Program-made: the position numbers and the translations under genes
In this document: in pieces, positions 1 to 64,000 of the stretch
Position numbering within the stretch: position 1 is the stretch's first letter
Layout: each line of letters begins with the position of its first letter
Assembly (NCBI GenBank): GCA_030531005.1
Contig: JAUMTW010000001.1
Location: 1-64,000 of the forward strand
Reading direction: 5' to 3'
Source: Corynebacterium sp.
GTDB taxonomy: Bacteria; Actinomycetota; Actinomycetes; Mycobacteriales; Mycobacteriaceae
Length of the DNA: 64,000 nt
The notes under the pieces: generated by a model
The model's database searches: none
Seen by the model: the letters and a program-made list of their open reading frames with translations, nothing else
What the model was told of the DNA's origin: nothing

Positions 1-25
1 GTGTGTGCGGCCAGGAGAGTGCGGT

Positions 26-55
26 TGTGTGTGGGGGGGTATATCACCACACACA
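26..55. promoter_or_regulatory. Inverted repeat upstream of the HxlR-MGMT gene
   Basis: TGTGTGTGG at 26-34 is matched by CCACACACA at 47-55, a perfect 9-bp inverted repeat around a G-rich 12-nt centre. It lies about 90 bp before the chosen ATG at 146. It could be an operator or the stem of a terminator for a gene left of the window; no T-run follows, so an operator is slightly favoured. Confidence 0.3.
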
Positions 56-145
56 CCACAAACAAGTGACCGCTCGATGGCGCGTTTGCCTGTTTCGGCA
101 TTTGCGTCTTCTTTGCTCTACGATACAGGTATAGGGGAGGATTCT

Positions 146-973
146 ATGGCTATTTCTGTAGTGAATACACCCAATGGATGGGAACCATTGAACGCAAGTT
201 GTCCGAGTCACTATTTATTAAGACTTGTCGGGGAACGGTGGACCATGCCCGTTATCGCCGCATTATCGGGCGAAGCCCTGCGGTTTGGGGATTTCGAGTC
301 CCAAATTCCTGGCATTAGTCCAAAGATGCTCACGAAGACTCTGCGGGCACTGCAAGATACAGGATTAGTTCAATTATCACAGCGCGTATATTCATTAACC
401 CCAGTAGGCGAGAGTTTATTACCTCCATTGCAGTCGCTCGTTGATTGGGCAGCATTGCACATGGACGAGGTCTTAGCGCAAAAGCCCGCATATAAGGTTG
501 TGAAGAGCCCAGTTGGCAAAATTGGTATTAGCGCTTCTGCCGCGGGTATCACTGCTCTCACTTTTGATGCTACGGGGCACGACGATCTTGTACCCGATAG
601 CTATGCTGCCGCTCATGTAGCTCACGCTGAATCCCAACTCGAGGAATACTTTTCAGCCCAGCGGCAGGTATTTGATCTCACTCTCGATACCGCTGGCATC
701 ATCAAGGATATAGCTGGGAATACTTTCCGGTACCGGTCTTGGCAGGTCTTAAAGGACGTTCCCTTCGGTCACACATGGTCCTACTCCCAATTAGCGCATG
801 CCGCTGGGAGTGAAAAGGCCGTACGCGCTGTTGGCACTGCCTGTAAGCAAAATCCTTGGCCGATTATTATCCCATGTCATCGGATTACGAAAGCAAATGG
901 CGATATCGGTCATTATATCGGTGGCTCACAACGCAAAGCTTGGTTATTAGACTTCGAATCCAAGCACGCCTAA
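146..973 (+). CDS. HxlR-type winged-helix regulator fused to O6-alkylguanine-DNA alkyltransferase
   Basis: The 275-aa product has two domains. Residues 1 to about 105 form an HxlR-type winged helix: Cys19 in NASCPSHYLL, then GERWTMPVI, the GISPKMLTKTLRAL recognition helix and the YSLTPVGESL wing. Residues from about 106 to the end are an Ogt/MGMT alkyltransferase with GNTFRYRSWQVL, GHTWSYSQLA, KAVRAVGTAC and the acceptor motif IIPCHRI (Cys244). MGMT proteins move alkyl groups from guanine O6 to the PCHR cysteine; HxlR proteins bind DNA. The ATG at 146 is preferred because GGGGAGGA lies just upstream; an in-frame start at 5 would add 47 residues without domain features. The gene converges on the aminotransferase with a 32-bp gap. 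An alkylation-sensing regulator is inferred from the fusion, not shown. Confidence 0.85.
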   Translation: MAISVVNTPNGWEPLNASCPSHYLLRLVGERWTMPVIAALSGEALRFGDFESQIPGISPKMLTKTLRALQDTGLVQLSQRVYSLTPVGESLLPPLQSLVDWAALHMDEVLAQKPAYKVVKSPVGKIGISASAAGITALTFDATGHDDLVPDSYAAAHVAHAESQLEEYFSAQRQVFDLTLDTAGIIKDIAGNTFRYRSWQVLKDVPFGHTWSYSQLAHAAGSEKAVRAVGTACKQNPWPIIIPCHRITKANGDIGHYIGGSQRKAWLLDFESKHA

Positions 974-1005
974 CCGAGGAGGATATTATGGCTCTCCTGG
1001 TGTCC

Positions 1006-2190
1006 TTATGCACCATTTTCAGGTTGGAGACTTTGTAAACGTCGAGCTGCCTCTTCGAGCACATCCCACTGTTTACAGAAGGCGAAACGAATGTAGCGCT
1101 GCCATTTCTCTGGGTGATCACAGAACACTTCAACTGGAATTGCAGCCACGCCCACTTGTTTGATGAGTTCAAAACAATACTCAGCTCCCGTCTTTTCGGT
1201 TATTCCACGAATATCCGCCACGATGTAAAAGGAGCCGCTGGTGTGTGCGACCTTGAATCCGGCATCAGTTAAAGCTTGGGCAAGGAAATCTCGCTTACGC
1301 TCCAATTCAGCGCGATTCGCATAGACCCACTCCATTTCATGGTTCAATCCTTGGGCTACTGCCGGTTGGGCGGCGCTAAACCCCACAAAGGTTACAAACT
1401 GCTTTGCCCGGGTAATCGCTTGGATCAGTTCAGCACGTGCGATAACCCATCCTGTCTTCCAACCGGTGACTTGAAAGGTCTTCGCCGCAGACGATACCGT
1501 GATCGTGCGCTCGCTTAGCCCGGAAAAGCTCGCCAGTGGGCGATGGGGTTGACCATCAAAGACCTGATACTCATAAACTTCATCTGCGAGTATATAGAGA
1601 TCATGCTCGTGCGCTACTTGGGCGAGCTGTTCGAGAGTTTCCGTCGTAAAGACTGCGCCTGTTGGATTGTGCGGGCTATTAATCAAAATCATCCGGGTCC
1701 GCGGAGTAATAGCACCCGTTAAGGCAGCGATATCCAAATCCCAGGAATCCTCGGTTGCCTTAAGAGATAAGGTCACTTGCTTTGCTCCAGCCATTGCAAT
1801 AATTGCAGCGTAGGAATCAAAATATGGCTCAAATACAATAACTTCGTCATCAGGCTCTACTAGGCCTAGCACACTGGCCGCAAGACCCTCAGTAGCGCCA
1901 ACAGTCACTAATACTTCATTATTCGGATCAACCGGTATCCCATAGGATCGCTCAAAACGCCGCGCAATTGCTTCGCGCAGAACTGGGAAGCCAGCTGGGG
2001 GTGCGTATTGATTATTCCCGTTGGCTATTTCTGCTTGGGCTGTTGCCAAGACACTCTGGGGGCCATCAGTATCAGGAAAGCCTTGGCCTAAATTAATTGC
2101 CCCAGCTTCTTGGGCTGCGCGCGTCATGGTGGCAAAAATGGTTTCCCCGAACCGTTGCAGGCGCTCCACGCCAGCAGTATTGTTCCCCAT
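1006..2190 (-). CDS. PLP-dependent class I/II aminotransferase
   Basis: A 394-aa fold-type I aminotransferase. Visible motifs are NLGQGFPDTDGP near the N terminus, QYAPPAGFPVLREAIA, the NSPHNPTGAV loop (about 171-180), LADEVYEYQVF with the PLP-nitrogen Asp203, and SSAAKTFQVTGWKTGW, where Lys237 should form the Schiff base. The family includes kynurenine/methionine aminotransferases and succinyl-diaminopimelate aminotransferases, so the substrate is left open. The ATG at 2190 is chosen over an upstream in-frame start at 2265 because AAAGGAT sits about 9 nt before it and the extra 25 residues are not family-like. The 3' end converges on the HxlR-MGMT gene. Confidence 0.88.
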   Translation of the reverse strand: MGNNTAGVERLQRFGETIFATMTRAAQEAGAINLGQGFPDTDGPQSVLATAQAEIANGNNQYAPPAGFPVLREAIARRFERSYGIPVDPNNEVLVTVGATEGLAASVLGLVEPDDEVIVFEPYFDSYAAIIAMAGAKQVTLSLKATEDSWDLDIAALTGAITPRTRMILINSPHNPTGAVFTTETLEQLAQVAHEHDLYILADEVYEYQVFDGQPHRPLASFSGLSERTITVSSAAKTFQVTGWKTGWVIARAELIQAITRAKQFVTFVGFSAAQPAVAQGLNHEMEWVYANRAELERKRDFLAQALTDAGFKVAHTSGSFYIVADIRGITEKTGAEYCFELIKQVGVAAIPVEVFCDHPEKWQRYIRFAFCKQWDVLEEAARRLQSLQPENGA

Positions 2191-2263
2191 CAATACAATC
2201 CTTTCGTCTCGAAGATATTGAATTGCGTGTAGATTGTGAATCCTCATCACCCATACGAGAAAC

Positions 2264-2289
2264 AAAAAGGCGGTGTGTATAACACCGCC
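2264..2289 (-). terminator. Intrinsic terminator of the DUF3239 gene
   Basis: GGCGGTGT (2269-2276) pairs with ACACCGCC (2282-2289) around a 5-nt loop. On the minus strand the stem is followed by TTTTT (2268-2264). It lies 75 bp downstream of the DUF3239 stop codon and just upstream of the aminotransferase start. Confidence 0.85.
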
Positions 2290-2363
2290 AACGCTACTCG
2301 TATGTCAGCAAGCCTAGCTTGAAAGCTTTCAAGGGGGCTTCAAATTCACCAGTTTCTTTTAGT

Positions 2364-3005
2364 TTATGCTTTCAACGGTAGCAGGTCATAGCGGGTATCA
2401 CGCACTTCACTGAGTTTATCTTTGTTGCGGACAAGCATGTCCCACTCCGACTGTGGAATAGCGCGCACAGCATCTTTGATTACCTTGGTATCTTGGGTCG
2501 CCCACGCAATTGGTACTGGGGTGGCTTGGTCCCAGGCATTGTGTTGGGACACCGTACGGCGACCGGATACTGCAACGACTGGTACGCGTTCACCTTTGGC
2601 GCGCTTATGGCCTTCTAAATTGCTCACAGTACGTGCAGCCAAGGCCCATTTCGGGGTCTCACCGGTAGTGCTGACATCAACTAAAGCCAGGAGACTTACA
2701 TCGCGGGGATTAACTTCGGCGATGATGGCAGGTGCTAAAGGATAGGTCTGATACACCTGGCTTACCGTACCTACCTGGCGCGGGATGATTACAATCATCG
2801 CGAACGACAAAATAGCAAATAAGGCGAAGAGCCCGAAAGCGATCCAGCCTATCTCCCCACCGAGCCATTCCAAGATCAGCCAGCCGATAAGCAATTGAAT
2901 CAGGCCGAAGAAGAAGGCGGACCACTGCAACCTACGGGTATCCCGGAAAAGCTCATTATGCTTCTTGGCGTAATCCTGGTCGACATCGAATTCGAAGATG
3001 CGCAT
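2364..3005 (-). CDS. DUF3239 family membrane protein
   Basis: A 213-aa protein without known function. An N-terminal charged stretch (MRIFEFDVDQDYAKKHNELF) is followed by two adjacent hydrophobic segments at about residues 29-75, separated by a short Gly/Glu turn, and then a soluble domain of about 135 residues with the PLAPAIIAEVNPRDVSLLALVDVS stretch split over two strands. This matches the DUF3239 family of corynebacteria as I remember it. The start has AAAGGAT about 7 nt upstream. It is monocistronic, with its own terminator at 2264-2289. Confidence 0.75.
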   Translation of the reverse strand: MRIFEFDVDQDYAKKHNELFRDTRRLQWSAFFFGLIQLLIGWLILEWLGGEIGWIAFGLFALFAILSFAMIVIIPRQVGTVSQVYQTYPLAPAIIAEVNPRDVSLLALVDVSTTGETPKWALAARTVSNLEGHKRAKGERVPVVAVSGRRTVSQHNAWDQATPVPIAWATQDTKVIKDAVRAIPQSEWDMLVRNKDKLSEVRDTRYDLLPLKA

Positions 3006-3141
3006 ACTGTATTATCCTTTTTGTCCAGCCCGTTTGCAGCTCCGGGGATGTGGGGTGCGTGGCAGAAGATCAACTCACTATGGTAGCTTTCTTTACTGAG
3101 TAAAATCTAACAATGAAGCCACGATTGTTCCTGCAAATCTG

Positions 3142-4794
3142 CTATCCCCGCAAGACATCACGGGCATCAACGATGCGATAGGCATATCCTTGCTCAGCGA
3201 GGAAGCGCTGCCGATGCAAGGCAAAATCTGCATCGACACTATCGCGAGCTACTACTGTATAGAAGCAGGCTTCCACCCCATCATGCTTCGGGCGCATTAA
3301 CCGCCCTAAACGTTGGGCTTCTTCTTGCCGCGAGCCAAACGTGCCAGAGACCTGGATTGCCACGGCGGCCTCCGGCAAATCAATAGAGAAATTCGCTACC
3401 TTGCTCACAATTAATAAATTGCGTTCACCAGTGCGAAACTCCTCAAAATAGCGGGCTCGCTGAGCATTGGATGTCTTTCCGTCAATAACAGGGACATCAA
3501 GAGCTTGGCCTATTTCTTCTAATTGATCCAAATACGCGCCAATCACCAAAGTTGGCTGTTTGGCATGCTTGGCAACCAGGGCCTGTACGACCTTAAGTTT
3601 TTGGGAACTACAGGCTGCAGCACGGTATTTATCCTGGCGCTCTGCTATGGCATAGACCATCTTTTCTGATTGTGTGAGCTCCGTACGAACCTCAATACAT
3701 TCGGCGGTAGCAATAAAGCCCTGTGCCTCCAGATCCTTCCAAGGAGCGTCATAGCGCTTAGGACCAATAAGTGAGAACACGTCAGTCTCGCGGCCATCTT
3801 CACGCACTAACGTCGCAGTTAAACCCAGCCTGCGCCGAGATTGCAGATCCGAAGTCATACGGAAGACCGGAGCCGGCAGCAGATGCACCTCGTCATAGAT
3901 GATCAAACCCCAATCCCTGGAGTCGAAGAGCTCCAAGGCGCGGTATTCTCCCTTAGTTTTACGGGTGACGACCTGATACGTAGCAATGGTAACCGGGCGA
4001 ATTTCCTTTTTCTCTCCGGAGTATTCCCCAATCTCGCTCTCAGTCAAGGTAGTACGCCGCAGTAGCTCATCACGCCATTGCCTCCCAGCAATCGTATTCG
4101 TCACTAAGATCAAGGTGGTGGTTTGGGTTGCAGCCATTGCAGCAGCGCCCACCATCGTCTTGCCCGCACCGCAGGGCAAGACCACCACTCCGGAGCCTCC
4201 GGCGATAAAAGCTTCGGCAGCATGTTGCTGATAATCACGTAACGCCCACTGTTCAGTCTCAGTGGAAAGCGCAATCGGATGCGACTCCCCATCGACGTAG
4301 CCAGCTAAGTCTTCGGCCGGCCAGCCTATTGCCACTAACTGCTGCTTGAGTCGTCCGCGCTCGGAAGGATGCACCGCAATGGTTTCGGCATCAATGACTT
4401 GGCCTAACATGGGGGCAATTTTCTTATTACGCTGGATCTCCTGCAAAATTGCCGGCTCTTGGGATTCGAGAATCAACCCATAGGCAGGGTGCTTATGCAG
4501 GCGAATGCGACCATAGCGGGCCATGGTCTCGGCGACATCAATGAGTAAGGCTTGCGGCACAGGGAACTTTGCGAAACGCTCTAAAGCATCGATAGCTTGC
4601 TCCGCGTCAAAACCAACTGCGCGGGCATTCCATAGCGCTAACGGGGTGATGCGGTAGGTGTGGATGTGCTCTGGGGCGCGCTCGAGCTCTGCGAAAGGTG
4701 CCAGGGCAGTGCGCGCGGCTGCGGCCTGAGGATTATCGACCTCGAGCAGAATCGTCTTATCAGATTGGATAATGCACGGATTCTCTGGGTTCAC
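3142..4794 (-). CDS. XPB-type DNA repair helicase (SF2)
   Basis: A 550-aa superfamily 2 DNA helicase of the bacterial/mycobacterial XPB type, matching the family length. The N-terminal damage-recognition region precedes the ALRDYQQHAAEAF Q-like motif, Walker A PCGAGKT (about 207-213), DEVH (301-304), LGLTATLVREDG, and in the C-terminal lobe QVSGTFGSRQEEAQRLGRLMRP (motif VI region). Bacterial XPB is a 3'-5' DNA-dependent ATPase; its role in repair is only partly settled. The start is GTG with AAGGAG a few nt upstream. The Helicase_C_3 gene lies 123 bp upstream on the same strand, and the pairing suggests joint function. Confidence 0.92.
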   Translation of the reverse strand: MNPENPCIIQSDKTILLEVDNPQAAAARTALAPFAELERAPEHIHTYRITPLALWNARAVGFDAEQAIDALERFAKFPVPQALLIDVAETMARYGRIRLHKHPAYGLILESQEPAILQEIQRNKKIAPMLGQVIDAETIAVHPSERGRLKQQLVAIGWPAEDLAGYVDGESHPIALSTETEQWALRDYQQHAAEAFIAGGSGVVVLPCGAGKTMVGAAAMAATQTTTLILVTNTIAGRQWRDELLRRTTLTESEIGEYSGEKKEIRPVTIATYQVVTRKTKGEYRALELFDSRDWGLIIYDEVHLLPAPVFRMTSDLQSRRRLGLTATLVREDGRETDVFSLIGPKRYDAPWKDLEAQGFIATAECIEVRTELTQSEKMVYAIAERQDKYRAAACSSQKLKVVQALVAKHAKQPTLVIGAYLDQLEEIGQALDVPVIDGKTSNAQRARYFEEFRTGERNLLIVSKVANFSIDLPEAAVAIQVSGTFGSRQEEAQRLGRLMRPKHDGVEACFYTVVARDSVDADFALHRQRFLAEQGYAYRIVDARDVLRG

Positions 4795-4816
4795 GCCGCT
4801 CCTTTTTCAGTGCTGA

Positions 4817-4840
4817 GGAATTCTAGCAAGAAAGAATTCC
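4817..4840. other. Small inverted repeat between the two helicase-related genes
   Basis: GGAATTCT (4817-4824) is matched by AGAATTCC (4833-4840) with an 8-nt loop. It sits 23 bp upstream of the XPB GTG on the transcribed strand and has no T-run, so it may be a leader hairpin or an operator for XPB. Confidence 0.3.
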
Positions 4841-4917
4841 ATGGTTGAGTGCAGTTTAGTGGTGATAGGTGATAGCGCAAGGAAATATGCGCTGCGTTGA
4901 GTGAGTATTAGCCTGCG

Positions 4918-7407
4918 CTAACGACCATTGTGGGTCAGCTCGTTGGTTGCGAGAGAACCCTCGAGGAGTTGCACCGAGGTTACACGATGCAATTCAAAGC
5001 GCTCCACTTCATCGCTGCCACTGACAATCGCTGATAGTCTACCTTGGCTCAGCGCAATGGGGGTGAGCTCAAGCCATTGGATCTCGCCAGCACCATCCAC
5101 ACTGCCTAAGAGCACCTGGCGCTGCGTGGCAATCGCCTCCTTTAAGCTCAACACAATATCGTGGGTACTGGTGCGCTGCCCGATGACCTCCTCGCGTTGT
5201 AAAGCAGTGACCATGCCATGTATAGCGGCATAATCTACCTGTGGGGCAGGGGATGCCGCCCAAAAATTATTGCTGGCCTTCGTACTGCGCAACACATATT
5301 CTTGTTCTAAAGCGATGTGAGCGCCTGCCTCATTCTCGAGCAGTAAACGGAAGCCGGCTCCAGCTAATTGCTGGCGCAGGCGGTGAATCTGTACTTGTGC
5401 GATTGCGACTTCAGGTGCGATCTGACGCAACCCAACTTTTGCAGCCACCGGATGATGCAAGATAGCAGCTAACGTAGCCGGATCCGTGCTGCGTACATAG
5501 CTGAAAGCACTGCCAATAATCGCCGAGCTATCTGTGCGGGAAGCATCCTCAATGGCATAGCGTAAGGGTTGTGGAATTTCTCCAACACAGTATTGCTCGA
5601 GTAAGGCTAAGAAATTCTGCAGCGACTCTCCCCGATCGAGGCCTTGCTGCAAGCTGGTATCGCTGACCCGATATACTGTCGCCAACCCTGGTGATTCCAC
5701 AGTGGCAAAAGCATGCAACAACCGAGTGGCATTCGCGGGCAGCGGCCCCGGAGCCAGTAATGTCATATCTCCTTGTGCAATGAGATGGGTCACAGGCGGG
5801 GGGAAGAGCGCTGTGGTCATCGCCTGAATCTCTGGCAGCAATGGTAAGTGATCTGGTTCAGCAAGTCCTGCAACTTGCACACTATCGCGCCACAAGGCGC
5901 CAACGATGGCACTAGGGCCATGCTGAGGCGAAATCAATCCGTACCAGGAAGCATCGTCGAGTAATTCTGCTACGAGTTCTGGATGCAGAGTTTTGGTGAT
6001 GGGATTCCAAAAAATAGTCTGTTGCTGCACGCTGCAGTCAAAGGCCTGAGCGAACCACCAGGTCTTGCCCAACCGATGCCGAAGCGACTCCAGCAGGGGT
6101 ACATAGGTGAATTCATCAAAAAGGCGCCGGTCACTCTCGCCATCCATCATCCGAAAACAACCGCGCTGCCAATAGCTTTGGAGTAACCAAGCCCATTGAA
6201 CTTCGCCAGGACTATCCATCCAGACCTCGGCGTTTGCGGTACAAGTGAGGTAATCATAGAGATCATCCTCCGGGGGATTGGGATGCGGATGCCCAGGCGC
6301 TATCAGTTGGGCTGCCACACTTGTAGTGATCACCCGGCTAGCAGTTGCCGGTTCCACCGCTAACAGGCCGGCGATGTATTTTAAGGAACGCACTCCTAGG
6401 GTGCCATTCTTTAATAACTTGATGGGGTTCGTGCGTATAGAGGCGATCAAACTCCGGACTAAGCGGATGAGCTCAATTCCCTGTGTCAACGCATATTCTT
6501 CAGCAGGACCAACACTCAAGTCGGTGGCAAGCAGTGAGCGCTGGGAGATACGATCCGACTCAGGTTCGGCGCTAGCAACAGCCTCGACCTGAGAACCGGT
6601 AGTAGAACGCTCTGCCGTGTAGGTGTGCGGACGCTGGCCAGCTATGTAGGCTGCATGTATGGCAACCAATGGCGTCCAGGGATTCGGAATAGGATCAGCC
6701 GTATCTGCCTCTAAGGCATAGCGTGCTAAGGGCGCGAGATAAACCTGTACGTCGTTATGGCGCAGCACCAAGCCTGCTGCGAGCAATTGGGCTACCGGAT
6801 GCTGGGGATCAATATGCTCTACATCATTTTTGGTGTGGCCATAGTGGTGCGCTTGCAAAGTTTCTAGGACACGCAGTTGCCGCTGATCGCAGGCCGCAAG
6901 CTTGGATTCTATCTGCTGCAATCGGAGGTGGCCGAAGGTGGCAAAACTTTCCGGCGGGAAAATTGAACGGGAGTGAAATGGTACCTGTACCCAGGAATGA
7001 TTACCGAAAACGAGCCCGAGGCTATGCAGGTGGTTGAAGGCAGTATCAAGTAACTGGGGCAGTAAAGGCTCTAAAAGTTCGCGCTGGGCTGGGCGAAGGT
7101 CTGGATGAGCATGCAATTCCTGGCTAAGAGTTGACACTAATTCGGGGGCAGACACAGGTTGGAACTGTGCGCCGGCATCAACGAGTAAAGCAAGTACCCC
7201 AAGCTCGAATTCATTGAGGTTTTCTAGGGCAGCGTGCGCGGAATGTACACTGCTCAAGCGAGTTGCCAATTGGGAGAAATCCCGCGGTGGCGGGCTTGTT
7301 GCATCCGGGCGGCTGGCTAATAGATGGGCTAATTGCCCGGCATCAAGGTGCTCGATGTAGGTGGTGAAATCCGGGAAGTTGTGCGGGGCAGTTGTGGCTG
7401 TAGTCAT
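4918..7407 (-). CDS. Helicase-associated protein with XPB/Ssl2-like Helicase_C_3 domain
   Basis: An 829-aa protein lacking a Walker A motif, so it is not itself an obvious helicase. The C-terminal third (about 530-650, including THLIAQGDMTLLAPGPL and YRVSDTSLQQGLDRG) resembles the XPB/Ssl2 C-terminal domain family PF13625 (Helicase_C_3). The N-terminal half is Leu/Ala-rich and largely helical, with winged-helix-like segments that I cannot name. The start has AGGAAGG close upstream. It is followed by XPB on the same strand; actinobacteria commonly keep the two together, which suggests a partner or loader role, by inference only. Confidence 0.8.
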   Translation of the reverse strand: MTTATTAPHNFPDFTTYIEHLDAGQLAHLLASRPDATSPPPRDFSQLATRLSSVHSAHAALENLNEFELGVLALLVDAGAQFQPVSAPELVSTLSQELHAHPDLRPAQRELLEPLLPQLLDTAFNHLHSLGLVFGNHSWVQVPFHSRSIFPPESFATFGHLRLQQIESKLAACDQRQLRVLETLQAHHYGHTKNDVEHIDPQHPVAQLLAAGLVLRHNDVQVYLAPLARYALEADTADPIPNPWTPLVAIHAAYIAGQRPHTYTAERSTTGSQVEAVASAEPESDRISQRSLLATDLSVGPAEEYALTQGIELIRLVRSLIASIRTNPIKLLKNGTLGVRSLKYIAGLLAVEPATASRVITTSVAAQLIAPGHPHPNPPEDDLYDYLTCTANAEVWMDSPGEVQWAWLLQSYWQRGCFRMMDGESDRRLFDEFTYVPLLESLRHRLGKTWWFAQAFDCSVQQQTIFWNPITKTLHPELVAELLDDASWYGLISPQHGPSAIVGALWRDSVQVAGLAEPDHLPLLPEIQAMTTALFPPPVTHLIAQGDMTLLAPGPLPANATRLLHAFATVESPGLATVYRVSDTSLQQGLDRGESLQNFLALLEQYCVGEIPQPLRYAIEDASRTDSSAIIGSAFSYVRSTDPATLAAILHHPVAAKVGLRQIAPEVAIAQVQIHRLRQQLAGAGFRLLLENEAGAHIALEQEYVLRSTKASNNFWAASPAPQVDYAAIHGMVTALQREEVIGQRTSTHDIVLSLKEAIATQRQVLLGSVDGAGEIQWLELTPIALSQGRLSAIVSGSDEVERFELHRVTSVQLLEGSLATNELTHNGR

Positions 7408-7482
7408 TGCCTTCCTAGTTTAGTGGGGGATTAATAGGTCGGAAAGGTGACATTTCCGGCTTCAATTTGGAAGAATATAGGT

Positions 7483-7668
7483 ATGTCGAGCAAGAAGAAT
7501 GGTTATGTAGATCCAGGTTGGCCAGAGCACGTACCTGGTGGTGGTCACCCCGTTACGGAATTAATGTCCAAGAAGATCGGTGCGGAAAGCCCCTTCGGCG
7601 ATGTAGAGTTCCCGGTACCTGCCTCTGAGACTGGCTACGTACACCCTTATACCCGTATTAACCGCTAA
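7483..7668 (+). CDS. Conserved small hypothetical protein (61 aa)
   Basis: A 61-aa hydrophilic protein beginning MSSKKNGYVDPGWPEHVPGG and ending TGYVHPYTRINR. The motif GYV(D/H)P occurs near both ends, around a Gly/Pro-rich core. The ATG at 7483 is preferred over an upstream in-frame codon at 7447 because the intervening residues look non-coding. No Shine-Dalgarno is seen. It is transcribed divergently from the Helicase_C_3 gene and followed by a strong terminator at 7779-7808, which supports a real gene. Function unknown. Confidence 0.65.
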   Translation: MSSKKNGYVDPGWPEHVPGGGHPVTELMSKKIGAESPFGDVEFPVPASETGYVHPYTRINR

Positions 7669-7778
7669 AGCCCTGCGGTTCTTCCCTGAGGGCACAGCTG
7701 TTCGTGTGGAGCAGCGTGCCCCGAGCGGTTTTGGCTTGCCTTTTTCACTTTTTCGGTGTTGCCAACTGCTTGAAAATT

Positions 7779-7808
7779 GCGCCTGCCTTTCCTAAGGCAG
7801 GCGCTTTT
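7779..7808 (+). terminator. Terminator after the 61-aa gene
   Basis: An 11-bp perfect stem GCGCCTGCCTT / AAGGCAGGCGC (7779-7789 and 7794-7804) with loop TCCT is followed by TTTT. The reverse side also has AAAATT before the stem, so it may work in both directions. Confidence 0.85.
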
Positions 7809-8040
7809 GGGTCATGTAGCATTGGCTGGATGCTGCATGGTTTGGCTGCAGGGGCTTGGATGCTGCATCAGCCTTATACAGGCACTAGGATCGGCGCCTG
7901 TCTGCTTTGCTGGCCCTTCCCCGTTGGGCATAAGCTGAGAGATACAAGAAGGTCTCCTGGAAAATCCAGGAGACCTCATCGTTATAGGCTATTCGGAGCT
8001 TTATGCGGCCTCATTGGGGCGACAAAGCTTTTAGCGAAGC
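7809..8040. other. Gene-free stretch between the 61-aa gene and rpf
   Basis: The stretch contains two copies of TGGATGCTGCAT about 30 bp apart (from about 7826 and 7858), a perfect 12-bp hairpin at 7950-7976, and AAGCTT / AAGCTT around 8026-8041. A 119-aa plus-strand reading frame across it looks non-coding and has no ribosome binding site. Confidence 0.4.
7950..7976 (-). terminator. Probable rpf terminator hairpin
   Basis: AGGTCTCCTGGA (7950-7961) pairs with TCCAGGAGACCT (7965-7976) over a 3-nt AAA loop. On the minus strand TTCTTGT follows. It lies 65 bp beyond the rpf stop codon, so it is probably the rpf terminator despite the short U-run. Confidence 0.65.
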
Positions 8041-9591
<1,551 letters not shown>

Positions 9592-9978
9592 ATGCCAAGT
9601 GGCAAAGTGCGTTGGTATGACGCTTCGAAGGGGTTCGGTTTTATTGCAAACCCTGAAGGCGAGGACGTGTATGTCTCTAAGCAGGTTTTACCGCGCGGAA
9701 TCACAGAGCTTCACGCGGGACAACGCGTAGAATTCGACTATGCCTCTGGCCGGCGCGGCCCACAGGCATTGCGCTTGGCAGTGCTTGAATCCGCGAAGCC
9801 GCGCGCCCGCCAGCATAAATACTCCCCGGAGCAACTGAGTAGCATGATTGCGGATCTCACCACGGTGCTCGAAGCCCAAATACAACCGGCGTTGCAGCGG
9901 GGGCGGTTCCCAGAGCGCAAAGAAAGTCGTCAGGTAGCCAGTATCTTGCGTGCTGTTGCTCAGGAACTCGATTCTTAA
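9592..9978 (+). CDS. Cold-shock domain protein with C-terminal extension
   Basis: A 128-aa protein. Residues 1-65 are a cold-shock domain with RNP1 KGFGFI and an RNP2-like DVYVSKQVL, binding single-stranded RNA or DNA. A 60-residue helical extension (YSPEQLSSMIADLTTVLEAQ...) follows, as in the roughly 127-aa corynebacterial Csp type rather than the 67-aa minimal type. The start has GAAAGGAG 8 nt upstream. It is divergent from rpf and convergent with the DUF2771 gene. Confidence 0.88.
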   Translation: MPSGKVRWYDASKGFGFIANPEGEDVYVSKQVLPRGITELHAGQRVEFDYASGRRGPQALRLAVLESAKPRARQHKYSPEQLSSMIADLTTVLEAQIQPALQRGRFPERKESRQVASILRAVAQELDS

Positions 9979-10025
9979 TCTTCGAACTGCATAAGCTGTG
10001 CCGCAGGAGCACAGGGACGTAGAGA

Positions 10026-10064
10026 AAAACCAGGTACTTCCAGTTGGGGCCGGGAAGTACCTGG
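10026..10064 (-). terminator. Terminator of the DUF2771 gene
   Basis: CCAGGTACTTCC (10030-10041) pairs with GGAAGTACCTGG (10053-10064), a 12-bp stem. On the minus strand it is followed by GTTTTTC. It may also stop read-through from the convergent cold-shock gene. Confidence 0.8.
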
Positions 10065-10086
10065 CTTGCGCTTATGAGTTGAGCAT

Positions 10087-10788
10087 TTAGCTCTCTTCAA
10101 AGGCGATAGACCATGTGGAGGTTACCGGAATTTCGTTGCCGTCAGCATCGTGATCGATTTGCAGGGAGTTGATCTCTACGACAACCAGGCGGGAGGTGTC
10201 GCTCGACCCGGCATCTACATTGCTAGTATCGCTAGTGTCGGCGGTATCTTGAGTATCTGCCTCGGTTCGGCTCTCCGTGCTTGAGGGCACACCGGAGGTA
10301 GTGGCAGTGCTGCCACCAGCCGTAGCGTCTGCCTGAGCGTCGGTCTCAGTCGCTGCATCGGCCTCATCAGCGCCCTTTTCCTGCGCAGAAATAGTGACAT
10401 CAAGTTTTACTTCAGTTCGCTCATTGGCGGCATAGTAGAACTCATCGTTGAGGGCTGGATCATCATAGATTTGCAACAGCGTCCAGTCATGATCATAAAT
10501 CTCACTAGGGATCGTTAATGTCACGCTGGCATCGTCGGGCACCTTGATAGTCGTGACTTCATCAGGGGCATCGCATTCTTCGCCGGCCTCGCAGATCAAA
10601 TATGGATAGAGATCCATAGTCTGTCCATCTGAGGTCTCAACCGTAATGGCAAGCTCACTCGGTGGGGTTTCTGGTCGGTTATTCCACCAATATTGGAAGC
10701 CCAAAGATACTGCCACCACCAGGATGACAGCGAGCAACAGTATTAGTATCTGCTTGCGATTTTTGCGCTTTTGTTGAGAAGTCGCCAT
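10087..10788 (-). CDS. DUF2771 family membrane-anchored protein
   Basis: A 233-aa protein with a basic N terminus (ATSQQKRKNRKQ), one transmembrane or uncleaved signal segment ILILLLAVILVVAVSLGF (about 14-31) and an extracytoplasmic domain containing SELAITVETSDGQTMDLYPY and CEAGEECDAP. A Thr/Ser/Asp-rich low-complexity insert of about 60 residues precedes the final strand ending TSTWSIAFEES. It resembles DUF2771 proteins; function unknown. The ATG at 10788 is chosen over 10854 because the TM segment then starts normally and a TAAGAT box lies 8 nt upstream. It follows the glutaminyl cyclotransferase gene by 93 bp. Confidence 0.75.
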   Translation of the reverse strand: MATSQQKRKNRKQILILLLAVILVVAVSLGFQYWWNNRPETPPSELAITVETSDGQTMDLYPYLICEAGEECDAPDEVTTIKVPDDASVTLTIPSEIYDHDWTLLQIYDDPALNDEFYYAANERTEVKLDVTISAQEKGADEADAATETDAQADATAGGSTATTSGVPSSTESRTEADTQDTADTSDTSNVDAGSSDTSRLVVVEINSLQIDHDADGNEIPVTSTWSIAFEES

Positions 10789-10796
10789 AGCCTTGT

Positions 10797-10802
10797 ATCT
10801 TA
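10797..10802 (-). promoter_or_regulatory. -10 box for a possibly leaderless DUF2771 transcript
   Basis: TAAGAT (minus strand) ends 8 nt before the ATG at 10788. A weak AAGG lies only 3 nt before the ATG, so a leaderless start is plausible. Confidence 0.4.
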
Positions 10803-10881
10803 TCGCACTACAACGCCGGAGTATGGACATACGTGCAGAAATAGTTGATGCCAAGTCGCTCGTACCGACGACACTGCAGTT

Positions 10882-11844
10882 TTAGATATCAGGCGCGACG
10901 AATTCCACGCGGTAGAGATCCGGCCAACGCTTACCTGTCATTAGATACTCGGCAGTGCCTGGAACGTGGGCAATGCCATTGAGCACATTATTAATATTGG
11001 CGCTGGCATTATTCGGTAATGCTGCACCATCGATAACTGCGGTGACCTCTCCTCGGTTGGCATCATCAAAGGCAATGCGCACCACATCTGTGCTTAAGAA
11101 AATATTGGCATAGACAACGAACTCAGCCCCCAGATCCTCTGGGGTATCTGCTTGGGAAACACAAGCCAGCTCATTCAAGTTCGTGACCCCCGCACCAGCT
11201 AAGGTCACTGGGATGCGCTCGAGTTCGGCAAAGCTTGCGGCATCACGAATGCTTAACTGCGCAGAGCCATCGCTAAGCACCAGACGTTCTGGAGCATCCT
11301 TCGTTGCCGGAATTGTGCACAAACCCCAGCCTTCCCCGCTATATTTCACCCGCTCTTGTTCAGCCAAAGTTTCGGGATCGCGGGCAATCGCAACTTCGTC
11401 TTGCCACGTGATTTGCCAGATTTTCTCACTGGTTGTGGCAATGCCTTCCCCAAAGAAATCCGGATCTAAGGCGGCGGTTACATGCTGTTCGCCATCCAAG
11501 CTGCTGCGATAAATTCGACTTTCCCCATACTGACCGGTGCCAACGAGAATCTCTTCGCGGCCCGCATCGTATTCCAATCCTTGGGTAAAAGAGGTGGCAT
11601 CAAAAGGATACGTCTGCACGATTTTCGGGGTAAGAACAGCAATATCCTCATTGCGTGCTACTGCTAGCAGATCATCCTGGGCACCTAATTCAGGAGCGTT
11701 TGGCGTGCGTTGCGATGTCGAAGCGCTGGAAGCGGTGGTGTTGCCCTCATCCTCACTGCTGCAGCCACAAAGAAACAGGGACACACTCGTTACTGCGGCA
11801 AGCAGCACGCCCGCCGGAGTGGAAGAAAAGGTATGCACGAGCAT
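10882..11844 (-). CDS. Glutaminyl-peptide cyclotransferase lipoprotein
   Basis: A 320-aa exported protein. The signal peptide ends in the lipobox-like LCGC (Cys about 28), so it is probably lipid-anchored. After a Ser/Thr linker, the domain begins TPKIVQTYPFDATSFTQGLEYD and continues as a five-bladed-propeller-like glutaminyl cyclotransferase of the plant/bacterial type, with GEGWGLC, LVLSDGSAQLSI and NLNELACV. The family converts N-terminal Gln to pyroglutamate on peptides; the physiological substrate in corynebacteria is not known. DUF2771 follows on the same strand. Confidence 0.85.
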   Translation of the reverse strand: MLVHTFSSTPAGVLLAAVTSVSLFLCGCSSEDEGNTTASSASTSQRTPNAPELGAQDDLLAVARNEDIAVLTPKIVQTYPFDATSFTQGLEYDAGREEILVGTGQYGESRIYRSSLDGEQHVTAALDPDFFGEGIATTSEKIWQITWQDEVAIARDPETLAEQERVKYSGEGWGLCTIPATKDAPERLVLSDGSAQLSIRDAASFAELERIPVTLAGAGVTNLNELACVSQADTPEDLGAEFVVYANIFLSTDVVRIAFDDANRGEVTAVIDGAALPNNASANINNVLNGIAHVPGTAEYLMTGKRWPDLYRVEFVAPDI

Positions 11845-12016
11845 GGGCTATCCTTTCAGCCGTAGGCTTCCGTCGGCTTCGTTGGGGGAGAGCGAAGCTC
11901 TGCGGCTTACTGTAATCGATGCCCATAGTATCCCACAGTATTTCGAAAGTGGTGCTCGTACTGCAATATCTCTATCGAAGTAGCAAGCCTTGGGTGACAA
12001 ATATGCCTTTGCCAGG

Positions 12017-12022
12017 CATAAT
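12017..12022 (+). promoter_or_regulatory. -10 box for a leaderless DUF3027 transcript
   Basis: CATAAT lies 7 nt before the ATG at 12030 and no Shine-Dalgarno is present. Confidence 0.45.
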
Positions 12023-12029
12023 AAATGAG

Positions 12030-12773
12030 ATGTCTCGCGTCCAAACTTCTGAAACTCGCCTGCATGCTGACCCCATTTTTCATACCAAGCACGCCCGTGA
12101 CTATGCCCGGGCTGCCGTCCTCGAAGAAGCAGATGGGCAGCGCGAACAAGTTGGACGGTATCTATACATGCATGTTCACGCCGCTGACTGCGTGATCTAC
12201 GGTTTCCAAGCCAAAGTCCCTGGATACAGGGGCTGGCAGTGGCAAGCAGTGGTGGCAAAAGATGCTGAAAGCAACAACCTCACCATCAGTGAAATCGTGC
12301 TGATTCCAGGCAAGACGGCGCTACAGGCTCCCGCCTGGATTCCTTATCGCGAGCGTATTCGCCCCGGTGATCTTGGTCCTGGTGATGTATTGCCACCGCA
12401 ACCTGATGATCCTCGTCTGACTGAGGATGACACCGCTGCGGCGGTGACCAGTGCCGCGCGCAAGAAGCTCACGAGTCTGGCACTTGGAGCAACTGCTGCG
12501 CGGTGGCAAGAAGGTGACTTTGGGCCTGATTCGGAATTTGCTGCTAAGGCCGAAAATAGCTGTGCCAGCTGTGGCTTCTTTGTAGCTTTAGCGCAGCCCT
12601 TGGGTGAGGAATTTGGTGTTTGTCTGAATGAATATTCCGCTGATGGCCACGTGGTGCACGTGCGTTATGGCTGTGGAGCGCACACGGATACTCCACCAGT
12701 TGACCCCATCGGAAAGCCTACGGCGAAATACTTCGATGACGCCTCTATTGATTACTTTGACCTGGACACATAA
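12030..12773 (+). CDS. DUF3027 family protein with putative zinc ligands
   Basis: A 247-aa soluble protein. The first 110 residues include AVLEEADGQREQVGRYL and GYRGWQWQAVVAKD. After DLGPGDVLPPQPDDPRL comes a helical linker and a C-terminal part with a CASCGFF pair, a later CLNEYSADG and CGAH, together resembling a zinc-binding Cys/His set. This fits the DUF3027 family of actinobacteria; function unknown. The ATG at 12030 is preferred over upstream in-frame codons because a CATAAT box lies 7 nt before it. Confidence 0.75.
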   Translation: MSRVQTSETRLHADPIFHTKHARDYARAAVLEEADGQREQVGRYLYMHVHAADCVIYGFQAKVPGYRGWQWQAVVAKDAESNNLTISEIVLIPGKTALQAPAWIPYRERIRPGDLGPGDVLPPQPDDPRLTEDDTAAAVTSAARKKLTSLALGATAARWQEGDFGPDSEFAAKAENSCASCGFFVALAQPLGEEFGVCLNEYSADGHVVHVRYGCGAHTDTPPVDPIGKPTAKYFDDASIDYFDLDT

Positions 12774-13192
12774 CAAAATTATTCACCGCGCTGGTTGCTC
12801 ATGTGCAGCCGGCACTGAGTGTTGTTGCAAGCGATCGCAGGTGGGCGAGTACCGTCGAACGGTGCGCATGCAGCCTAGGGTGTTGTCAGGAAAAACCAAG
12901 ATATGGCTTGAATCAAAGCAGCCAACGTGGGAATATCTGTCTGGCAGGAGTTATTCGAAACCCCGGGTAAATCTCTGCAGGCGGCATCCTCAACGAACAA
13001 CACGGTTGTGACACCGCGGTTGTAACAATGAGGGTGGCTCGGATTGCGAGATAGCCGGGATAGCAATGCTCCTGAGATTTTGAATACTGATACCGGCACC
13101 GCTGCATCTTGAGCTGGTGAGTACATCCGAAAATCCGGGGTGCTTGCAGCTGCGAGCAAGGGCCACTTGTTCATTTGGAGAACGACACACTC
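12774..13192. other. Gene-free stretch before the purine permease
   Basis: About 420 bp. Notable are two similar words, CGGTTGTGACA and CGGTTGTAACA, 16 bp apart (13003-13029), and a GCTTGC / GAGCAAG stem near 13142-13160. No purine-riboswitch core was recognised. Confidence 0.35.
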
Positions 13193-14707
13193 ATGACCCC
13201 CCACGAAGGTCCTCAAGCCCCAACGCCAGCGGCGTCTGGAGAAGCTACCAGCATCGCGCACAATGATGCTGATAGCACCACGCGCGGCAAGTTTGACCGC
13301 TACTTCAAGATCAGCGAACGAGGTTCGACGATAGGTACAGAAATCCGCGGCGGTTTCGTAACCTTCTTCGCCATGGCCTATATCATCGTGCTCAACCCCT
13401 TGATTGTGGGCACGGTCGAAGATATCAATGGCTACAGCCTGGGTATTGCTCAGGTAGCTGCGGCAACTGCCCTGGCTGCAGGCATTATGACCCTGCTGTT
13501 CGGCGTAATTGCTCGCTATCCTTTCGGCATTGCCGCAGGCTTGGGCATTAACACTTTGGTGGCGGTCACCATGGTCGCCACTGAAGGGCTGACTTGGCAA
13601 GAAGCCATGGGCCTGGTGGTCTTAGACGGTGTAATCATCGTTTTGCTGGCGATCTCCGGCTTCCGGGCCGCGGTATTCCACGCCATTCCCAGCTCTCTCA
13701 TCGCTGCGATGGGCGTTGGCATCGGCCTGTTCATCGCCATGGTGGGCTTTGTCGATGCCGGCTTTGTACGCCGCATCCCAGATGCCGCCAACACCACCGT
13801 GCCAGTAGGCTTGGGCATTAATGGCTCCATTGGTTCCTGGCCCACCCTCGTCTTCGTGGTCGGCCTGGTCATCACCGGCTATATGATCATCCGCAACGTA
13901 CGCGGCGGTCTATTGCTCGCAATTGTCATCAACACCGTATTCGCCATGATCGTCGAATCCATCGCCGGCGCGGGCAGCTCAGCTGAGAGCCCAACCGGCT
14001 GGTCACTGGCTATCCCCACCATCCCAGACGCCTTGGGCGGCATGCCAGATTTGTCCATCGTTGGTGATGTTTCCCTCTTTGGTGCTTTTAGCCGTATTGG
14101 TGCCCTGGCCGCTACCTTGCTGCTGCTCACCTTGGTGCTGGCGAACTTCTTCGATGCCATGGGTGCAATGACCGCGCTGGGCAAACAAGCAGACTTAGTA
14201 GATGAGCAGGGGGTGCTGCCAGATATGAAGCGCGCCTTGATCGTGGAAGGAACCGGCGCAATCGTCGGTGGTGGCGCGTCTGCCTCCTCGAACACCGTAT
14301 TTATGGAATCGGCAACCGGTATCGCTGATGGTGCACGCACCGGTCTGGCCAACGTGGTGACCGGTCTGCTGTTCTTGGCAGCAATGTTCCTTACCCCGCT
14401 GTACGAGGTTGTCCCAATTGAGGCTGCCGCCCCAGTGCTGGTTGTGGTTGGTGCTTTGATGATGGCCCAGGTACGCGAGATTGACTTCAACAACTTCAGT
14501 ATCGCCTTCCCAGCCTTCCTTACCATCGCCGTGATGCCATTTACTTACTCCATTGCCAACGGTATCGGCGTAGGATTCATCGCCTATACCTTGATGAGCA
14601 TATTCGCGGGCAAAATAAAAGAGATTCACTGGATCATGTGGCTGCTTTCAGCCTTGTTCGTGGTGTACTTCGCAGCAGACCCACTGCTCAATGCCATCGA
14701 GGGCTAA
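13193..14707 (+). CDS. NCS2-family (AzgA/PbuG-like) purine permease
   Basis: A 504-aa polytopic membrane protein of the AzgA/PbuG branch of NCS2, which imports adenine, guanine or hypoxanthine with protons. Diagnostic stretches are FKISERGSTIGTEIRGGFVTF, AMAYIIVLNP, GLGINTLVAV, a central NFFDAMGAMTALG and SSNTVFMESATGIADGARTG. About 12 hydrophobic segments follow. The ATG at 13193 has GGAG 12 nt upstream; a TTG at 13175 in frame is possible. The substrate is inferred from the family. Confidence 0.88.
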   Translation: MTPHEGPQAPTPAASGEATSIAHNDADSTTRGKFDRYFKISERGSTIGTEIRGGFVTFFAMAYIIVLNPLIVGTVEDINGYSLGIAQVAAATALAAGIMTLLFGVIARYPFGIAAGLGINTLVAVTMVATEGLTWQEAMGLVVLDGVIIVLLAISGFRAAVFHAIPSSLIAAMGVGIGLFIAMVGFVDAGFVRRIPDAANTTVPVGLGINGSIGSWPTLVFVVGLVITGYMIIRNVRGGLLLAIVINTVFAMIVESIAGAGSSAESPTGWSLAIPTIPDALGGMPDLSIVGDVSLFGAFSRIGALAATLLLLTLVLANFFDAMGAMTALGKQADLVDEQGVLPDMKRALIVEGTGAIVGGGASASSNTVFMESATGIADGARTGLANVVTGLLFLAAMFLTPLYEVVPIEAAAPVLVVVGALMMAQVREIDFNNFSIAFPAFLTIAVMPFTYSIANGIGVGFIAYTLMSIFAGKIKEIHWIMWLLSALFVVYFAADPLLNAIEG

Positions 14708-14810
14708 AACCCTAGCAGCATACCGCTAGCGTACGTCTACCCCAATTCACGTGTTGCCCTAGGGTACGGTACACATCCAGCCGTGCTGCGATACCTGTAG
14801 TACAAGTCAG

Positions 14811-14861
14811 AATCCGGTTCAAGCACCGAGGAGAGTTCCCTCGTACTTGGCCGGATTTTTA
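14811..14861 (+). terminator. Terminator of the purine permease gene
   Basis: AATCCGG (14811-14817) pairs with CCGGATT (14851-14857), with inner CAAG/CTTG and CGAGG/CCTCG stems, then TTTTTA. Confidence 0.8.
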
Positions 14862-14884
14862 TCTACCAACTATTGTTAGCCACT

Positions 14885-15739
14885 ATGGCAATCCACTTTG
14901 AGGAAATCACTGATCCATCCGATCCCCGTCTTGATGATGTACGCGATCTCAAGCACAGCGATAACCGCCCAGATCTGCCCGGTGGAAAAGGCTTGGTCAT
15001 AGCGGAAGGACACTTGGTGATTTCCCGGCTGCTTGCCTCCCGCTTCCCAGTCCGCTGCCTGGTAGGTTTTCCATCAAAATTGGAAAAGTTCTTCAGTAAT
15101 GAAGAGAGAGCAGCGGCATGCGTTGATATTCCTACCTACGCCGTTAGTAGGGAGGTGCTTGCCGAAGTGGCCGGCTATGACATGCATCGCGGGCTGCTTG
15201 CGGCAGCAGATCGCGCCCCGGAATTGGACCCCGCTGCAGTATTTGAAAACGCCCGCACCCTATTCGTACTCGAAGGGGTGGGAGATCATGAAAATATTGG
15301 CTCATTGTTTCGCAACGGCGCTGGTATGGATGTCGATGGGATACTCTTCGGCAATGGTTGTGCTGATCCGCTCTACCGGCGTAGTGTGCGCGTCTCCATG
15401 GGGCACGTGCTACGGATGCCCTTCGCTACCCTCGAAGGTAAAAAATTTCAGTGGCAATCTCAGCTGCAGTTACTCAAAGATGCAGGCTTCCACTTAGTAT
15501 CACTGACCCCAAATTCGCAGGCGCCATTGCTCTCGGATGCGCTCTATGATGCCAATGGCAAACCGCTAGAAAAAGTTGCATTCCTCGTTGGTGCAGAAGG
15601 CCCGGGACTGTTAGATAAGACCATGCGTGCAACCGATATTCTTGCCCGCATTCCAATGGCTGCAGGCACTGATTCCTTGAACCTCGCAACAGCAGCCGCT
15701 ATTGCGTGTTACGAGCGTAGCCGCGGATTACAAAATTAG
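14885..15739 (+). CDS. SpoU/TrmH-family RNA 2'-O-methyltransferase
   Basis: A 284-aa SPOUT methyltransferase. The N-terminal substrate-binding part contains GLVIAEGHLVISRLL. The C-terminal knot has motif 1 GVGDHENIGSLFRNGAG, motif 2 FLVGAEGPGLL and motif 3 IPMAAGTDSLNLATAAAIACYE, the usual SAM-binding signatures. The target (tRNA or rRNA) cannot be read from sequence. The ATG at 14885 lacks an SD; a TATTGT box 8 nt upstream suggests a leaderless transcript. It converges on the DUF6928-like gene. Confidence 0.88.
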   Translation: MAIHFEEITDPSDPRLDDVRDLKHSDNRPDLPGGKGLVIAEGHLVISRLLASRFPVRCLVGFPSKLEKFFSNEERAAACVDIPTYAVSREVLAEVAGYDMHRGLLAAADRAPELDPAAVFENARTLFVLEGVGDHENIGSLFRNGAGMDVDGILFGNGCADPLYRRSVRVSMGHVLRMPFATLEGKKFQWQSQLQLLKDAGFHLVSLTPNSQAPLLSDALYDANGKPLEKVAFLVGAEGPGLLDKTMRATDILARIPMAAGTDSLNLATAAAIACYERSRGLQN

Positions 15740-15820
15740 ACCCCGCACCTAGAGTTTCGCCAGTGAGAGAATACCGGAATTGCTGGTGTGGGATCCCTCA
15801 ACGACAATTCAGGCGAGAGA

Positions 15821-16720
15821 CTAAGCGCGGTCGATATGGCGAATTTTCTCGCCAACTTGCTGAATGCCGCGCTGGGATTGCTGCCACGCCTTCTTGCCTA
15901 AACGCCTACTCCCGCGACCGAGCTTTCGCAGAGTGCGCGCAGAACTCTGTGCTAGCGAAGGCATTGGGGCATCAATGACCTCTGGGGCATCTTCGTAGTC
16001 ATCATAAGCGCGGCGGTTTTCCCCCAAACTCAGCTTGCTCGCCGCTTGCTGGGCAATCCAGCTGACATCGGTGAGTTTCTTTTCCTCGACCTTCGGCTCC
16101 GGGCGACCATCGATAGCATAAGCCACCACATTCAAGTCCGTATTGCCCTCAGCCTCGTAGCCTACCCAAGATAGTTCTGCGGCATTCACGATATCGATCG
16201 GATTGAAAGGCAGGGCAATACCAGCATGCTCATCGCGAAACTCACCGGCCCAATAGGGCTGTTCAAAAGGCTCCGGCAAACCAGTGTCTTCGTAGACACG
16301 CTGCACCTTCGCCGAGAAGCAACGACGCAACGTGCCGTCACGCCAGTGTGCAAAACCGCCTAAGGTGGTTTCAGGGTTGCGCACGAAAGCATAGACATCA
16401 GTTGCCGGCAAGCATTCGCGCAGGGTTTCAGAGAGCTCGCTGAGTAGCACAATATCCTCAAGCTGGGTTTGCAGCATGGAAATGCCGGGATAGGCGGCGA
16501 TATAAAACTCCGCAGCAGATGCCGGGGCAGAACGATTCAGAGGGAATTGGCCGATCACCGTAATTGGCCAGCGAGGATTGAGCTGGGCTAGTAACTTGCG
16601 CCCAAAGCCGCGGTCAGCGCGCGGCTGGGTGGCCAACACAGCACCAGGATTCGGGGTGTTTACGAACCATAGGGTAACCACCCCGTCATGACGCGAAGTA
16701 TGCGACGCTGCTGGTGCCAT
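15821..16720 (-). CDS. DUF6928-like hypothetical protein
   Basis: A 299-aa cytoplasmic protein. The stretch around EPFEQPYWAGEFRDEHAGIA followed by LPFNPIDIVNAAEL resembles the DUF6928 family (PFE-PYWAGE, LPFHP). The last 75 residues are basic and Arg/Lys/Gln-rich (KLGRGSRRLGKKAWQQSQRG), suggesting nucleic acid or membrane-surface contact. The ATG at 16720 is chosen because AGGAGG lies 5 nt upstream; 16744 in frame lacks one. It follows sepH by 84 bp on the same strand. Function unknown. Confidence 0.6.
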   Translation of the reverse strand: MAPAASHTSRHDGVVTLWFVNTPNPGAVLATQPRADRGFGRKLLAQLNPRWPITVIGQFPLNRSAPASAAEFYIAAYPGISMLQTQLEDIVLLSELSETLRECLPATDVYAFVRNPETTLGGFAHWRDGTLRRCFSAKVQRVYEDTGLPEPFEQPYWAGEFRDEHAGIALPFNPIDIVNAAELSWVGYEAEGNTDLNVVAYAIDGRPEPKVEEKKLTDVSWIAQQAASKLSLGENRRAYDDYEDAPEVIDAPMPSLAQSSARTLRKLGRGSRRLGKKAWQQSQRGIQQVGEKIRHIDRA

Positions 16721-16804
16721 AGGCCCCTCCTCGAGTGTGCTCAAGCGCGAAAATATCTTTTCTGCCTAGTTTTCTGCCAAGTAAATGTGTGGGCTGGAAA
16801 TCCC

Positions 16805-17959
16805 TTATTTGCCGTTGCGGGGACGCTGCGTATTAGCACGTACTCCAAGGAGCACATCCTCCCAGTGCGGCGTCACAGCCTTACGCTTCTTCTTCGTGGA
16901 TTTTTGGGGGTGCTGCAAGAATTCTTCACCCTCGAGCTCTGCATCATATTGATCCCGAGAATCGGCAACTGTATCAGGCACAGCAGTGAGATCATCGCGG
17001 GTATCGCTAAGCTCATCGATTTCTGGCTCCGGGTTACCACCGAGGGCGCGTAAGCCCTCGTCCTGGTTAAAGCGCGTGGAACCGAACTCCATAGCATCAT
17101 TGACCGCAGCAAGGCTACGCTGATTCATGGGGGCCTGCGGATCGATAAGTTCGGCGGCGATACCATTGCGGGCAACCGCGGTTGGCGTGCTGGTAGCAGA
17201 AGCGTGATAAGACCACTCGGCCACATTCGAACTATGGCCAGTCTGCCAGCTGACCGAGATAACCCACTGGCGGGTGTTCTCCTTGAACGCATCCCAAGTC
17301 GCGCCTTCAAGGTCCTGGCCACGAGCAGCGAACGCAGTCGCTAGTACTTCCCACAAGGTCAGCCGTGCTGGGCCATCCTCGCGCACGGGGTGGGCCTGCT
17401 TAGCCATTTCAGCGATGCGGGCACGCTCTAACAAGATAGGGTGAGCGAAAGGCTCAATACGCGACTCAGTAACTCCGTTCGCGGCAGCAACCTCCGCGAC
17501 GCTGGCGCCGGAGCGAATGCGTTCTTGGATCTGCCGTGGCGAATCTTGCAAAGGACTGGATAAGCGAGGATCAACTTCGCGACGGGGACGTTCCGGCTCA
17601 GCTTCCTTGGCTTGGTCAGGCGCCTGGCCAGTGGCTTGGTCAGCACTGGCGAGAGCCTCGGCTGTACTGGTGGTCGTGTCGCTACCAGCGGATATGGTTG
17701 GATCTTCCACTGCTTCATCGTCGGCGGTATCTGTAATGCTGGTTGGCGTTAGTTCAGGCGTGCTGTCGGTGGTGTCTCCGCCGGAAGTATCGCTGGTGCT
17801 AGGAGCAGTGGCAGCGGGGTCGTTACCCAAGGCTGTTTCTAAAGCCATGCGTACGGAGTCATCCACGGCGAGGAAGAACTGCTCTTCGGGGTCCGCGGTG
17901 CTGCGGAATACGAAGCTCGTCGCCGTGGATTCAGAGGCGATGAGATGTATTTCCTGCAT
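16805..17959 (-). CDS. sepH: Septation protein SepH (DUF3071)
   Basis: A 384-aa actinobacterial cell-division protein; SepH stimulates FtsZ assembly in Streptomyces and mycobacteria. The N terminus MQEIHLIASESTATSFVFRS begins the DUF3071 domain. The helix-turn-helix part is SPRQIQERIRSGASVAEVAA...NGVTESRIEPFAHPILLERA (about 140-180). Between them (about 46-128) lies an acidic, Thr/Ser-rich insert that is short or absent in the canonical domain. Then a WEVL-ATAFAARG domain and a disordered tail ending in basic residues. AAGGAG is 7 nt before the ATG. Confidence 0.88.
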   Translation of the reverse strand: MQEIHLIASESTATSFVFRSTADPEEQFFLAVDDSVRMALETALGNDPAATAPSTSDTSGGDTTDSTPELTPTSITDTADDEAVEDPTISAGSDTTTSTAEALASADQATGQAPDQAKEAEPERPRREVDPRLSSPLQDSPRQIQERIRSGASVAEVAAANGVTESRIEPFAHPILLERARIAEMAKQAHPVREDGPARLTLWEVLATAFAARGQDLEGATWDAFKENTRQWVISVSWQTGHSSNVAEWSYHASATSTPTAVARNGIAAELIDPQAPMNQRSLAAVNDAMEFGSTRFNQDEGLRALGGNPEPEIDELSDTRDDLTAVPDTVADSRDQYDAELEGEEFLQHPQKSTKKKRKAVTPHWEDVLLGVRANTQRPRNGK

Positions 17960-18205
17960 CTAAAAACTCCTTATATCACTTGCATGCCAGGTATAGCACC
18001 TAGCCTAATCAGTTTTTACGGTGTCTGCCCACGGCTCGCCCTAAAAATACCCGGCAAATTACTAAAAAATTTTCAGCTCGTACGGCTGTCATCATTACTG
18101 GAGCGTCTCGCAATTATGGATATTCAGCGTACCTCGCGGACACAGCAGCTGTGAGAGCAATCTGGCAAAGCCCAGGTGTGGGGAATCATGAATAGGATAT
18201 GGCAT

Positions 18206-18246
18206 GCAAAAAGGGCCGTGGTTCACACGCGGTGGTACCAGGCCCT
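18206..18246 (-). terminator. serC terminator
   Basis: AGGGCC / GGCCCT stem with inner CCAC/GTGG-type pairing; on the minus strand TTTTTGC follows. It lies 70 bp past the serC stop. Confidence 0.75.
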
Positions 18247-18316
18247 GAGAGGATCCTTGAGAGGATGGGGCAGTGTTGCCAAATAGGTTGCCGAATAGAA
18301 CCAAGAGTGCGCCTAT

Positions 18317-19594
<1,278 letters not shown>

Positions 19595-19887
19595 CTACCT
19601 ACTATGCAGCACATTGAGGTACCGACGTTGAAGAGCTTGCATATAGTTGTAGCACACTTTATTTGTAGAGCTGTATTGTAAGAATCCCGGCTACCTGGGA
19701 AAACGTGATGGTGTGAGCAAAATTGCATACCGCTGAGCTCATGAATGTGGCAGTTAGGTTGCGCGCAAAGGTTTCCATATCGGTTGATGATGCTATGGCG
19801 GTATTTCGATAGTGCGGGGATTAAAGGTGGTGCTGTTATCGGCAGGGCGCGGTGCTGTCTTTAATTTTTGGTGCCCTGTTGCATTAT

Positions 19888-19915
19888 TGTGTGTACTTAC
19901 GTGTACGTGCACACA
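19888..19915. promoter_or_regulatory. Imperfect 28-nt palindrome upstream of gltA
   Basis: The arms TGTGTG (19888-19893) and CACACA (19910-19915) enclose alternating GTAC/GTAC-like words, giving an imperfect palindrome. It may be an operator; no named regulator is assigned. Confidence 0.35.
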
Positions 19916-19955
19916 GGCTTGAAGCGACAGGGGAATTGGAATCTCCAGGTGTTCT

Positions 19956-19978
19956 CCCCTCCAAAAGGGGTATTTTTT
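19956..19978 (+). terminator. Terminator-like hairpin in the gltA upstream region
   Basis: CCCCT (19956-19960) pairs with AGGGG (19966-19970) followed by TATTTTTT on the plus strand. No annotated plus-strand gene ends here, so it could end a small RNA or attenuate transcription into gltA. Confidence 0.5.
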
Positions 19979-20007
19979 CTATGAGTCTTTTCGTGCTGAC
20001 CTGGCAA

Positions 20008-20018
20008 TATGCAAAGTG
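20008..20018 (-). promoter_or_regulatory. Candidate RamB-like site
   Basis: On the minus strand CACTTTGCATA resembles the RamB core AACTTTGCAAA with two mismatches. RamB control of gltA is known in C. glutamicum; here it rests on motif similarity only. Confidence 0.3.
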
Positions 20019-20029
20019 GTAAGGGAATG

Positions 20030-20045
20030 TGTCAGCGGTGTCACA
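20030..20045. promoter_or_regulatory. Candidate GlxR site in the gltA promoter region
   Basis: TGTCAGCGGTGTCACA matches TGTGA-N6-TCACA with one mismatch in the left arm. It lies 238 bp before the gltA start. Confidence 0.45.
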
Positions 20046-20229
20046 AGTTTTGGTAGGCTGTGGTTTATCCCATTGAACGGGTGCTAAGGTGCCAGGTTTC
20101 GCATAGGCCATAACCTCCAATTGGGGTTAGGGCATAACAATCGTGAAGCAAGAATCGGGTAGCGCGCTAACTCGGCGGTTAGTGTTGTCCACCCGGTTGG
20201 GTGAGACGCCCGTGACGTTGTGGGTTCGC

Positions 20230-20251
20230 CAAAAATCTACCCAGATTTTTG
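20230..20251 (+). promoter_or_regulatory. Leader hairpin before gltA
   Basis: CAAAAATCT (20230-20238) pairs with AGATTTTTG (20243-20251) around ACCC. It ends 31 nt before the ATG and could influence ribosome access or mRNA stability. Confidence 0.4.
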
Positions 20252-20282
20252 CTGAATCAGCCGTAGGAAGGAATTAAGCATC

Positions 20283-21569
<1,287 letters not shown>

Positions 21570-21596
21570 TTTTTTCAAAAGGCGCGATCGTAGCTA

Positions 21597-21642
21597 AAAG
21601 ACCACCGCACTTGAATCGTATTCAGGTGCGGTGGTCTTTTTA
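21597..21642 (+). terminator. gltA terminator
   Basis: AAAGACCACCGCAC pairs with GTGCGGTGGTCTTT, with an extra TGAA/TTCA pairing inside, then a T-run. Confidence 0.92.
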
Positions 21643-21810
21643 TAAGTTTAAAAGTGTGAGAATTTTCAGGTAGTGGTCATGCTCACACCGGCCGGGTGGG
21701 AGCGGTAAACCGGGTGGTGGGATGCCAATCGCAGACATTGCTGCTAGCGAATTTTATGGCAATTACGGGTAGATCATTAGCTAATTCGCGCACTTTGGTC
21801 AGGAAACTAG

Positions 21811-21816
21811 TACACT
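21811..21816 (+). promoter_or_regulatory. Candidate -10 box of the FKBP gene
   Basis: TACACT about 95 nt before the FKBP start is the best -10-like hexamer in the 270-bp gap after the gltA terminator; no clear -35 is seen. Confidence 0.35.
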
Positions 21817-21911
21817 GGTCCCAAACCTCATTCCAAGGTGGCACACCCATGCCCTTTGGAAGTGCGCATCACCCGATGTGCACCTACCAACGATCCAAGG
21901 AGATAATCCCC

Positions 21912-22271
21912 ATGGAAAAGCCCCAGATTGTAGTCCCACAGGGACCAGCACCGGAAGATATTGAGATTCTCGATATCGTGCAAGGCGATGGTCCGGAAGC
22001 ACAGCCTGGTGGAGTCGTCGAAGTGCACTACGTAGGCGTGGACTATGAAACTGGCCAAGAGTTCGATTCTTCTTGGGATCGAGGTCAGAGCATCGAATTC
22101 CCATTGTCCGGCCTAATCGCAGGTTGGCAAGAAGGCATCCCTGGCATGAAAGTTGGCGGACGTCGCCAGCTCATCATCCCACCGGAGGCAGCCTATGGTC
22201 CTGCCGGTGGCGGACATCCACTGTCCGGCCGCACCTTAGTGTTCGTAATCGACTTGATCAACGCCCAGTAA
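21912..22271 (+). CDS. FKBP-type peptidyl-prolyl cis-trans isomerase
   Basis: A 119-aa single-domain cytoplasmic FKBP. Family motifs: VVEVHYVGVDYETGQEFDSS, IEFPLSGLIAGWQEGIPGM, GGRRQLIIPPEAAYGPAGGG and LVFVIDLINAQ. It catalyses prolyl isomerisation during folding. The ATG at 21912 is chosen because AAGGAG lies 9 nt upstream and the open frame before it has no family features. In C. glutamicum an FKBP also follows gltA, and accDA comes next, as here. Confidence 0.93.
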   Translation: MEKPQIVVPQGPAPEDIEILDIVQGDGPEAQPGGVVEVHYVGVDYETGQEFDSSWDRGQSIEFPLSGLIAGWQEGIPGMKVGGRRQLIIPPEAAYGPAGGGHPLSGRTLVFVIDLINAQ

Positions 22272-22359
22272 AGAGAAACGAGGGGTAAGCCCCGGCGCAC
22301 CTGAGGTGCGTGCTACAGCAGGCGGGAGTTATCCGTAGCCCCGCTGCTTATTGCTTGAG

Positions 22360-22405
22360 GCCAGCAATGTACTGTGAGTATTCGGTGCAAGTTGCTGGCT
22401 TTTTT
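22360..22405 (+). terminator. Terminator after the FKBP gene
   Basis: GCCAGCAA (22360-22367) pairs with TTGCTGGC (22392-22399) over a 24-nt loop, then six T. A second GC-rich hairpin lies just before it (about 22316-22350). Confidence 0.85.
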
Positions 22406-22603
22406 GTACTATGCCCCGCCCTTAAGAAATGCTGCCCAGGCTGTGACTGCTCCTCCACTACCTTGCGCTAGAACGTGTGGGCTACCTTGGCAGCGAACAG
22501 CTTGGAATGCTGATGCGAAATCTCGATGCCAGACATCAAGTAGCGGTTATGTGCGAATAAAAGGGGAGTGCAGGACCGTATTCTTCTTTACAGCCTTCTT
22601 CTT

Positions 22604-24100
22604 TTACTGTGCAGCAAGTCGGGTATAGCGCTCCAAGCGATGGGCTTGGGGATCATCTAAATCCCTGGCGTGCAGAGCACGCAATTGTGCTGCGATAGCT
22701 TCCCAAGTATTCGCGCAGAGATCGTCATTCTCGGGAATGACAGCATCCACTAAACCCGCAGCATGCAGTGCGCTCGCACTGACTTGCTGCTGGCGCATCA
22801 ACTCCGGGGCATGCACTGTGTCCCGATATAAAATCGCACTCGCCCCTTCAGGTGGCAGGGGACTTAACCAACTTGCTGCGGTTGACAGCACCACATCGGC
22901 AGGCAACATCGCCAAAGCACCACCGCCACAACCTTGCCCAAAAAGCACACTTACCGTGTGCGTGGGAGCAGCAAGTAAATCATGCAAAGTCTTACCAATA
23001 CTTGCCGCTAATCCTGATTCTTCCGCATGGGCAGATAACTCTGCTCCAGGGGTATCAATCACCGAGATGAGTGGCAGCTGTAGTTGCGATGCCAAGCTAA
23101 TGCCGCGACGCGCACACCGTAGAGCTGCAGCATCGAGCCAATGCTCTCCAACTGGTGGTTGTTGCTGGCGATCTTGACCAATAAAGACTGCTGGAATGCC
23201 TTGTATGCGCACTAAAGCTAGACGTAGCGCCTGTGAGGCGCGGCCTTCACCACTGCCTGAAAGTTCAAAAACATCCGCGGGATGAAGTGCTGCCAATAAA
23301 TCACCGGAACTAGGACGATCAGACTTGCGGGTGGTACATATTGCTTCCCACGCATCGAGTGGTTCAGGTTGGCGGGCATGCTGTGCGGCCGCTGGTTCTG
23401 TTCCTGCCGCCGGAAAATCTATAGGGGCAGTAATACTAAAAAACTTAGCCAACTGACTACGTAACTGATCCGGGGCTACAGTGGCATCGATAAGCCCGCA
23501 CGTCACGAGATTTTCTGCACGCTGCACATTTGAATCAATAGCATGATGAGTGGTCAGTTCCACCACCCGCGGACCTAAGAATCCAATGAGGGCACTCGGT
23601 TGAGCCAAAGTGATATGCCCAGCTGAGCCCCAGGAAGCCAACACCCCACCGGTCGTTGGATGACGCAAATACACCAGATAAGGCAGATTCGCCTGCTTAT
23701 GATGAAAAACCGCAGCCGTAATCGCTGTCATCAACGCAAATGCTGGAGTGCCTTCGTGCATGCGAGTACCACCAGATGCCGGGGCCATCACCAGCGGTAA
23801 GCGCTGCTTCGTCGCCTTGTGAATGGCGGCAATAATGCGCTGGGCGGTGGCGTACCCAATAGAGCCACCTAAGAAACCGAACTCGCTCACCACGAGTGCC
23901 ACCGCATGCCCGGCGATGCTTGCCTGGCCCGTGATGATAGATTCATCTAGACCGGTTTCTTCTGCAGCCTCCTCTAGGGCCGTGGCATAATCGGCACTGG
24001 CGTCCTCATGGCGCACTGGGTGATCCCATGACTCAAAGCTATGGGGATCGCACAATAGCTGCAGGATGTCTTGGGCGGTCGTCTTTACAGGCTTTGTCAT
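22604..24100 (-). CDS. accDA: Fused acetyl-CoA carboxylase carboxyltransferase (beta-alpha)
   Basis: A 498-aa fusion of the two carboxyltransferase halves in AccD-then-AccA order. The beta-like half has FGFLGGSIGYATAQRI, APASGGTRMHEGTPAF and TGGVLASWGSAGHITL; the alpha-like half has RCARRGISLASQLQLPLISV, DTPGAELSAHAEESG and LFGQGCGGGALAMLPADVVL. It would transfer carboxyl from biotin-BCCP to acetyl-CoA. The Cys4 zinc ribbon of typical AccD is absent. The start at 24100 has AGGAGG 5 nt upstream; the frame opens 111 nt earlier. Corynebacteria also carry other AccD proteins, so its metabolic share is uncertain. Confidence 0.9.
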   Translation of the reverse strand: MTKPVKTTAQDILQLLCDPHSFESWDHPVRHEDASADYATALEEAAEETGLDESIITGQASIAGHAVALVVSEFGFLGGSIGYATAQRIIAAIHKATKQRLPLVMAPASGGTRMHEGTPAFALMTAITAAVFHHKQANLPYLVYLRHPTTGGVLASWGSAGHITLAQPSALIGFLGPRVVELTTHHAIDSNVQRAENLVTCGLIDATVAPDQLRSQLAKFFSITAPIDFPAAGTEPAAAQHARQPEPLDAWEAICTTRKSDRPSSGDLLAALHPADVFELSGSGEGRASQALRLALVRIQGIPAVFIGQDRQQQPPVGEHWLDAAALRCARRGISLASQLQLPLISVIDTPGAELSAHAEESGLAASIGKTLHDLLAAPTHTVSVLFGQGCGGGALAMLPADVVLSTAASWLSPLPPEGASAILYRDTVHAPELMRQQQVSASALHAAGLVDAVIPENDDLCANTWEAIAAQLRALHARDLDDPQAHRLERYTRLAAQ

Positions 24101-24387
24101 GGCTTCCTCCTGTGCTTGGCAGCTGCCCCGATGTAGCTGAATCGATGCAGAACAGGATGCATTCTGCGAGCAGATTGGCGAAGTAGATGTGGCGCTGCTG
24201 CCGCAGGCCAAATTTTGGGCGAGGGGTTGTGTGCATCTTGTATGTGCAATCTAGTGTAGTGGGCCGAAGGCAGCGGCGGAGGGGTTTGTGAATTCAGCAG
24301 CCGCAGGTTGTGAGAAATAGTAGGGAATTATGGTGGGAAACTGCTGGGAACCTAACTCTCCAGTGGTGCACAATATTAGGGGCAGGT

Positions 24388-24393
24388 TATACT
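24388..24393 (+). promoter_or_regulatory. -10 box of a leaderless transcript
   Basis: TATACT ends 6 nt before the ATG at 24400 with no Shine-Dalgarno between, the classic leaderless geometry. Confidence 0.6.
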
Positions 24394-24399
24394 GCCACC

Positions 24400-25299
24400 A
24401 TGGCTTTGCGCTCCCAGAATTTTTTCCGCTTATTGGCAGCAGGTGCTGTCCTCGTTGTGACTGCGCCTGCTATCGCTGGAGCGCAGTCGGTGACAAGTGC
24501 CTCGAGCAGCTCCAGTGCCTCCAGCACGGCAAGTTCGACGAAAACTAGTACCAGCTCTGCACCATCCACGAGCACAAAGTCCGCGAAGACTAGTGCCAAT
24601 AGCGAAGAACGCGAGACTACGAGCGCAGAGCATTCGGACGCGCAACGCCTGGAGACTGGCACCATTTTTGATACTGCGCCAGTGCTCACGCACGTTATTT
24701 ATGATACTTCTGCCGCGCAGATGAGCTTTTATAACATCGATACCGATGAGTACTACGGCACGGTCAGCGATCGTTTCCAGCGCCCCGCGCTGTCTTTGTC
24801 TAAGCTCTTTTTAGCCCAGTACGTCTACGAGTATGGCACGGCTGCACAGGCAGAGCTGGCAACTACCATGTTGGAACAATCCAATGATGTCATCGCCGAT
24901 ACCCTCTATAATGTTTATCCTGCTGGCATCGATGCTGTGGCCGAGGAATTTAACTTACAATCGACTACTACCAATGGACAGCGCTGGGGCTTCTCGCTGA
25001 CGTCGACCTATGATGTTGTCTACTTTGTCTATCAGCTCTTACACACCGATCCGCATTCCCCAGTACTTGAGGCAATGCGTAATCAAGCAAAGATTGCTGC
25101 AGATGGCACCGCTCAAAATTATGGCACTTCCCAGATTGCCGGGGAAGAAGGCTCAAAGTTTGGTTGGGCTGATGACTTAAGTCTGCATTCCACCGTGAGC
25201 TTTGGGGATAACTGGATTGCCGCAGTGGCAGTAACCGGTTCTGCCGATGATGCTACCGAATTCGCGGAATTCCAATTGACTGACTTGGTGAACGAGTAA
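24400..25299 (+). CDS. Secreted serine-hydrolase / beta-lactamase-like protein
   Basis: A 299-aa exported protein. Residues 1-28 are a signal peptide (LLAAGAVLVVTAPAIAGAQS); residues 30-80 are a Ser/Thr/Lys linker. The remaining domain resembles class A beta-lactamase/penicillin-binding folds: S132-L-S-K135 (SxxK), S161-N-D (SDN-like) and K253-F-G (KTG-like, with Phe for Thr). Such proteins act in the cell wall as acylatable serine enzymes; some are inactive homologues. No resistance role is implied. It is divergent from accDA, with a leaderless-type promoter. Confidence 0.65.
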   Translation: MALRSQNFFRLLAAGAVLVVTAPAIAGAQSVTSASSSSSASSTASSTKTSTSSAPSTSTKSAKTSANSEERETTSAEHSDAQRLETGTIFDTAPVLTHVIYDTSAAQMSFYNIDTDEYYGTVSDRFQRPALSLSKLFLAQYVYEYGTAAQAELATTMLEQSNDVIADTLYNVYPAGIDAVAEEFNLQSTTTNGQRWGFSLTSTYDVVYFVYQLLHTDPHSPVLEAMRNQAKIAADGTAQNYGTSQIAGEEGSKFGWADDLSLHSTVSFGDNWIAAVAVTGSADDATEFAEFQLTDLVNE

Positions 25300-25429
25300 A
25301 AGTCAAGCGCTCTGCAGCAAGGCCAAAACCGGCCATCATCCCCTGAGGTCTGCTTTGTGGCTGCGCGAAGGTTCCTCTGGTAGTGCGTAGCAGCAACTAT
25401 TGATTCTTGAGACGAGCTTATTGTGCGGA

Positions 25430-26776
25430 TTAATCAGCAGCCTTTGCGGAATCCCCAGAAGGGGCAATCTCTTCCGGATCTACTTCAGTAATGCTTTCTT
25501 GTTGGGGCTTTTCTACTTCCTCGGCATCCCCGAGGTCTGCGATGTCTTTGTCATCAATAGTATTGCCGATGAGGCGGCCAATGAGTGGGAAGAGCAGCAC
25601 AGTGCAGGAGCCAGCAGCAACCAACAGGGATGCCGTGGTGGTGCTGAGAAGGTTTGCGCTGGTTGCTACATCGGTAACTGCGACGATGATTGGTAAGCCG
25701 GTTGCAGCATAGAAACTTAGTTGTAGGGTCTCACGGGTAGTGGTGAGTTGGGAACCGGTATCGCGGAAGTGTTCGCGAAGGAAGATAAGCAGGCCACGAG
25801 TGCAGTAAATGAGCACGACTAAGCCTATGAGGCTCCAAGGATTATCGATGACTGCTTGGGGATCAATACTCATGCCGGAGACCACGAAGAATACCGGGAT
25901 GAGCAGGGCGTAGCCCAGAATATCCAAGCGTTTTTCCATGTCATCATGGAAGCGTTCTGGCACTACCTGGCGTAGGATAAAGCCAGCGGCAAAGGCGCCG
26001 AGCACGATATCCAGTTCAAAGAGTGCAGCAATGGCCATCAAGATGCCTAGCATCAAGAACACACAGCGCAGCAAGGTTTGGTTGGTGGAACCCGCACCAT
26101 CGATAAGCGCCCGAGTCATCCACGGCATAAGGAAGCGCACGGTACGGGGCAACAGAGCTACCAAGATCGCAATAGCGAAGAAAGCGCCTAAGACGAGAGC
26201 AGTCATCCAGGTCTCACGGGCGGTAAGCAATAAAGCCATGGCCATAATCGGGCCAATCTCACCAACTGCACCGTGAATGAGAATCGAGCGGCCAACTGGC
26301 TTTTCTAATAGGCCTTCTTGCTTAATGATTGGCAACAAGGTACCAACTGCAGTTGAGGTGACTGCCAAGGCTAACACGATAGCAGTCAGCGTGCGATCAC
26401 CACCAAGGATGAAGAAAGCAGCGACAAAGCACAATAGGGCACAGGTGATCCAGGTACTGGCAGCAGACCGCCCCTCGCGGCTTTTGAGCATTGATGGCTC
26501 GATCTCATAGCCGGCAAGCAAGAAGAGCATGCCAAGGCCGAGTTCTTTGAGCAGGTCCACGCCACCACCAGTGTCGGCAAGACCAAGGACGTTTTCGCCG
26601 ATAATCAAGCCACCAATGATCAACAAGACAACGGCGGGGATGCGCTTGCCAGTGGCATAGGAGACCACGGGGGCGAGGACTGCAACCACCATGATCCAGG
26701 TGAAGGACAGAAGCGGGCCGGCGTCAGTTTCCCCGGCTGCGAGCACTGCAAAATCGGTGGTGTGAGTCAAAAGCAT
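25430..26776 (-). CDS. CPA2-family cation:proton antiporter
   Basis: A 448-aa membrane protein with about 12 hydrophobic segments of the Na+/H+ exchanger (Kef/CPA2) fold: GKRIPAVVLLIIGGLIIGENVLGL, LGLGMLFLLAGYEIEP, AVTSTAVGTLLPIIK and ELDIVLGAFAAGFILRQ. It should exchange Na+ or K+ for protons across the cytoplasmic membrane. The C-terminal 40 residues are acidic and cytosolic, without a TrkA-N domain. The ATG at 26776 is directly preceded by TAGAAT and 6 nt, so it is probably leaderless. Confidence 0.85.
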   Translation of the reverse strand: MLLTHTTDFAVLAAGETDAGPLLSFTWIMVVAVLAPVVSYATGKRIPAVVLLIIGGLIIGENVLGLADTGGGVDLLKELGLGMLFLLAGYEIEPSMLKSREGRSAASTWITCALLCFVAAFFILGGDRTLTAIVLALAVTSTAVGTLLPIIKQEGLLEKPVGRSILIHGAVGEIGPIMAMALLLTARETWMTALVLGAFFAIAILVALLPRTVRFLMPWMTRALIDGAGSTNQTLLRCVFLMLGILMAIAALFELDIVLGAFAAGFILRQVVPERFHDDMEKRLDILGYALLIPVFFVVSGMSIDPQAVIDNPWSLIGLVVLIYCTRGLLIFLREHFRDTGSQLTTTRETLQLSFYAATGLPIIVAVTDVATSANLLSTTTASLLVAAGSCTVLLFPLIGRLIGNTIDDKDIADLGDAEEVEKPQQESITEVDPEEIAPSGDSAKAAD

Positions 26777-26782
26777 GGTTGC

Positions 26783-26788
26783 ATTCTA
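26783..26788 (-). promoter_or_regulatory. -10 box of the antiporter gene (leaderless)
   Basis: TAGAAT on the minus strand ends 6 nt before the ATG at 26776; no SD. Confidence 0.55.
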
Positions 26789-26972
26789 CGGGTAGGTTTG
26801 AGAAACATAGAAATTGCATAGGTCAAAATAGAGTTTGCTTCGATCTGGGCTGCAAATCTTCAATTTTCACATGCAGAATGCGCAGGATGCCTATTACGCT
26901 GATGATAGTGCGAGAAGCATGCCAGCTAGGGCAGGGCTAGTCGTCGCGGACAGCAGGGCGTCTCGGCAATGC

Positions 26973-27013
26973 AAAAGCCTGCGATCTCCTGTGGAAGGAG
27001 GAATCGCAGGCTT
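26973..27013 (-). terminator. Terminator of the Ltp-domain gene
   Basis: AAGCCTGCGAT (26975-26985) pairs with ATCGCAGGCTT (27003-27013); an inner CTCC/GGAG pairing extends it. On the minus strand the T of the stem continue as TTTTGC. Confidence 0.85.
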
Positions 27014-27043
27014 GAATGTAGTGCAACTTCTGTGCGCTAGGAG

Positions 27044-28063
27044 TTAGCCCAACGAGCTAATGCCAAACTGAGCTTGCTCTTCAGTAAAGCCGTCGAGTAG
27101 CAGCTGCTCGCGGATACGATCTGCAGGCATTTGGAGGTTAGCGTATTGGCTTGCAACTTCCGCAGCCTCAGCATTGTAGTCAACGTTGACATTCGCCATG
27201 GCATAGTCCACTGCTTCAGGGGAAAAGCCTTCGCGCCCATTCGGCTGGGTGTTCAAGAGCGACTCACGCAGGCCAGGCTCGGAGAGGCTTAACACATTCA
27301 CATAAGACTGGGCAGCAGCCAGTGCGTCTTGTGCCTCGGCATTACCATCAGCGGAGCCAGCCTCCGGTGGTGGTGCAGAAGCCTCCGGGAAAGCATCGGC
27401 AAGTTCTACGGGGGAGGTTTCTTCAGCAGGTGCAGGTGCTGGCGCCGGTGTTCCCTCACTGGAGATTGGGGCAGGGGCAGCAGAGGTGGTGGACTCTGTA
27501 GAAGCCTCTTCGGTGCCCTCAGTGTTCTCATTGCCATTGGTTAAAGCCCAGAGCAGTACACCAACGATAGCGATAACGACGACAGCGCCACCGATTATCA
27601 ATGGCGCCTTCTTACGAGACTTCGCAGGAGCGGCCACAGCTTCACTGCCTTGGGTTTGTGGCTCTTCGAGGATTTCAGTCTCTGGGTCAGCTGCCTCTGG
27701 GTCAGCTGCAGCGCCTACGGTGTTCCAGCTATCGGCTGCTTCGACTTCATCTGCGGTAGGCAGAATCTCAGTTTCTGGAGACGCATCTACTGCTTCCTCA
27801 GTTTCGAAGATTTCGGTGGATGGTTCAGCATCCACTGCGTCATTTTCGGCATCAGCAGTTTCGAAGATTTCGGTGGCTGGTTCGGCCTCAACCTCGTCTA
27901 CCTCAGCGGCATCGACGACCTCGGTTGCGGACTCATCCGCGGCTGCATGCTTGGCATGGCGGCCAGCCTCCTCGGCGTCAGGATTTTCGGGGGAATCGCT
28001 CACAGCATCTTCGAGGGCCTTATCGAGGTCCTCAGCGTCGTGATCGTGTTCGGAATTTGCCAT
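27044..28063 (-). CDS. Membrane-anchored Ltp-domain protein with repeated PxTEI motifs
   Basis: A 339-aa single-pass protein. Residues 1-150 are acidic and cytosolic, with four copies of P-x-T-E-I-[FL] (about 62-67, 81-86, 96-101, 127-132). A TM segment lies at about 154-173 (APLIIGGAVVVIAIVGVLLW). A Ser/Pro/Glu linker follows. The C-terminal 100 residues carry two repeats of the Ltp (PF07553, host cell surface-exposed lipoprotein) type: AQDALAAAQSYVNVLSLSEP... and ...YNAEAAEVASQYANLQMP with GFTEEQAQFGISSLG. In phage TP-J34 this domain blocks superinfection; bacterial copies are uncharacterised. A TACACT box 7 nt upstream suggests a leaderless start. Confidence 0.72.
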   Translation of the reverse strand: MANSEHDHDAEDLDKALEDAVSDSPENPDAEEAGRHAKHAAADESATEVVDAAEVDEVEAEPATEIFETADAENDAVDAEPSTEIFETEEAVDASPETEILPTADEVEAADSWNTVGAAADPEAADPETEILEEPQTQGSEAVAAPAKSRKKAPLIIGGAVVVIAIVGVLLWALTNGNENTEGTEEASTESTTSAAPAPISSEGTPAPAPAPAEETSPVELADAFPEASAPPPEAGSADGNAEAQDALAAAQSYVNVLSLSEPGLRESLLNTQPNGREGFSPEAVDYAMANVNVDYNAEAAEVASQYANLQMPADRIREQLLLDGFTEEQAQFGISSLG

Positions 28064-28070
28064 AGCTGCA

Positions 28071-28076
28071 AGTGTA
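28071..28076 (-). promoter_or_regulatory. -10 box of the Ltp-domain gene (leaderless)
   Basis: TACACT on the minus strand ends 7 nt before the ATG at 28063; no SD. Confidence 0.5.
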
Positions 28077-28083
28077 GAAGAGA

Positions 28084-28116
28084 TAAGCCCGAGGCGCTAA
28101 ATGCACCGCGGGCTTA
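28084..28116 (-). terminator. Terminator-like hairpin after the APC antiporter gene
   Basis: TAAGCCCG (28084-28091) pairs with CGGGCTTA (28109-28116); on the minus strand only a short TC-rich tail follows, so strength is moderate. It also overlaps the leader side of the Ltp-domain gene. Confidence 0.55.
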
Positions 28117-28143
28117 ATGAAGAAGATATCCCCCAAATTGAGG

Positions 28144-29691
28144 CTAGGAAAAGCTGATTTGACCTTGGGAAATCAGGAAAATCGCAATCGCAGCGGCAAT
28201 GCAAATAATGGTTGCAATAATCTTTTCAAAAGTATTGAAAATCCGCCGCTGCTGAGTCTTTTGGGTCCACACATAAATAATCAGACCCGGCAGAATCAAG
28301 AGGGTTCCCAGCAATAAGAAGCGAACCTCTGCGGCATAGAGTAGCCACAGTGAGTAAATGAACCCGACAAAGGCAATGACCGAATGCTGTCGGTTCGTCT
28401 TGGTGGGGATCTCAGGACCAGACAAATCGAATTTGGTGCCCGCATCAGGGTGCGCAAAGCCGGAGCCACGGGTGGAAAGAAGGACTAAGTACAAACTCGA
28501 GAACACATACGGTAGCAGGTACAGCGAGGTTGCTAGTTGCACCATGGAGGCATAGGTAGACTCATTCAGATAGAAGATAATAATGAACACCTGAATGACT
28601 AACGCCGAGATGAACTGGGAAACATATGGGGCACCCAAATCATTGGTCTTACCCAAGGACTTTGGCAGCAGGCCATCTTCTGCCATTAAGGTAATCGGCT
28701 CAGCGCACAACATTTGCCAGGACACATAGGCTCCGAGCACGGAAATGCACAGGCCAATAGACAATAGGCCAGCCCCCCAAGGGCCAACAACATGCTGCAA
28801 AACCTGGGCCATGGCATCATCGCCTAAAGCAGCAAGCTCTTCGCGACTGAGTACTCCGAAGGACAAGAAGCTCACCGCGAGTAAGAGCAGGTACACAAAG
28901 CTAAACCCGATCAAGGTAGCAAGGGAAACATCACGACGATTGCGGGCGCGCTTGGAATAGGTCGACGCACCTTCAACACCGATAAAAGTCCAGACTGTAA
29001 AGAGCATCATGGCCTTGACCTGGGTGCTCAGTGACCAGGCTTCATCACCATTATCACCGAAAGTGGCAGCACGACCCCAGAAATCTGCAGTGAAGATTTC
29101 GGTATTGAAGCCTAAGAAAGCTACCAAGAAGATGAAGGCGAAAATCGGCAGTATTTTCGCGATTGTTGTAATCGCGTTTAAGATCGCAGCCTGGCGAATT
29201 CCACGGGAGAGACAATAGAAGATGCCCCAGGTTAGTGCGGAAACACACACAGCTTGGAAGAGCGGGTAGCGTCCATCAAAAATGCTTAAGAAGAAGCCCA
29301 AGGAACTAAAGAATAAAGTGGCATATCCTACCTGAGCGATAATGGTGCCGAGCCAATAGCCCCAACCGGAGACGAAGCCAATAAAGTCACCTAATCCTGC
29401 GCGAACATAGGAGTACACCCCGGAATCGAGCTTGGGCTTACGCTGGGCTAAAGCCTGGAAGACGAAGGCAATGCAGAGCATGCCGATGCCGGTGATTACC
29501 CACCCAATGAGTGCGGCGCCTGGTGAGGCGACCGAGGCAATATTTTGGGGTAGTGCGAAAATACCCGCCCCTACAGTCGAGCCAACAATGAGGCTAATGA
29601 GGGTTGCCATCCGTACGGTGCGGGGATCATCTTTTACCAGGTCGGCAGCGGTAGTACCGGGGTTTTCTGTGTTGTGGGTCTCTTCATTCAT
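28144..29691 (-). CDS. APC-family basic amino acid antiporter (ArcD/LysI-like)
   Basis: A 515-aa, roughly 12-TM amino acid transporter of the basic amino acid/polyamine antiporter group. Diagnostic: TLISLIVGSTVGAGIFALPQNIA in TM1, GVYSYVRAGLGDFIGFVSGWGYW, FIGVEGASTYSKRARNRRDV, and LGAYVSWQMLCAEPITLMAEDGLLPK. The closest known types are arginine/ornithine (ArcD) and lysine (LysI) carriers; the substrate is not fixed by sequence. The start has no SD but TACGCT lies 7 nt upstream. Cytosolic tails are short. Confidence 0.85.
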   Translation of the reverse strand: MNEETHNTENPGTTAADLVKDDPRTVRMATLISLIVGSTVGAGIFALPQNIASVASPGAALIGWVITGIGMLCIAFVFQALAQRKPKLDSGVYSYVRAGLGDFIGFVSGWGYWLGTIIAQVGYATLFFSSLGFFLSIFDGRYPLFQAVCVSALTWGIFYCLSRGIRQAAILNAITTIAKILPIFAFIFLVAFLGFNTEIFTADFWGRAATFGDNGDEAWSLSTQVKAMMLFTVWTFIGVEGASTYSKRARNRRDVSLATLIGFSFVYLLLLAVSFLSFGVLSREELAALGDDAMAQVLQHVVGPWGAGLLSIGLCISVLGAYVSWQMLCAEPITLMAEDGLLPKSLGKTNDLGAPYVSQFISALVIQVFIIIFYLNESTYASMVQLATSLYLLPYVFSSLYLVLLSTRGSGFAHPDAGTKFDLSGPEIPTKTNRQHSVIAFVGFIYSLWLLYAAEVRFLLLGTLLILPGLIIYVWTQKTQQRRIFNTFEKIIATIICIAAAIAIFLISQGQISFS

Positions 29692-29698
29692 CGGGATT

Positions 29699-29704
29699 AG
29701 CGTA
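29699..29704 (-). promoter_or_regulatory. -10 box of the APC antiporter gene (leaderless)
   Basis: TACGCT on the minus strand ends 7 nt before the ATG at 29691; no SD. Confidence 0.4.
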
Positions 29705-29724
29705 CCTGTCTATCAGCTATTGAG

Positions 29725-29753
29725 AAAAACCCCAGCTGCAGTGTCAGCTGGGG
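29725..29753 (-). terminator. Terminator of the DedA-like gene
   Basis: CCCCAGCTG (29730-29738) pairs with CAGCTGGGG (29745-29753); on the minus strand GTTTTTC follows. It separates the DedA-like gene from the APC antiporter gene. Confidence 0.82.
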
Positions 29754-29759
29754 GTGCTA

Positions 29760-30584
29760 TTAAACCTGTGGCTTGGGCGCCTTAGGTTTGCGATTGGCCA
29801 TGAAGATTGTCCATGCCAACAAACCAAGGGTGATCCAGAGAATGTAGCGATCGACGATGCGTAAGGTTTCAACGACCTGCTGATCAAAGGCGATCCCTAA
29901 GTAGGTATAGAACACTTTGACTACGGCAATAAAGATAACCAGATATCCGGTGACCTTCCACCACGAAACATTCTTCATCGCAGCTAAGATCACCACGATT
30001 GTAGCCGGAATCGGGGAAAAAGGGATGTAGCACAAGAACAATGCCCAGCCGATGTGGGTACGGATGAAGTTTTCCAACTTACGCCACCAAAGTGGTTGAC
30101 GATTGCCAAAGGATAAAGTGATGAACTCTTCACCCCACCAGCGTCCAATGAGGTAGTAAATCGGGACGAACTTTAACGCACTGATGACCGAGATTAGAAT
30201 CATCAAGCCTAAGAATCCGAAGTCTTCCGGGCGGGTTGCGCCATGAGTGACTAAGGTCAGCGAACTACCGGTTAATACGGTGTAGAGCACTGGTTGGTTG
30301 ACCATCAAAGCAGCGCGGAAAGGCAGGATCGCAAAGCTATAGATTGTCAGTGCCATCAAGGCGACATACAGCCAGATATCCCTCTTGCTGGGATTACGTA
30401 AGAAAGAAGGCAGATATTCCTTGTAATCGTCGGTACCGTCAGGTTGATCCGCAGCAGTTGTGGATGCGGGTGTATGGACGGTATCGATGTCGCTTTTAAA
30501 GTCTGCAGCGGCGGCGGTGCGTGCAGCAGTGGGATTTTCTGGATCTAAGCCTGGGTTTTGGTTTTGAGGATTAGAAGCATTCAT
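29760..30584 (-). CDS. DedA/VTT-like membrane protein
   Basis: A 274-aa protein: a disordered N-terminal 65 residues, then about five to six hydrophobic segments. The central part LKFVPIYYLIGRWWGEEFI, ...IRTHIGWALFLCYIPFSPIPATIVVILAAMKNVSWWKV resembles the DedA/VTT core (F-x-x-R-F-x-P-G-x-R region replaced by FLCYIPFSPIPA). DedA proteins are linked to lipid-carrier flipping and membrane homeostasis. AGGA lies about 6 nt before the ATG. Confidence 0.65.
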   Translation of the reverse strand: MNASNPQNQNPGLDPENPTAARTAAAADFKSDIDTVHTPASTTAADQPDGTDDYKEYLPSFLRNPSKRDIWLYVALMALTIYSFAILPFRAALMVNQPVLYTVLTGSSLTLVTHGATRPEDFGFLGLMILISVISALKFVPIYYLIGRWWGEEFITLSFGNRQPLWWRKLENFIRTHIGWALFLCYIPFSPIPATIVVILAAMKNVSWWKVTGYLVIFIAVVKVFYTYLGIAFDQQVVETLRIVDRYILWITLGLLAWTIFMANRKPKAPKPQV

Positions 30585-31212
30585 TGTTTCCTATGGTAGT
30601 CGATCGGCAGGCAGTGCAGTAGCACTGGGGCAAAGAGCACGACCCGAGTCGTGCTCGGCAAAATCAGCGCATCTTTTAGGCCGTTAGTAAATGATAATAC
30701 AGTGAGCAAAACTTCTTTATCGTGGATTCGAAAGACATCAGAAAATGTTCCGGTTATATCTGCTACTTATGAAGCGATGCAGTTTTGTGTGCCATAGGAA
30801 TCAACCGATATCGATTAGCTCGTGCTTTTACGCCAGCGAAAGTGACAAAACGTTAGTGTTCACTGGGAAAACTTTGGGGAAATTTTGTCTGGTTGGAGGA
30901 CTTTCCTGTACTCCTGACCAAGCGATTGTGCACGTGCTTCGGTACAGGCACTCGCATTTATGGGTTCCAACTTTTTATACCAGCAAACGGTATTCGCATT
31001 CAGGCCACGGTAGTAATTTCAATGAATATGTGGGGCACTTGCTATCTTTTGTTGTTTTCCATTTTCTCCGTAATCAAAAATGTAGTGGAGGAGTCAGTAT
31101 CGAGCGCAGTATCCTTTTCGAACATTCCGAAGTAAGTAGAAGCGATTTGAGATCCGTTTCGCAGACCAAGCAAGAAAAGGCCCCACCATCTGGTGAGGAT
31201 CATTATTATCTG
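30585..31212. other. AT-rich gene-free stretch beyond tRNA-Arg
   Basis: About 630 bp with no supported gene; a 168-aa plus-strand frame (from 30745) runs into the antisense of the tRNA and looks non-coding. The composition is visibly AT-richer than the flanking genes. The tRNA terminator is at 31175-31198. It may be decayed accessory DNA. Confidence 0.4.
31175..31198 (-). terminator. tRNA-Arg terminator
   Basis: CCCCACCA (31181-31188) pairs with TGGTGAGG (31191-31198, one mismatch) on the minus strand, followed by CCTTTTCTTG. It lies 15 bp downstream of the tRNA 3' end. Confidence 0.7.
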
Positions 31213-31285
31213 TGCCCCAGAGAGGAATCGAACCTCCGACACCGGCTTTAGGAGAGCCGTGCTCTATCCACTGAGCTACTAGGGC
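31213..31285 (-). tRNA. tRNA-Arg(CCT)
   Basis: The minus strand folds as a 73-nt tRNA. The acceptor stem GCCCTAG/CTGGGGC has one T-G pair and is followed by the discriminator A. The D arm is AGCTCAGTGGATAGAGCA, the anticodon arm CGGCT-CTCCTAA-AGCCG with anticodon CCT (reads AGG), and the T arm GGAGGTTCGATTCCTCT-like. CCA is not encoded. tRNA-Arg(CCT) genes are frequent integration sites for phages and islands, and both flanks here are gene-poor. Confidence 0.96.
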
Positions 31286-32015
31286 TGCGCAGTACCAATA
31301 CAAGTACTGCAGGTAACCGCCTCAAGAATTGCTTTAAAGCATTCTTGTGAGCGGCACCGGGAACTAGCATAGCCTACCGAGCTCGGTTTAGTGCAACGAG
31401 CCCCAAGCCTGTGATACTAGGACAATAGGCTGAGGCAGTGAGTTAAGCGAAGGGGGCGAAAGAAGTGGGTCGCCACTTTCCCGCGCCCGAGTATCATTCA
31501 TCAGCCGATGGGTGTGTGTACATTCCCAAGCGTACTGCTACGGAAGCGCACCGCACGAGCTCATCGGCCTTGACCTTGTAGCCTTTTCGATTGAAGTGTG
31601 AAACGTAGAGATACCGCAGGTTTTGGCGAAGGCTCGGACAGTACACTCAATCGTCTTGCGTATTGCGAGGAGTGATGAGTTCTACGTGTGCTCTAGGAAT
31701 AGTGGATTAGGAATAGTAAATACCGCTATTTGGGCTTAATACCCTGCAAAATCTCGCAAAAACCTGCAAGGAATCCTGGTGCTACTCAAAAGCGAAGCTA
31801 GTGGGAGCAAACGCAATACGCTGACCAGTAAGGATGGCGAACGTCCAGGCTGCAGCAGCCTTAACGTAAATTATGTCACATTCATTGTGAATCGGCCCTG
31901 AAGCAGTTGGCATAAATTATGCTGGATGCAAAGAGGTCTAGAGATTGAAAAGACTCGCCAGTTCAAGCCAGTGCAGGTTCCTCCTGGTCATGCTGGCGCA
32001 GGAAAGGATTCTGCC
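31286..32015. other. Gene-poor stretch upstream of tRNA-Arg
   Basis: About 730 bp. It contains a possible gene remnant on the minus strand (31494-31646), an inverted repeat TCACA-TTCAT-TGTGA at 31876-31890, and little else. No direct copy of the tRNA 3' end was seen. Confidence 0.4.
31494..31646 (-). pseudogene. Possible gene remnant (50 codons)
   Basis: A minus-strand frame from a GTG reads RYLYVSHFNRKGYKVKADEL and continues with VRCASVAVRLGMY before a stop. Its residue composition looks like real protein, whereas the other frames do not. There is no Shine-Dalgarno and an in-frame stop lies just upstream, so it is more likely the 3' remnant of a lost gene than an intact one. I cannot name the family. 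Confidence 0.3.
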
Positions 32016-32294
32016 ATGGAAAACCGCCCAATTTTTCACGATGTCGACCGACGGGCCATCACCGCTGCAATTGTCGAAGAAGATGGCAAGCACTTGCTTG
32101 TGATTGAAGAAGTCGCTGAAGACGGATCCGAGCAGCGCACCAGGTTGTTGACCTTGAACTCCTTCGACACCAAACAATTAGCCAAGGCCTGTGAGAATTA
32201 CCTAAGCTTTAAGCACACAATTGATTACTCTAGCTTGAACACGATGCTTACTGATAAGGATCGCATTGAGCTCTACGGAGAGGAAGACGACTAA
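32016..32294 (+). CDS. Small conserved hypothetical protein (92 aa)
   Basis: A 92-aa acidic cytoplasmic protein: ENRPIFHDVDRRAITAAIVE, a likely beta-strand stretch KHLLVIEEVAEDGSEQRTRL and a helical C terminus ending ELYGEEDD. I do not recognise a family. The ATG at 32016 has GAAAGGA 9 nt upstream; the frame opens 90 nt earlier. Only 3 nt separate it from the cobF GTG, so the two are cotranscribed and probably translationally coupled. Confidence 0.7.
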   Translation: MENRPIFHDVDRRAITAAIVEEDGKHLLVIEEVAEDGSEQRTRLLTLNSFDTKQLAKACENYLSFKHTIDYSSLNTMLTDKDRIELYGEEDD

Positions 32295-32297
32295 CCC

Positions 32298-33050
32298 GTG
32301 CGCACCCTGGCGGTCATTGGCATTGGTGCAGGAAATCCTGCCCATATCACTCAAGAGGCAATCGCTGCACTGCAACAATCCGATGTAGTCATCGCCTTAG
32401 ATAAGGGAGAACAAAAGGCAGATTTGTTGCAATTACGCCGCAACTTACTGGCCGAGTTTGCCCCGAAAGTTGAATTAGTGACTGTGATGGATCCGCCGCG
32501 CGATAGGAATCCAGTCGATTATGACGCTGAGGTGCGACGTTGGCATCAAGCGCGCGCGTACCTACTTGCCGATGCCATCACCAGTAATAGTGCTGACGAT
32601 GCCACTGTGGCTTTTATGGTCTGGGGTGATCCCTCACTGTATGACTCCACTTTGCGCATTATCGAGCAAATGCATGAGCTCACTGAACTAGAAGCCAAGG
32701 TGCAGGTTATCCCTGGAATTACCGCCGTGCAGACGCTGACTGCAGTGCATGGCATTGTGCTTAACCAGCTGGGGGCACCAATACATATCACCACGGGTCG
32801 CCGGTTACCGATGACTCATACCGAATTATTACGCAATTGTGTCGTACTTCTTGACGGTGGCAGTGCCTGGCAGCAGATTGCTCCTGGTGAGAAATATATT
32901 TGGTGGGGTGCCTATTTGGGCACGCCGCAACAGGTTTTACGTCATGGCAAGCTAGCCGAAATCGGAGTCGAACTTGCTAAGTTGAAAGAGCAGCTTCGCG
33001 CGGAGCATGGTTGGATCATGGACACTTATTTAATTCGTGAAGGCGAGTAG
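32298..33050 (+). CDS. cobF: Precorrin-6A synthase (deacetylating)-like methyltransferase
   Basis: A 250-aa SAM-dependent tetrapyrrole methyltransferase of the CobF type. Visible: LAVIGIGAGNPAHITQEAI (N-terminal SAM loop), SDVVIALDKGEQKADL, VAFMVWGDPSLYDSTLRI and VIPGITAVQTLTAVHGIVLNQ (GxxS/T substitute region). CobF performs C1 methylation with loss of acetate in aerobic cobalamin synthesis. The start is GTG with AGAGGAAG 12 nt upstream. No other corrin gene lies in the window. An orphan role is possible; identity rests on motif pattern. Confidence 0.8.
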   Translation: MRTLAVIGIGAGNPAHITQEAIAALQQSDVVIALDKGEQKADLLQLRRNLLAEFAPKVELVTVMDPPRDRNPVDYDAEVRRWHQARAYLLADAITSNSADDATVAFMVWGDPSLYDSTLRIIEQMHELTELEAKVQVIPGITAVQTLTAVHGIVLNQLGAPIHITTGRRLPMTHTELLRNCVVLLDGGSAWQQIAPGEKYIWWGAYLGTPQQVLRHGKLAEIGVELAKLKEQLRAEHGWIMDTYLIREGE

Positions 33051-33092
33051 CGAACACCTAGGTAGCAAACGCCGAGGTGCTAAATTAGCAGA

Positions 33093-33120
33093 AATCCCCA
33101 ATCAGTGTTGATTGGGGATT
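33093..33120. terminator. Bidirectional hairpin between cobF and mrx1
   Basis: AATCCCCAATCA (33093-33104) pairs perfectly with TGATTGGGGATT (33109-33120) over GTGT. T-runs are short on both sides; it probably separates the two convergent operons. Confidence 0.65.
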
Positions 33121-33204
33121 GAGTATATTCTCAATTTGTGTAGGGCGAACGTGCACGTTCAATAAATAAGCGCACCTATCACCTAAGCTTGTCTGCAGTC
33201 CGGG

Positions 33205-33474
33205 TTATTCAGCAGCGTTTGCGGTCAGCTCCGTGTAGCGCTGGCGTACCGCAGCAGCCGGTGGATTGGTTGCGACTTCACCATCGCTATAACGCACGGT
33301 AGGAACTACCCGGTTGCCATCATTGACTGATTCCACCCACAGCGCAGCTTCTTCATCAGCTTCAATATCGATAATCTCATAGGGGATCGCATTGCTATCT
33401 AAGTCACGTCGTAGTCGACGGCAAAAGGGGCACCAATCAGTGGCATAGATACGAATGGGGTTGGTAGCTGTCAT
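33205..33474 (-). CDS. mrx1: Mycoredoxin (glutaredoxin-like)
   Basis: An 89-aa thioredoxin-fold oxidoreductase with the active-site pair C15-P-F-C18 in ATDWCPFCRRL, the cis-Pro segment RVVPTVRYSDG, and a C-terminal helix. Mycoredoxins reduce mycothiol-protein mixed disulfides in actinobacteria; the CPFC pair fits a monothiol-type mechanism using Cys15. The ATG at 33474 gives the family-length protein; the frame opens 153 nt earlier inside folA. It follows folA by 62 bp on the same strand. Confidence 0.88.
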   Translation of the reverse strand: MTATNPIRIYATDWCPFCRRLRRDLDSNAIPYEIIDIEADEEAALWVESVNDGNRVVPTVRYSDGEVATNPPAAAVRQRYTELTANAAE

Positions 33475-33536
33475 GGGGGAGGTACTTTCTTTGTATGCGT
33501 ACAGGCTGTCCGATTCAGAGTGCTGGGCTGCTGTGG

Positions 33537-34073
33537 CTAGTGACGGCGGAAATGCTGAACTTTCATTTCTACTGTGTCTGTAGTGCGCACGATGGAGGTG
33601 TGAATTTCTCCTGGGACTTCTTGCCAAGCAGTCTCGGTGACCAGTTTGAAGTCATCACCAAGTTGAGGAGCGAAGACCGCATGGGGGAGCTGGTCGGCTA
33701 GTTCTACATTGATGAGGGTGCGTACCACATAGTCCACCTTGTCCAGGCAGGCTGCATACGTCTTGCCACCGCCAATAATCCAGGCAGGACGGCTCATAGC
33801 ATCCAAGGCAGCATCCAAATTGCTGCAGACTTGCGCACCTTCAGACCATTGGCCGGCCAGATCGGATGAAAGTACAAAATTCTTTCGCCTGGGCAGAGGT
33901 CGATATGCCGGTGGCAGCGAGTGCCAGGTGCTAGCCCCCATAAGCACATCATGGCCGAGGGTTTGCTCTTGAAAGAAGCGTAAGTCTGCTGGAATATGCC
34001 AGGGCATATCCTTACCATCGCCGACCACACCATCGATTGTCTGGGCCCAAATAGCACCTAAGCTAAAATCCAT
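33537..34073 (-). CDS. folA: Dihydrofolate reductase
   Basis: A 178-aa NADPH-dependent dihydrofolate reductase. Motifs: LGAIWAQTIDGVVGDGKDMPWHIPADLRFF (substrate loop with the catalytic acidic residue after the Trp-His-Ile-Pro), HDVLMGASTWHSLPPAYRPLP, RKNFVLSSD and AWIIGGGKTYAACL. It regenerates tetrahydrofolate consumed by ThyA. Its ATG overlaps the thyA TAA by one base (TAATG), indicating translational coupling in a thyA-folA-mrx1 operon. Confidence 0.93.
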   Translation of the reverse strand: MDFSLGAIWAQTIDGVVGDGKDMPWHIPADLRFFQEQTLGHDVLMGASTWHSLPPAYRPLPRRKNFVLSSDLAGQWSEGAQVCSNLDAALDAMSRPAWIIGGGKTYAACLDKVDYVVRTLINVELADQLPHAVFAPQLGDDFKLVTETAWQEVPGEIHTSIVRTTDTVEMKVQHFRRH

Positions 34074-34879
34074 TAGACTGCGACCTCACCGCGAATAGCA
34101 GGGTGGGGGTCATAACCTTCAATGCTGATGTCATCGAAAGTGTAATCAAAGATGCTGTCAGCTTTATTGAGCGTAAGCTGCGGATATGGCCGTGGCTCGC
34201 GAGAGAGCTGCAACGCAACTTGTTCGAGGTGATTGTCATAAATATGGCAATCACCCCCAGTCCAAATAAATTCCCCAACTTCCAATCCAGCCTGCTGAGC
34301 AAACATGTGTGTCAGGAGGCTATATGACGCAATGTTGAAAGGAACCCCCAAAAACATATCTGCACTGCGCTGGTAAAGCTGACAGCTGAGTTTCCCATCA
34401 GCCACATAAAGCTGGAAGAGCAAGTGGCAAGGGGGCAGCGCCATATTATCTATTTCGGAAACATTCCACGCCGAAACGATATTGCGCCGGGAGTCTGGAT
34501 TAGTGCGCAAAGTCTCTAACGCTTGGCTAATTTGGTCAATATGCTGTCCGTTGGGGGTAGGCCAACTGCGCCACTGGACCCCGTAGATTGGGCCGAGGTC
34601 TCCATTAGAGTCGGCCCACTCATCCCAAATAGTGACGTTGTGGTCGTGCAAGAATTTAATGTTGCTATCACCACGTAAGAACCACAGTAATTCTCCGATA
34701 ATGGACTTCATATGCACTTTTTTAGTGGTAATCAAAGGGAAAGATTGAGCCAAGTCAAAGCGCATTTGCGCACCGAACAAGCTTGTTGTTCCAGTTCCAG
34801 TGCGATCATCCTTATGGGTTCCTTCTGCCAGAATATGCTGCAGGAGGTCTTCATAGGGGGTGGGGATCTCTCCAGTCAT
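34073..34879 (-). CDS. thyA: Thymidylate synthase
   Basis: A 268-aa classical ThyA converting dUMP to dTMP with methylene-THF. Seen: [45 protein letters not shown], and the nucleophile Cys in [13 protein letters not shown], then [17 protein letters not shown] and [10 protein letters not shown]. The ATG at 34879 is used; a TTG three codons upstream is in frame. TAGGCT lies 8 nt upstream, so a leaderless start is possible. The lactococcin cassette ends 54 bp upstream on the same strand with no clear terminator between. Confidence 0.95.
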
Positions 34880-34887
34880 GACTACCA

Positions 34888-34893
34888 AGCCTA
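34888..34893 (-). promoter_or_regulatory. -10 box of thyA (leaderless candidate)
   Basis: TAGGCT on the minus strand ends 8 nt before the thyA ATG at 34879. Confidence 0.35.
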
Positions 34894-34933
34894 GCAGCTC
34901 CTAGCAGCTAGTCGAAGTCTAACGTATTTGGGA

Positions 34934-35275
34934 CTACGGGCGGCTCAGATCTGTTTGTCCTTTCTCACAATATCCGGCAGCAAAGTCGTTGCGCCCAAAG
35001 GTTTTCGCGTCTACGGTAACTCGTGCGATTTCACCAGGAGCAACGCAATCGGAGGCCTTTTCTGTTTTCCCCTGTACCCATGCATAATGCCAGTTATCTT
35101 CATTTGAGAATGATGACCAAACCACACCTCCAGAGGCCCCATGATCCCATTGCCCGCCAAGGTATTCTTCACTAGTGGCAGGGGATTGCGCTTGCTTATA
35201 CAGCATGGTCATAACTACAGCAATCGCAACTACTGCGAGAATCAGTACGCCCAAAATCTTCGTCAGACGTGACAT
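34934..35275 (-). CDS. Lactococcin-972-like peptide with retained N-terminal membrane anchor
   Basis: A 113-aa protein. Residues 6-26 are a hydrophobic segment (ILGVLILAVVAIAVVMTML) without a clear cleavage site; the rest is extracytoplasmic. Residues 38-60 (YLGGQWDHGASGGVVWSSF) match the lactococcin 972 family and the peptide encoded at 38089-38373. Cys77 and Cys103 have the same 26-residue spacing as Cys68 and Cys94 of that peptide. It is the last gene of the cassette, 44 bp after the ABC ATPase. It may be a second bacteriocin or, by its anchor, a tethered immunity decoy; both are inference. Confidence 0.75.
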   Translation of the reverse strand: MSRLTKILGVLILAVVAIAVVMTMLYKQAQSPATSEEYLGGQWDHGASGGVVWSSFSNEDNWHYAWVQGKTEKASDCVAPGEIARVTVDAKTFGRNDFAAGYCEKGQTDLSRP

Positions 35276-35319
35276 TGTATGTACCTCAAATCTTTTAGCT
35301 TCTATCTTGCGACAATTGG

Positions 35320-35991
35320 TTAACTTGCCAACTGGACCTTTCTATCTGCATGGTCGGCTACCCATGGATCATGGCTTACTAACACCACTGCGGCACCTGT
35401 GTCTGCACATTTACGCAACAGAGTGAGGATCCGGGTAGCGTTTTCTCGATCCAAAGAGGCCGTGGGTTCATCGGCCAAAATGACTGGTGGCTGGCGCGCC
35501 CATAACCGCGCCATGGCCACGCGTTGCTGTTCGCCACCACTGAGGGCATAGATCTTGGTATTCTCGAATCCTTCTAATCCTACTTGCATCAAAGTCTCTT
35601 GAATGAGGTGCGTACGTTCTGATCGCTTGGTTCGGCGGGGGAGCGCCAAGGCGATATTTTCACGGACCGTCTGGTTTTCGATAAGTGCAAAATCCTGAAA
35701 TAGGTACCCAATGGTTGTGCGCCGTAGCAGGCGCCTTTTCCGGGCAGAACAATTCTCTACGCGTTCTCCTTGAATGAAAATTTTCCCGGAGTCGCAGGTG
35801 TCAAGCTGTCCCAGGCAGTTTAATAGGGTCGATTTTCCACATCCCGATGGCCCCATAAGGCAGAGAATCTCACCTGGAAAAACTTCTAAATCAAGGTGTG
35901 ACCACAGAGTTTTTGGGCCAATGGTTTTCGTTATTCCTTGAGCAGCAAGAGTAGGCATATCCGGGGTGGAATGTGTTGGAGATGTGTTCAT
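35320..35991 (-). CDS. ABC transporter ATPase of the lactococcin-972-type cassette
   Basis: A 223-aa ATP-binding subunit of the MacB/LolD-like class. Walker A GPSGCGKST (47-55), Q-loop Gln99 (GYLFQDFALI), signature SGGEQQRVAMAR (151-162), Walker B VILADEP (170-176), D-loop, and switch His207 (LVSHDPW). It should energise the neighbouring membrane protein in export of, or self-protection against, the lactococcin-like peptides. Its ATG overlaps the stop of the membrane-protein frame by 4 nt (ATGA), so the two were coupled. Confidence 0.92.
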   Translation of the reverse strand: MNTSPTHSTPDMPTLAAQGITKTIGPKTLWSHLDLEVFPGEILCLMGPSGCGKSTLLNCLGQLDTCDSGKIFIQGERVENCSARKRRLLRRTTIGYLFQDFALIENQTVRENIALALPRRTKRSERTHLIQETLMQVGLEGFENTKIYALSGGEQQRVAMARLWARQPPVILADEPTASLDRENATRILTLLRKCADTGAAVVLVSHDPWVADHADRKVQLAS

Positions 35992-38013
35992 AGTTCCTCC
36001 TTATGAGGTTGCTTACCCAATTGCGGTACACGTTGAAGTTGGAGAATCTTGCGATGGTGAAAGAGTGCGGGTGAGGTGAGTGTCAGAATGAAAATGCAGA
36101 GAACCCACACAGCGGGGTGAACATAGAATTGTGCGAGTGTGGCTGGATCGGCGGGTATACCACCGTGGAAGGAAGTCCAAGTACGGTACAATCCCCCTAG
36201 ATGCCAGATGTACCAGCACAAAAGTATTGCAGTTATAGCTTCTATACAGAGAATCATTGCAAGAAAATGTCGTGGCACGATTCCAAGAATCTGTGTTACT
36301 CGCAAATATTGGTGATATACCTGTCCAAAGCACTTTGAAAGAGCCCACCCGGAGGCTAGGATTGCCACAATTAAGAGAATTAATGTGCCCCAATAAACCA
36401 GCATAGAGGTGTGCGCATCATTGTGATTCCGTGCCCATTGCACACTGAATTGAGTATAACCAGCTATGAAGGTTTGAATGCCCTCGGTGTTGCGCAAAGC
36501 TTGTACATTTTCTTCACCGATAATCCCGATATCATTCTGCGTGACTGCAGCCACAATGGTGCGGTCATTTCCCGAGAGATTTGCATCTGGGTAGACGAGA
36601 ACAGTGGGATTTGTGATTAATGCGCGGTTCATCCAATTTGAGAAGCTCGCTTCCCACGTTTTTTGCCTGGAAGCTATGTGTTGCACGAATAACTGCACAT
36701 GCATTAGCTTCCTGGCATTCCGTGGGGAAGAGTAACTGGGGATCAGCTTGTGCTCCAGTAGCTCCAGGCGGCAGTACTACCAAAGGTTTTTCGGCTGTTA
36801 ATTGTGTGAGTTCATCTTTGGGGAAATTCCGCAGTGATTCTTTCGCTCCGCTAGCGTTATAGATCATGCGATCACCGTTTGCAGAGGTGTTCCCTATACC
36901 AGAGTCAAGGTATGTGGCATACAGTGCATTACCTTGGGCTGATTGCGCACGAATTGCACTTGCCAATTGTGCTGTATCGGCTTCAATGCCCTCAAAGGTA
37001 CGGGCACCGCTGAGTTGCAAAAAGAATACATCATTGTTTTCTGCAGCGATGGGGCGATCAATCATCTGCTTAGAGTATTCGGTAGTGAGGTTGAGAGCGG
37101 GAAGTGCGATCGCTGAAAGAAGAATTAACCCCATTATGCGAGTAGCAGCCACGAGGGTTAGGACGTAGCCCGAGGCAACTTTGCCTTTGAGTGCTGCCAC
37201 GAGAGGCGTTAGACGGGTAATGGCTAATGTTACTATTCCTGAGACAAGTAAAACTGCAAGGAAACAAGCGCTATAGGCCACCCAATATTCTAAGACCTGA
37301 CGGTAACGTTGTACGCCACTAGTGCTCAATATGGCGGCACTTCCAGCAAGGAATATTATCGCGAGTGGTATCCAGCGCTGTCGGAGTGCCATGAAGAAGT
37401 TTGTGAAGTATGAGTGGAATATTCCAAAGCCGAGAAGATTTTTAATGGCATAAGCGCGGGCATCAACGAGAATGCTGCTTATGGAAAGAGATGCAATTAA
37501 GAAAATGAAAAGCAGCATTACTTTTGAAAGTGGAGTTCCGTCATATAAGAAATCCCAATTGAAATATCCGAGCGACTCATATTTCACGTCTTTTGCGTCA
37601 AGAAAATCACGAATAGTATTAGTAAAATCATCCCCACCAGAAAGTTCGTATAATTGCCGTGCATCTCCATAGGGCAGGGCTGTAAGTTCAGAAACCTGAT
37701 ACTTTTCATGTGGGAAAAGGGTTGGGTAACCAGTGTTTATCCAGTCTGAGGCTTTCGCTCCAGCTACATAGAGATGCTGCTGGTTAGCTTCAGCGAGTTG
37801 CACAGTTATGGTTTCAGAATTCTCGTCAGCGATTTGGGTAAGTTCCTGGAGTATTTCTAATTCGAAATTGCCTGGAACTTCCAAGATTTGAATATTGCTA
37901 TTAGTACCAATGGTTGTCTCTGCTTGGAAAAGTAGAACTGTCCAATAGGCTGTCAAGAGGGCAATTGTTACCGCGAGCAGTATGCTTATTCGAGTGAAAA
38001 CTAGTCCGGTTGG
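35988..38013 (-). pseudogene. Frame-disrupted bacteriocin-associated integral membrane protein (DUF1430-like)
   Basis: Two overlapping frames together spell one protein of about 675 residues. The upstream frame (open 38013-36565) has an N-terminal hydrophobic segment, an extracytoplasmic domain and a four-TM block (LLFIFLIASLSISSILV onward). The downstream frame (ending 35988) has the last extracytoplasmic part and three TM segments. They join at an A6 run on the minus strand (36659-36664): with five A the product reads through ...FQAKTWEASFSNW... No ATG with SD starts the upstream frame; an ATG at 38017 is one base out of frame and would fit if a T-run at 37997-38000 were one shorter. The topology and context match TIGR01654/DUF1430 putative immunity/transport proteins of lactococcin 972 loci. 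Confidence 0.7.
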
Positions 38014-38048
38014 TCATTGCGAGCGTAGTGCTGGACCAACCGGACTAG
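38001..38048 (-). terminator. Attenuator-like hairpin between the bacteriocin and membrane-protein genes
   Basis: A perfect 15-bp inverted repeat, CTAGTCCGGTTGGTC (38001-38015) and GACCAACCGGACTAG (38034-38048), with an 18-nt loop. On the minus strand TTTT follows directly (38000-37997). It lies 40 bp past the bacteriocin stop and immediately before the membrane-protein frame, so it should partly terminate transcription and favour the peptide mRNA. Confidence 0.8.
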
Positions 38049-38088
38049 CCTTTTCCTTGTTGATCAAAATGAGTATTCCTGACGATCT

Positions 38089-38373
38089 CTAGCAGTGGCG
38101 ATAGTAGCTACCATCGCTACGTAGTGTGCGGGATTCGGATATTGCCCGAGCCCAGGTTCCTGGAGGCTGACATCCCGAATCTACATACTGCTTACCGCGA
38201 ACAGATGCACCATGCCCTACGCCGTCATGCTTATAGTAGGACCACACCATGCCGCCAGAGGAGCCTTGATCCCATGTTCCGCCATCTTTGTATTCGGTAG
38301 CAGCTTGTGCAACACCTATGCCCGCACTTAAGAGGAGGAGGGTGGCCAAGGAAGAAGTTATATGTTTTCTCAT
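38089..38373 (-). CDS. Lactococcin 972 family bacteriocin-like peptide
   Basis: A 94-aa precursor. Residues 1-24 are a Sec signal peptide (ITSSLATLLLLSAGIGVAQA), giving a mature peptide of about 70 residues, close to the 66 of lactococcin 972. The mature part has the family pattern GGTWDQGSSGGMVWSYYKHD, then HGASVRG, GTWARA and a C-terminal YYRHC. Two Cys (68, 94) are present; lactococcin 972 itself has none. Lactococcin 972 binds lipid II and blocks septum formation; activity here is inferred. GGAAAAG lies about 10 nt before the ATG. It heads the cassette. Confidence 0.85.
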   Translation of the reverse strand: MRKHITSSLATLLLLSAGIGVAQAATEYKDGGTWDQGSSGGMVWSYYKHDGVGHGASVRGKQYVDSGCQPPGTWARAISESRTLRSDGSYYRHC

Positions 38374-38413
38374 AGTAAATTTCTTTTCCGGGCAGTGTTC
38401 AACAAGGTTACGC

Positions 38414-38428
38414 TTAGCATAATACTAA
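38414..38428. promoter_or_regulatory. Promoter-overlapping palindrome of the bacteriocin gene
   Basis: TTAGCATAATACTAA is a TTAG-N7-CTAA palindrome. On the minus strand it contains TATTAT, a good -10 box, 41-55 nt before the ATG. It may be an operator overlapping the promoter. Confidence 0.45.
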
Positions 38429-38659
38429 AAAAGCCATATCGTAAGAGTAAGAATTTTTTATGCCAGTATTTGGCGGTTATCGCTCAAGGGTATGGTGATA
38501 AAACCTTGCGGTTCTTTGGGTAATAGGAATACCTCGCCTTGGAGAATGCGATGGTAGCTGTAGGTATTTTGATGTCTGCAAGCGCAGTTTTGTTATGTAA
38601 ACGAATGTCACTGCCTAGTACAGCAGTGGTTCTAAGTAACAATGAAAATCAGTAGGTCC
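38429..38659. other. AT-rich upstream region of the cassette
   Basis: AT-rich sequence with no gene seen. It separates the bacteriocin promoter from the cysQ remnant at 38660-38815 and may hold further regulatory sites. Confidence 0.35.
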
Positions 38660-38815
38660 GTAAGAGCCGTGTTCTTTAAGAGAGTCGGTACTCATTCTAG
38701 AATTTCTTTGGCAAGCTCTGGACTACAAGTGAGTAATCTGACATGTGGTTGTCTTTATTGTTATAGGTACGGGGAGTTTCATGCGAGTGGGAGCAATGCA
38801 AAACTAGCTGCCAAA
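38660..38815 (-). pseudogene. Decayed 3' fragment of a cysQ copy
   Basis: The minus strand contains LLTCSPELAKEILE followed by a stop, then in a shifted frame LKEHGSY. The intact CysQ at 41283-42041 ends [14 protein letters not shown]...LKENGSY. DNA alignment upstream also holds (ACC-TA-AACAA-AA-GACA-CC). Stops and frameshifts show it is dead. It lies in the same orientation as cysQ, immediately upstream of the bacteriocin promoter. Confidence 0.85.
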
Positions 38816-39164
38816 CTTATGCCTCAGCAATTGAAGAAGCAACATTTTGAAATCGCCAACGTGAGGCGTTGGTTGCAACGGGAGTGAAACCAGTCGTGGA
38901 GCTGTGCAAAGCAACAACACACGAGCTTGGTCGAAAGCATCCAGGATGTATTGGTACTTCCAAAATATTTAGATGCAATTGTATGTATGTGTCAATCTTT
39001 CCGGAACAATTGCTCAAGTCTTGATGAACGCCCGCAGTGTTGTTCCTTTTATACGTTGATCAACTGCGATGCCCTGTCGACATTGATCAGGGACTACCTC
39101 GCTTGGCAGTTCTTTGCATATGGATGCGCTCCAATGGGCTGGAGTATTAGCAAGCTAGTAGTAG
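38816..39164. other. Gene-free stretch between the cysQ remnant and aspA
   Basis: About 350 bp; short frames on both strands look non-coding and I recognise nothing. It may be decayed DNA left by the rearrangement that placed the cassette here. Confidence 0.35.
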
Positions 39165-39201
39165 AAAAGTAACCCGCGTTATGGAAAACGGCGCGGGTTA
39201 C
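39165..39201 (-). terminator. aspA terminator
   Basis: GTAACCCGCG (39169-39178) pairs with CGCGGGTTAC (39192-39201); on the minus strand TTTTC follows. Confidence 0.85.
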
Positions 39202-39214
39202 GAGCATTTGAGCA

Positions 39215-40900
39215 TTAATCATCAATGTAGAGCTTGCCACGATACGTTGGATGCATCAGATTCTCCTTACTTAAAACCTGATTCAAGGTGTCTTCATCCA
39301 TCAACCCCTTTTCGAGTACTAGTTCGCGCACAGTTTTGCCGGTACGAGCAGCCTCCTTGCCAATGAGGTCTCCATTGTGGTGGCCAATGAAAGGATTGAG
39401 GTATGTGACAATCCCAATGGAATTTTCCACGTAGGCTCGGCAGACATCTTCGTTTGCAGTGATCCCAACAACACATTTCTCACGGAGTGCATCAGCGGCA
39501 TTCCCTAAAATTCGAATGGACTGGAATAATGCTTCTGCGATGACTGGCTCCATCACATTGAGCTGCAATTGGCCAGCTTCTGCTGCCATGGTTACTGTGT
39601 AGTCATTACCGAAAACTTTGAAACATACTTGGTTTACAACTTCGGGAATGACTGGGTTGACTTTTGCTGGCATGATTGAAGATCCAGCTTGGCGCGCAGG
39701 CAGATTGATCTCCCCTAAACCTGCGGTTGGTCCGGATGACAGTAGGCGCAAGTCATTGGAAATCTTAGAAAGCTTCATTGCTGCGCGTTTGATAGCAGAG
39801 TGCGTGAGTACATATGCGCCAGTGTCACTCGTTGCTTCCACAAGATCTCGAGCGCTTTTCACCTCGAGTCCCGTGACCTCAGAAAGGGTGGCGGTGACCT
39901 GGTGTCGGTACCCGGAAGGAGTATTTAATCCCGTTCCAATGGCAGTACCACCTAGGTTGATTTCCAGAAGTCGATCTGTGGCTGCACGTAGTACGGCTTG
40001 TTCTTCAGCCAAGTTGTGTGCAAAGGCTTGAAATTCCTCGCCGAGAGTCATAGGAACGGCATCTTGCAATTGGGTCCGACCCATTTTGAGTATGTCTACG
40101 AATTCCAATGCTTTTTGGTGGAAGGCTTTTTGTAGTGCATCAATCTGATCGATAAGCCGATCCATGCACATGTATAGTCCTAATCGGAATCCTGTGGGGT
40201 AGGCATCGTTGGTGGATTGGGAAAGATTGACATCGTCATTGGGGTTGATGTGGTCGTAGCTGCCTTTGGGTTTCCCTAAATATTCCAGTGCCAAGTTGGC
40301 AATAACCTCGTTTGTGTTCATGTTGAGGGAGGTTCCTGCGCCTCCTTGGAATACATCTAGAGGAAATTGATCCATGCAGCGGCCTTTGACGAGGATTTCA
40401 TCGCAGGCCCAGACTATGGCTTCTGCTTTGAAGCTGGGGAGGGTATGTAAGCGTCGGTTTGCGAGTGCTGCAGCCTTCTTAACCAGCACCATTCCCCGGA
40501 TAAATTCTGGGATTTGGTTGATATTTGTCCGAGAGATTTGGAAGTTTTCCATGGCCCGCATGGTATGGATGCCGTAGTACTTGTCATTTGGTACTCGCAT
40601 GCTGCCTAATAAGTCTTCTTCGATGCGGTAATCGTTTTGTGGTGCGCGTTTCGGTGGCAGCGAGCTGTTATTGGCTGGTTTGGTGGTGGTTTGTTGTTCT
40701 GTTTGTTTTGTTGTGGGGACGACTTCCGCTGCTTTGTTTGAAGGTCGTGTTTCAACTGACTTGGCTGTCGGTTGTACTTCTGCGCGTTGTGCTGATGCCA
40801 TGTTCATTCCCTCTGGTACAGCGTTATTCTTCGTTTCAGTGCCGGCTTCCGCTGCTTTTTTGTGCTTTGCAGGGGCTTCGGTGTGGCTGTCTTTAGCCAT
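39215..40900 (-). CDS. aspA: Aspartate ammonia-lyase with N-terminal extension
   Basis: A 561-aa fumarase/aspartase superfamily lyase that splits aspartate to fumarate and ammonia. The signature [15 protein letters not shown] carries the catalytic Ser; other conserved blocks are [45 protein letters not shown] and GTAIGTGLN. The catalytic domain starts at about residue 92 ([14 protein letters not shown]). Before it is a low-complexity Lys/Thr/Ala/Gln extension of about 90 residues, longer than the roughly 50 in C. glutamicum AspA as I recall it. GAGGAGA precedes the ATG by 5-6 nt. It lies between the cysQ remnant and cysQ. Confidence 0.92.
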
Positions 40901-41231
40901 TGTTTATCTCCTCGACGGTGTCGGTGTCATATTTTTGAATGGAGATCTCTCTATTATTGATCGTATCTCACCCAGGGTATTTATGTTGGTGGTGCCTGCA
41001 CTGGAGAGGGATTAGGAATTAGGATGTTGGTGGTTTGGCTGAGAAATTGAGTTTCCCCCTGGCTGAGAGTTTATAAGAATGGGTGTGGTTGCTCAGGTAT
41101 GTATAGTCTGAAAAGTAGGACTCCAGTCACATTATGGTTATGGGGTTGCAAGCTCAAATACTGGCTTTGATGCTCTGTAGCAACACATTTCCAGACCTCA
41201 TCCATACGACTGCACTGAGATTTTGGATATG
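40901..41231. other. aspA-cysQ intergenic region
   Basis: About 330 bp holding the aspA promoter region; AT-rich words such as TTGATCG / CGATCAAT-like segments occur near 40955-40970, but no clear operator was found. No gene seen. Confidence 0.35.
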
Positions 41232-41268
41232 AAAAATGCCACCGCACCATCCATTGTGCAGTGGCATT
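41232..41268 (-). terminator. cysQ terminator
   Basis: AATGCCAC-C-GCAC (41235-41247) pairs with GTGC-A-GTGGCATT (41256-41268); on the minus strand TTTTTC follows. Confidence 0.82.
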
Positions 41269-41282
41269 GGCAGGGGACATGG

Positions 41283-42041
41283 TTAGTAAGAACCGTTTTC
41301 CTTCAAGAATGTCGTGGTCATTTCCAGTATTTCATCAGCAAGTTCCGGACGGCAGATAAGCAAATCTGGTAGGTAGGTGTCCTTGTTGTTGTAGGTGAGC
41401 GGGGTGCCGTCTAAGCGAGAGCAGTGCAGGCCTGCGGCAAGGGAAACGCCTACTGGTGCAGCGGAGTCCCATTCATACTGGCCACCGGCGTGGATATAGG
41501 CATCATAATCGCCGAGTAAGACGTGCATAGCTTTCGCGCCAGCGGAGCCCATTGGTTCTGCTTTGAAGCCGAGCTTTTTAGCGATGTGCTTAGCTACTGC
41601 GGGAGTACGGTTGTGGGAGACCGCGATGCGCTTTGCATAGGGGCCACCAACAGCCCGGGCATCCGCACTATCGAAGACCACTCCGAGGTCTGGCAGGTTG
41701 ACGGCAGCATGGGTTGGCTTGCCATTTTCAACTAAAGCGATGTGAATGGCCCAGTCTTGGCGGCCGGTGGCGAATTCCTTGGTGCCATCAAGTGGATCAA
41801 TAATCCAAACGCGGTCTTTGCCGAGTCGCTCGGGGTTATCGGCAGCTTCTTCAGACAAAAAGCCATCATTCGGGCGGTGTTGTTCGAGGACACGGGAGAT
41901 CCAATTTTGGGCGAGGTCATCGCCTGCCTCACCGAGCTCACGGCCGCGTAATAAACCGCCATTACGTACACCCTTGAGTATCTCGCCGGTTCCTTGCGCT
42001 AGGCGCTTGGTCAATGTCGCATCGTCAAACTGTGCAGTCAT
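41283..42041 (-). CDS. cysQ: 3'(2'),5'-bisphosphate nucleotidase CysQ
   Basis: A 252-aa inositol-monophosphatase-fold enzyme, Mg-dependent and Li-sensitive in family members, removing 3'-phosphate from PAP produced in sulfate assimilation. Metal-site motifs: [37 protein letters not shown] and [18 protein letters not shown]. The ATG at 42041 gives the normal N terminus; a TAGAAT box 8 nt upstream suggests a leaderless transcript. Divergent from lhr with 46 bp between starts. Confidence 0.93.
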
Positions 42042-42049
42042 ACTTTCTG

Positions 42050-42055
42050 ATTCTA
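42050..42055 (-). promoter_or_regulatory. -10 box of cysQ (leaderless)
   Basis: TAGAAT on the minus strand ends 8 nt before the cysQ ATG at 42041. Confidence 0.5.
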
Positions 42056-42087
42056 GTGGTTTTCTGATGATTTGATTGAATAGATGC

Positions 42088-45000
42088 ATGGAGAATTCTG
42101 GTGAGCCAACAATTTTGGAGCATTTTCACCCGCATGTTGCCCAATGGTTCCGCGAGGTCTTTGCTGCACCTACCAGCGTGCAACAAGAAGCTTGGGAAGC
42201 TATTAGCGCAGGTCATAATGCCTTAGTTGTGGCGCCAACTGGATCTGGCAAAACTCTGGCTGCATTCTTGTGGTCGATTAATCACCTCTTACGTCCGGCT
42301 GCCCAGCAAGCAATTCCCGAAATTCAAGCGGCTCCGAATGTGTCTGACCCCACGTTTTCGGACAGTCCGAATTCGTCAAAACGCGAAGATTCCCACACAC
42401 GAGGCCAAAGTAGAGCTGATGGCGCTGAGTCTGAATCTGCTGAGTTTGATGTCGTCCAGCATGAAACTGCTCAGCCTGGAACTACGCAGTTGAGTTCTCA
42501 ACGCCAACAACCCGGTGTACGTGTGCTCTATATCTCCCCGCTCAAGGCATTAGGTGTGGACGTGCAGCAAAATCTGCGCGCCCCAATAACCGGCATTCAA
42601 CGCACTGCAGCACGTATGGGAATAGAGATGGAGCAGGTGCGAATCGGGGTGCGCAGTGGCGATACGCCTGCCGCTGAGCGCGCTCGGCAGCAGCGTAAGC
42701 CCCCAGAGATTTTAATCACCACCCCAGAGTCTGCCTATTTGATGGCCACGTCGAAAGCTAGGGGCATGTTCGCCACTGTTGACACCATCATCATTGATGA
42801 GATCCACGCCCTAGCTGGTACCAAGCGCGGGGCGCACCTGGCGCTTACGTTGGAACGCATCGCTGCCTTAGCCCAGCAGCCGGTGCAACGTATTGGTCTA
42901 TCAGCTACCGTGCGCCCTATCGAAACAGTTGCGCAGTTCTTAGCCGGCGATCGGCCGGTGCGCACCGTCGCTCCCAATGTACCGAAGCAATGGGATTTAC
43001 AGGTGCGAGTACCAGTACCAGATTTCAATGATCTGCCAGATCCAAAAGGAAACCGAGGCTCGGAAATTGCCGCTGCAGTCCTTGATGATGACACCGACAT
43101 AGTGGCACAACTACTTGAAGCAGAAGCAGCAGAAAACGAAGAAGCAGATGCAAATACGATTCCAACCGCTGGTTCTCATCAAACCATTGGGATGCTCAGC
43201 GACGATGCGGAGACTGCCAGTTCAGGCATTACCAGTCCCGAAGAGCTAAACGCCGAATCCGATGTTGGTGAATTCCAACTGGACGAAGATGTAATCACTA
43301 CTGCTCAACCTGGGCAATCAGGGCTACCACAGGCAACTGAAGCAGGAACAAATCTGCTCGATGAGTCTGCCTTGCCACAGCAAAACTCCATTTGGCCTTT
43401 TATCGAGGCCGAACTCTATGAGGAGATCCTGGCCCACTACTCTACCTTGGTGTTCGTTAATTCCAGGCGCAGTGCAGAGCGGCTGACATCCAGGCTGAAT
43501 GAGCTTTATGCCGCCGATTTTGCCCCAGACAGCCTCTCTGCACCGTTGCGCCGCGATCCTGCCCAGTTAATGAAAACCTCAGATACGGCAGGTCAGGCCG
43601 CACCGTTACTTGCACGTGCGCACCACGGCTCGGTGTCCAAGGATGAACGCACGCGCACCGAACAGTTGCTCAAAGCAGGAGAACTGCGTGCTGTGGTTGC
43701 TACCAGTTCGTTGGAACTAGGTATTGATATGGGGGCCATTGATCTAGTAGTGCAAGTAGAAGCACCGCCAAGCGTGGCTGCCGGCTTACAACGTGTAGGA
43801 CGCGCTGGGCATACCGTGGGTGCAGTCTCCCATGGAGTGTTCTATCCGAAGCATGCCGCAGACGTGGTGCATAGTGCAGTTATCGTCGAGCAAATGCGCC
43901 GCAGTGATGGACAAGGCATCGAAGCTATTGCCGTCCCCGAGAATGCCTTGGACGTGCTGTTACAACAAACCGTGGCGGCAGTCTCCGTCGCTGATATGAC
44001 GACGGATGCTTGGTATGCCCTGGTACGCCGGGCATACCCGTACCGCAATTTGAGTCGAGATGTTTTTGATGCGGTGCTTGACTTGGCTAGTGGTAAATAC
44101 CCGGATACGGATTTCGTGCATCTCAAACCGCGTATCAGCATCGACCCAGATACTCAAGTCATGCAAGCACGACCTGGTGCCCAGCGCGTGGCGGTGACTA
44201 ATGCCGGCACGATTCCGGATCGTGGTTTATTTGGGGTATTTCTGGTAGCTGGTGAAGAAACTCAGCAGGGCTTGCGTGTGGGTGAGCTTGATGAAGAGAT
44301 GGTTTATGAATCCCGGGTGGGTGATGTGTTTACCTTGGGGGCGAGTAGTTGGCGTATCCAGGATATTACCCATGATCGTGTGTTGGTGACCCCGGCACCG
44401 GGACATACTGGAAGACTGCCGTTTTGGACTGGGGATCAGTTGGGCAGGCCCGCTGAGCTTGGGGTGGCCATAGGTCGTTTCCAGCAGCAAGTGCTACGGG
44501 ATCCTACGGTGTTGGAGGGTTCTGGGTTAGATGAATATGCCCAGGAGAATGTGCTGCGCTATCTCACCGAGCAGCAAGAGGCTACCGGTAGTCTGCCAGA
44601 TGCGCACACCATTGTCTTTGAGCGCTTCCAGGATGAGTTGGGAGATTGGCGAATTGTTGTGCATTCGCCATGGGGGAGGAGAGTTCATGCGGCGTGGTCG
44701 TTGGCGATTTCGCATCGGATTGCGGAAGCGACTGGTATGGATGCCCAACCTGTTAGTGGCGATGATGGCATTATTTTGCGGCTGCCGCAGAGTGCGACTC
44801 CACCGGATCCGAGTTTTTTGATTTTTGATCCGGATGAAATTGCGGAAATTATTACTGAGCAGGTGGGTAATTCCGCGTTGTTTGCGTCGCGTTTTCGAGA
44901 GTGTGCTGCTCGTGGTTTGTTGCTGCCGCGTCATAATCCCGGCCAGCGGGCCCCACTGTGGCAGCAGCGGCAGCGTGCAGCCCAGTTATTGGATATTGCC

Positions 45001-47229
45001 CGCAATTATCCGACGTTTCCGATCATTTTAGAAACGGTGCGCGAATGTTTGCATGATGTCTATGATCTGGATGCGTTGCAGCAGGTGTGCCGGGATCTTG
45101 ATGCTGGTACGACGCGCATTATTGAGGTCACCACTCAAAGCCCAAGTCCTTTCGCATTGTCCTTGTTGTTTAGTTACACGGGCGCATTTATGTATGAGGG
45201 AGATAGCCCGCTGGCTGAAAAGCGTGCAGCTGCCTTAAGTTTGGATCCGCAGCTATTAGCACAGCTGTTAGGTACGGCGACTCTCAAGGAGTTGTTGGAT
45301 CCAGCGATTATTGATCAGGTCGAGTCCCAATTACAACGGGAGAGTGAGCGTGCCCCGCAGACCGCGGAGCAATTTATTGATGTGCTGCGCACTATTGGGC
45401 CAGTGGCAGTTGATAAAGCCCCGGCAGTGGGCTGGGATGACCGGGTGTATGCGAAACGAATTATGCTGGTACGCATTGCCGGGGTAGAGCATGTAGCTGT
45501 GGTAGAAGATGCAGCCTTACTTCGTGATGGCTTGGGCATTCCCGTGCCTGCTGGTTATGGGGCAGATCCGGCGTTTATTGCGGATGCAGCTTTGCAGTTG
45601 TTGAAGCGCTGGGCGCGTGCTCATGGTCCATTTAGTGTCACCCAGGCTGCACACGCTTTTGGGCTTGCTCCTGCTGTTGCACATCAACTTTTGGAAGAAT
45701 TAGTTTCCCAGTCGGTGTTGGTGCGTGGGGAGTTCCGCCATGAACCAGGTGAGTACGTGGCTCCGGAAGTTTTAAGAATCATTCGTAACCGCTGTTTGGC
45801 AGCAGCTCGTGCAGAAATTGAGCCGCTCAGTCATACCGGGTATGCACGCTTTCTTGCCCACTATCAGCAGGTTGCCGCGGTTGGTGCGCGTCCTGCTTTG
45901 GAAGGGGTAGCAGGAGTTTTTGAAGTGATTAGCCAATTAGCAGGAGTGCGCTTGCCGGCATCCGCGTGGGAAACGGTGGTACTTGGTCAGCGTGTTGCTG
46001 ATTATCATCCGAGTATGCTCGATGAGCTCACTAATGCCGGCGAGGTTCGCATCATCGGTGCAGGCCATGGTAGTGCTCATGATCCGTGGGTCATGTTGCT
46101 ACCGGCGGCAGAATTCGAGTTGCATTACAGGTCAACTGAGCAGCAACTGAGCATCGTGGAAGAGTCGATTCTTGGCTTTTTGGCACGTGGTGGCGCGTAT
46201 CGCTTTGATGATGTCGCCCGCCAACTTACAGGTGATACCTCTGGCATGGAGTTACATAGTGCTTGGTGGCAATTATTTGAAGCCGGGATGATCAGTCCTG
46301 ATAGTTTTGAGCCGCTGCGGTTGCGCTTGGCACATGCGAAATCTTCCAAGACATCGAAGGCTGCACGGTCCACGCAATCGGCAGGGACGCGTGCTTTGCA
46401 GCGTTCCCGGGTACCTGTGCGTAGTTTGCGCGGTCGGGCTGTTCAGCAACGTGGTACATCACTGAGTTTTGGGGACATGGTGGGGCGCTGGGCTGTGATC
46501 ATCGTTGATGATGCCGAGCAGACTTTGAGTCCAACTGAGCGCAGCGTCGCCGAACTGGAGGTGCTCGGAGATCGCTATGGCATCATCACCCGCGGTAGTG
46601 TGCAGGCCGAAGGTATCAGTGGTGGTTTTGCCGGAATCTACAAGGTTGGCGTTGCGCGGGAGGAAGCTGGTCAGTTGTTGCGTGGCTATTTAGTTGAAGG
46701 CTTAGGCGCATCCCAATTTGCCCGCAGCACCATCATTGATCAGGCTCGTTCTTTTGCTGATGCTCCGGATGTGGGTGGTTGGCCGAGTGGAACGGTGAAA
46801 CCTACGGTGTATGTGCTTGCTGCAGCGGATCCAGCTAATCCTTATGGTGCGGCTTTGGCCTGGCCATTTGAAGGCGCGCAACGTGCAGGTGGGCTGGTTG
46901 TACTCATTGATGGCTTATGTGCGGCATATAGTAGCCGCAGTGGAAAATCTTTGCTGCTGGCTGAACCACCGGAAGGTATTGAGCATCAACAGTGGTCGCG
47001 TTTGATCGTAGGAGCTTTCCAACAGATGGTGCGCTGTGGGCTGGTTGGGGAGTTCACTCTCGATAAGGTGAATGGCCAGGCAGTCTTCCAGGCTGCTGAA
47101 TTGCACGAGTTGGTGGTTGCCGGCGCTCGAAAAGTCCCTAGTGGGCTGCGCATTGGTGCTGGTGGCAACGCTGTAGTCACCGGACAGCGCGGCAGGAGTC
47201 TGGCACAGGCCTTAGAAGATTTGGAATAG
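42088..47229 (+). CDS. lhr: Lhr-type ATP-dependent helicase
   Basis: A 1713-aa large helicase-related protein, an SF2 3'-5' helicase induced by DNA damage in mycobacteria. Walker A APTGSGKT (49-56), [22 protein letters not shown] (about 237-240), [34 protein letters not shown], and [11 protein letters not shown] with QRVGRAGH. The Lhr-core winged-helix part and the long C-terminal domain follow. Two acidic or low-complexity inserts (about 70-140 and 315-433) enlarge it relative to the roughly 1500-aa homologues I recall. The ATG at 42088 is used; a TTG at 42076 is in frame. Confidence 0.93.
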
Positions 47230-47394
47230 GGTCTCCGTACGAGGTCCTGTTGTAGGACCAGGATGAGGACCTGAGCTAGCGCTCGGATTGGGGTGCGGGG
47301 CCAGTTCCGGCACGGCCCCTAATCGGGGAGAGGCTGATTTCACTGCCTGCTTGTCGGTGTTGAGGAGAGTATCAGTCGGATCTGACAGAAAGAC

Positions 47395-47400
47395 TATACT
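47395..47400 (+). promoter_or_regulatory. -10 box of yccF-like gene (leaderless)
   Basis: TATACT ends 8 nt before the GTG at 47409 and no SD is present. Confidence 0.55.
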
Positions 47401-47408
47401 AAGAATTT

Positions 47409-47822
47409 GTGCGCACCTTGTTAAACATCATTTGGTTGGTCACGAGCGGTATCTGGATGGCTCTTGCCTATATTTTTGTCGGTATTATCGCTTGCCTGTT
47501 GATTATCACCATTCCTTTTGGCATTGCCAGCTTTCGGATGGCCTCATATGCGCTGTGGCCATTTGGGCGTAGCCTCATTGAACCTGTTGGCGGTACAGGT
47601 TCAGCGTCGAAGTTGGGTAATGTGATTTGGTTCTTGGTTGCTGGATTGTGGCTGTGTCTTGGTCATATCGCCACCGCTGTCGTCCAGGCTGTCACGATCA
47701 TTGGTTTACCGTTGGCTTGGGGCAATATAAAAATGTTGCCGGTCGCTTGCTTTCCGCTAGGGCGGAGCATCGTGCGTAGTGATGAGATTCCTTTTGGCTA
47801 CCAGCCAATGGTGAGCTTATAA
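47409..47822 (+). CDS. YccF-family inner membrane protein
   Basis: A 137-aa protein of two similar halves, each with paired hydrophobic segments: LLNIIWLVTSGIWMALAYIF / ITIPFGIASFRMASYALWPFG and LGNVIWFLVAGLWLCLGHIA / IIGLPLAWGNIKMLPVACFPLG. The repeated (I/L)xxPx(G/A)xxxxK/RM...(W/C)(P/F)xG pattern is typical of YccF (DUF307). Function unknown. GTG start behind a TATACT box. It precedes the glycosylase by 22 bp. Confidence 0.88.
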   Translation: MRTLLNIIWLVTSGIWMALAYIFVGIIACLLIITIPFGIASFRMASYALWPFGRSLIEPVGGTGSASKLGNVIWFLVAGLWLCLGHIATAVVQAVTIIGLPLAWGNIKMLPVACFPLGRSIVRSDEIPFGYQPMVSL

Positions 47823-47844
47823 GATGCGGTGGAAGGAAGAATAG

Positions 47845-48672
47845 GTGCCTGAAGGCGATTCCATCTACCAACTTAGCAAGCGTCTGCAGTGGATGACAGG
47901 TAGGGAAATCACCGCGACTGATATTCGGGTTCCGCGCTATGCCACTGCTGATTTTGGTGGGCAAACAGTACAAAAAGTTTGGCCCTATGGCAAACACCTG
48001 TTCATGCGTTTCGAACAGGAAATCTTACAGACCCATCTCAAAATGGAGGGCAGCTGGGCGATCTATCAGACTGGCCAGCGCTGGAAGAAGCCCGGCTATC
48101 TTGCCCGGGTGGTACTCACTATGGATCAGGTCCAACTCGTAGGATTCCAACTCGGCATGGTGCGAGTTTATCCCGCAGCAGAATATTCAGCCCGGATCGC
48201 AGATTTAGGGCCGGATGTCTTGGGCGTACAGTGGTCAGAGATTGGTGAAGTACAGGCTAAAGCGAATCTACTAGCCCAACCAACGCGTGCTATCGGCTTG
48301 GCATTACTTGATCAACGTGTGCTTGCCGGAGTAGGTAATGAATACCGCGCTGAAATCTGTTTCCTGCTTGGCATCCATCCTGCAACCCCGATTGCCGCAG
48401 TTGATGTGGACGCCACGTTGGACCTTACGCGCCGACTTATGTGGGATAACCGCAATTCGGTGCTGCGGGTAACCACCGGGATCGCCAAGCCTGGGCGGAC
48501 GACGTATGTTTTTGGACGCAATCATAAGCCCTGCCGCCGCTGCGGCACCCGGATTCAAAAATCGAGTTTGGTGGGGGATATCACCCAAGAATTAGAACGC
48601 ATTATTTGGTGGTGCCCGCAGTGCCAGCCCTACCGGGATGTCAACGGGGTAGAACGCCGAATTCTTACGTGA
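47845..48672 (+). CDS. Fpg/Nei-family DNA glycosylase (endonuclease VIII-like)
   Basis: A 275-aa DNA glycosylase/AP lyase. The catalytic N terminus after Met removal is P-E-G-D (Pro2, Glu3), followed by the VPRYATADFGGQTVQKVWPYGKHL core, the helix-two-turn-helix GLALLDQRVLAGVGNEYRAE, and a C-terminal zinc finger CRRCG...CPQC. The Gly2-type substitution pattern PEGDSIYQL fits Nei2 rather than Fpg (PELPEVE). It removes oxidised bases. Start GTG with GGAAGGAAGA upstream. Confidence 0.9.
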   Translation: MPEGDSIYQLSKRLQWMTGREITATDIRVPRYATADFGGQTVQKVWPYGKHLFMRFEQEILQTHLKMEGSWAIYQTGQRWKKPGYLARVVLTMDQVQLVGFQLGMVRVYPAAEYSARIADLGPDVLGVQWSEIGEVQAKANLLAQPTRAIGLALLDQRVLAGVGNEYRAEICFLLGIHPATPIAAVDVDATLDLTRRLMWDNRNSVLRVTTGIAKPGRTTYVFGRNHKPCRRCGTRIQKSSLVGDITQELERIIWWCPQCQPYRDVNGVERRILT

Positions 48673-48787
48673 GGCACTTGTGGGTACTGTGGGTACGGCC
48701 TTGTTGAAGCCCATCGCCTGGAGCACGCGAGATACAGTAGCGAAACTCGTGCGGTAAAAACGTGGCTTTCGTGCCAGGAGGAACGCC

Positions 48788-48850
48788 ATGGGCACTCAGC
48801 TGAAAACGTCAGATAATACCCAAAACCACCAGGCTGGCAAGCTCAAATGA
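48788..48850 (+). CDS. Candidate 20-aa small protein
   Basis: A 20-codon frame beginning MGTQLKTSDNT and ending AGKLK, with a perfect AGGAGG (48776-48781) 6 nt before the ATG. The peptide is hydrophilic and basic. No longer gene occupies this 243-bp gap, and a TACAGT -10-like box lies about 45 nt upstream. I recognise no family. It is included because the ribosome binding site is one of the strongest in the window. Confidence 0.4.
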   Translation: MGTQLKTSDNTQNHQAGKLK

Positions 48851-48915
48851 TTGCGGGGAGTGTCAACGCAATGGCGGTATAAGGTGGAGCGCTTGAGGAA
48901 GCACTCAGATATGTT

Positions 48916-49485
48916 CTACCGTACCCGTGGATGCTCAGCGCGTAGCTCGGCGATATTCTTGCTGGTCTTACGCACGCGGAAGGATAAAACGATGAGTAGC
49001 ACACCAGTAAACAGTGCAAAAAAGCCGAGCCACAGTGCTACCACCGCGGCAGATAATCCTGGTGCGGCGAAGAAGATGATCGATGCTGCTACGAAAAGCA
49101 CACCAACGAAGGCGTAGAGGATCTTGTCGGTGGTTTCACCCTTGCCCTTGAAGACTGCGGCAAACTCCTCAATACCACGCAGCAACATCCATAAGCCCAG
49201 CATCCAGGCGATGACGACCACACCAATATCTGGGTTGAAAATGACAATCAGACCAAAGATGATGCCCAAAACGCCGGAGAAGATCAGTAAGCCGCGGTGG
49301 TTAGGAAGTTGAAAGCCGGCGTACACTTGCATGATGCCATCTGATAGGGCATAAATACCCCAAATGAGTGCCAAGACCACCATGGTAGCTCCAGGCCAAA
49401 CGATGGCGAAAAAACCGGTTAAGGCAGCCGCAATGCCGGTAAGTAATAAGTGGCTGCTGGAGCGGCGTAAAACAGATTCAAACAT
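48916..49485 (-). CDS. HdeD-family membrane protein (DUF308)
   Basis: A 189-aa protein with six hydrophobic segments in three hairpin-like pairs, e.g. LLLTGIAAALTGFFAIVWPG and LLIFSGVLGIIFGLIVIFNP, the recurring G(I/V)..(I/L)..G pattern being typical of HdeD/DUF308. HdeD aids acid resistance in E. coli; no such role is shown in actinobacteria. The C terminus is basic and cytosolic. The start has GAGGTCGAGG upstream. Confidence 0.85.
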   Translation of the reverse strand: MFESVLRRSSSHLLLTGIAAALTGFFAIVWPGATMVVLALIWGIYALSDGIMQVYAGFQLPNHRGLLIFSGVLGIIFGLIVIFNPDIGVVVIAWMLGLWMLLRGIEEFAAVFKGKGETTDKILYAFVGVLFVAASIIFFAAPGLSAAVVALWLGFFALFTGVLLIVLSFRVRKTSKNIAELRAEHPRVR

Positions 49486-49706
49486 GACCTCGACCTCTGC
49501 AAATAGTTATTAACTGTGTATTGCCATAAGTATACGCTTCAGGATTTATGTAAGGCTGGGACTATAAAACCAGCTTGGGCCATATCCGCTCACTACATCT
49601 GAGTGCCAAAATACTAGCTTTTGCAAACATGAGTGCAGCAGTGAGCTACGAATTTCGGCCAGAAAGAGCAGCGTGGTGGCAGGCAAGGCTGCGCACTTGT
49701 GCTGCG
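49486..49706. other. Gene-free stretch between pgi terminator and HdeD gene
   Basis: About 220 bp containing the HdeD promoter region (reverse strand, near the AT-rich 49500-49540). No gene seen. Confidence 0.35.
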
Positions 49707-49775
49707 AAAAACGGCCAAGCATGTGGCATCCATAATTGCACAGTTGATGCACAATCTATGCCACATGCTTGGCCG
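49707..49775 (-). terminator. pgi terminator with an 18-bp stem
   Basis: A perfect 18-bp inverted repeat (49712-49729 and 49758-49775; arms start CGGCCAAGCATG) encloses a 28-nt loop that has its own partial symmetry. On the minus strand TTTTT follows (49711-49707). Confidence 0.85.
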
Positions 49776-49824
49776 CAGTGTAATTACCAACAGTAGGGTT
49801 TACTGCCAGCAGATTCGAGCTCCA

Positions 49825-51474
49825 TTAGCCGCGGCGTGCACGGTACCAGCGAATCAGCTCATCGGTGGAGGAATCACCAGAGTTGGCAGCAACCTCACCG
49901 GCTACGGCAGGGGCCAAATCATTAGCCTGTTGCTTGCCTAACTCCACGCCCCACTGGTCGAAGGAGTTGATATCCCAAATAACACCTTGGGTGAATACGA
50001 TGTGCTCGTACAATGCAATCAAAGCGCCAAGAGTATAAGGAGTTAAAGCCTCCGCCAAGATGGTGGTAGTAGGACGGTTGCCAGGCATGACCTTGTGTGG
50101 CACTACTTCTGCAGCAACACCTTCAGCCTCAATCTCAGCGGCAGTCTTACCGAAAGCCAAGACCTTGGTCTGGGCGAAGAAGTTGCTCATCAACAGATCG
50201 TGCATGGAGCCTTCACCGGTAGCGGTCGGTAGATCGCCTGCTGGACGGGCGAAACCAATGAAATCGGCGGGGATCAGCTTGGTGCCCTGGTGCATCAACT
50301 GGTAGAAAGCGTGCTGACCGTTGGTGCCTGGCTCGCCCCAGTAGATCTCACCAGTTTGTAAGGTCACAGCAGAACCATCATGGCGTACAGACTTACCGTT
50401 GGATTCCATGGTCAGCTGCTGCAGATAGGCAGGGAAACGGCCCAAGTCTTCAGAATATGGCAGTACCGCATGGGTTTCCGCATTATAGAAGTCGTTATAC
50501 CAGACCCCCAAGAGTCCCATGAGGACTGGCACATTGTGGCGCAGATCTGTGGTGCGGAAGTGCTCGTCGAGGGCGTGGAAACCTTCCAAGAAGCGCATGA
50601 AATCCTGGGGGCCAATTACAGCCATCAAGGATAGACCAATGGCAGAGTCTACGGAGTAGCGGCCGCCAACCCAGTTCCAGAAGCCGAACATGTTCTTGGT
50701 GTCGATGCCGAACTCGGCAACTTTTTCTGCATTCGTGGAGACTGCGACGAAATGCTTGGCGACAGCGGACTCATCACCATCGAACTTTTCGAGCAGCCAG
50801 CGCTTGGCCGCATGCGCATTCGCCAGGGTTTCCTGGGTGGTGAAGGTCTTGGAAGCTACGACGAAGACGGTGGACTCTGGGTCTACTTCATCAAGGACTG
50901 CCAGCATGTCGGCTGGGTCAACGTTGGAAACGAAATGAGCAGAAATGCCAGCAGTGGCATATGGGCGCAAAGCCTTGGTCGCCATAGCAGGACCCAGATC
51001 GGAGCCACCAATGCCAATGTTCACAATGGTCTTAATGGTGTGATTGGTGTGGCCGCGCCATGCACCAGAACGCAGAGCCGTTGCGAAGTCACGCATGCGA
51101 CCGAGAACCTCGTGTACATCCGCAGCAACATCTTGGTCATCTACCGCTAGATCTGCCTCCACTGGTAAGCGCAGTGCGGTATGGAGCACGGCGCGATCCT
51201 CGGTGTTATTGATGTGCACACCATTGAACATGTCGTTGATGGCGTCAGGCAGATGTGCTTCCTCCGCAAGTGCTACGAGGGCATCGACAACTTCTTCGTT
51301 GATTAAGTTCTTGGATAGGTCCACGTGCAGGCCGGCTGCATCGAAGCTAAAGTTTTGTGCACGCTGGTCATCGGCGGCAAAAAGCTCGCGCAGGTTGGTC
51401 TGTTCGAGGCTAGTGTGTAGGTCAGTGAGCTTTTGCCAAGAAGCAGTAGCTGTGGCATCAAAAGGCTGTGACAT
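49825..51474 (-). CDS. pgi: Glucose-6-phosphate isomerase
   Basis: A 549-aa PGI interconverting glucose-6-P and fructose-6-P at the top of glycolysis. Motifs: [20 protein letters not shown] (sugar-phosphate loop), [37 protein letters not shown] and the signature [10 protein letters not shown] with the catalytic Lys; Glu in [14 protein letters not shown]. The start has AAGGAGA 12 nt upstream. A nested palindrome lies about 70 bp upstream (51541-51602). Confidence 0.96.
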
Positions 51475-51540
51475 GTAGTCTTCGTCTCCTTATGTGGAAT
51501 TATCGGAAGTTCGTGTGCTGAGGTGCCGGGGGAATCGGGC

Positions 51541-51602
51541 ACAAGTACACATATTTACGGTATCCACCGTACTGAAAAATATGTGCCGGTGGGTACTTGT
51601 TT
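51541..51602. promoter_or_regulatory. Nested palindromic element upstream of pgi
   Basis: ACAAGTAC (left, from 51541) mirrors GTACTTGT (right, to about 51600); inside, ACATATTT mirrors AAATATGT, and ACGGT-ATCC-ACCGT forms a central hairpin. The element would lie about 70-130 nt before the pgi ATG on the transcribed strand, as an operator or an mRNA leader structure. Confidence 0.45.
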
Positions 51603-51902
51603 GCACGAGTTGTGGCCTTGCTGTCGTGTGGAAAGCGTTCAGGTTCTACGGTCACGCGATACTACGAGACTGTCAGGCGGGGGAGATATCCGTACTCAGT
51701 GAGTTTGCGCGGTTGCGAGAAGCAAGCGATAGTGCGGTATTTGTGCAGTTCAACAGGAGTACTTTGGGAGTAAAAGGTGCGTCGGTTTCTCGCTGCTGCC
51801 TTCATGCTCATACCAGTACATGCGCCTGCCGCCATCGGTGTGGCATTGGGCAAGCGAGTGTACGTGACGTTGCTCATACAACCGTGTCATACGGTTTTGT
51901 CC

Positions 51903-51936
51903 GCACTGAAAATTCGGCACTGAAAATTCGGCACTG
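51903..51936 (+). repeat. 14-nt tandem repeat
   Basis: GCACTGAAAATTCG occurs twice in exact tandem (51903-51916, 51917-51930) and a third partial copy GCACTG follows. Confidence 0.85.
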
Positions 51937-51975
51937 TATGCTCAGCACAGCAAAACATACGTGAGCAACAAGAAC

Positions 51976-52009
51976 ATCCCCCTGCACACTCGATGAGTCT
52001 GCGGGGGAT
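51976..52009 (-). terminator. gabD terminator
   Basis: ATCCCCC / GGGGGAT outer stem with inner GCA/TGC and ACTC/GAGT pairings over a GAT loop; on the minus strand GTTCTTGTT follows. It lies 57 bp past the gabD stop. Confidence 0.65.
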
Positions 52010-52065
52010 GAGGCGCTTTAGCTTACCCAGTTTGCCCGGAAAACGAGCTGAAAATCTACAGGTGC

Positions 52066-53556
52066 TTAGTCGCGGTCATAGGGGTTCTCCTGGCCAACAT
52101 ATTGAATAGCCGAATACTCGGCAATGCCTTCGATTCCACCTTCACGCCCCAGCCCGGAATGCTTTACGCCACCAAATGGAGCTGCAGCATTAGAGAACAC
52201 ACCAGTATTTGCACCAAGCAGCCCGAACTCGAGCTGGTCGCTCAGACGCTGCATCCGGCGGGCGGATTCGGTGAACACATAGCTGGCCAGACCGTAGGGG
52301 GTGCTATTTGCATAAGCGATGACCTCTTCTTCGGTACTAAAGCGCACAATTGGTGCAACCGGACCGAAGATTTCTTCTTGCAAGATCGCCGCATCTGGGG
52401 CCACATTATCGAGCACCGTGGGAGCGTAGAAGTAGCCAGGTAATTCTTCGCTGCTTATGACTTTGCCACCAGTGCGTACTGTGGCGCCACCGCGGACGGC
52501 ATCATTCACTAGATCGGAGACGCTATCCAGAGCCTTTTGCTCTACTAAGGGCCCTACCTGGGTGTCGGCATCAAGTCCGTTGCCAACCGTTAAGGCAGCA
52601 AGCTTTTCCGTAAATTTTTCAGTGAATTCCGCAGCGATACTTTCATGAACATAGAAGCGGTTGGCGGCGGTACATGCTTCACCAATATTGCGCATCTTGG
52701 CAGCAACCGCCCCAGCGACTGCCTTATCAATGTCGGCATCAGCGAAGACGATGAAGGGGGCATTACCACCAAGCTCCATGGAACTACGCAATACGTTGCC
52801 AGCAGCTTGCTCAAGTAATTTCACACCAACTGGAGTAGAACCGGTAAATGAGACCTTGCGCAGGCGCGAATCGGAGAGCAAAGGCTCGGAAACACTACGA
52901 GCTGAGCTGGAGCACACCAGGTTCACAACCCCGGCAGGTAGGCCGGCATCGATCAGTGTTTGCATAAAATACAAGCTGGTCAGGGGAGTAAGACGCGCTG
53001 GTTTGAGCACTGCCACACACCCTGCAGCCAGAGCAGGAGCGACCTTACGAGTAGCCATAGCAAGGGGGAAATTCCACGGGGTGATCAGCAAGCACGGGCC
53101 TACTGGCTTGCGCACCGTGGTCATCCGTAACATGCCTTCAGGCAAGGTAGCGTGGTGACCATAATTGCGCACTGCTTCTTCAGCGAACCAGCGCAAGTAC
53201 TCAGCGCCATAGGTGACCTCGCCGCGGGCCTCAGCTAATGGCTTGCCCATCTCCAAGGTCATCAAGGTGGCGAATTCTTCGGAGCGTTCTTGGACTAACT
53301 CAAAAGTGCGGCGCAACAATTCACTGCGCTCACGCGGGCTGGTACGCGCCCACTGTGCTTGGGCGGCAACTGCAGCATCTAATGCAGCCGTTGCTTGTTC
53401 GCTTGTAGCAGAAGAAACGTTGGCTAATACTTCCTTCGTCGCGGGGTTTTCAACTTCGAAAGTGTCTTCGAGGTCTTCCCAAGTGTTATTGATGCAAATA
53501 CCGGTGGGTACCTTTGCCAATAGTTCGGTAATGTCTGCTTGCGAAAGTGCAGTCAT
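52066..53556 (-). CDS. gabD: Succinate-semialdehyde dehydrogenase
   Basis: A 496-aa NAD(P)-dependent aldehyde dehydrogenase. Rossmann and active-site motifs: TPWNFPLAMATRKVAPALAAG, KPARLTPLTSLYF, FTGSTPVGVKLL, MELGGNAPFIVFADAD with the general-base Glu, and NIGEACTAANRFYVHES with the nucleophile Cys, then GPVAPIVRF and PFGGVKHSGLGREGG. The substrate is assigned from similarity to GabD and the divergent gabT gene, with which it would convert GABA to succinate. Confidence 0.9.
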   Translation of the reverse strand: MTALSQADITELLAKVPTGICINNTWEDLEDTFEVENPATKEVLANVSSATSEQATAALDAAVAAQAQWARTSPRERSELLRRTFELVQERSEEFATLMTLEMGKPLAEARGEVTYGAEYLRWFAEEAVRNYGHHATLPEGMLRMTTVRKPVGPCLLITPWNFPLAMATRKVAPALAAGCVAVLKPARLTPLTSLYFMQTLIDAGLPAGVVNLVCSSSARSVSEPLLSDSRLRKVSFTGSTPVGVKLLEQAAGNVLRSSMELGGNAPFIVFADADIDKAVAGAVAAKMRNIGEACTAANRFYVHESIAAEFTEKFTEKLAALTVGNGLDADTQVGPLVEQKALDSVSDLVNDAVRGGATVRTGGKVISSEELPGYFYAPTVLDNVAPDAAILQEEIFGPVAPIVRFSTEEEVIAYANSTPYGLASYVFTESARRMQRLSDQLEFGLLGANTGVFSNAAAPFGGVKHSGLGREGGIEGIAEYSAIQYVGQENPYDRD

Positions 53557-54004
53557 GAGAGTCCTTTCTTTTTTCGAACGCAGCCGTCTGCGTTAACCAC
53601 TGGCTTCTCTAGATGATGGGATAGCACTTCCAAGCACTGGGCAGTGGCGCTCGTGCATGCTTGCCTGTACCTGAAATGCCTCGGTAATCATGGCGTACAT
53701 CTTTCTACTCTAGAAGTCGGATAAAGGTTCGCGCTAGCAGTGATGGGAGTACTCGTGAATTTGGCTAGTTACACGGGCCTTGCTGTTCCTAAAAAGCAGG
53801 CACAGCTCCTGGTATCACAGCAGAGTATGGCTTGTTTTCTCTCGAAAGTATTGGGGGTGGCCGGGTGGAATGGAAAAGATTAGTACCAACCACCAATTAT
53901 TTTCTATCATGTGATAAGAATTAATGGATAGTGGCACACCACGCAGCCCAAGCTAACCATGTTTGGAAAACGATACCGCCACCTGAATCGATCAAAGGAG
54001 CATA
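53557..54004. other. gabD-gabT divergent promoter region
   Basis: About 450 bp with no gene; two stretches are of note: an AT-rich palindrome at 53902-53920 and GTGTAACTAGCC-like words around 53762-53775. The GABA genes are probably jointly controlled from here. Confidence 0.45.
53902..53920. promoter_or_regulatory. Candidate operator near the gabT promoter
   Basis: TTCTATCATGTGATAAGAA is an imperfect palindrome (arms TTCTATCA and TGATAAGAA) about 85 bp before the gabT start. The regulator is unknown; a GntR/MocR-type GabR is one possibility but its gene is not in the window. Confidence 0.4.
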
Positions 54005-55333
54005 ATGCAGGATTTGGAATATCGCCTGTCCCAACAACGAAAGGTGGCCACTGAGCTTCCTGGGCCAAAGTCTCAGGAGCTCGCGACGCGTCGCGATACC
54101 GCCGTCGCCCGCGCCCTAGCCCCTGGTCTGCCAGGATATGTTGTTGATGCTGATGGTGGCGTACTCGTTGATGCTGATGGTAATTCCTTTATTGACTTCG
54201 CCTCCGGTATTGCGGTGACTTCTGTAGGTGCTTCGAATGCAGAAGTTGTCAAAGCCGTTAGCGAGGCTGCAAGCCACTTCACTCATACCTGCTTCATGGT
54301 CTCCCCATACGAAAGTTATGTCGCTGTTGCTGAAAAGCTCAATGAGCTCACTCCGGGTGACTTCGACAAGCACACCGTATTGCTGAATTCTGGTGCAGAG
54401 GCCGTAGAAAATGCGGTGAAGATAGCGCGTGCATACACCAAGAAGCAGGCCGTTGTTGTTTTCGATCATGCCTATCACGGCCGCACCAATCTGACGATGG
54501 CCATGACCGCAAAGTCCGCGCCTTATAAGTCCGGCTTTGGGCCCTTTGCCGGTGACATCTATCGCATGCCAACCAGTTATCCAGCCCGTGATGGTCTCAA
54601 TGGTGCCGAGGCTGCAGCACGCACCATCAAGAAGATCGAGCAGGAAATTGGCGCAGATAACCTGGCGTGTATCGTCATCGAACCAATCCAAGGTGAAGGT
54701 GGATTTATCGTTCCTGCCGAAGGCTTCCTACCAGCCTTACAGCAATGGTGCACTGACAATAATGTGGTGTTTGTTGCCGATGAAGTTCAAGCTGGTTTCG
54801 CCCGAACCGGTACCTGGTTTGCCAGCGAAAATTTCGACCTCGTTCCAGATCTCATCACCACCGCCAAGGGTATTGCTGGTGGTATGCCACTATCGGCAGT
54901 GACCGGCCGTGCAGAAATCATGGATGCCCCAGGCCCGGGCGCGCTCGGCGGTACCTACGGTGGTAACCCCGTCGCCTGTGCTGCCGCACTGGCGGCGATC
55001 AACTACATGGAGTCTGCGAACCTGCCAAGTCGTGCCCAGGAAATCGAAGCCATCATTCGCGAAGAGCTCGCCGAGGTCGCAGCACTTGAAACGGTGGTGG
55101 AACTACGTGGTAAAGGCGCCATGATGGCATTCGAACTCGTTGATGCCCAAGGTAACCCAGATGGCACTCGCACCAAGAAAATTGCTGCTGCTTGTGCCCA
55201 ATCCGGCGTCCTCATCCTCACCTGCGGACTTGATGGCAACGTCGTACGCCTGCTGCCGGCGCTGACCATCCCAGAAGATCTTCTGCGCGATGGACTACAA
55301 GTATTACGGCAGGCAGTACTCGATGAATCCTAA
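54005..55333 (+). CDS. gabT: 4-aminobutyrate aminotransferase
   Basis: A 442-aa class III PLP aminotransferase moving the amino group of GABA to 2-oxoglutarate. Motifs: FIDFASGIAVTSVGASNAEVV, NSGAEAVENAVKIARAYTKK, FDHAYHGRTNLTMAMTAK, IVIEPIQGEGGF, VADEVQAGFARTG, and ITTAKGIAGGMPLSAVTGRAE where the PLP Lys lies, then GTYGGNPVACAAAL. AAAGGAG precedes the ATG by 4-5 nt. It overlaps the permease by 11 nt and is divergent from gabD. Confidence 0.93.
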   Translation: MQDLEYRLSQQRKVATELPGPKSQELATRRDTAVARALAPGLPGYVVDADGGVLVDADGNSFIDFASGIAVTSVGASNAEVVKAVSEAASHFTHTCFMVSPYESYVAVAEKLNELTPGDFDKHTVLLNSGAEAVENAVKIARAYTKKQAVVVFDHAYHGRTNLTMAMTAKSAPYKSGFGPFAGDIYRMPTSYPARDGLNGAEAAARTIKKIEQEIGADNLACIVIEPIQGEGGFIVPAEGFLPALQQWCTDNNVVFVADEVQAGFARTGTWFASENFDLVPDLITTAKGIAGGMPLSAVTGRAEIMDAPGPGALGGTYGGNPVACAAALAAINYMESANLPSRAQEIEAIIREELAEVAALETVVELRGKGAMMAFELVDAQGNPDGTRTKKIAAACAQSGVLILTCGLDGNVVRLLPALTIPEDLLRDGLQVLRQAVLDES

Positions 55334-56555
55334 AAGTACCACCACCAGCACCCCGACTGCGGGGATGCAGGGGCCACAGCATGCAGCACTGTCTGTTGGT
55401 CAAGGCATAGCCATTATTTTCGGGACCAACATTGGTGCCGGTTTGCTCTCATTGCCCTATGCCGCGCGCAATGGTGGCTTTCTCTCGCTGTGCCTTGCCT
55501 TGATTCTGGCCGGAACCCTGACCACCATATGCATGCTTTTTATTGCGGAGGTCTCATTGCGCACCAAAGAAGATATGCAGATTTCCGCATTGGCCGAAAA
55601 ATATTTGGGCAACACGGGGCGTTGGTGCGTTTTCGCTGCAGTCATCATCAACGCCATTGGCGCGCTCACAGCTTATGCCTCTGGTTCTGGATTAATCCTG
55701 CACGATATCTTGAAACTACCGGCGTGGGTTGGTTCGATAGCCTTCTTCGCCCTCGGTAGCTACATCATGTACAAGGGACTACAGGCAACAGGTAGGGCAG
55801 AAGCAGCCGTCACCATTGGCATGGCAGTGATTATCTTTGCCTTGAGTGCTTGGACCCTCATTGGTCCTGGAATTGCACTGTCAAACCTTGCAGTCTTCCG
55901 CCCGTATTACATCGTGCCGATTATGAACCTTGCCGTGTTCTCCTTCATGGCCCAATACGTGGTCCCAGAGCTAGCCCGCGGCCTTTCCCAGAGTCACCCC
56001 AAAGCCATTCCTCACGCCATCATCGGTGGCATGATCGCAGCAGGTTTTACCCTCGCACTCGTGCCATTCGTGGCCTTAGGACTGCTCGGCATGGATGTCT
56101 CCGAGGTTGCAACCGTAGCCTGGGGCGAAGCCCTCGGACCTGTGGCCTATTACTTGGCGAATATCTTCGCAGTCCTGGCAATGTTCACCAGTTTTATGGC
56201 CATTGGCTACACGGCTATGCGCAATATCTTGAATGTGACCCACTGGCCAGAACACGGGGTATCTCGCTTCTGGGCGCTGGGGCTAACAGTTTTGCCGCCA
56301 CTGGTGATTTCCGCGCTGGGCTTGAGTGGCTTCGCTGATGCCTTAGGCTATGCCGGTGGTTTCGCCGGGGCCATCATGCTGAGCATCCCCGTATTCTTAT
56401 TACGAGCTGCCCGCCGTCATGGGGATGAAGAACCCGCATGGCAGGTCACCTGGCAAGCGCATCCTGCCATCCAATTCTTGTTGCTGGTATTCGCAATTGT
56501 GGTGTTGTGCTATTCGATCGGTATGGTTTTCGACTGGCTTCCAAAGGGCTGGTAA
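55323..56555 (+). CDS. Amino acid permease of the HAAAP/APC superfamily, probable GABA importer
   Basis: A 410-aa protein with about 11 hydrophobic segments. The N-terminal GQGIAIIFGTNIGAGLLSLPYAARNGGF is the TM1 signature of the hydroxy/aromatic amino acid permease family. The ATG at 55323 lies inside the gabT 3' end (11-nt overlap), indicating tight coupling, so GABA or a related amino acid is the probable substrate; this is inference from context, since the family also carries Trp, Tyr, Ser and Thr. The C terminus is short and cytosolic. Confidence 0.78.
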   Translation: MNPKSTTTSTPTAGMQGPQHAALSVGQGIAIIFGTNIGAGLLSLPYAARNGGFLSLCLALILAGTLTTICMLFIAEVSLRTKEDMQISALAEKYLGNTGRWCVFAAVIINAIGALTAYASGSGLILHDILKLPAWVGSIAFFALGSYIMYKGLQATGRAEAAVTIGMAVIIFALSAWTLIGPGIALSNLAVFRPYYIVPIMNLAVFSFMAQYVVPELARGLSQSHPKAIPHAIIGGMIAAGFTLALVPFVALGLLGMDVSEVATVAWGEALGPVAYYLANIFAVLAMFTSFMAIGYTAMRNILNVTHWPEHGVSRFWALGLTVLPPLVISALGLSGFADALGYAGGFAGAIMLSIPVFLLRAARRHGDEEPAWQVTWQAHPAIQFLLLVFAIVVLCYSIGMVFDWLPKGW

Positions 56556-56574
56556 GGCAATTATAATTATTACG

Positions 56575-56618
56575 AAAAGGGCCGCTGCTTCCAAGTACTG
56601 GAAGGCAGGGCCCTTTTT
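56575..56618 (+). terminator. Terminator of the gabT-permease operon
   Basis: AAAAGGGCC (56575-56583) pairs with GGGCCCTTTT with an inner CTTCC/GGAAG stem; a T5 run follows. Confidence 0.9.
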
Positions 56619-56620
56619 GC

Positions 56621-56656
56621 ACTGATCGTGTCTTTTACACTGATCGTGTCTTTTAC
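56621..56656 (+). repeat. 18-nt tandem repeat after the terminator
   Basis: ACTGATCGTGTCTTTTAC is present twice in exact tandem (56621-56638 and 56639-56656), then ACTGTTCGCAGTG, a small hairpin, follows. Confidence 0.85.
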
Positions 56657-56755
56657 ACTGTTCGCAGTGCAGGAAAATATTACGCATTGCTGCATGCTGC
56701 CTGGCTGCGTACGCCAGGAGCTGCTAATGCTGGGTGCCGCTATTTTTGGTTGTAG

Positions 56756-57094
56756 TTAATCCTGGTTGCTCCGTGAGCCCAGCTTGCCACGACCCAGACG
56801 CAACAAGATGCCGGCTAATGCCGGGCCTTCTTCGCCAAGTTCTTCGCGGAATTGGTTAATGATAGCGACCTCGCGGGTGTGAACTAGGCGGGTACCACCG
56901 GAGCCCATGCGGGTTTTGCCTATGGCTTGGGATACCTGGCTGCGACGCTTTACTGCATCGAGGATGATGCGGTCCATGCGGTCGATTTCCTTGCGATACT
57001 GCTGGATTTCGGCATCAGAAAGTGGATCGTCAGTGCCCGAAGGCATGCGAATTTCAAAATCTGCTACGTGTGAAGATTCTTCCTCATGTGCCAT
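56756..57094 (-). CDS. Chorismate mutase (AroQ type)
   Basis: A 112-aa all-helical chorismate mutase, converting chorismate to prephenate for Phe/Tyr synthesis. The helix pattern YRKEIDRMDRIILDAVKRRSQVSQAIGKTR carries the catalytic Arg/Lys/Asp set of the short actinobacterial (AroQ-delta) type, and VHTREVAIINQFREE the second. Enzymes of this type gain activity when bound to DAHP synthase; that partner is outside the window. The start at 57094 is preferred over 57100. Divergent from pcrA. Confidence 0.85.
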   Translation of the reverse strand: MAHEEESSHVADFEIRMPSGTDDPLSDAEIQQYRKEIDRMDRIILDAVKRRSQVSQAIGKTRMGSGGTRLVHTREVAIINQFREELGEEGPALAGILLRLGRGKLGSRSNQD

Positions 57095-57155
57095 AAGCAA
57101 TTATTCTGCCACCAATTGAAAGGGAAACGGGAATTTGCCTGTCCGGCGCACGCGG

Positions 57156-57161
57156 TAAGCT
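57156..57161 (+). promoter_or_regulatory. -10 box of pcrA (leaderless)
   Basis: TAAGCT ends 5 nt before the ATG at 57167 and 8 nt before a second in-frame ATG at 57170; no SD. Confidence 0.5.
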
Positions 57162-57166
57162 AGCAG

Positions 57167-59848
57167 ATGATGAATAGCGAAAATCCATGTAGCCCTACAC
57201 CTGATGTCAACCAATCCAGCCAACCTGGAACCCAATCAAACGAATCGAATCCTTTTCAGTCTGCCGCTGGACAACCTTTCCAACCCGCAAATCCAGCACA
57301 AGGTGGCTTTCATTTTGGCGCCTTTGATGGGACCGCCCAGCCAGCGAGCACCCATCCATTGCGCCCAGGCGGGCAAACAGTAGAGCGCAATCCCTTCCAG
57401 GCAGCACCTGATGCAGCAGCACATGCTGCTCAGCGCGAACAGCAGATCGCAAAGATTACTGAAGGCTTAAATCCTCAGCAAGAAGCAGCGGTAACGCATC
57501 ATGGTCCGGCCTTGCTGATTTTAGCCGGTGCCGGTTCTGGCAAGACAGCGGTGCTTACTCGACGCATTGCCTATCTATTAGCTGCACGAGGGGTGCATCC
57601 CGGCCAGATTTTAGCGATTACCTTCACCAATAAAGCTGCTGCGGAGATGCGCGAGCGGGTCGGCCAACTCGTAGGTCCGGCTGCACGCATGATGTGGGTC
57701 TCGACGTTCCACTCCACTTGCGTGCGTATCTTGCGTGAGCAGGCGAGCTTAGTACCTGGGATGAAGACTAATTTCACTATCTACGATTCTGATGATTCTC
57801 GCCGATTGCTGGCAATGATCGCCAAGGATCAGGATTTAGATTCTAATAAGTTCCCGCCGCGGGCTATAGCCTCAACGATTTCTGGCTGGAAAAATGAACT
57901 CCTAGATGCACCAACAGCCTTGGAACAATCCCAAAAAGCGCATAATCCTTATGAGTTAGCAATCGCTGGGGTATATGCGGAATACCAGCGGCGCCTGCGC
58001 CAGGCGAATGCCTTTGACTTTGATGACCTACTTGTTGAGGTCGTGCGCATCTTTCAGCAGCATCCTCAGGTTGCTAGTTTCTATCGCCAACGATTCCGCC
58101 ATGTGCTCGTCGATGAGTATCAAGACACCAACCATCCGCAGTATTGCATTGTGCAGCTGCTGGTAGGCCACGGCTCAGATGCTAGTGAGCTTTGCGTAGT
58201 AGGTGATAGTGACCAGTCTATTTATGCCTTCCGTGGAGCGACGATTCGCAATATCGAGGAATTCGAACGCGACTTCCCTGATGCCACCACGGTGATGCTC
58301 GAGCAAAATTATCGTTCTACGCAGAATATTCTCTCGGCGGCAAATGCTGTGATTGGAAATAATCAAGGGCGCCGAGAAAAGAAGTTGTGGACGGACTCTG
58401 GTTCCGGGCCAAAGATCATTGGCTACGTTGCTGATAATGAGCATGATGAGGCTCGCTATATTGCCCAAGAAATTGAAGAAAAGGTGCGATACGGCCCCTA
58501 CGGTTATAGTGATATCGCGGTGATGTATCGCACGAATAATAGTTCGCGTACCTTCGAAGAAATCTTCAACCGATCCGGTATCCCGTATCGTATTGTCGGC
58601 GGTACTCGCTTTTATGAGCGCAAAGAAATTCGCGATATCGTGGCTTATTTGCGAGTCCTGGCAAACCCCGATGATGCCGTATCTTTGCGCCGCATCATCA
58701 ATACGCCCAAGCGCGGTATAGGTGATAAAGCCGTTGCGGCAATTGGGGTTTATGCCCAAGAACATGCCATTGGCTTCGCTCAAGCTATGCGGGCAGGTGC
58801 GAAGGGGGAGATTTCCCTGCTCGGTTCGCGTGGTGAAAAGGCCGTCGCTAAGTTTGTGCGCCTTCTTGATGAGCTTCAGGAACTGCGAGAGAACAAGCGA
58901 GATGGCAATACTGGGCTACCTGACTTAGGCGGACTGATCACTGAGGTCATCGAGCAGAGTGGTTATCATAATTCCTTAGCAGGTAGTAACGACCCCCAAG
59001 ACCAGTCGCGGTTGGACAATATCCAGGAATTGGTCACCATTGGTCGCGAATTCAGCGCTGAGGCTGCAAACATCAAGGCTTATGAGGCTATGGATGGCGC
59101 CGAGGCCGAGGCGAATAATGGCAGCCTGGAGGCCTTCTTAGAGCGAGTTTCGCTGAGCGCAGATGCCGACCAATTGCCGGAAGAAGATAACCAGTTGGTA
59201 ACCCTGATGACCCTTCATACGGCGAAGGGGCTAGAATTCCCGGTGGTCTTCTTAGTGGGCTGGGAAGATGGTCTCTTCCCGCATATGCGTGCTTTGCAAG
59301 ATCCGAAGCAATTAGCTGAAGAACGTCGCTTGGCATATGTGGGCATTACGCGTGCTCGCAAGCAGCTGTATTTAACCCGGGCAATGATGCGCTCGATGTG
59401 GGGACGTTCGGATTCTAACCCGCCATCCCGCTTCTTAGAAGAAATCCCCGAGGACCTGATTGAGTGGGCACGCGAAGCGCCCGAAATTACCGGTGGCTGG
59501 TCTGCTTCCCAGTGGGGTAGGAGCGGTGATTCCTGGCCTGGCGGTTGGGGTGGGAGCTCGCGGGGTAGTGGGAGTACTTCGAGTAGCCTTAGCAGCTATA
59601 GTTCTGGTGGCTCCAGCTTTAGAAGCTCTTCCGGACGCAGCGGTATCCCTCAGCGTGCGGGTAGCTCATCGAGTAAGAAGGCCCCGAAGTTGGAAGCTGG
59701 AGATATGGTCAACCACGGCAAATATGGCCTGGGCACTGTTACTGAAGTGAGTGCGGTAGGTGGCGTACAAACTGCTACGATCAACTTCGGATCAAATGGT
59801 GTGATTCGGCTGATGCTCGTTGCTGGTATCGATCTAGAAAAACTCTGA
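57167..59848 (+). CDS. pcrA: ATP-dependent DNA helicase PcrA/UvrD
   Basis: An 893-aa SF1A 3'-5' helicase for repair and replication restart. An N-terminal disordered 90 residues carry three PFQ motifs (two as NPFQ). The Q motif GLNPQQEAAV (about 100-109), Walker A AGAGSGKT (120-127), TFTNKAAAEMRERV, VDEYQDTNHPQY (Walker B), GDSDQSIYAFRGA, LEQNYRSTQNIL, and VTLMTLHTAKGLEFPVVF and RRLAYVGITRARKQLYL follow. A Ser/Gly linker leads to the C-terminal Tudor-like domain (AGDMVNHGKYGLGTVTE...), which binds RNA polymerase in homologues. Confidence 0.95.
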   Translation: MMNSENPCSPTPDVNQSSQPGTQSNESNPFQSAAGQPFQPANPAQGGFHFGAFDGTAQPASTHPLRPGGQTVERNPFQAAPDAAAHAAQREQQIAKITEGLNPQQEAAVTHHGPALLILAGAGSGKTAVLTRRIAYLLAARGVHPGQILAITFTNKAAAEMRERVGQLVGPAARMMWVSTFHSTCVRILREQASLVPGMKTNFTIYDSDDSRRLLAMIAKDQDLDSNKFPPRAIASTISGWKNELLDAPTALEQSQKAHNPYELAIAGVYAEYQRRLRQANAFDFDDLLVEVVRIFQQHPQVASFYRQRFRHVLVDEYQDTNHPQYCIVQLLVGHGSDASELCVVGDSDQSIYAFRGATIRNIEEFERDFPDATTVMLEQNYRSTQNILSAANAVIGNNQGRREKKLWTDSGSGPKIIGYVADNEHDEARYIAQEIEEKVRYGPYGYSDIAVMYRTNNSSRTFEEIFNRSGIPYRIVGGTRFYERKEIRDIVAYLRVLANPDDAVSLRRIINTPKRGIGDKAVAAIGVYAQEHAIGFAQAMRAGAKGEISLLGSRGEKAVAKFVRLLDELQELRENKRDGNTGLPDLGGLITEVIEQSGYHNSLAGSNDPQDQSRLDNIQELVTIGREFSAEAANIKAYEAMDGAEAEANNGSLEAFLERVSLSADADQLPEEDNQLVTLMTLHTAKGLEFPVVFLVGWEDGLFPHMRALQDPKQLAEERRLAYVGITRARKQLYLTRAMMRSMWGRSDSNPPSRFLEEIPEDLIEWAREAPEITGGWSASQWGRSGDSWPGGWGGSSRGSGSTSSSLSSYSSGGSSFRSSSGRSGIPQRAGSSSSKKAPKLEAGDMVNHGKYGLGTVTEVSAVGGVQTATINFGSNGVIRLMLVAGIDLEKL

Positions 59849-59889
59849 GCACCTTGAGTCCAGCAAATGATCGTGCACCGCAATGTTGA

Positions 59890-59927
59890 AAGGCGCCGTC
59901 GGTTCTGTGTGAACCAGCGGCGCTTTT
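59890..59927 (+). terminator. pcrA terminator
   Basis: GCGCCG / CGGCGC outer stem and GGTTC/GAACC inner stem, then TTTTC. Confidence 0.82.
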
Positions 59928-60039
59928 CGCGTGTCTTACTGTGTTCGCAGTGGTGCTGAGCAACCGTATAAAAAGCGCGAGACCCTAGCCATTTGGAGCG
60001 TCGCGCTCGTGCGGATTTCTTGCGTCGCCCGTGAGCAAA

Positions 60040-60084
60040 GAAAAAAGAAAATACCCGGTGTGGAGAGGAATCCAACACCGGGTA
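60040..60084 (-). terminator. Terminator of the M23 peptidase gene
   Basis: TACCCGGTGT (60052-60061) pairs with ACACCGGGTA (60075-60084); on the minus strand TTTTCTTTTTTC follows. Confidence 0.88.
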
Positions 60085-60126
60085 GGAGGGGAAGATCGAG
60101 AACGCTTTGAGACGTTCCTCGAGTTT

Positions 60127-60834
60127 TTAGAGGCTGATGCCTTGTTCAGCTAGCCAGCCAACAGGATCTACTGCAGCACCGCCTTGTGGGTAGACCTCAA
60201 AGTGGAGGTGGCAACCAGTGGAGAAGCCCCGGCTGCCCATGCCAGCGATCTGTTCGCCAGCCTTCACAGCTTGGCCAACGCTAACCATGATGGTCTCGAT
60301 GTGGCCGTAGACGGTGATTGTGCCATCTTCGTGCTTGACACGGATCCACTGGCCGAAACCTGATGCAGCACCAGCATCGATAACAACGCCATCAAGTACC
60401 GAGTAGATCGGGGTATTCATTACATTGGCGATGTCGATACCAGCGTGCATGGTGCCCCAGCGGGAACCGAAACCAGAAGTAAAGCTACCTTCAGCTGGCT
60501 TGATCGCCTTGATGATAGGGGTGCGTGCAATGCGGTCGAGTTCAGCGAGGGTATCGCTGTGTGCAACGGCTTTTTGTACTTGGGCGCCCAAGTCAGTTGT
60601 GGGCTTGAATTCCGAGATCTCCAGGATTTGAGGGGAGGTGCTGGTTTCTACATTTTCCACCTCGTTGGCGGCCAGCTGAATATTAGAGCTTTCGGTTGCC
60701 TTTGCAGTAGCAAAGCCGGCACCGGCGGAACCAGAAACTGCGGTTGCAGCTACTGTAACGTAGGTTACAGAGCGCTTGAGCGAGGAGGTCGTGTGCTTGC
60801 GGTGCTTCCCCGAATTCGTGCGCAATTCCTGCAT
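60127..60834 (-). CDS. Secreted M23-family (LytM-like) peptidoglycan endopeptidase
   Basis: A 235-aa exported protein. Residues 20-45 are a signal segment (KRSVTYVTVAATAVSGSAGAG...). A helical spacer precedes the M23 domain: GSFTSGFGSRWGTMHAGIDIAN with Zn ligands His and Asp (HxxxD), GQWIRVKHEDGTITVYGHI, and CHLHFEVYPQGG with the HxH pair. It should cleave peptide cross-links in the cell wall. It resembles corynebacterial MepA, an MtrAB-regulated enzyme, as I recall it. Two TGTAAC direct repeats lie about 90-125 bp upstream. Confidence 0.9.
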   Translation of the reverse strand: MQELRTNSGKHRKHTTSSLKRSVTYVTVAATAVSGSAGAGFATAKATESSNIQLAANEVENVETSTSPQILEISEFKPTTDLGAQVQKAVAHSDTLAELDRIARTPIIKAIKPAEGSFTSGFGSRWGTMHAGIDIANVMNTPIYSVLDGVVIDAGAASGFGQWIRVKHEDGTITVYGHIETIMVSVGQAVKAGEQIAGMGSRGFSTGCHLHFEVYPQGGAAVDPVGWLAEQGISL

Positions 60835-61364
60835 CCTGTTTCAACCTTCCGGAACTGAGTGAGAGTGTATTCTTGATTCCAAAATTTCCGGCTGATCTAT
60901 TCTGACGAACCCGGCAACTTTGTAACCATTTCGTTATCTACGAGATGTAACAATATCGCCCTACTGGTCCCCGGGCAACTAACTTTGGTTTGACCAGGTG
61001 GATTTTTGGGCCAAAAGTGTCGGGTGTAGCGGTGGGGCAAAGTGAAAATTGGACAAAAAGTGGCCATGTACCTTTCCTGAGGGGTAACTGGGAATTGTGG
61101 CTTATACTGGAGTTTTCCTGGGAGCAAGAATTCGCCGGGGCTAAAATTTGTCAAGTGTAAACCGGCATTCCGACCGAGAGGAATGTTGGTTTTACCCCTG
61201 AGTCTGTGCAAAAAAGTCTGTAAATTGTGATTCGTGTCTCATTTTGCAGGGTGTGGGTGGCGATGTTCACAAGCATTACAACAACCACAATTTTCACAGG
61301 TGTAATTCACTGTTTTTCGGCGCGCGCCCAGCGAAAAAGAGGAGACAAGTGGCAAGCTGGAGCA
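60835..61364. other. Divergent region between the M23 peptidase and PerM genes
   Basis: About 530 bp. It contains TGTAACCATTTCG / TGTAACAATATCG direct repeats (60921-60958) and an imperfect hairpin with arms GTAAA-CC-CATTCC and GGAATG-GG-TTTAC (about 61157-61195). The plus strand has GCTTATACTGG near 61100, a possible promoter. No c-di-AMP riboswitch core was recognised. Confidence 0.45.
60921..60958 (-). promoter_or_regulatory. Direct TGTAAC repeats, candidate MtrA site
   Basis: TGTAACCATTTCG (60921-60933) and TGTAACAATATCG (60946-60958) are direct repeats, starts 25 bp apart, 87-124 bp upstream of the M23 start. Direct GTAAC-type repeats are reported for MtrA boxes; assignment is tentative. 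Confidence 0.4.
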
Positions 61365-63260
61365 ATGAGCAAGCAGTCGCGTCCCGGTACCCGTAGCTCG
61401 AAATCAGGGCGGCAGCGTTCCCAACGCCGCCCCCGTACCACGAGTAGTCGGCCACCTGCTGCAGATGTGCCCTTAGTGCCGCCAGCAGCAGAACCTCCAC
61501 CTGCCGCAGAACCAGAGTCACGCACGCGTACTCATTCCTCCCGGCCCAAGGAGCCGACGAGGGGGAATTCGCGCCCGGCAAGTTCCCGGCGCTTTCGTCG
61601 TAGGAAGCAGCAAACACCAGTATCTCAGCCTGCAGTAGAAGCGCAACCGGATACCATTGGCGCGCGCCTGCGTCGCTTCTTACCTGTTGTGGGTCTGCCG
61701 CATGCCATCGTGCTGGCTTTGATAATTAGCTGTTCCGTTATCGGTGTGTTGGCATCCTCCATGGAAAATGCCACTTTGCCATCGACCATTGCCATTTCCT
61801 GGTTGATCTTCCAACTTGGTCCCGTTGCAGGTGGTGATATCACCATCAATATGCTGCCAACTTTGCCGGCGTTGATCCTGGCAATCGCACTCGTGCGGCG
61901 CATTCGGCGATCAGTGGCACAACGCATTAGCTTAGTTGACCTCGGTGTACTTGCCGCAGTCGTTATTCTCTTGCCAGCTACTATCAGTGTCATCGCCTGG
62001 CTGATGCTCTATGATGCCAGTGCTGTCTATGCTGTAGGACCGCCGAATTTCTTCGCCGTACTCGGCAATACTTTCTTGCTCAATGCGGTTATTTTCATGC
62101 TCGGGTTAGGGGCAAAACTGTGGACAATTTTGGCTGAACTAGTTGGCTTAGGTCGGTGGCTTATTAATGCAATCGCGACAGCCTTGCGTGCCATGCTTTA
62201 CTACCTGATTGCCGGGACAGTTCTAGTGGCCATCAGTATGCTGACCCATGCCGGGGAGGTCGGTGATATTCTTGCGGAATACACGAGCCTGGGTACTGTG
62301 GCGGCATTCTTGCTGTCCCTGTTTTATCTGCCGAATGCGGCGCTGTTCGCCAGCGGTTTTGTGTCTGGCTCGGAACTGCTTATCGGTCAAGCCCACATCT
62401 CAGTCTTTGATGTCGTGCTGGTTCCGTTGCCGCCGCTGCCATTGTTCGCAGCCGTGCCAGCAAGTGTTGGCGGCTGGGCGCAAATCTTGCTCGTCGTACC
62501 AATTGCCTGTAGCGGTCTTGCCGCCTGGAAGCACCTCAAGGACTATGGCCAGGTACTGGTATTTTCTCTGGTGGTGGGGGTGAGCACCCTCATCGCTAAT
62601 ACACTGGCTAGTGGTTCGTTGGGAGTGTACGGCTATACCGGCCTGCACTGGTGGATGTCACCACTGCTGGCCATGTTCTGGGCTGCGATTGGCGCCGCCC
62701 TCACTGTGCTTATTGGCGCATATCAGCAACGCAAGCAAGAACATGCACATGTGGCAGTGCCACCAATCGCCAAGCCAACCCGTGCATCTGACCCCGTAGA
62801 TGAATACGGTGAGCATGATCTCGCAGACCTTGAAGACCTAGATGCCGAAGTCATTGCTACTGACGATGTCGACGGTGCGGACTCGGCTAGTGAGGACTTG
62901 GCTACCGAAGATGTCGACGCAGTAGATCCAACGGGGCAGGATTCCAATGCCGAGGAATCTGATGCCGAGGAATCTGATGCTGAGCATAGTAAAGCAGATG
63001 TGGATCTCGAAGATGTGAAGGAAGACGAAAACGCCGATAATGCTGTGGATGAGGTTTCAGAGGTAGTGAAGACTGGGGATGTTTACGGGGATGCTGATCC
63101 AGAAAGCCGCCAGGTCGAAGAGCTCGATGTCGAAGATAATGGCATCACCCCCATACAAGCGCTGCCTGACCTGGATGCACCCCAAAAGGCAGCGACAGAT
63201 CTAGACTCAGCTGCCACCTCAGTTGAGCAGGCTGCAGACGAGGAATCCGACTCGAAATAG
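61365..63260 (+). CDS. PerM-like (DUF6350) membrane protein
   Basis: A 631-aa membrane protein next to purN, the position of mycobacterial perM. A basic Arg/Ser/Pro N terminus (about 1-95) precedes about nine to ten hydrophobic segments (e.g. GLPHAIVLALIISCSVIGVLA, VVILLPATISVIAWLML). The last 175 residues are an acidic, Asp/Glu/Ala-rich repetitive tail (DAEESDAEESDAE, DLEDLDAE). PerM links cell division and membrane integrity in mycobacteria. The ATG at 61365 has GGAG 4 nt upstream; the frame opens at 61227. Confidence 0.75.
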   Translation: MSKQSRPGTRSSKSGRQRSQRRPRTTSSRPPAADVPLVPPAAEPPPAAEPESRTRTHSSRPKEPTRGNSRPASSRRFRRRKQQTPVSQPAVEAQPDTIGARLRRFLPVVGLPHAIVLALIISCSVIGVLASSMENATLPSTIAISWLIFQLGPVAGGDITINMLPTLPALILAIALVRRIRRSVAQRISLVDLGVLAAVVILLPATISVIAWLMLYDASAVYAVGPPNFFAVLGNTFLLNAVIFMLGLGAKLWTILAELVGLGRWLINAIATALRAMLYYLIAGTVLVAISMLTHAGEVGDILAEYTSLGTVAAFLLSLFYLPNAALFASGFVSGSELLIGQAHISVFDVVLVPLPPLPLFAAVPASVGGWAQILLVVPIACSGLAAWKHLKDYGQVLVFSLVVGVSTLIANTLASGSLGVYGYTGLHWWMSPLLAMFWAAIGAALTVLIGAYQQRKQEHAHVAVPPIAKPTRASDPVDEYGEHDLADLEDLDAEVIATDDVDGADSASEDLATEDVDAVDPTGQDSNAEESDAEESDAEHSKADVDLEDVKEDENADNAVDEVSEVVKTGDVYGDADPESRQVEELDVEDNGITPIQALPDLDAPQKAATDLDSAATSVEQAADEESDSK

Positions 63261-63351
63261 GTAGGTTTGCTAGCGCAAATTACTAGTAGGCATACCACCG
63301 CTTTAGTAGCAGAACGAGTGCCTAGACTTTCGGCTTTTCGTATCTAGGCGC

Positions 63352-63357
63352 TAGCAT
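63352..63357 (+). promoter_or_regulatory. -10 box of purN (leaderless)
   Basis: TAGCAT ends 7 nt before the purN ATG at 63365; no SD. Confidence 0.5.
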
Positions 63358-63364
63358 ATGTGGC

Positions 63365-63973
63365 ATGGCAGTCGAAAGGCATAAAATCGTAGTGCTCGCA
63401 TCGGGGTCCGGAACCTTGTTGCAAGCAATTTTGGATGCCCAGCACAATTCGGCAGCACGATACGAGGTCGTAGCAGTGGTCACAGACGTACCCTGCCAGG
63501 CTAACGAACGTGCCACGAATGCTGGGATTACAACCGAAATAATTTCCTTTGATCGCACCCAATCTCGTACCCAATGGGATACTCAGCTGGCGCAGGCAGT
63601 GGCTGCCTACACGCCAGCTCTTGTTGTTTCTGCCGGGTTTATGAAGATTCTGGGTGCAGCCTTCCTGGAACAGTTCGGCGGGCGCACAATAAATACCCAC
63701 CCAGCCTTGCTACCTTCGTTCCCCGGAGCCCATGGTGTTCGTGATGCCTTGGCCTATGGGGTGAAGGTCACGGGATCGACTGTCCATTTCGTTGATGCCG
63801 GTGTGGATACCGGGCCTATTATTGCCCAGGAGCCAGTACGCATTCTTCCTGGTGAGGAAGAAGCAGACCTGCATGAACGTATTAAGCGCGTTGAACGCGA
63901 ACTAATTGTAACGGTGCTCAATTCCGCTGAAGTGGATGAACAATCAGGAGAGGTAACCTTCACCAATGAGTGA
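63365..63973 (+). CDS. purN: Phosphoribosylglycinamide formyltransferase
   Basis: A 202-aa GAR transformylase adding formyl from 10-formyl-THF in step 3 of purine synthesis. Motifs: IVVLASGSGTLLQAI (phosphate loop), VVSAGFMKILGAAFL, NTHPALLPSFPGAHGVRDAL with catalytic Asn and His, and GSTVHFVDAGVDTGPIIAQ with the Asp. A TAGCAT box 7 nt before the ATG implies a leaderless transcript. Its 3' end overlaps purH by 8 nt. Confidence 0.95.
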   Translation: MAVERHKIVVLASGSGTLLQAILDAQHNSAARYEVVAVVTDVPCQANERATNAGITTEIISFDRTQSRTQWDTQLAQAVAAYTPALVVSAGFMKILGAAFLEQFGGRTINTHPALLPSFPGAHGVRDALAYGVKVTGSTVHFVDAGVDTGPIIAQEPVRILPGEEEADLHERIKRVERELIVTVLNSAEVDEQSGEVTFTNE

Positions 63974-64000
63974 TGACCGCAAGCAGATCAAGCGTGCCTT
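63966..64000 (+). CDS. purH: PurH N terminus, cut by the window edge
   Basis: The first 11 codons MSDDRKQIKRA, in frame from the ATG at 63966 and running off the end, match the N terminus of the bifunctional AICAR transformylase/IMP cyclohydrolase of corynebacteria. AGGAGAGG lies about 10 nt before the ATG, and the start overlaps the purN stop, as in the usual purNH operon. Confidence 0.85.
   Translation, partial: MSDDRKQIKRA

What the first reader, a model, noticed from the sequence alone, without database searches (positions are those of the whole stretch)
34934..38373. Lactococcin-972-type cassette between thyA and aspA/cysQ
Seen: a secreted GG-x-WD-x-G-SSGG peptide, a hairpin, a polytopic protein in two frames, an ABC ATPase with complete motifs, and a second peptide with the same core motif, all on one strand with short or overlapping junctions. 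Known: lactococcin 972 loci encode a Sec-exported peptide that targets lipid II plus a DUF1430 membrane protein and ABC ATPase. Inference: a corynebacterial septum- or wall-targeting peptide with its immunity/export set. A four-gene cassette with two unlike peptides is not the standard lactococcal layout.
Basis: partly seen in the sequence, partly recalled or inferred. Interest (0 to 1): 0.85.

Follow-up and report, generated by a model that had tools for sequence, protein, structure and literature searches.

The report
Bacteriocin cassette with tethered look-alike immunity
This corynebacterial gene cluster encodes a lactococcin-972-family peptide with a predicted export signal, an ABC transporter whose membrane part is broken in this genome, and, as in nine other genomes of the genus, an extra look-alike of the peptide that is predicted to stay fixed in the membrane and likely protects the cell against the bacteriocin.

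Summary
On the minus strand, 38373-34934 holds a lactococcin 972 peptide (PEP1), a hairpin, a membrane protein (MP) in two frames, an ABC ATPase and a second lactococcin 972 protein (PEP2); both peptides pass Pfam's cut-off for PF09683. It looks like an insertion: cysQ and thyA lie side by side in 16 of 18 relatives. The surprise is PEP2. It does not look like a second secreted peptide: it has a hydrophobic helix without the usual cut site, an acidic linker and a predicted Lcn972 fold, and lacks the YYR-x-C end of the first peptides. Its kind recurs in 10 of 242 Corynebacterium genomes, directly after the ATPase gene in nine (start and stop overlap in six). Four of those units lack PEP1, and three of their genomes, each one contig, have no PEP1 at all. 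So PEP2 belongs to the transporter. Best reading: a membrane-tethered bacteriocin mimic that works in immunity with the transporter (inferred). In this genome MP is decayed (no usable start, frame change), so the cassette is probably not fully working here. New variant of a known kind; no activity was tested.

The parts
38089..38373 (-). PEP1: lactococcin 972 family peptide, 94 aa, predicted Sec signal ending in A-Q-A, mature part ~70 aa ending YYRHC
   Evidence: PF09683 44.5 bits, cut-off 22; TIGR01653 30.3 bits, just under its cut-off 32.1; signal motif and C-terminus
38001..38048 (-). Intercistronic hairpin, 15-bp perfect arms, 18-base spacer, followed by TTTT; likely attenuator between PEP1 and the transporter genes
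   Evidence: unique in the genome; z -5.68; stems of 10 or more pairs near this junction in 13 of 20 cassettes
36565..38013 (-). MP, first open frame (stop to stop; first standard start TTG at 37956 lies inside the first membrane helix): N-terminal two thirds of the bacteriocin-associated membrane protein; start region missing
   Evidence: tblastn with eight intact relatives and one truncated; TIGR01654 13.9 bits, far under cut-off
35988..36704 (-). MP, second open frame: C-terminal third of the same protein, in the next frame
   Evidence: tblastn with the same nine relatives, homology from 36674-36659 onward
35320..35991 (-). ABC ATPase, 223 aa; nearest models are the lactococcin 972 exporter, DarD, FtsE, DevA and LolD ATPases
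   Evidence: PF00005 120.9 bits; TIGR03608 223 bits, cut-off 254.85
34934..35275 (-). PEP2: membrane-tethered lactococcin 972 domain protein, 113 aa (helix 3-26, linker, beta strands 33-102)

Best explanation
This is a lactococcin-972-type cassette with a fourth gene, PEP2, which encodes a predicted membrane-tethered relative of the bacteriocin and likely serves in self-protection together with the ABC transporter. [quoted passage not shown] A hairpin after PEP1 would let only part of the messages run on, so that much PEP1 and little transporter is made (inferred). PEP2 keeps its N-terminal helix in the membrane and holds the same beta fold on the outer face (predicted). There it would catch PEP1, by pairing with it as Lcn972 pairs with itself or by shielding lipid II, and hand it to the MP-ATPase pair, which would clear it from the membrane (inferred). 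The tie of PEP2 to the transporter rather than to PEP1 is shown: in nine of ten loci PEP2 follows the ATPase gene, in six with overlapping stop and start codons, and four of those nine units have no PEP1. In this genome MP is decayed, so here either PEP2 alone protects or the cassette is on its way out.
For: Recurrence: PEP2 profile finds 10 of 242 genus genomes at 128-167 bits, next best 87 (all ten are seeds of the profile), and 22 database proteins including the window's own. A profile of first peptides parts the two kinds as well: PEP1 at 92-137 bits, PEP2 at 53-77. Coupling: ATGA overlap in L098, L101, L108 and L113, TAATG in L064, an 8-base overlap in L114; an anchored small ORF right behind the ATPase was found in PEP2 loci only, among 39 ATPase loci. 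Independence from PEP1: G066, G105, G132 and G197 have MP-ATPase-PEP2 with no lactococcin 972 ORF in the 2.5 kb upstream; G066, G105 and G197, single-contig genomes, have no PEP1 elsewhere either (only PEP2, plus matches of 13.9 bits and less in G197). Anchor: 29 distinct PEP2s, basic before the helix (mean +2.4), acidic after it (mean -2.2), linker 12-20 aa. Fold. Different end: 0 of 29 PEP2s have [YF]YR near the C-terminus, against 23 of 24 first peptides of the 39-locus set. ATPase tree: eight of nine PEP2 loci fall in one 16-row clade (96/98), 5 label changes, 4 of 500 shuffles as low.
Against: No activity, binding or protection was measured. 'Immunity' rests on gene position, topology and loci without PEP1; an ATPase unit without PEP1 could also serve another substrate. 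In Lactococcus the lcn972 cluster without any PEP2 already gives high resistance (MIC 800-1600 against 12.5 AU/mL, table in passages of PMC4055356), and 30 of 39 ATPase loci here have no PEP2, so PEP2 is not needed in general. One paper draws the ATPase as exporter of the peptide, not as immunity (passages of PMC11161930). 3 of 29 PEP2s (G026, G135, P0002) have A-S-A right after the helix and might be cleaved; the loose rule flags 8 of 29. PEP2 falls into two clades and may have arisen twice; its label changes five times on the ATPase tree. G118's copy sits before MP at a contig edge, with no ATPase found. In the window only two lesions are seen in ~700 codons of MP, so the decay is recent and the open state of PEP2 proves no selection.
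Confidence: 0.52

Rival explanations
1. PEP2 is a sensing or loading subunit of the transporter: it displays a lactococcin 972 fold so that the MP-ATPase pair recognises this class of peptide or lipid II, without giving protection by itself.
For: Start/stop overlap with the ATPase gene; presence without PEP1; ATPase tree clustering.
Against: Same data fit direct immunity; 30 of 39 ATPase loci do without PEP2. In the window MP is broken while PEP2 is open, though the decay looks recent.
Confidence: 0.22
2. PEP2 is a second bacteriocin, either freed by cleavage or displayed on the surface and acting by contact.
For: Lactococcin 972 domain over the Pfam cut-off and the fold; source names of several group members read 'lactococcin 972 family bacteriocin'; 3 of 29 have A-S-A after the helix; solitary MP-ATPase-PEP2 units could be bacteriocin loci with their own transporter.
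Against: Helix without the A-x-A that 23 of 23 YYR-class first peptides carry; 12-20 aa linker; loss of the YYR end; translation coupled to the ATPase, which suits a low, matched amount.
Confidence: 0.15
3. The whole cassette in this genome is a decaying relic with no present role; PEP1 and PEP2 are open only because the decay is recent.
For: MP lacks a usable start and changes frame; broken MPs in 4 of 10 PEP2 loci against 2 of 30 others, Fisher p 0.026, loci not independent.
Against: PEP1, ATPase and PEP2 frames, signal, PEP2 ribosome site and hairpin are intact. A sequencing slip could explain the frame change, but not the missing start region. Speaks only of this genome, not of PEP2 elsewhere.
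Confidence: 0.3

Closest known systems
Lactococcin 972 operon lcn972-orf2-orf3 of plasmid pBL1, Lactococcus lactis (passages of PMC4055356 read)
   Different: Three genes; no second, membrane-tethered lactococcin 972 protein described; no cysteines in Lcn972 (passage of PMC8538875), while PEP1 and the outer part of PEP2 each have two
Streptococcin B locus scbABC of Streptococcus pneumoniae (passages of PMC11796350 read)
   Same: Peptide, predicted immunity and transporter genes; units without the peptide exist there too (157 of 571 genomes hold scbBC alone, as that paper reports)
   Different: No fourth gene of this kind in the passages seen; the function of B and C is called unverified there
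Mediterrocin cluster of Mediterraneibacter gnavus (passages of PMC12345188 read)
   Same: Lactococcin 972 family peptide with Sec signal, seven-helix DUF1430 protein, ATPase; the cluster also holds unassigned proteins
   Different: Window MP pieces and five relatives do not match DUF1430 in Pfam; whether that cluster's extra secreted protein resembles PEP2 was not checked
Class IId bacteriocins of respiratory Corynebacterium (passages of PMC12188740 read)
   Same: Lactococcin 972 homologues in the genus, predicted by genome mining
   Different: That study aligns core peptides; no tethered second peptide is described in the passages seen
Formosin D, PDB 9hkj, and Lcn972, PDB 2lgn
   Different: Secreted-type bacteriocins by name; only 17-23% identical to PEP2

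Membership tests
Lactococcin 972 family (PF09683), PEP1 | Profile match above the gathering score | tested here: met
   44.5 bits, cut-off 22; TIGR01653 30.3 bits against 32.1, just missed
Lactococcin 972 family (PF09683), PEP1 | Cleavable Sec signal peptide | tested here: inconclusive
   Basic start, hydrophobic core and A-Q-A by motif; no signal peptide program available
Lactococcin 972 family (PF09683), PEP1 | Antibacterial action through lipid II | not testable with these tools
   Needs purified peptide
Lactococcin 972 family (PF09683), PEP2 | Profile match above the gathering score | tested here: met
   24.7 bits, cut-off 22; three relatives 34.4, 25.1, 34.7 bits. In whole-genome searches PF09683 missed the PEP2 of G066 and G197
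Lactococcin 972 family (PF09683), PEP2 | Lcn972 beta-sandwich fold | tested here: met
Secreted bacteriocin, PEP2 | Cleavable signal that frees the peptide | tested here: inconclusive
   By motif only: no A-x-A after the helix in the window's PEP2; 3 of 29 members have A-S-A there
TIGR01654 bact_immun_7tm (MP) | Score above the curated cut-off 189.35 | tested here: not met
   13.9 bits for the window's first piece; 21.4-46.0 bits for five intact relatives: distant kin at most
DUF1430 (Pfam), MP | Profile match | tested here: not met
   No such match for the window pieces (E up to 1) or five intact relatives (E up to 0.01)
TIGR03608 L_ocin_972_ABC | Score above the curated cut-off 254.85 | tested here: not met
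   223 bits, yet the best of all NCBIfam matches
Standard three-gene lactococcin 972 operon | Peptide, membrane protein, ATPase and no more | tested here: not met
   Fourth gene PEP2 after the ATPase here and in eight other loci
Bacteriocin immunity proteins | Protects the producer | not testable with these tools
   Needs deletion or expression in a laboratory strain

The most novel reading that the evidence does not exclude
Corynebacteria protect themselves from a lipid-II-binding bacteriocin with a tethered copy of the bacteriocin itself: a duplicated peptide that lost its secretion cut and its active end, became fixed in the membrane, and was wired into the transporter operon as a decoy and feeder, a self-mimic immunity protein not known for this family.
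Probability: 0.38. Interest if true: 0.78.

Novelty: new variant of a known kind. Interest (0 to 1): 0.6.

Why it matters
[quoted passage not shown] A recurrent, transporter-coupled, membrane-fixed look-alike of the bacteriocin gives a small and testable candidate. It would also show that some proteins now named 'lactococcin 972 family bacteriocin' are probably not bacteriocins, which matters for genome mining.

Tried and rejected
Second secreted bacteriocin as the first choice for PEP2: set back because of the helix without a cut site, the ATPase overlap and the units without PEP1. Programmed frameshift as the reason for MP's two frames: rejected as first choice because eight relatives have one frame and the start region is missing as well. 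Hairpin as a mobile repeat: it occurs once in the genome. Anti-phage defence: PADLOC matches only the ATPase, with ATPase-domain models. Plasmid origin: no match for the cassette, for one group member of PEP2 (P0008) or for the 38374-39214 gap in 72,556 plasmid records. Close relatives by protein search: PEP1 and PEP2 each find only themselves. Named relatives by the MP piece: none in genome contigs. PEP2 outside the genus: none of 401 family genomes (31 genera) from another genus matched, and no relative in viral contigs. One weak Kibdelosporangium match was not followed. 'Formosin' in papers: no bacteriocin use among the 20 of 226 listed. I searched print six times (open-licence PMC only) and saw no tethered second lactococcin 972 protein in the listings and passages; seven papers were opened, as outline or passages, none read whole.

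Limits and rows left out. One search listed one match for the window's own genome where one search gave two over the cut-off, so its count (34 of 201) is a lower bound; for absence of PEP1 I rely, in which every known PEP2 of the ten genomes was found. The anchored-ORF scan missed the PEP2s of L068 and L113 by its hydropathy or start-codon rule, and L082 offered only 229 bases behind the ATPase. In one search, 17 of 53 peptide ORFs were dropped (other PF09683 classes and L087), since the YYR class was picked by its ending; one further ORF (L064 8807) was taken out before. '23 of 24' counts the first peptides of my 39 ATPase loci; ATPase loci of other PF09683 classes (L066, L073, L074, L084, L095, L099, L100, L103-L106) were not in that set. 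Fetched were 60 stretches; G060, G025, G225, G149 and G203, G215, G237 and a second G196 place were not. Hairpins: 20 of the 24 loci were scanned (L078, L080, L082 and L087 were not); L096, L115 and L116 are near-copies, as are L083 and L093, and three of the 13 stems lie in the start of MP. Of the 8 A-x-A flags, three lie behind the helix, four inside it and one at the domain's edge. Broken-MP counts are my reading; L120 aligns only in part.
Full report
WHAT IS THERE. The finding describes window 34934-38373. All genes read on the minus strand. In order: PEP1 (38373-38089), a hairpin (38048-38001), MP in two open frames (38013-36565, stop to stop, and 36704-35988), an ABC ATPase (35991-35320) and PEP2 (35275-34934). 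thyA starts at about 34879. Both peptides pass the Pfam cut-off for PF09683, PEP1 with 44.5 and PEP2 with 24.7 bits against 22. In the window the two share 'GG-x-WD-x-G-x-SGG-x-VWS' and a cysteine. The ATPase's best NCBIfam match is the lactococcin 972 transporter model TIGR03608, but under its cut-off.

WHICH ORGANISM. So the window is Corynebacterium.

AN INSERTION. In 18 same-genus relatives with thyA, the aligned ends of cysQ and thyA lie within about 140 bases of each other in 16; the other two have 1.4 and 1.7 kb between them. aspA was found in none of the 18 stretches, and none of 60 other fetched lactococcin 972 or MP neighbourhoods holds thyA, cysQ, dfrA or aspA. The interval in the window holds aspA, an 841-base stretch without a convincing gene, and the cassette. 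The cassette's G+C is 0.48, the window's 0.53.

THE MEMBRANE PROTEIN IS DECAYED HERE. Nine relatives were aligned, eight intact (658-718 aa stop to stop) and the truncated G132. They match the window in one frame down to 36799-36673 and in the next from 36674-36659 on. After the hairpin, where several other cassettes have a ribosome site and an ATG, the window has neither; the first standard start in frame is a TTG inside the first helix. MP is likewise in pieces in three other PEP2 loci (L068, L110, L118), so 4 of 10, against 2 of 30 loci without PEP2 (L071, L111; Fisher p 0.026; loci are related, and G118, which gives L110 and L111, is only 53% complete). The rest of MP is open, so the decay is recent, and open neighbours say little about selection.

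THE HAIRPIN. It is unique in the genome and far more stable than shuffles (z -5.68). Its sequence is not shared, but its place is: 13 of 20 cassettes have a stem of 10 or more pairs in the 90 bases after the PEP1 stop, against 17 of 600 shuffles. Three of the 13 (L070, L075, L097) lie past an ATG, in the likely start of MP; three of the other ten (L096, L115, L116) are near-copies. A part-time stop between bacteriocin and transporter genes is the natural reading (inferred). The generic terminator scan, which allows loops of 3-8 bases, does not list it.

PEP2 RECURS AND GOES WITH THE TRANSPORTER. An in-house profile of 28 seeds found peptide ORFs in the fetched stretches. A second lactococcin 972 ORF follows the ATPase in the window and in L064, L068, L098, L101, L108, L113, L114 and L118; in L110 one of the same type stands before MP at a contig edge. 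A profile of these ten separates them from the other peptides it found in 242 genomes of the genus (128-167 bits against 87 and less; the ten are the seeds). A protein search with it returns 22 proteins, the window's own included, some named bacteriocins by their source. At the family level, 401 genomes of 31 genera, only this genus has matches. The junction with the ATPase is tight: six of nine overlap (ATGA in four, TAATG in one, an 8-base overlap in one), L118 starts 2 bases after the stop, L068 has no standard start at the junction, the window has a 44-base gap with a GAGG before the start. None of the other 30 of 39 ATPase loci showed an anchored small ORF right behind the ATPase (the nearest, in L087, starts 158 bases on).

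PEP2 DOES NOT NEED PEP1. Four PEP2 units have PEP1 in front (window, L064, L098, L101). L108 and L110 run into contig ends. L068, L113, L114 and L118 have no lactococcin 972 ORF in the 2.5 kb before MP (best E 0.36). A profile of eleven first peptides, run over the ten PEP2 genomes, finds PEP1 at 92-137 bits in G000, G117, G131, G026, G135 and G132 (in the last two at another place) and the PEP2s at 53-77 bits. G066, G105 and G197, single contigs, give PEP2 only, apart from matches of 13.9 bits and less in G197; G118, 53% complete, gives PEP2 only. PF09683 itself adds nothing over its cut-off in G066, G105 and G197 but the PEP2 of G105; it misses the PEP2s of the other two, as one search missed the window's, so it is the weaker test. 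This resembles pneumococci that keep scbBC without scbA, 157 of 571 genomes as reported in PMC11796350 (passages read).

HISTORY. On a peptide tree PEP2 forms two groups, window-G117-G197 (100/99) and the other seven (87/98); one or two origins are possible. The window's PEP1 and PEP2 are each nearest to those of G117, which fits inheritance as a set. On an ATPase tree eight of nine PEP2 loci fall in one 16-row clade (96/98); the PEP2 label needs five changes, 4 of 500 shuffles are as low, and the PEP1 label needs seven.

HOW IT WOULD WORK. Shown: genes, order, decay of MP, recurrence and coupling. Predicted: export of PEP1, anchoring and fold of PEP2. Inferred: PEP1 binds lipid II, as Lcn972 does (passages of PMC4055356 and PMC11796350); PEP2, on the outer face, catches PEP1 or shields its target and works with the transporter. 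Against a general need for PEP2: the lactococcal cluster gives high resistance without one (PMC4055356, table in passages), and one paper draws the ATPase as exporter (PMC11161930, passages). That Lcn972 is a homodimer I take from the title of a reference listed in PMC11796350; it makes pairing between PEP1 and PEP2 a reasonable idea, not a result. A kinship of the transporter's manner of work to BceAB-type target protection is recalled, not tested.

VERDICT. An ordinary family with an unusual and repeated fourth gene.

Noticed in passing
window 39215-40900: An aspA-like gene with a ~90-residue low-complexity N-terminal extension (my reading) sits between the cassette and cysQ; it was found in none of the 18 relatives' stretches around thyA, and the genome's only other match is 41% identical.
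   Followed up: partly
window 38374-39214: 841 bases, G+C 0.44, without a convincing gene between PEP1 and aspA; single copy in the genome and no plasmid match. Possibly a remnant of what brought the cassette in.
   Followed up: partly
L064:8807-9292 (-): G117 carries a third PF09683 protein beside its four-gene cassette, of a longer class ending in 'TCFTYWSTQ', on the other strand.
   Followed up: no
L084, L099, L100, L103-L106: A distinct lactococcin 972 class (several with 'GGGTWEYGFW') recurs with a 266-aa ATPase about 2 kb downstream; no MP match was found between the two, and what lies there was not examined.
   Followed up: no
L068, L110, L118: MP is broken into two or three frames in three further PEP2 loci, two of them in single-contig genomes (G132, which matches C. 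uterequi, and G197).
   Followed up: partly
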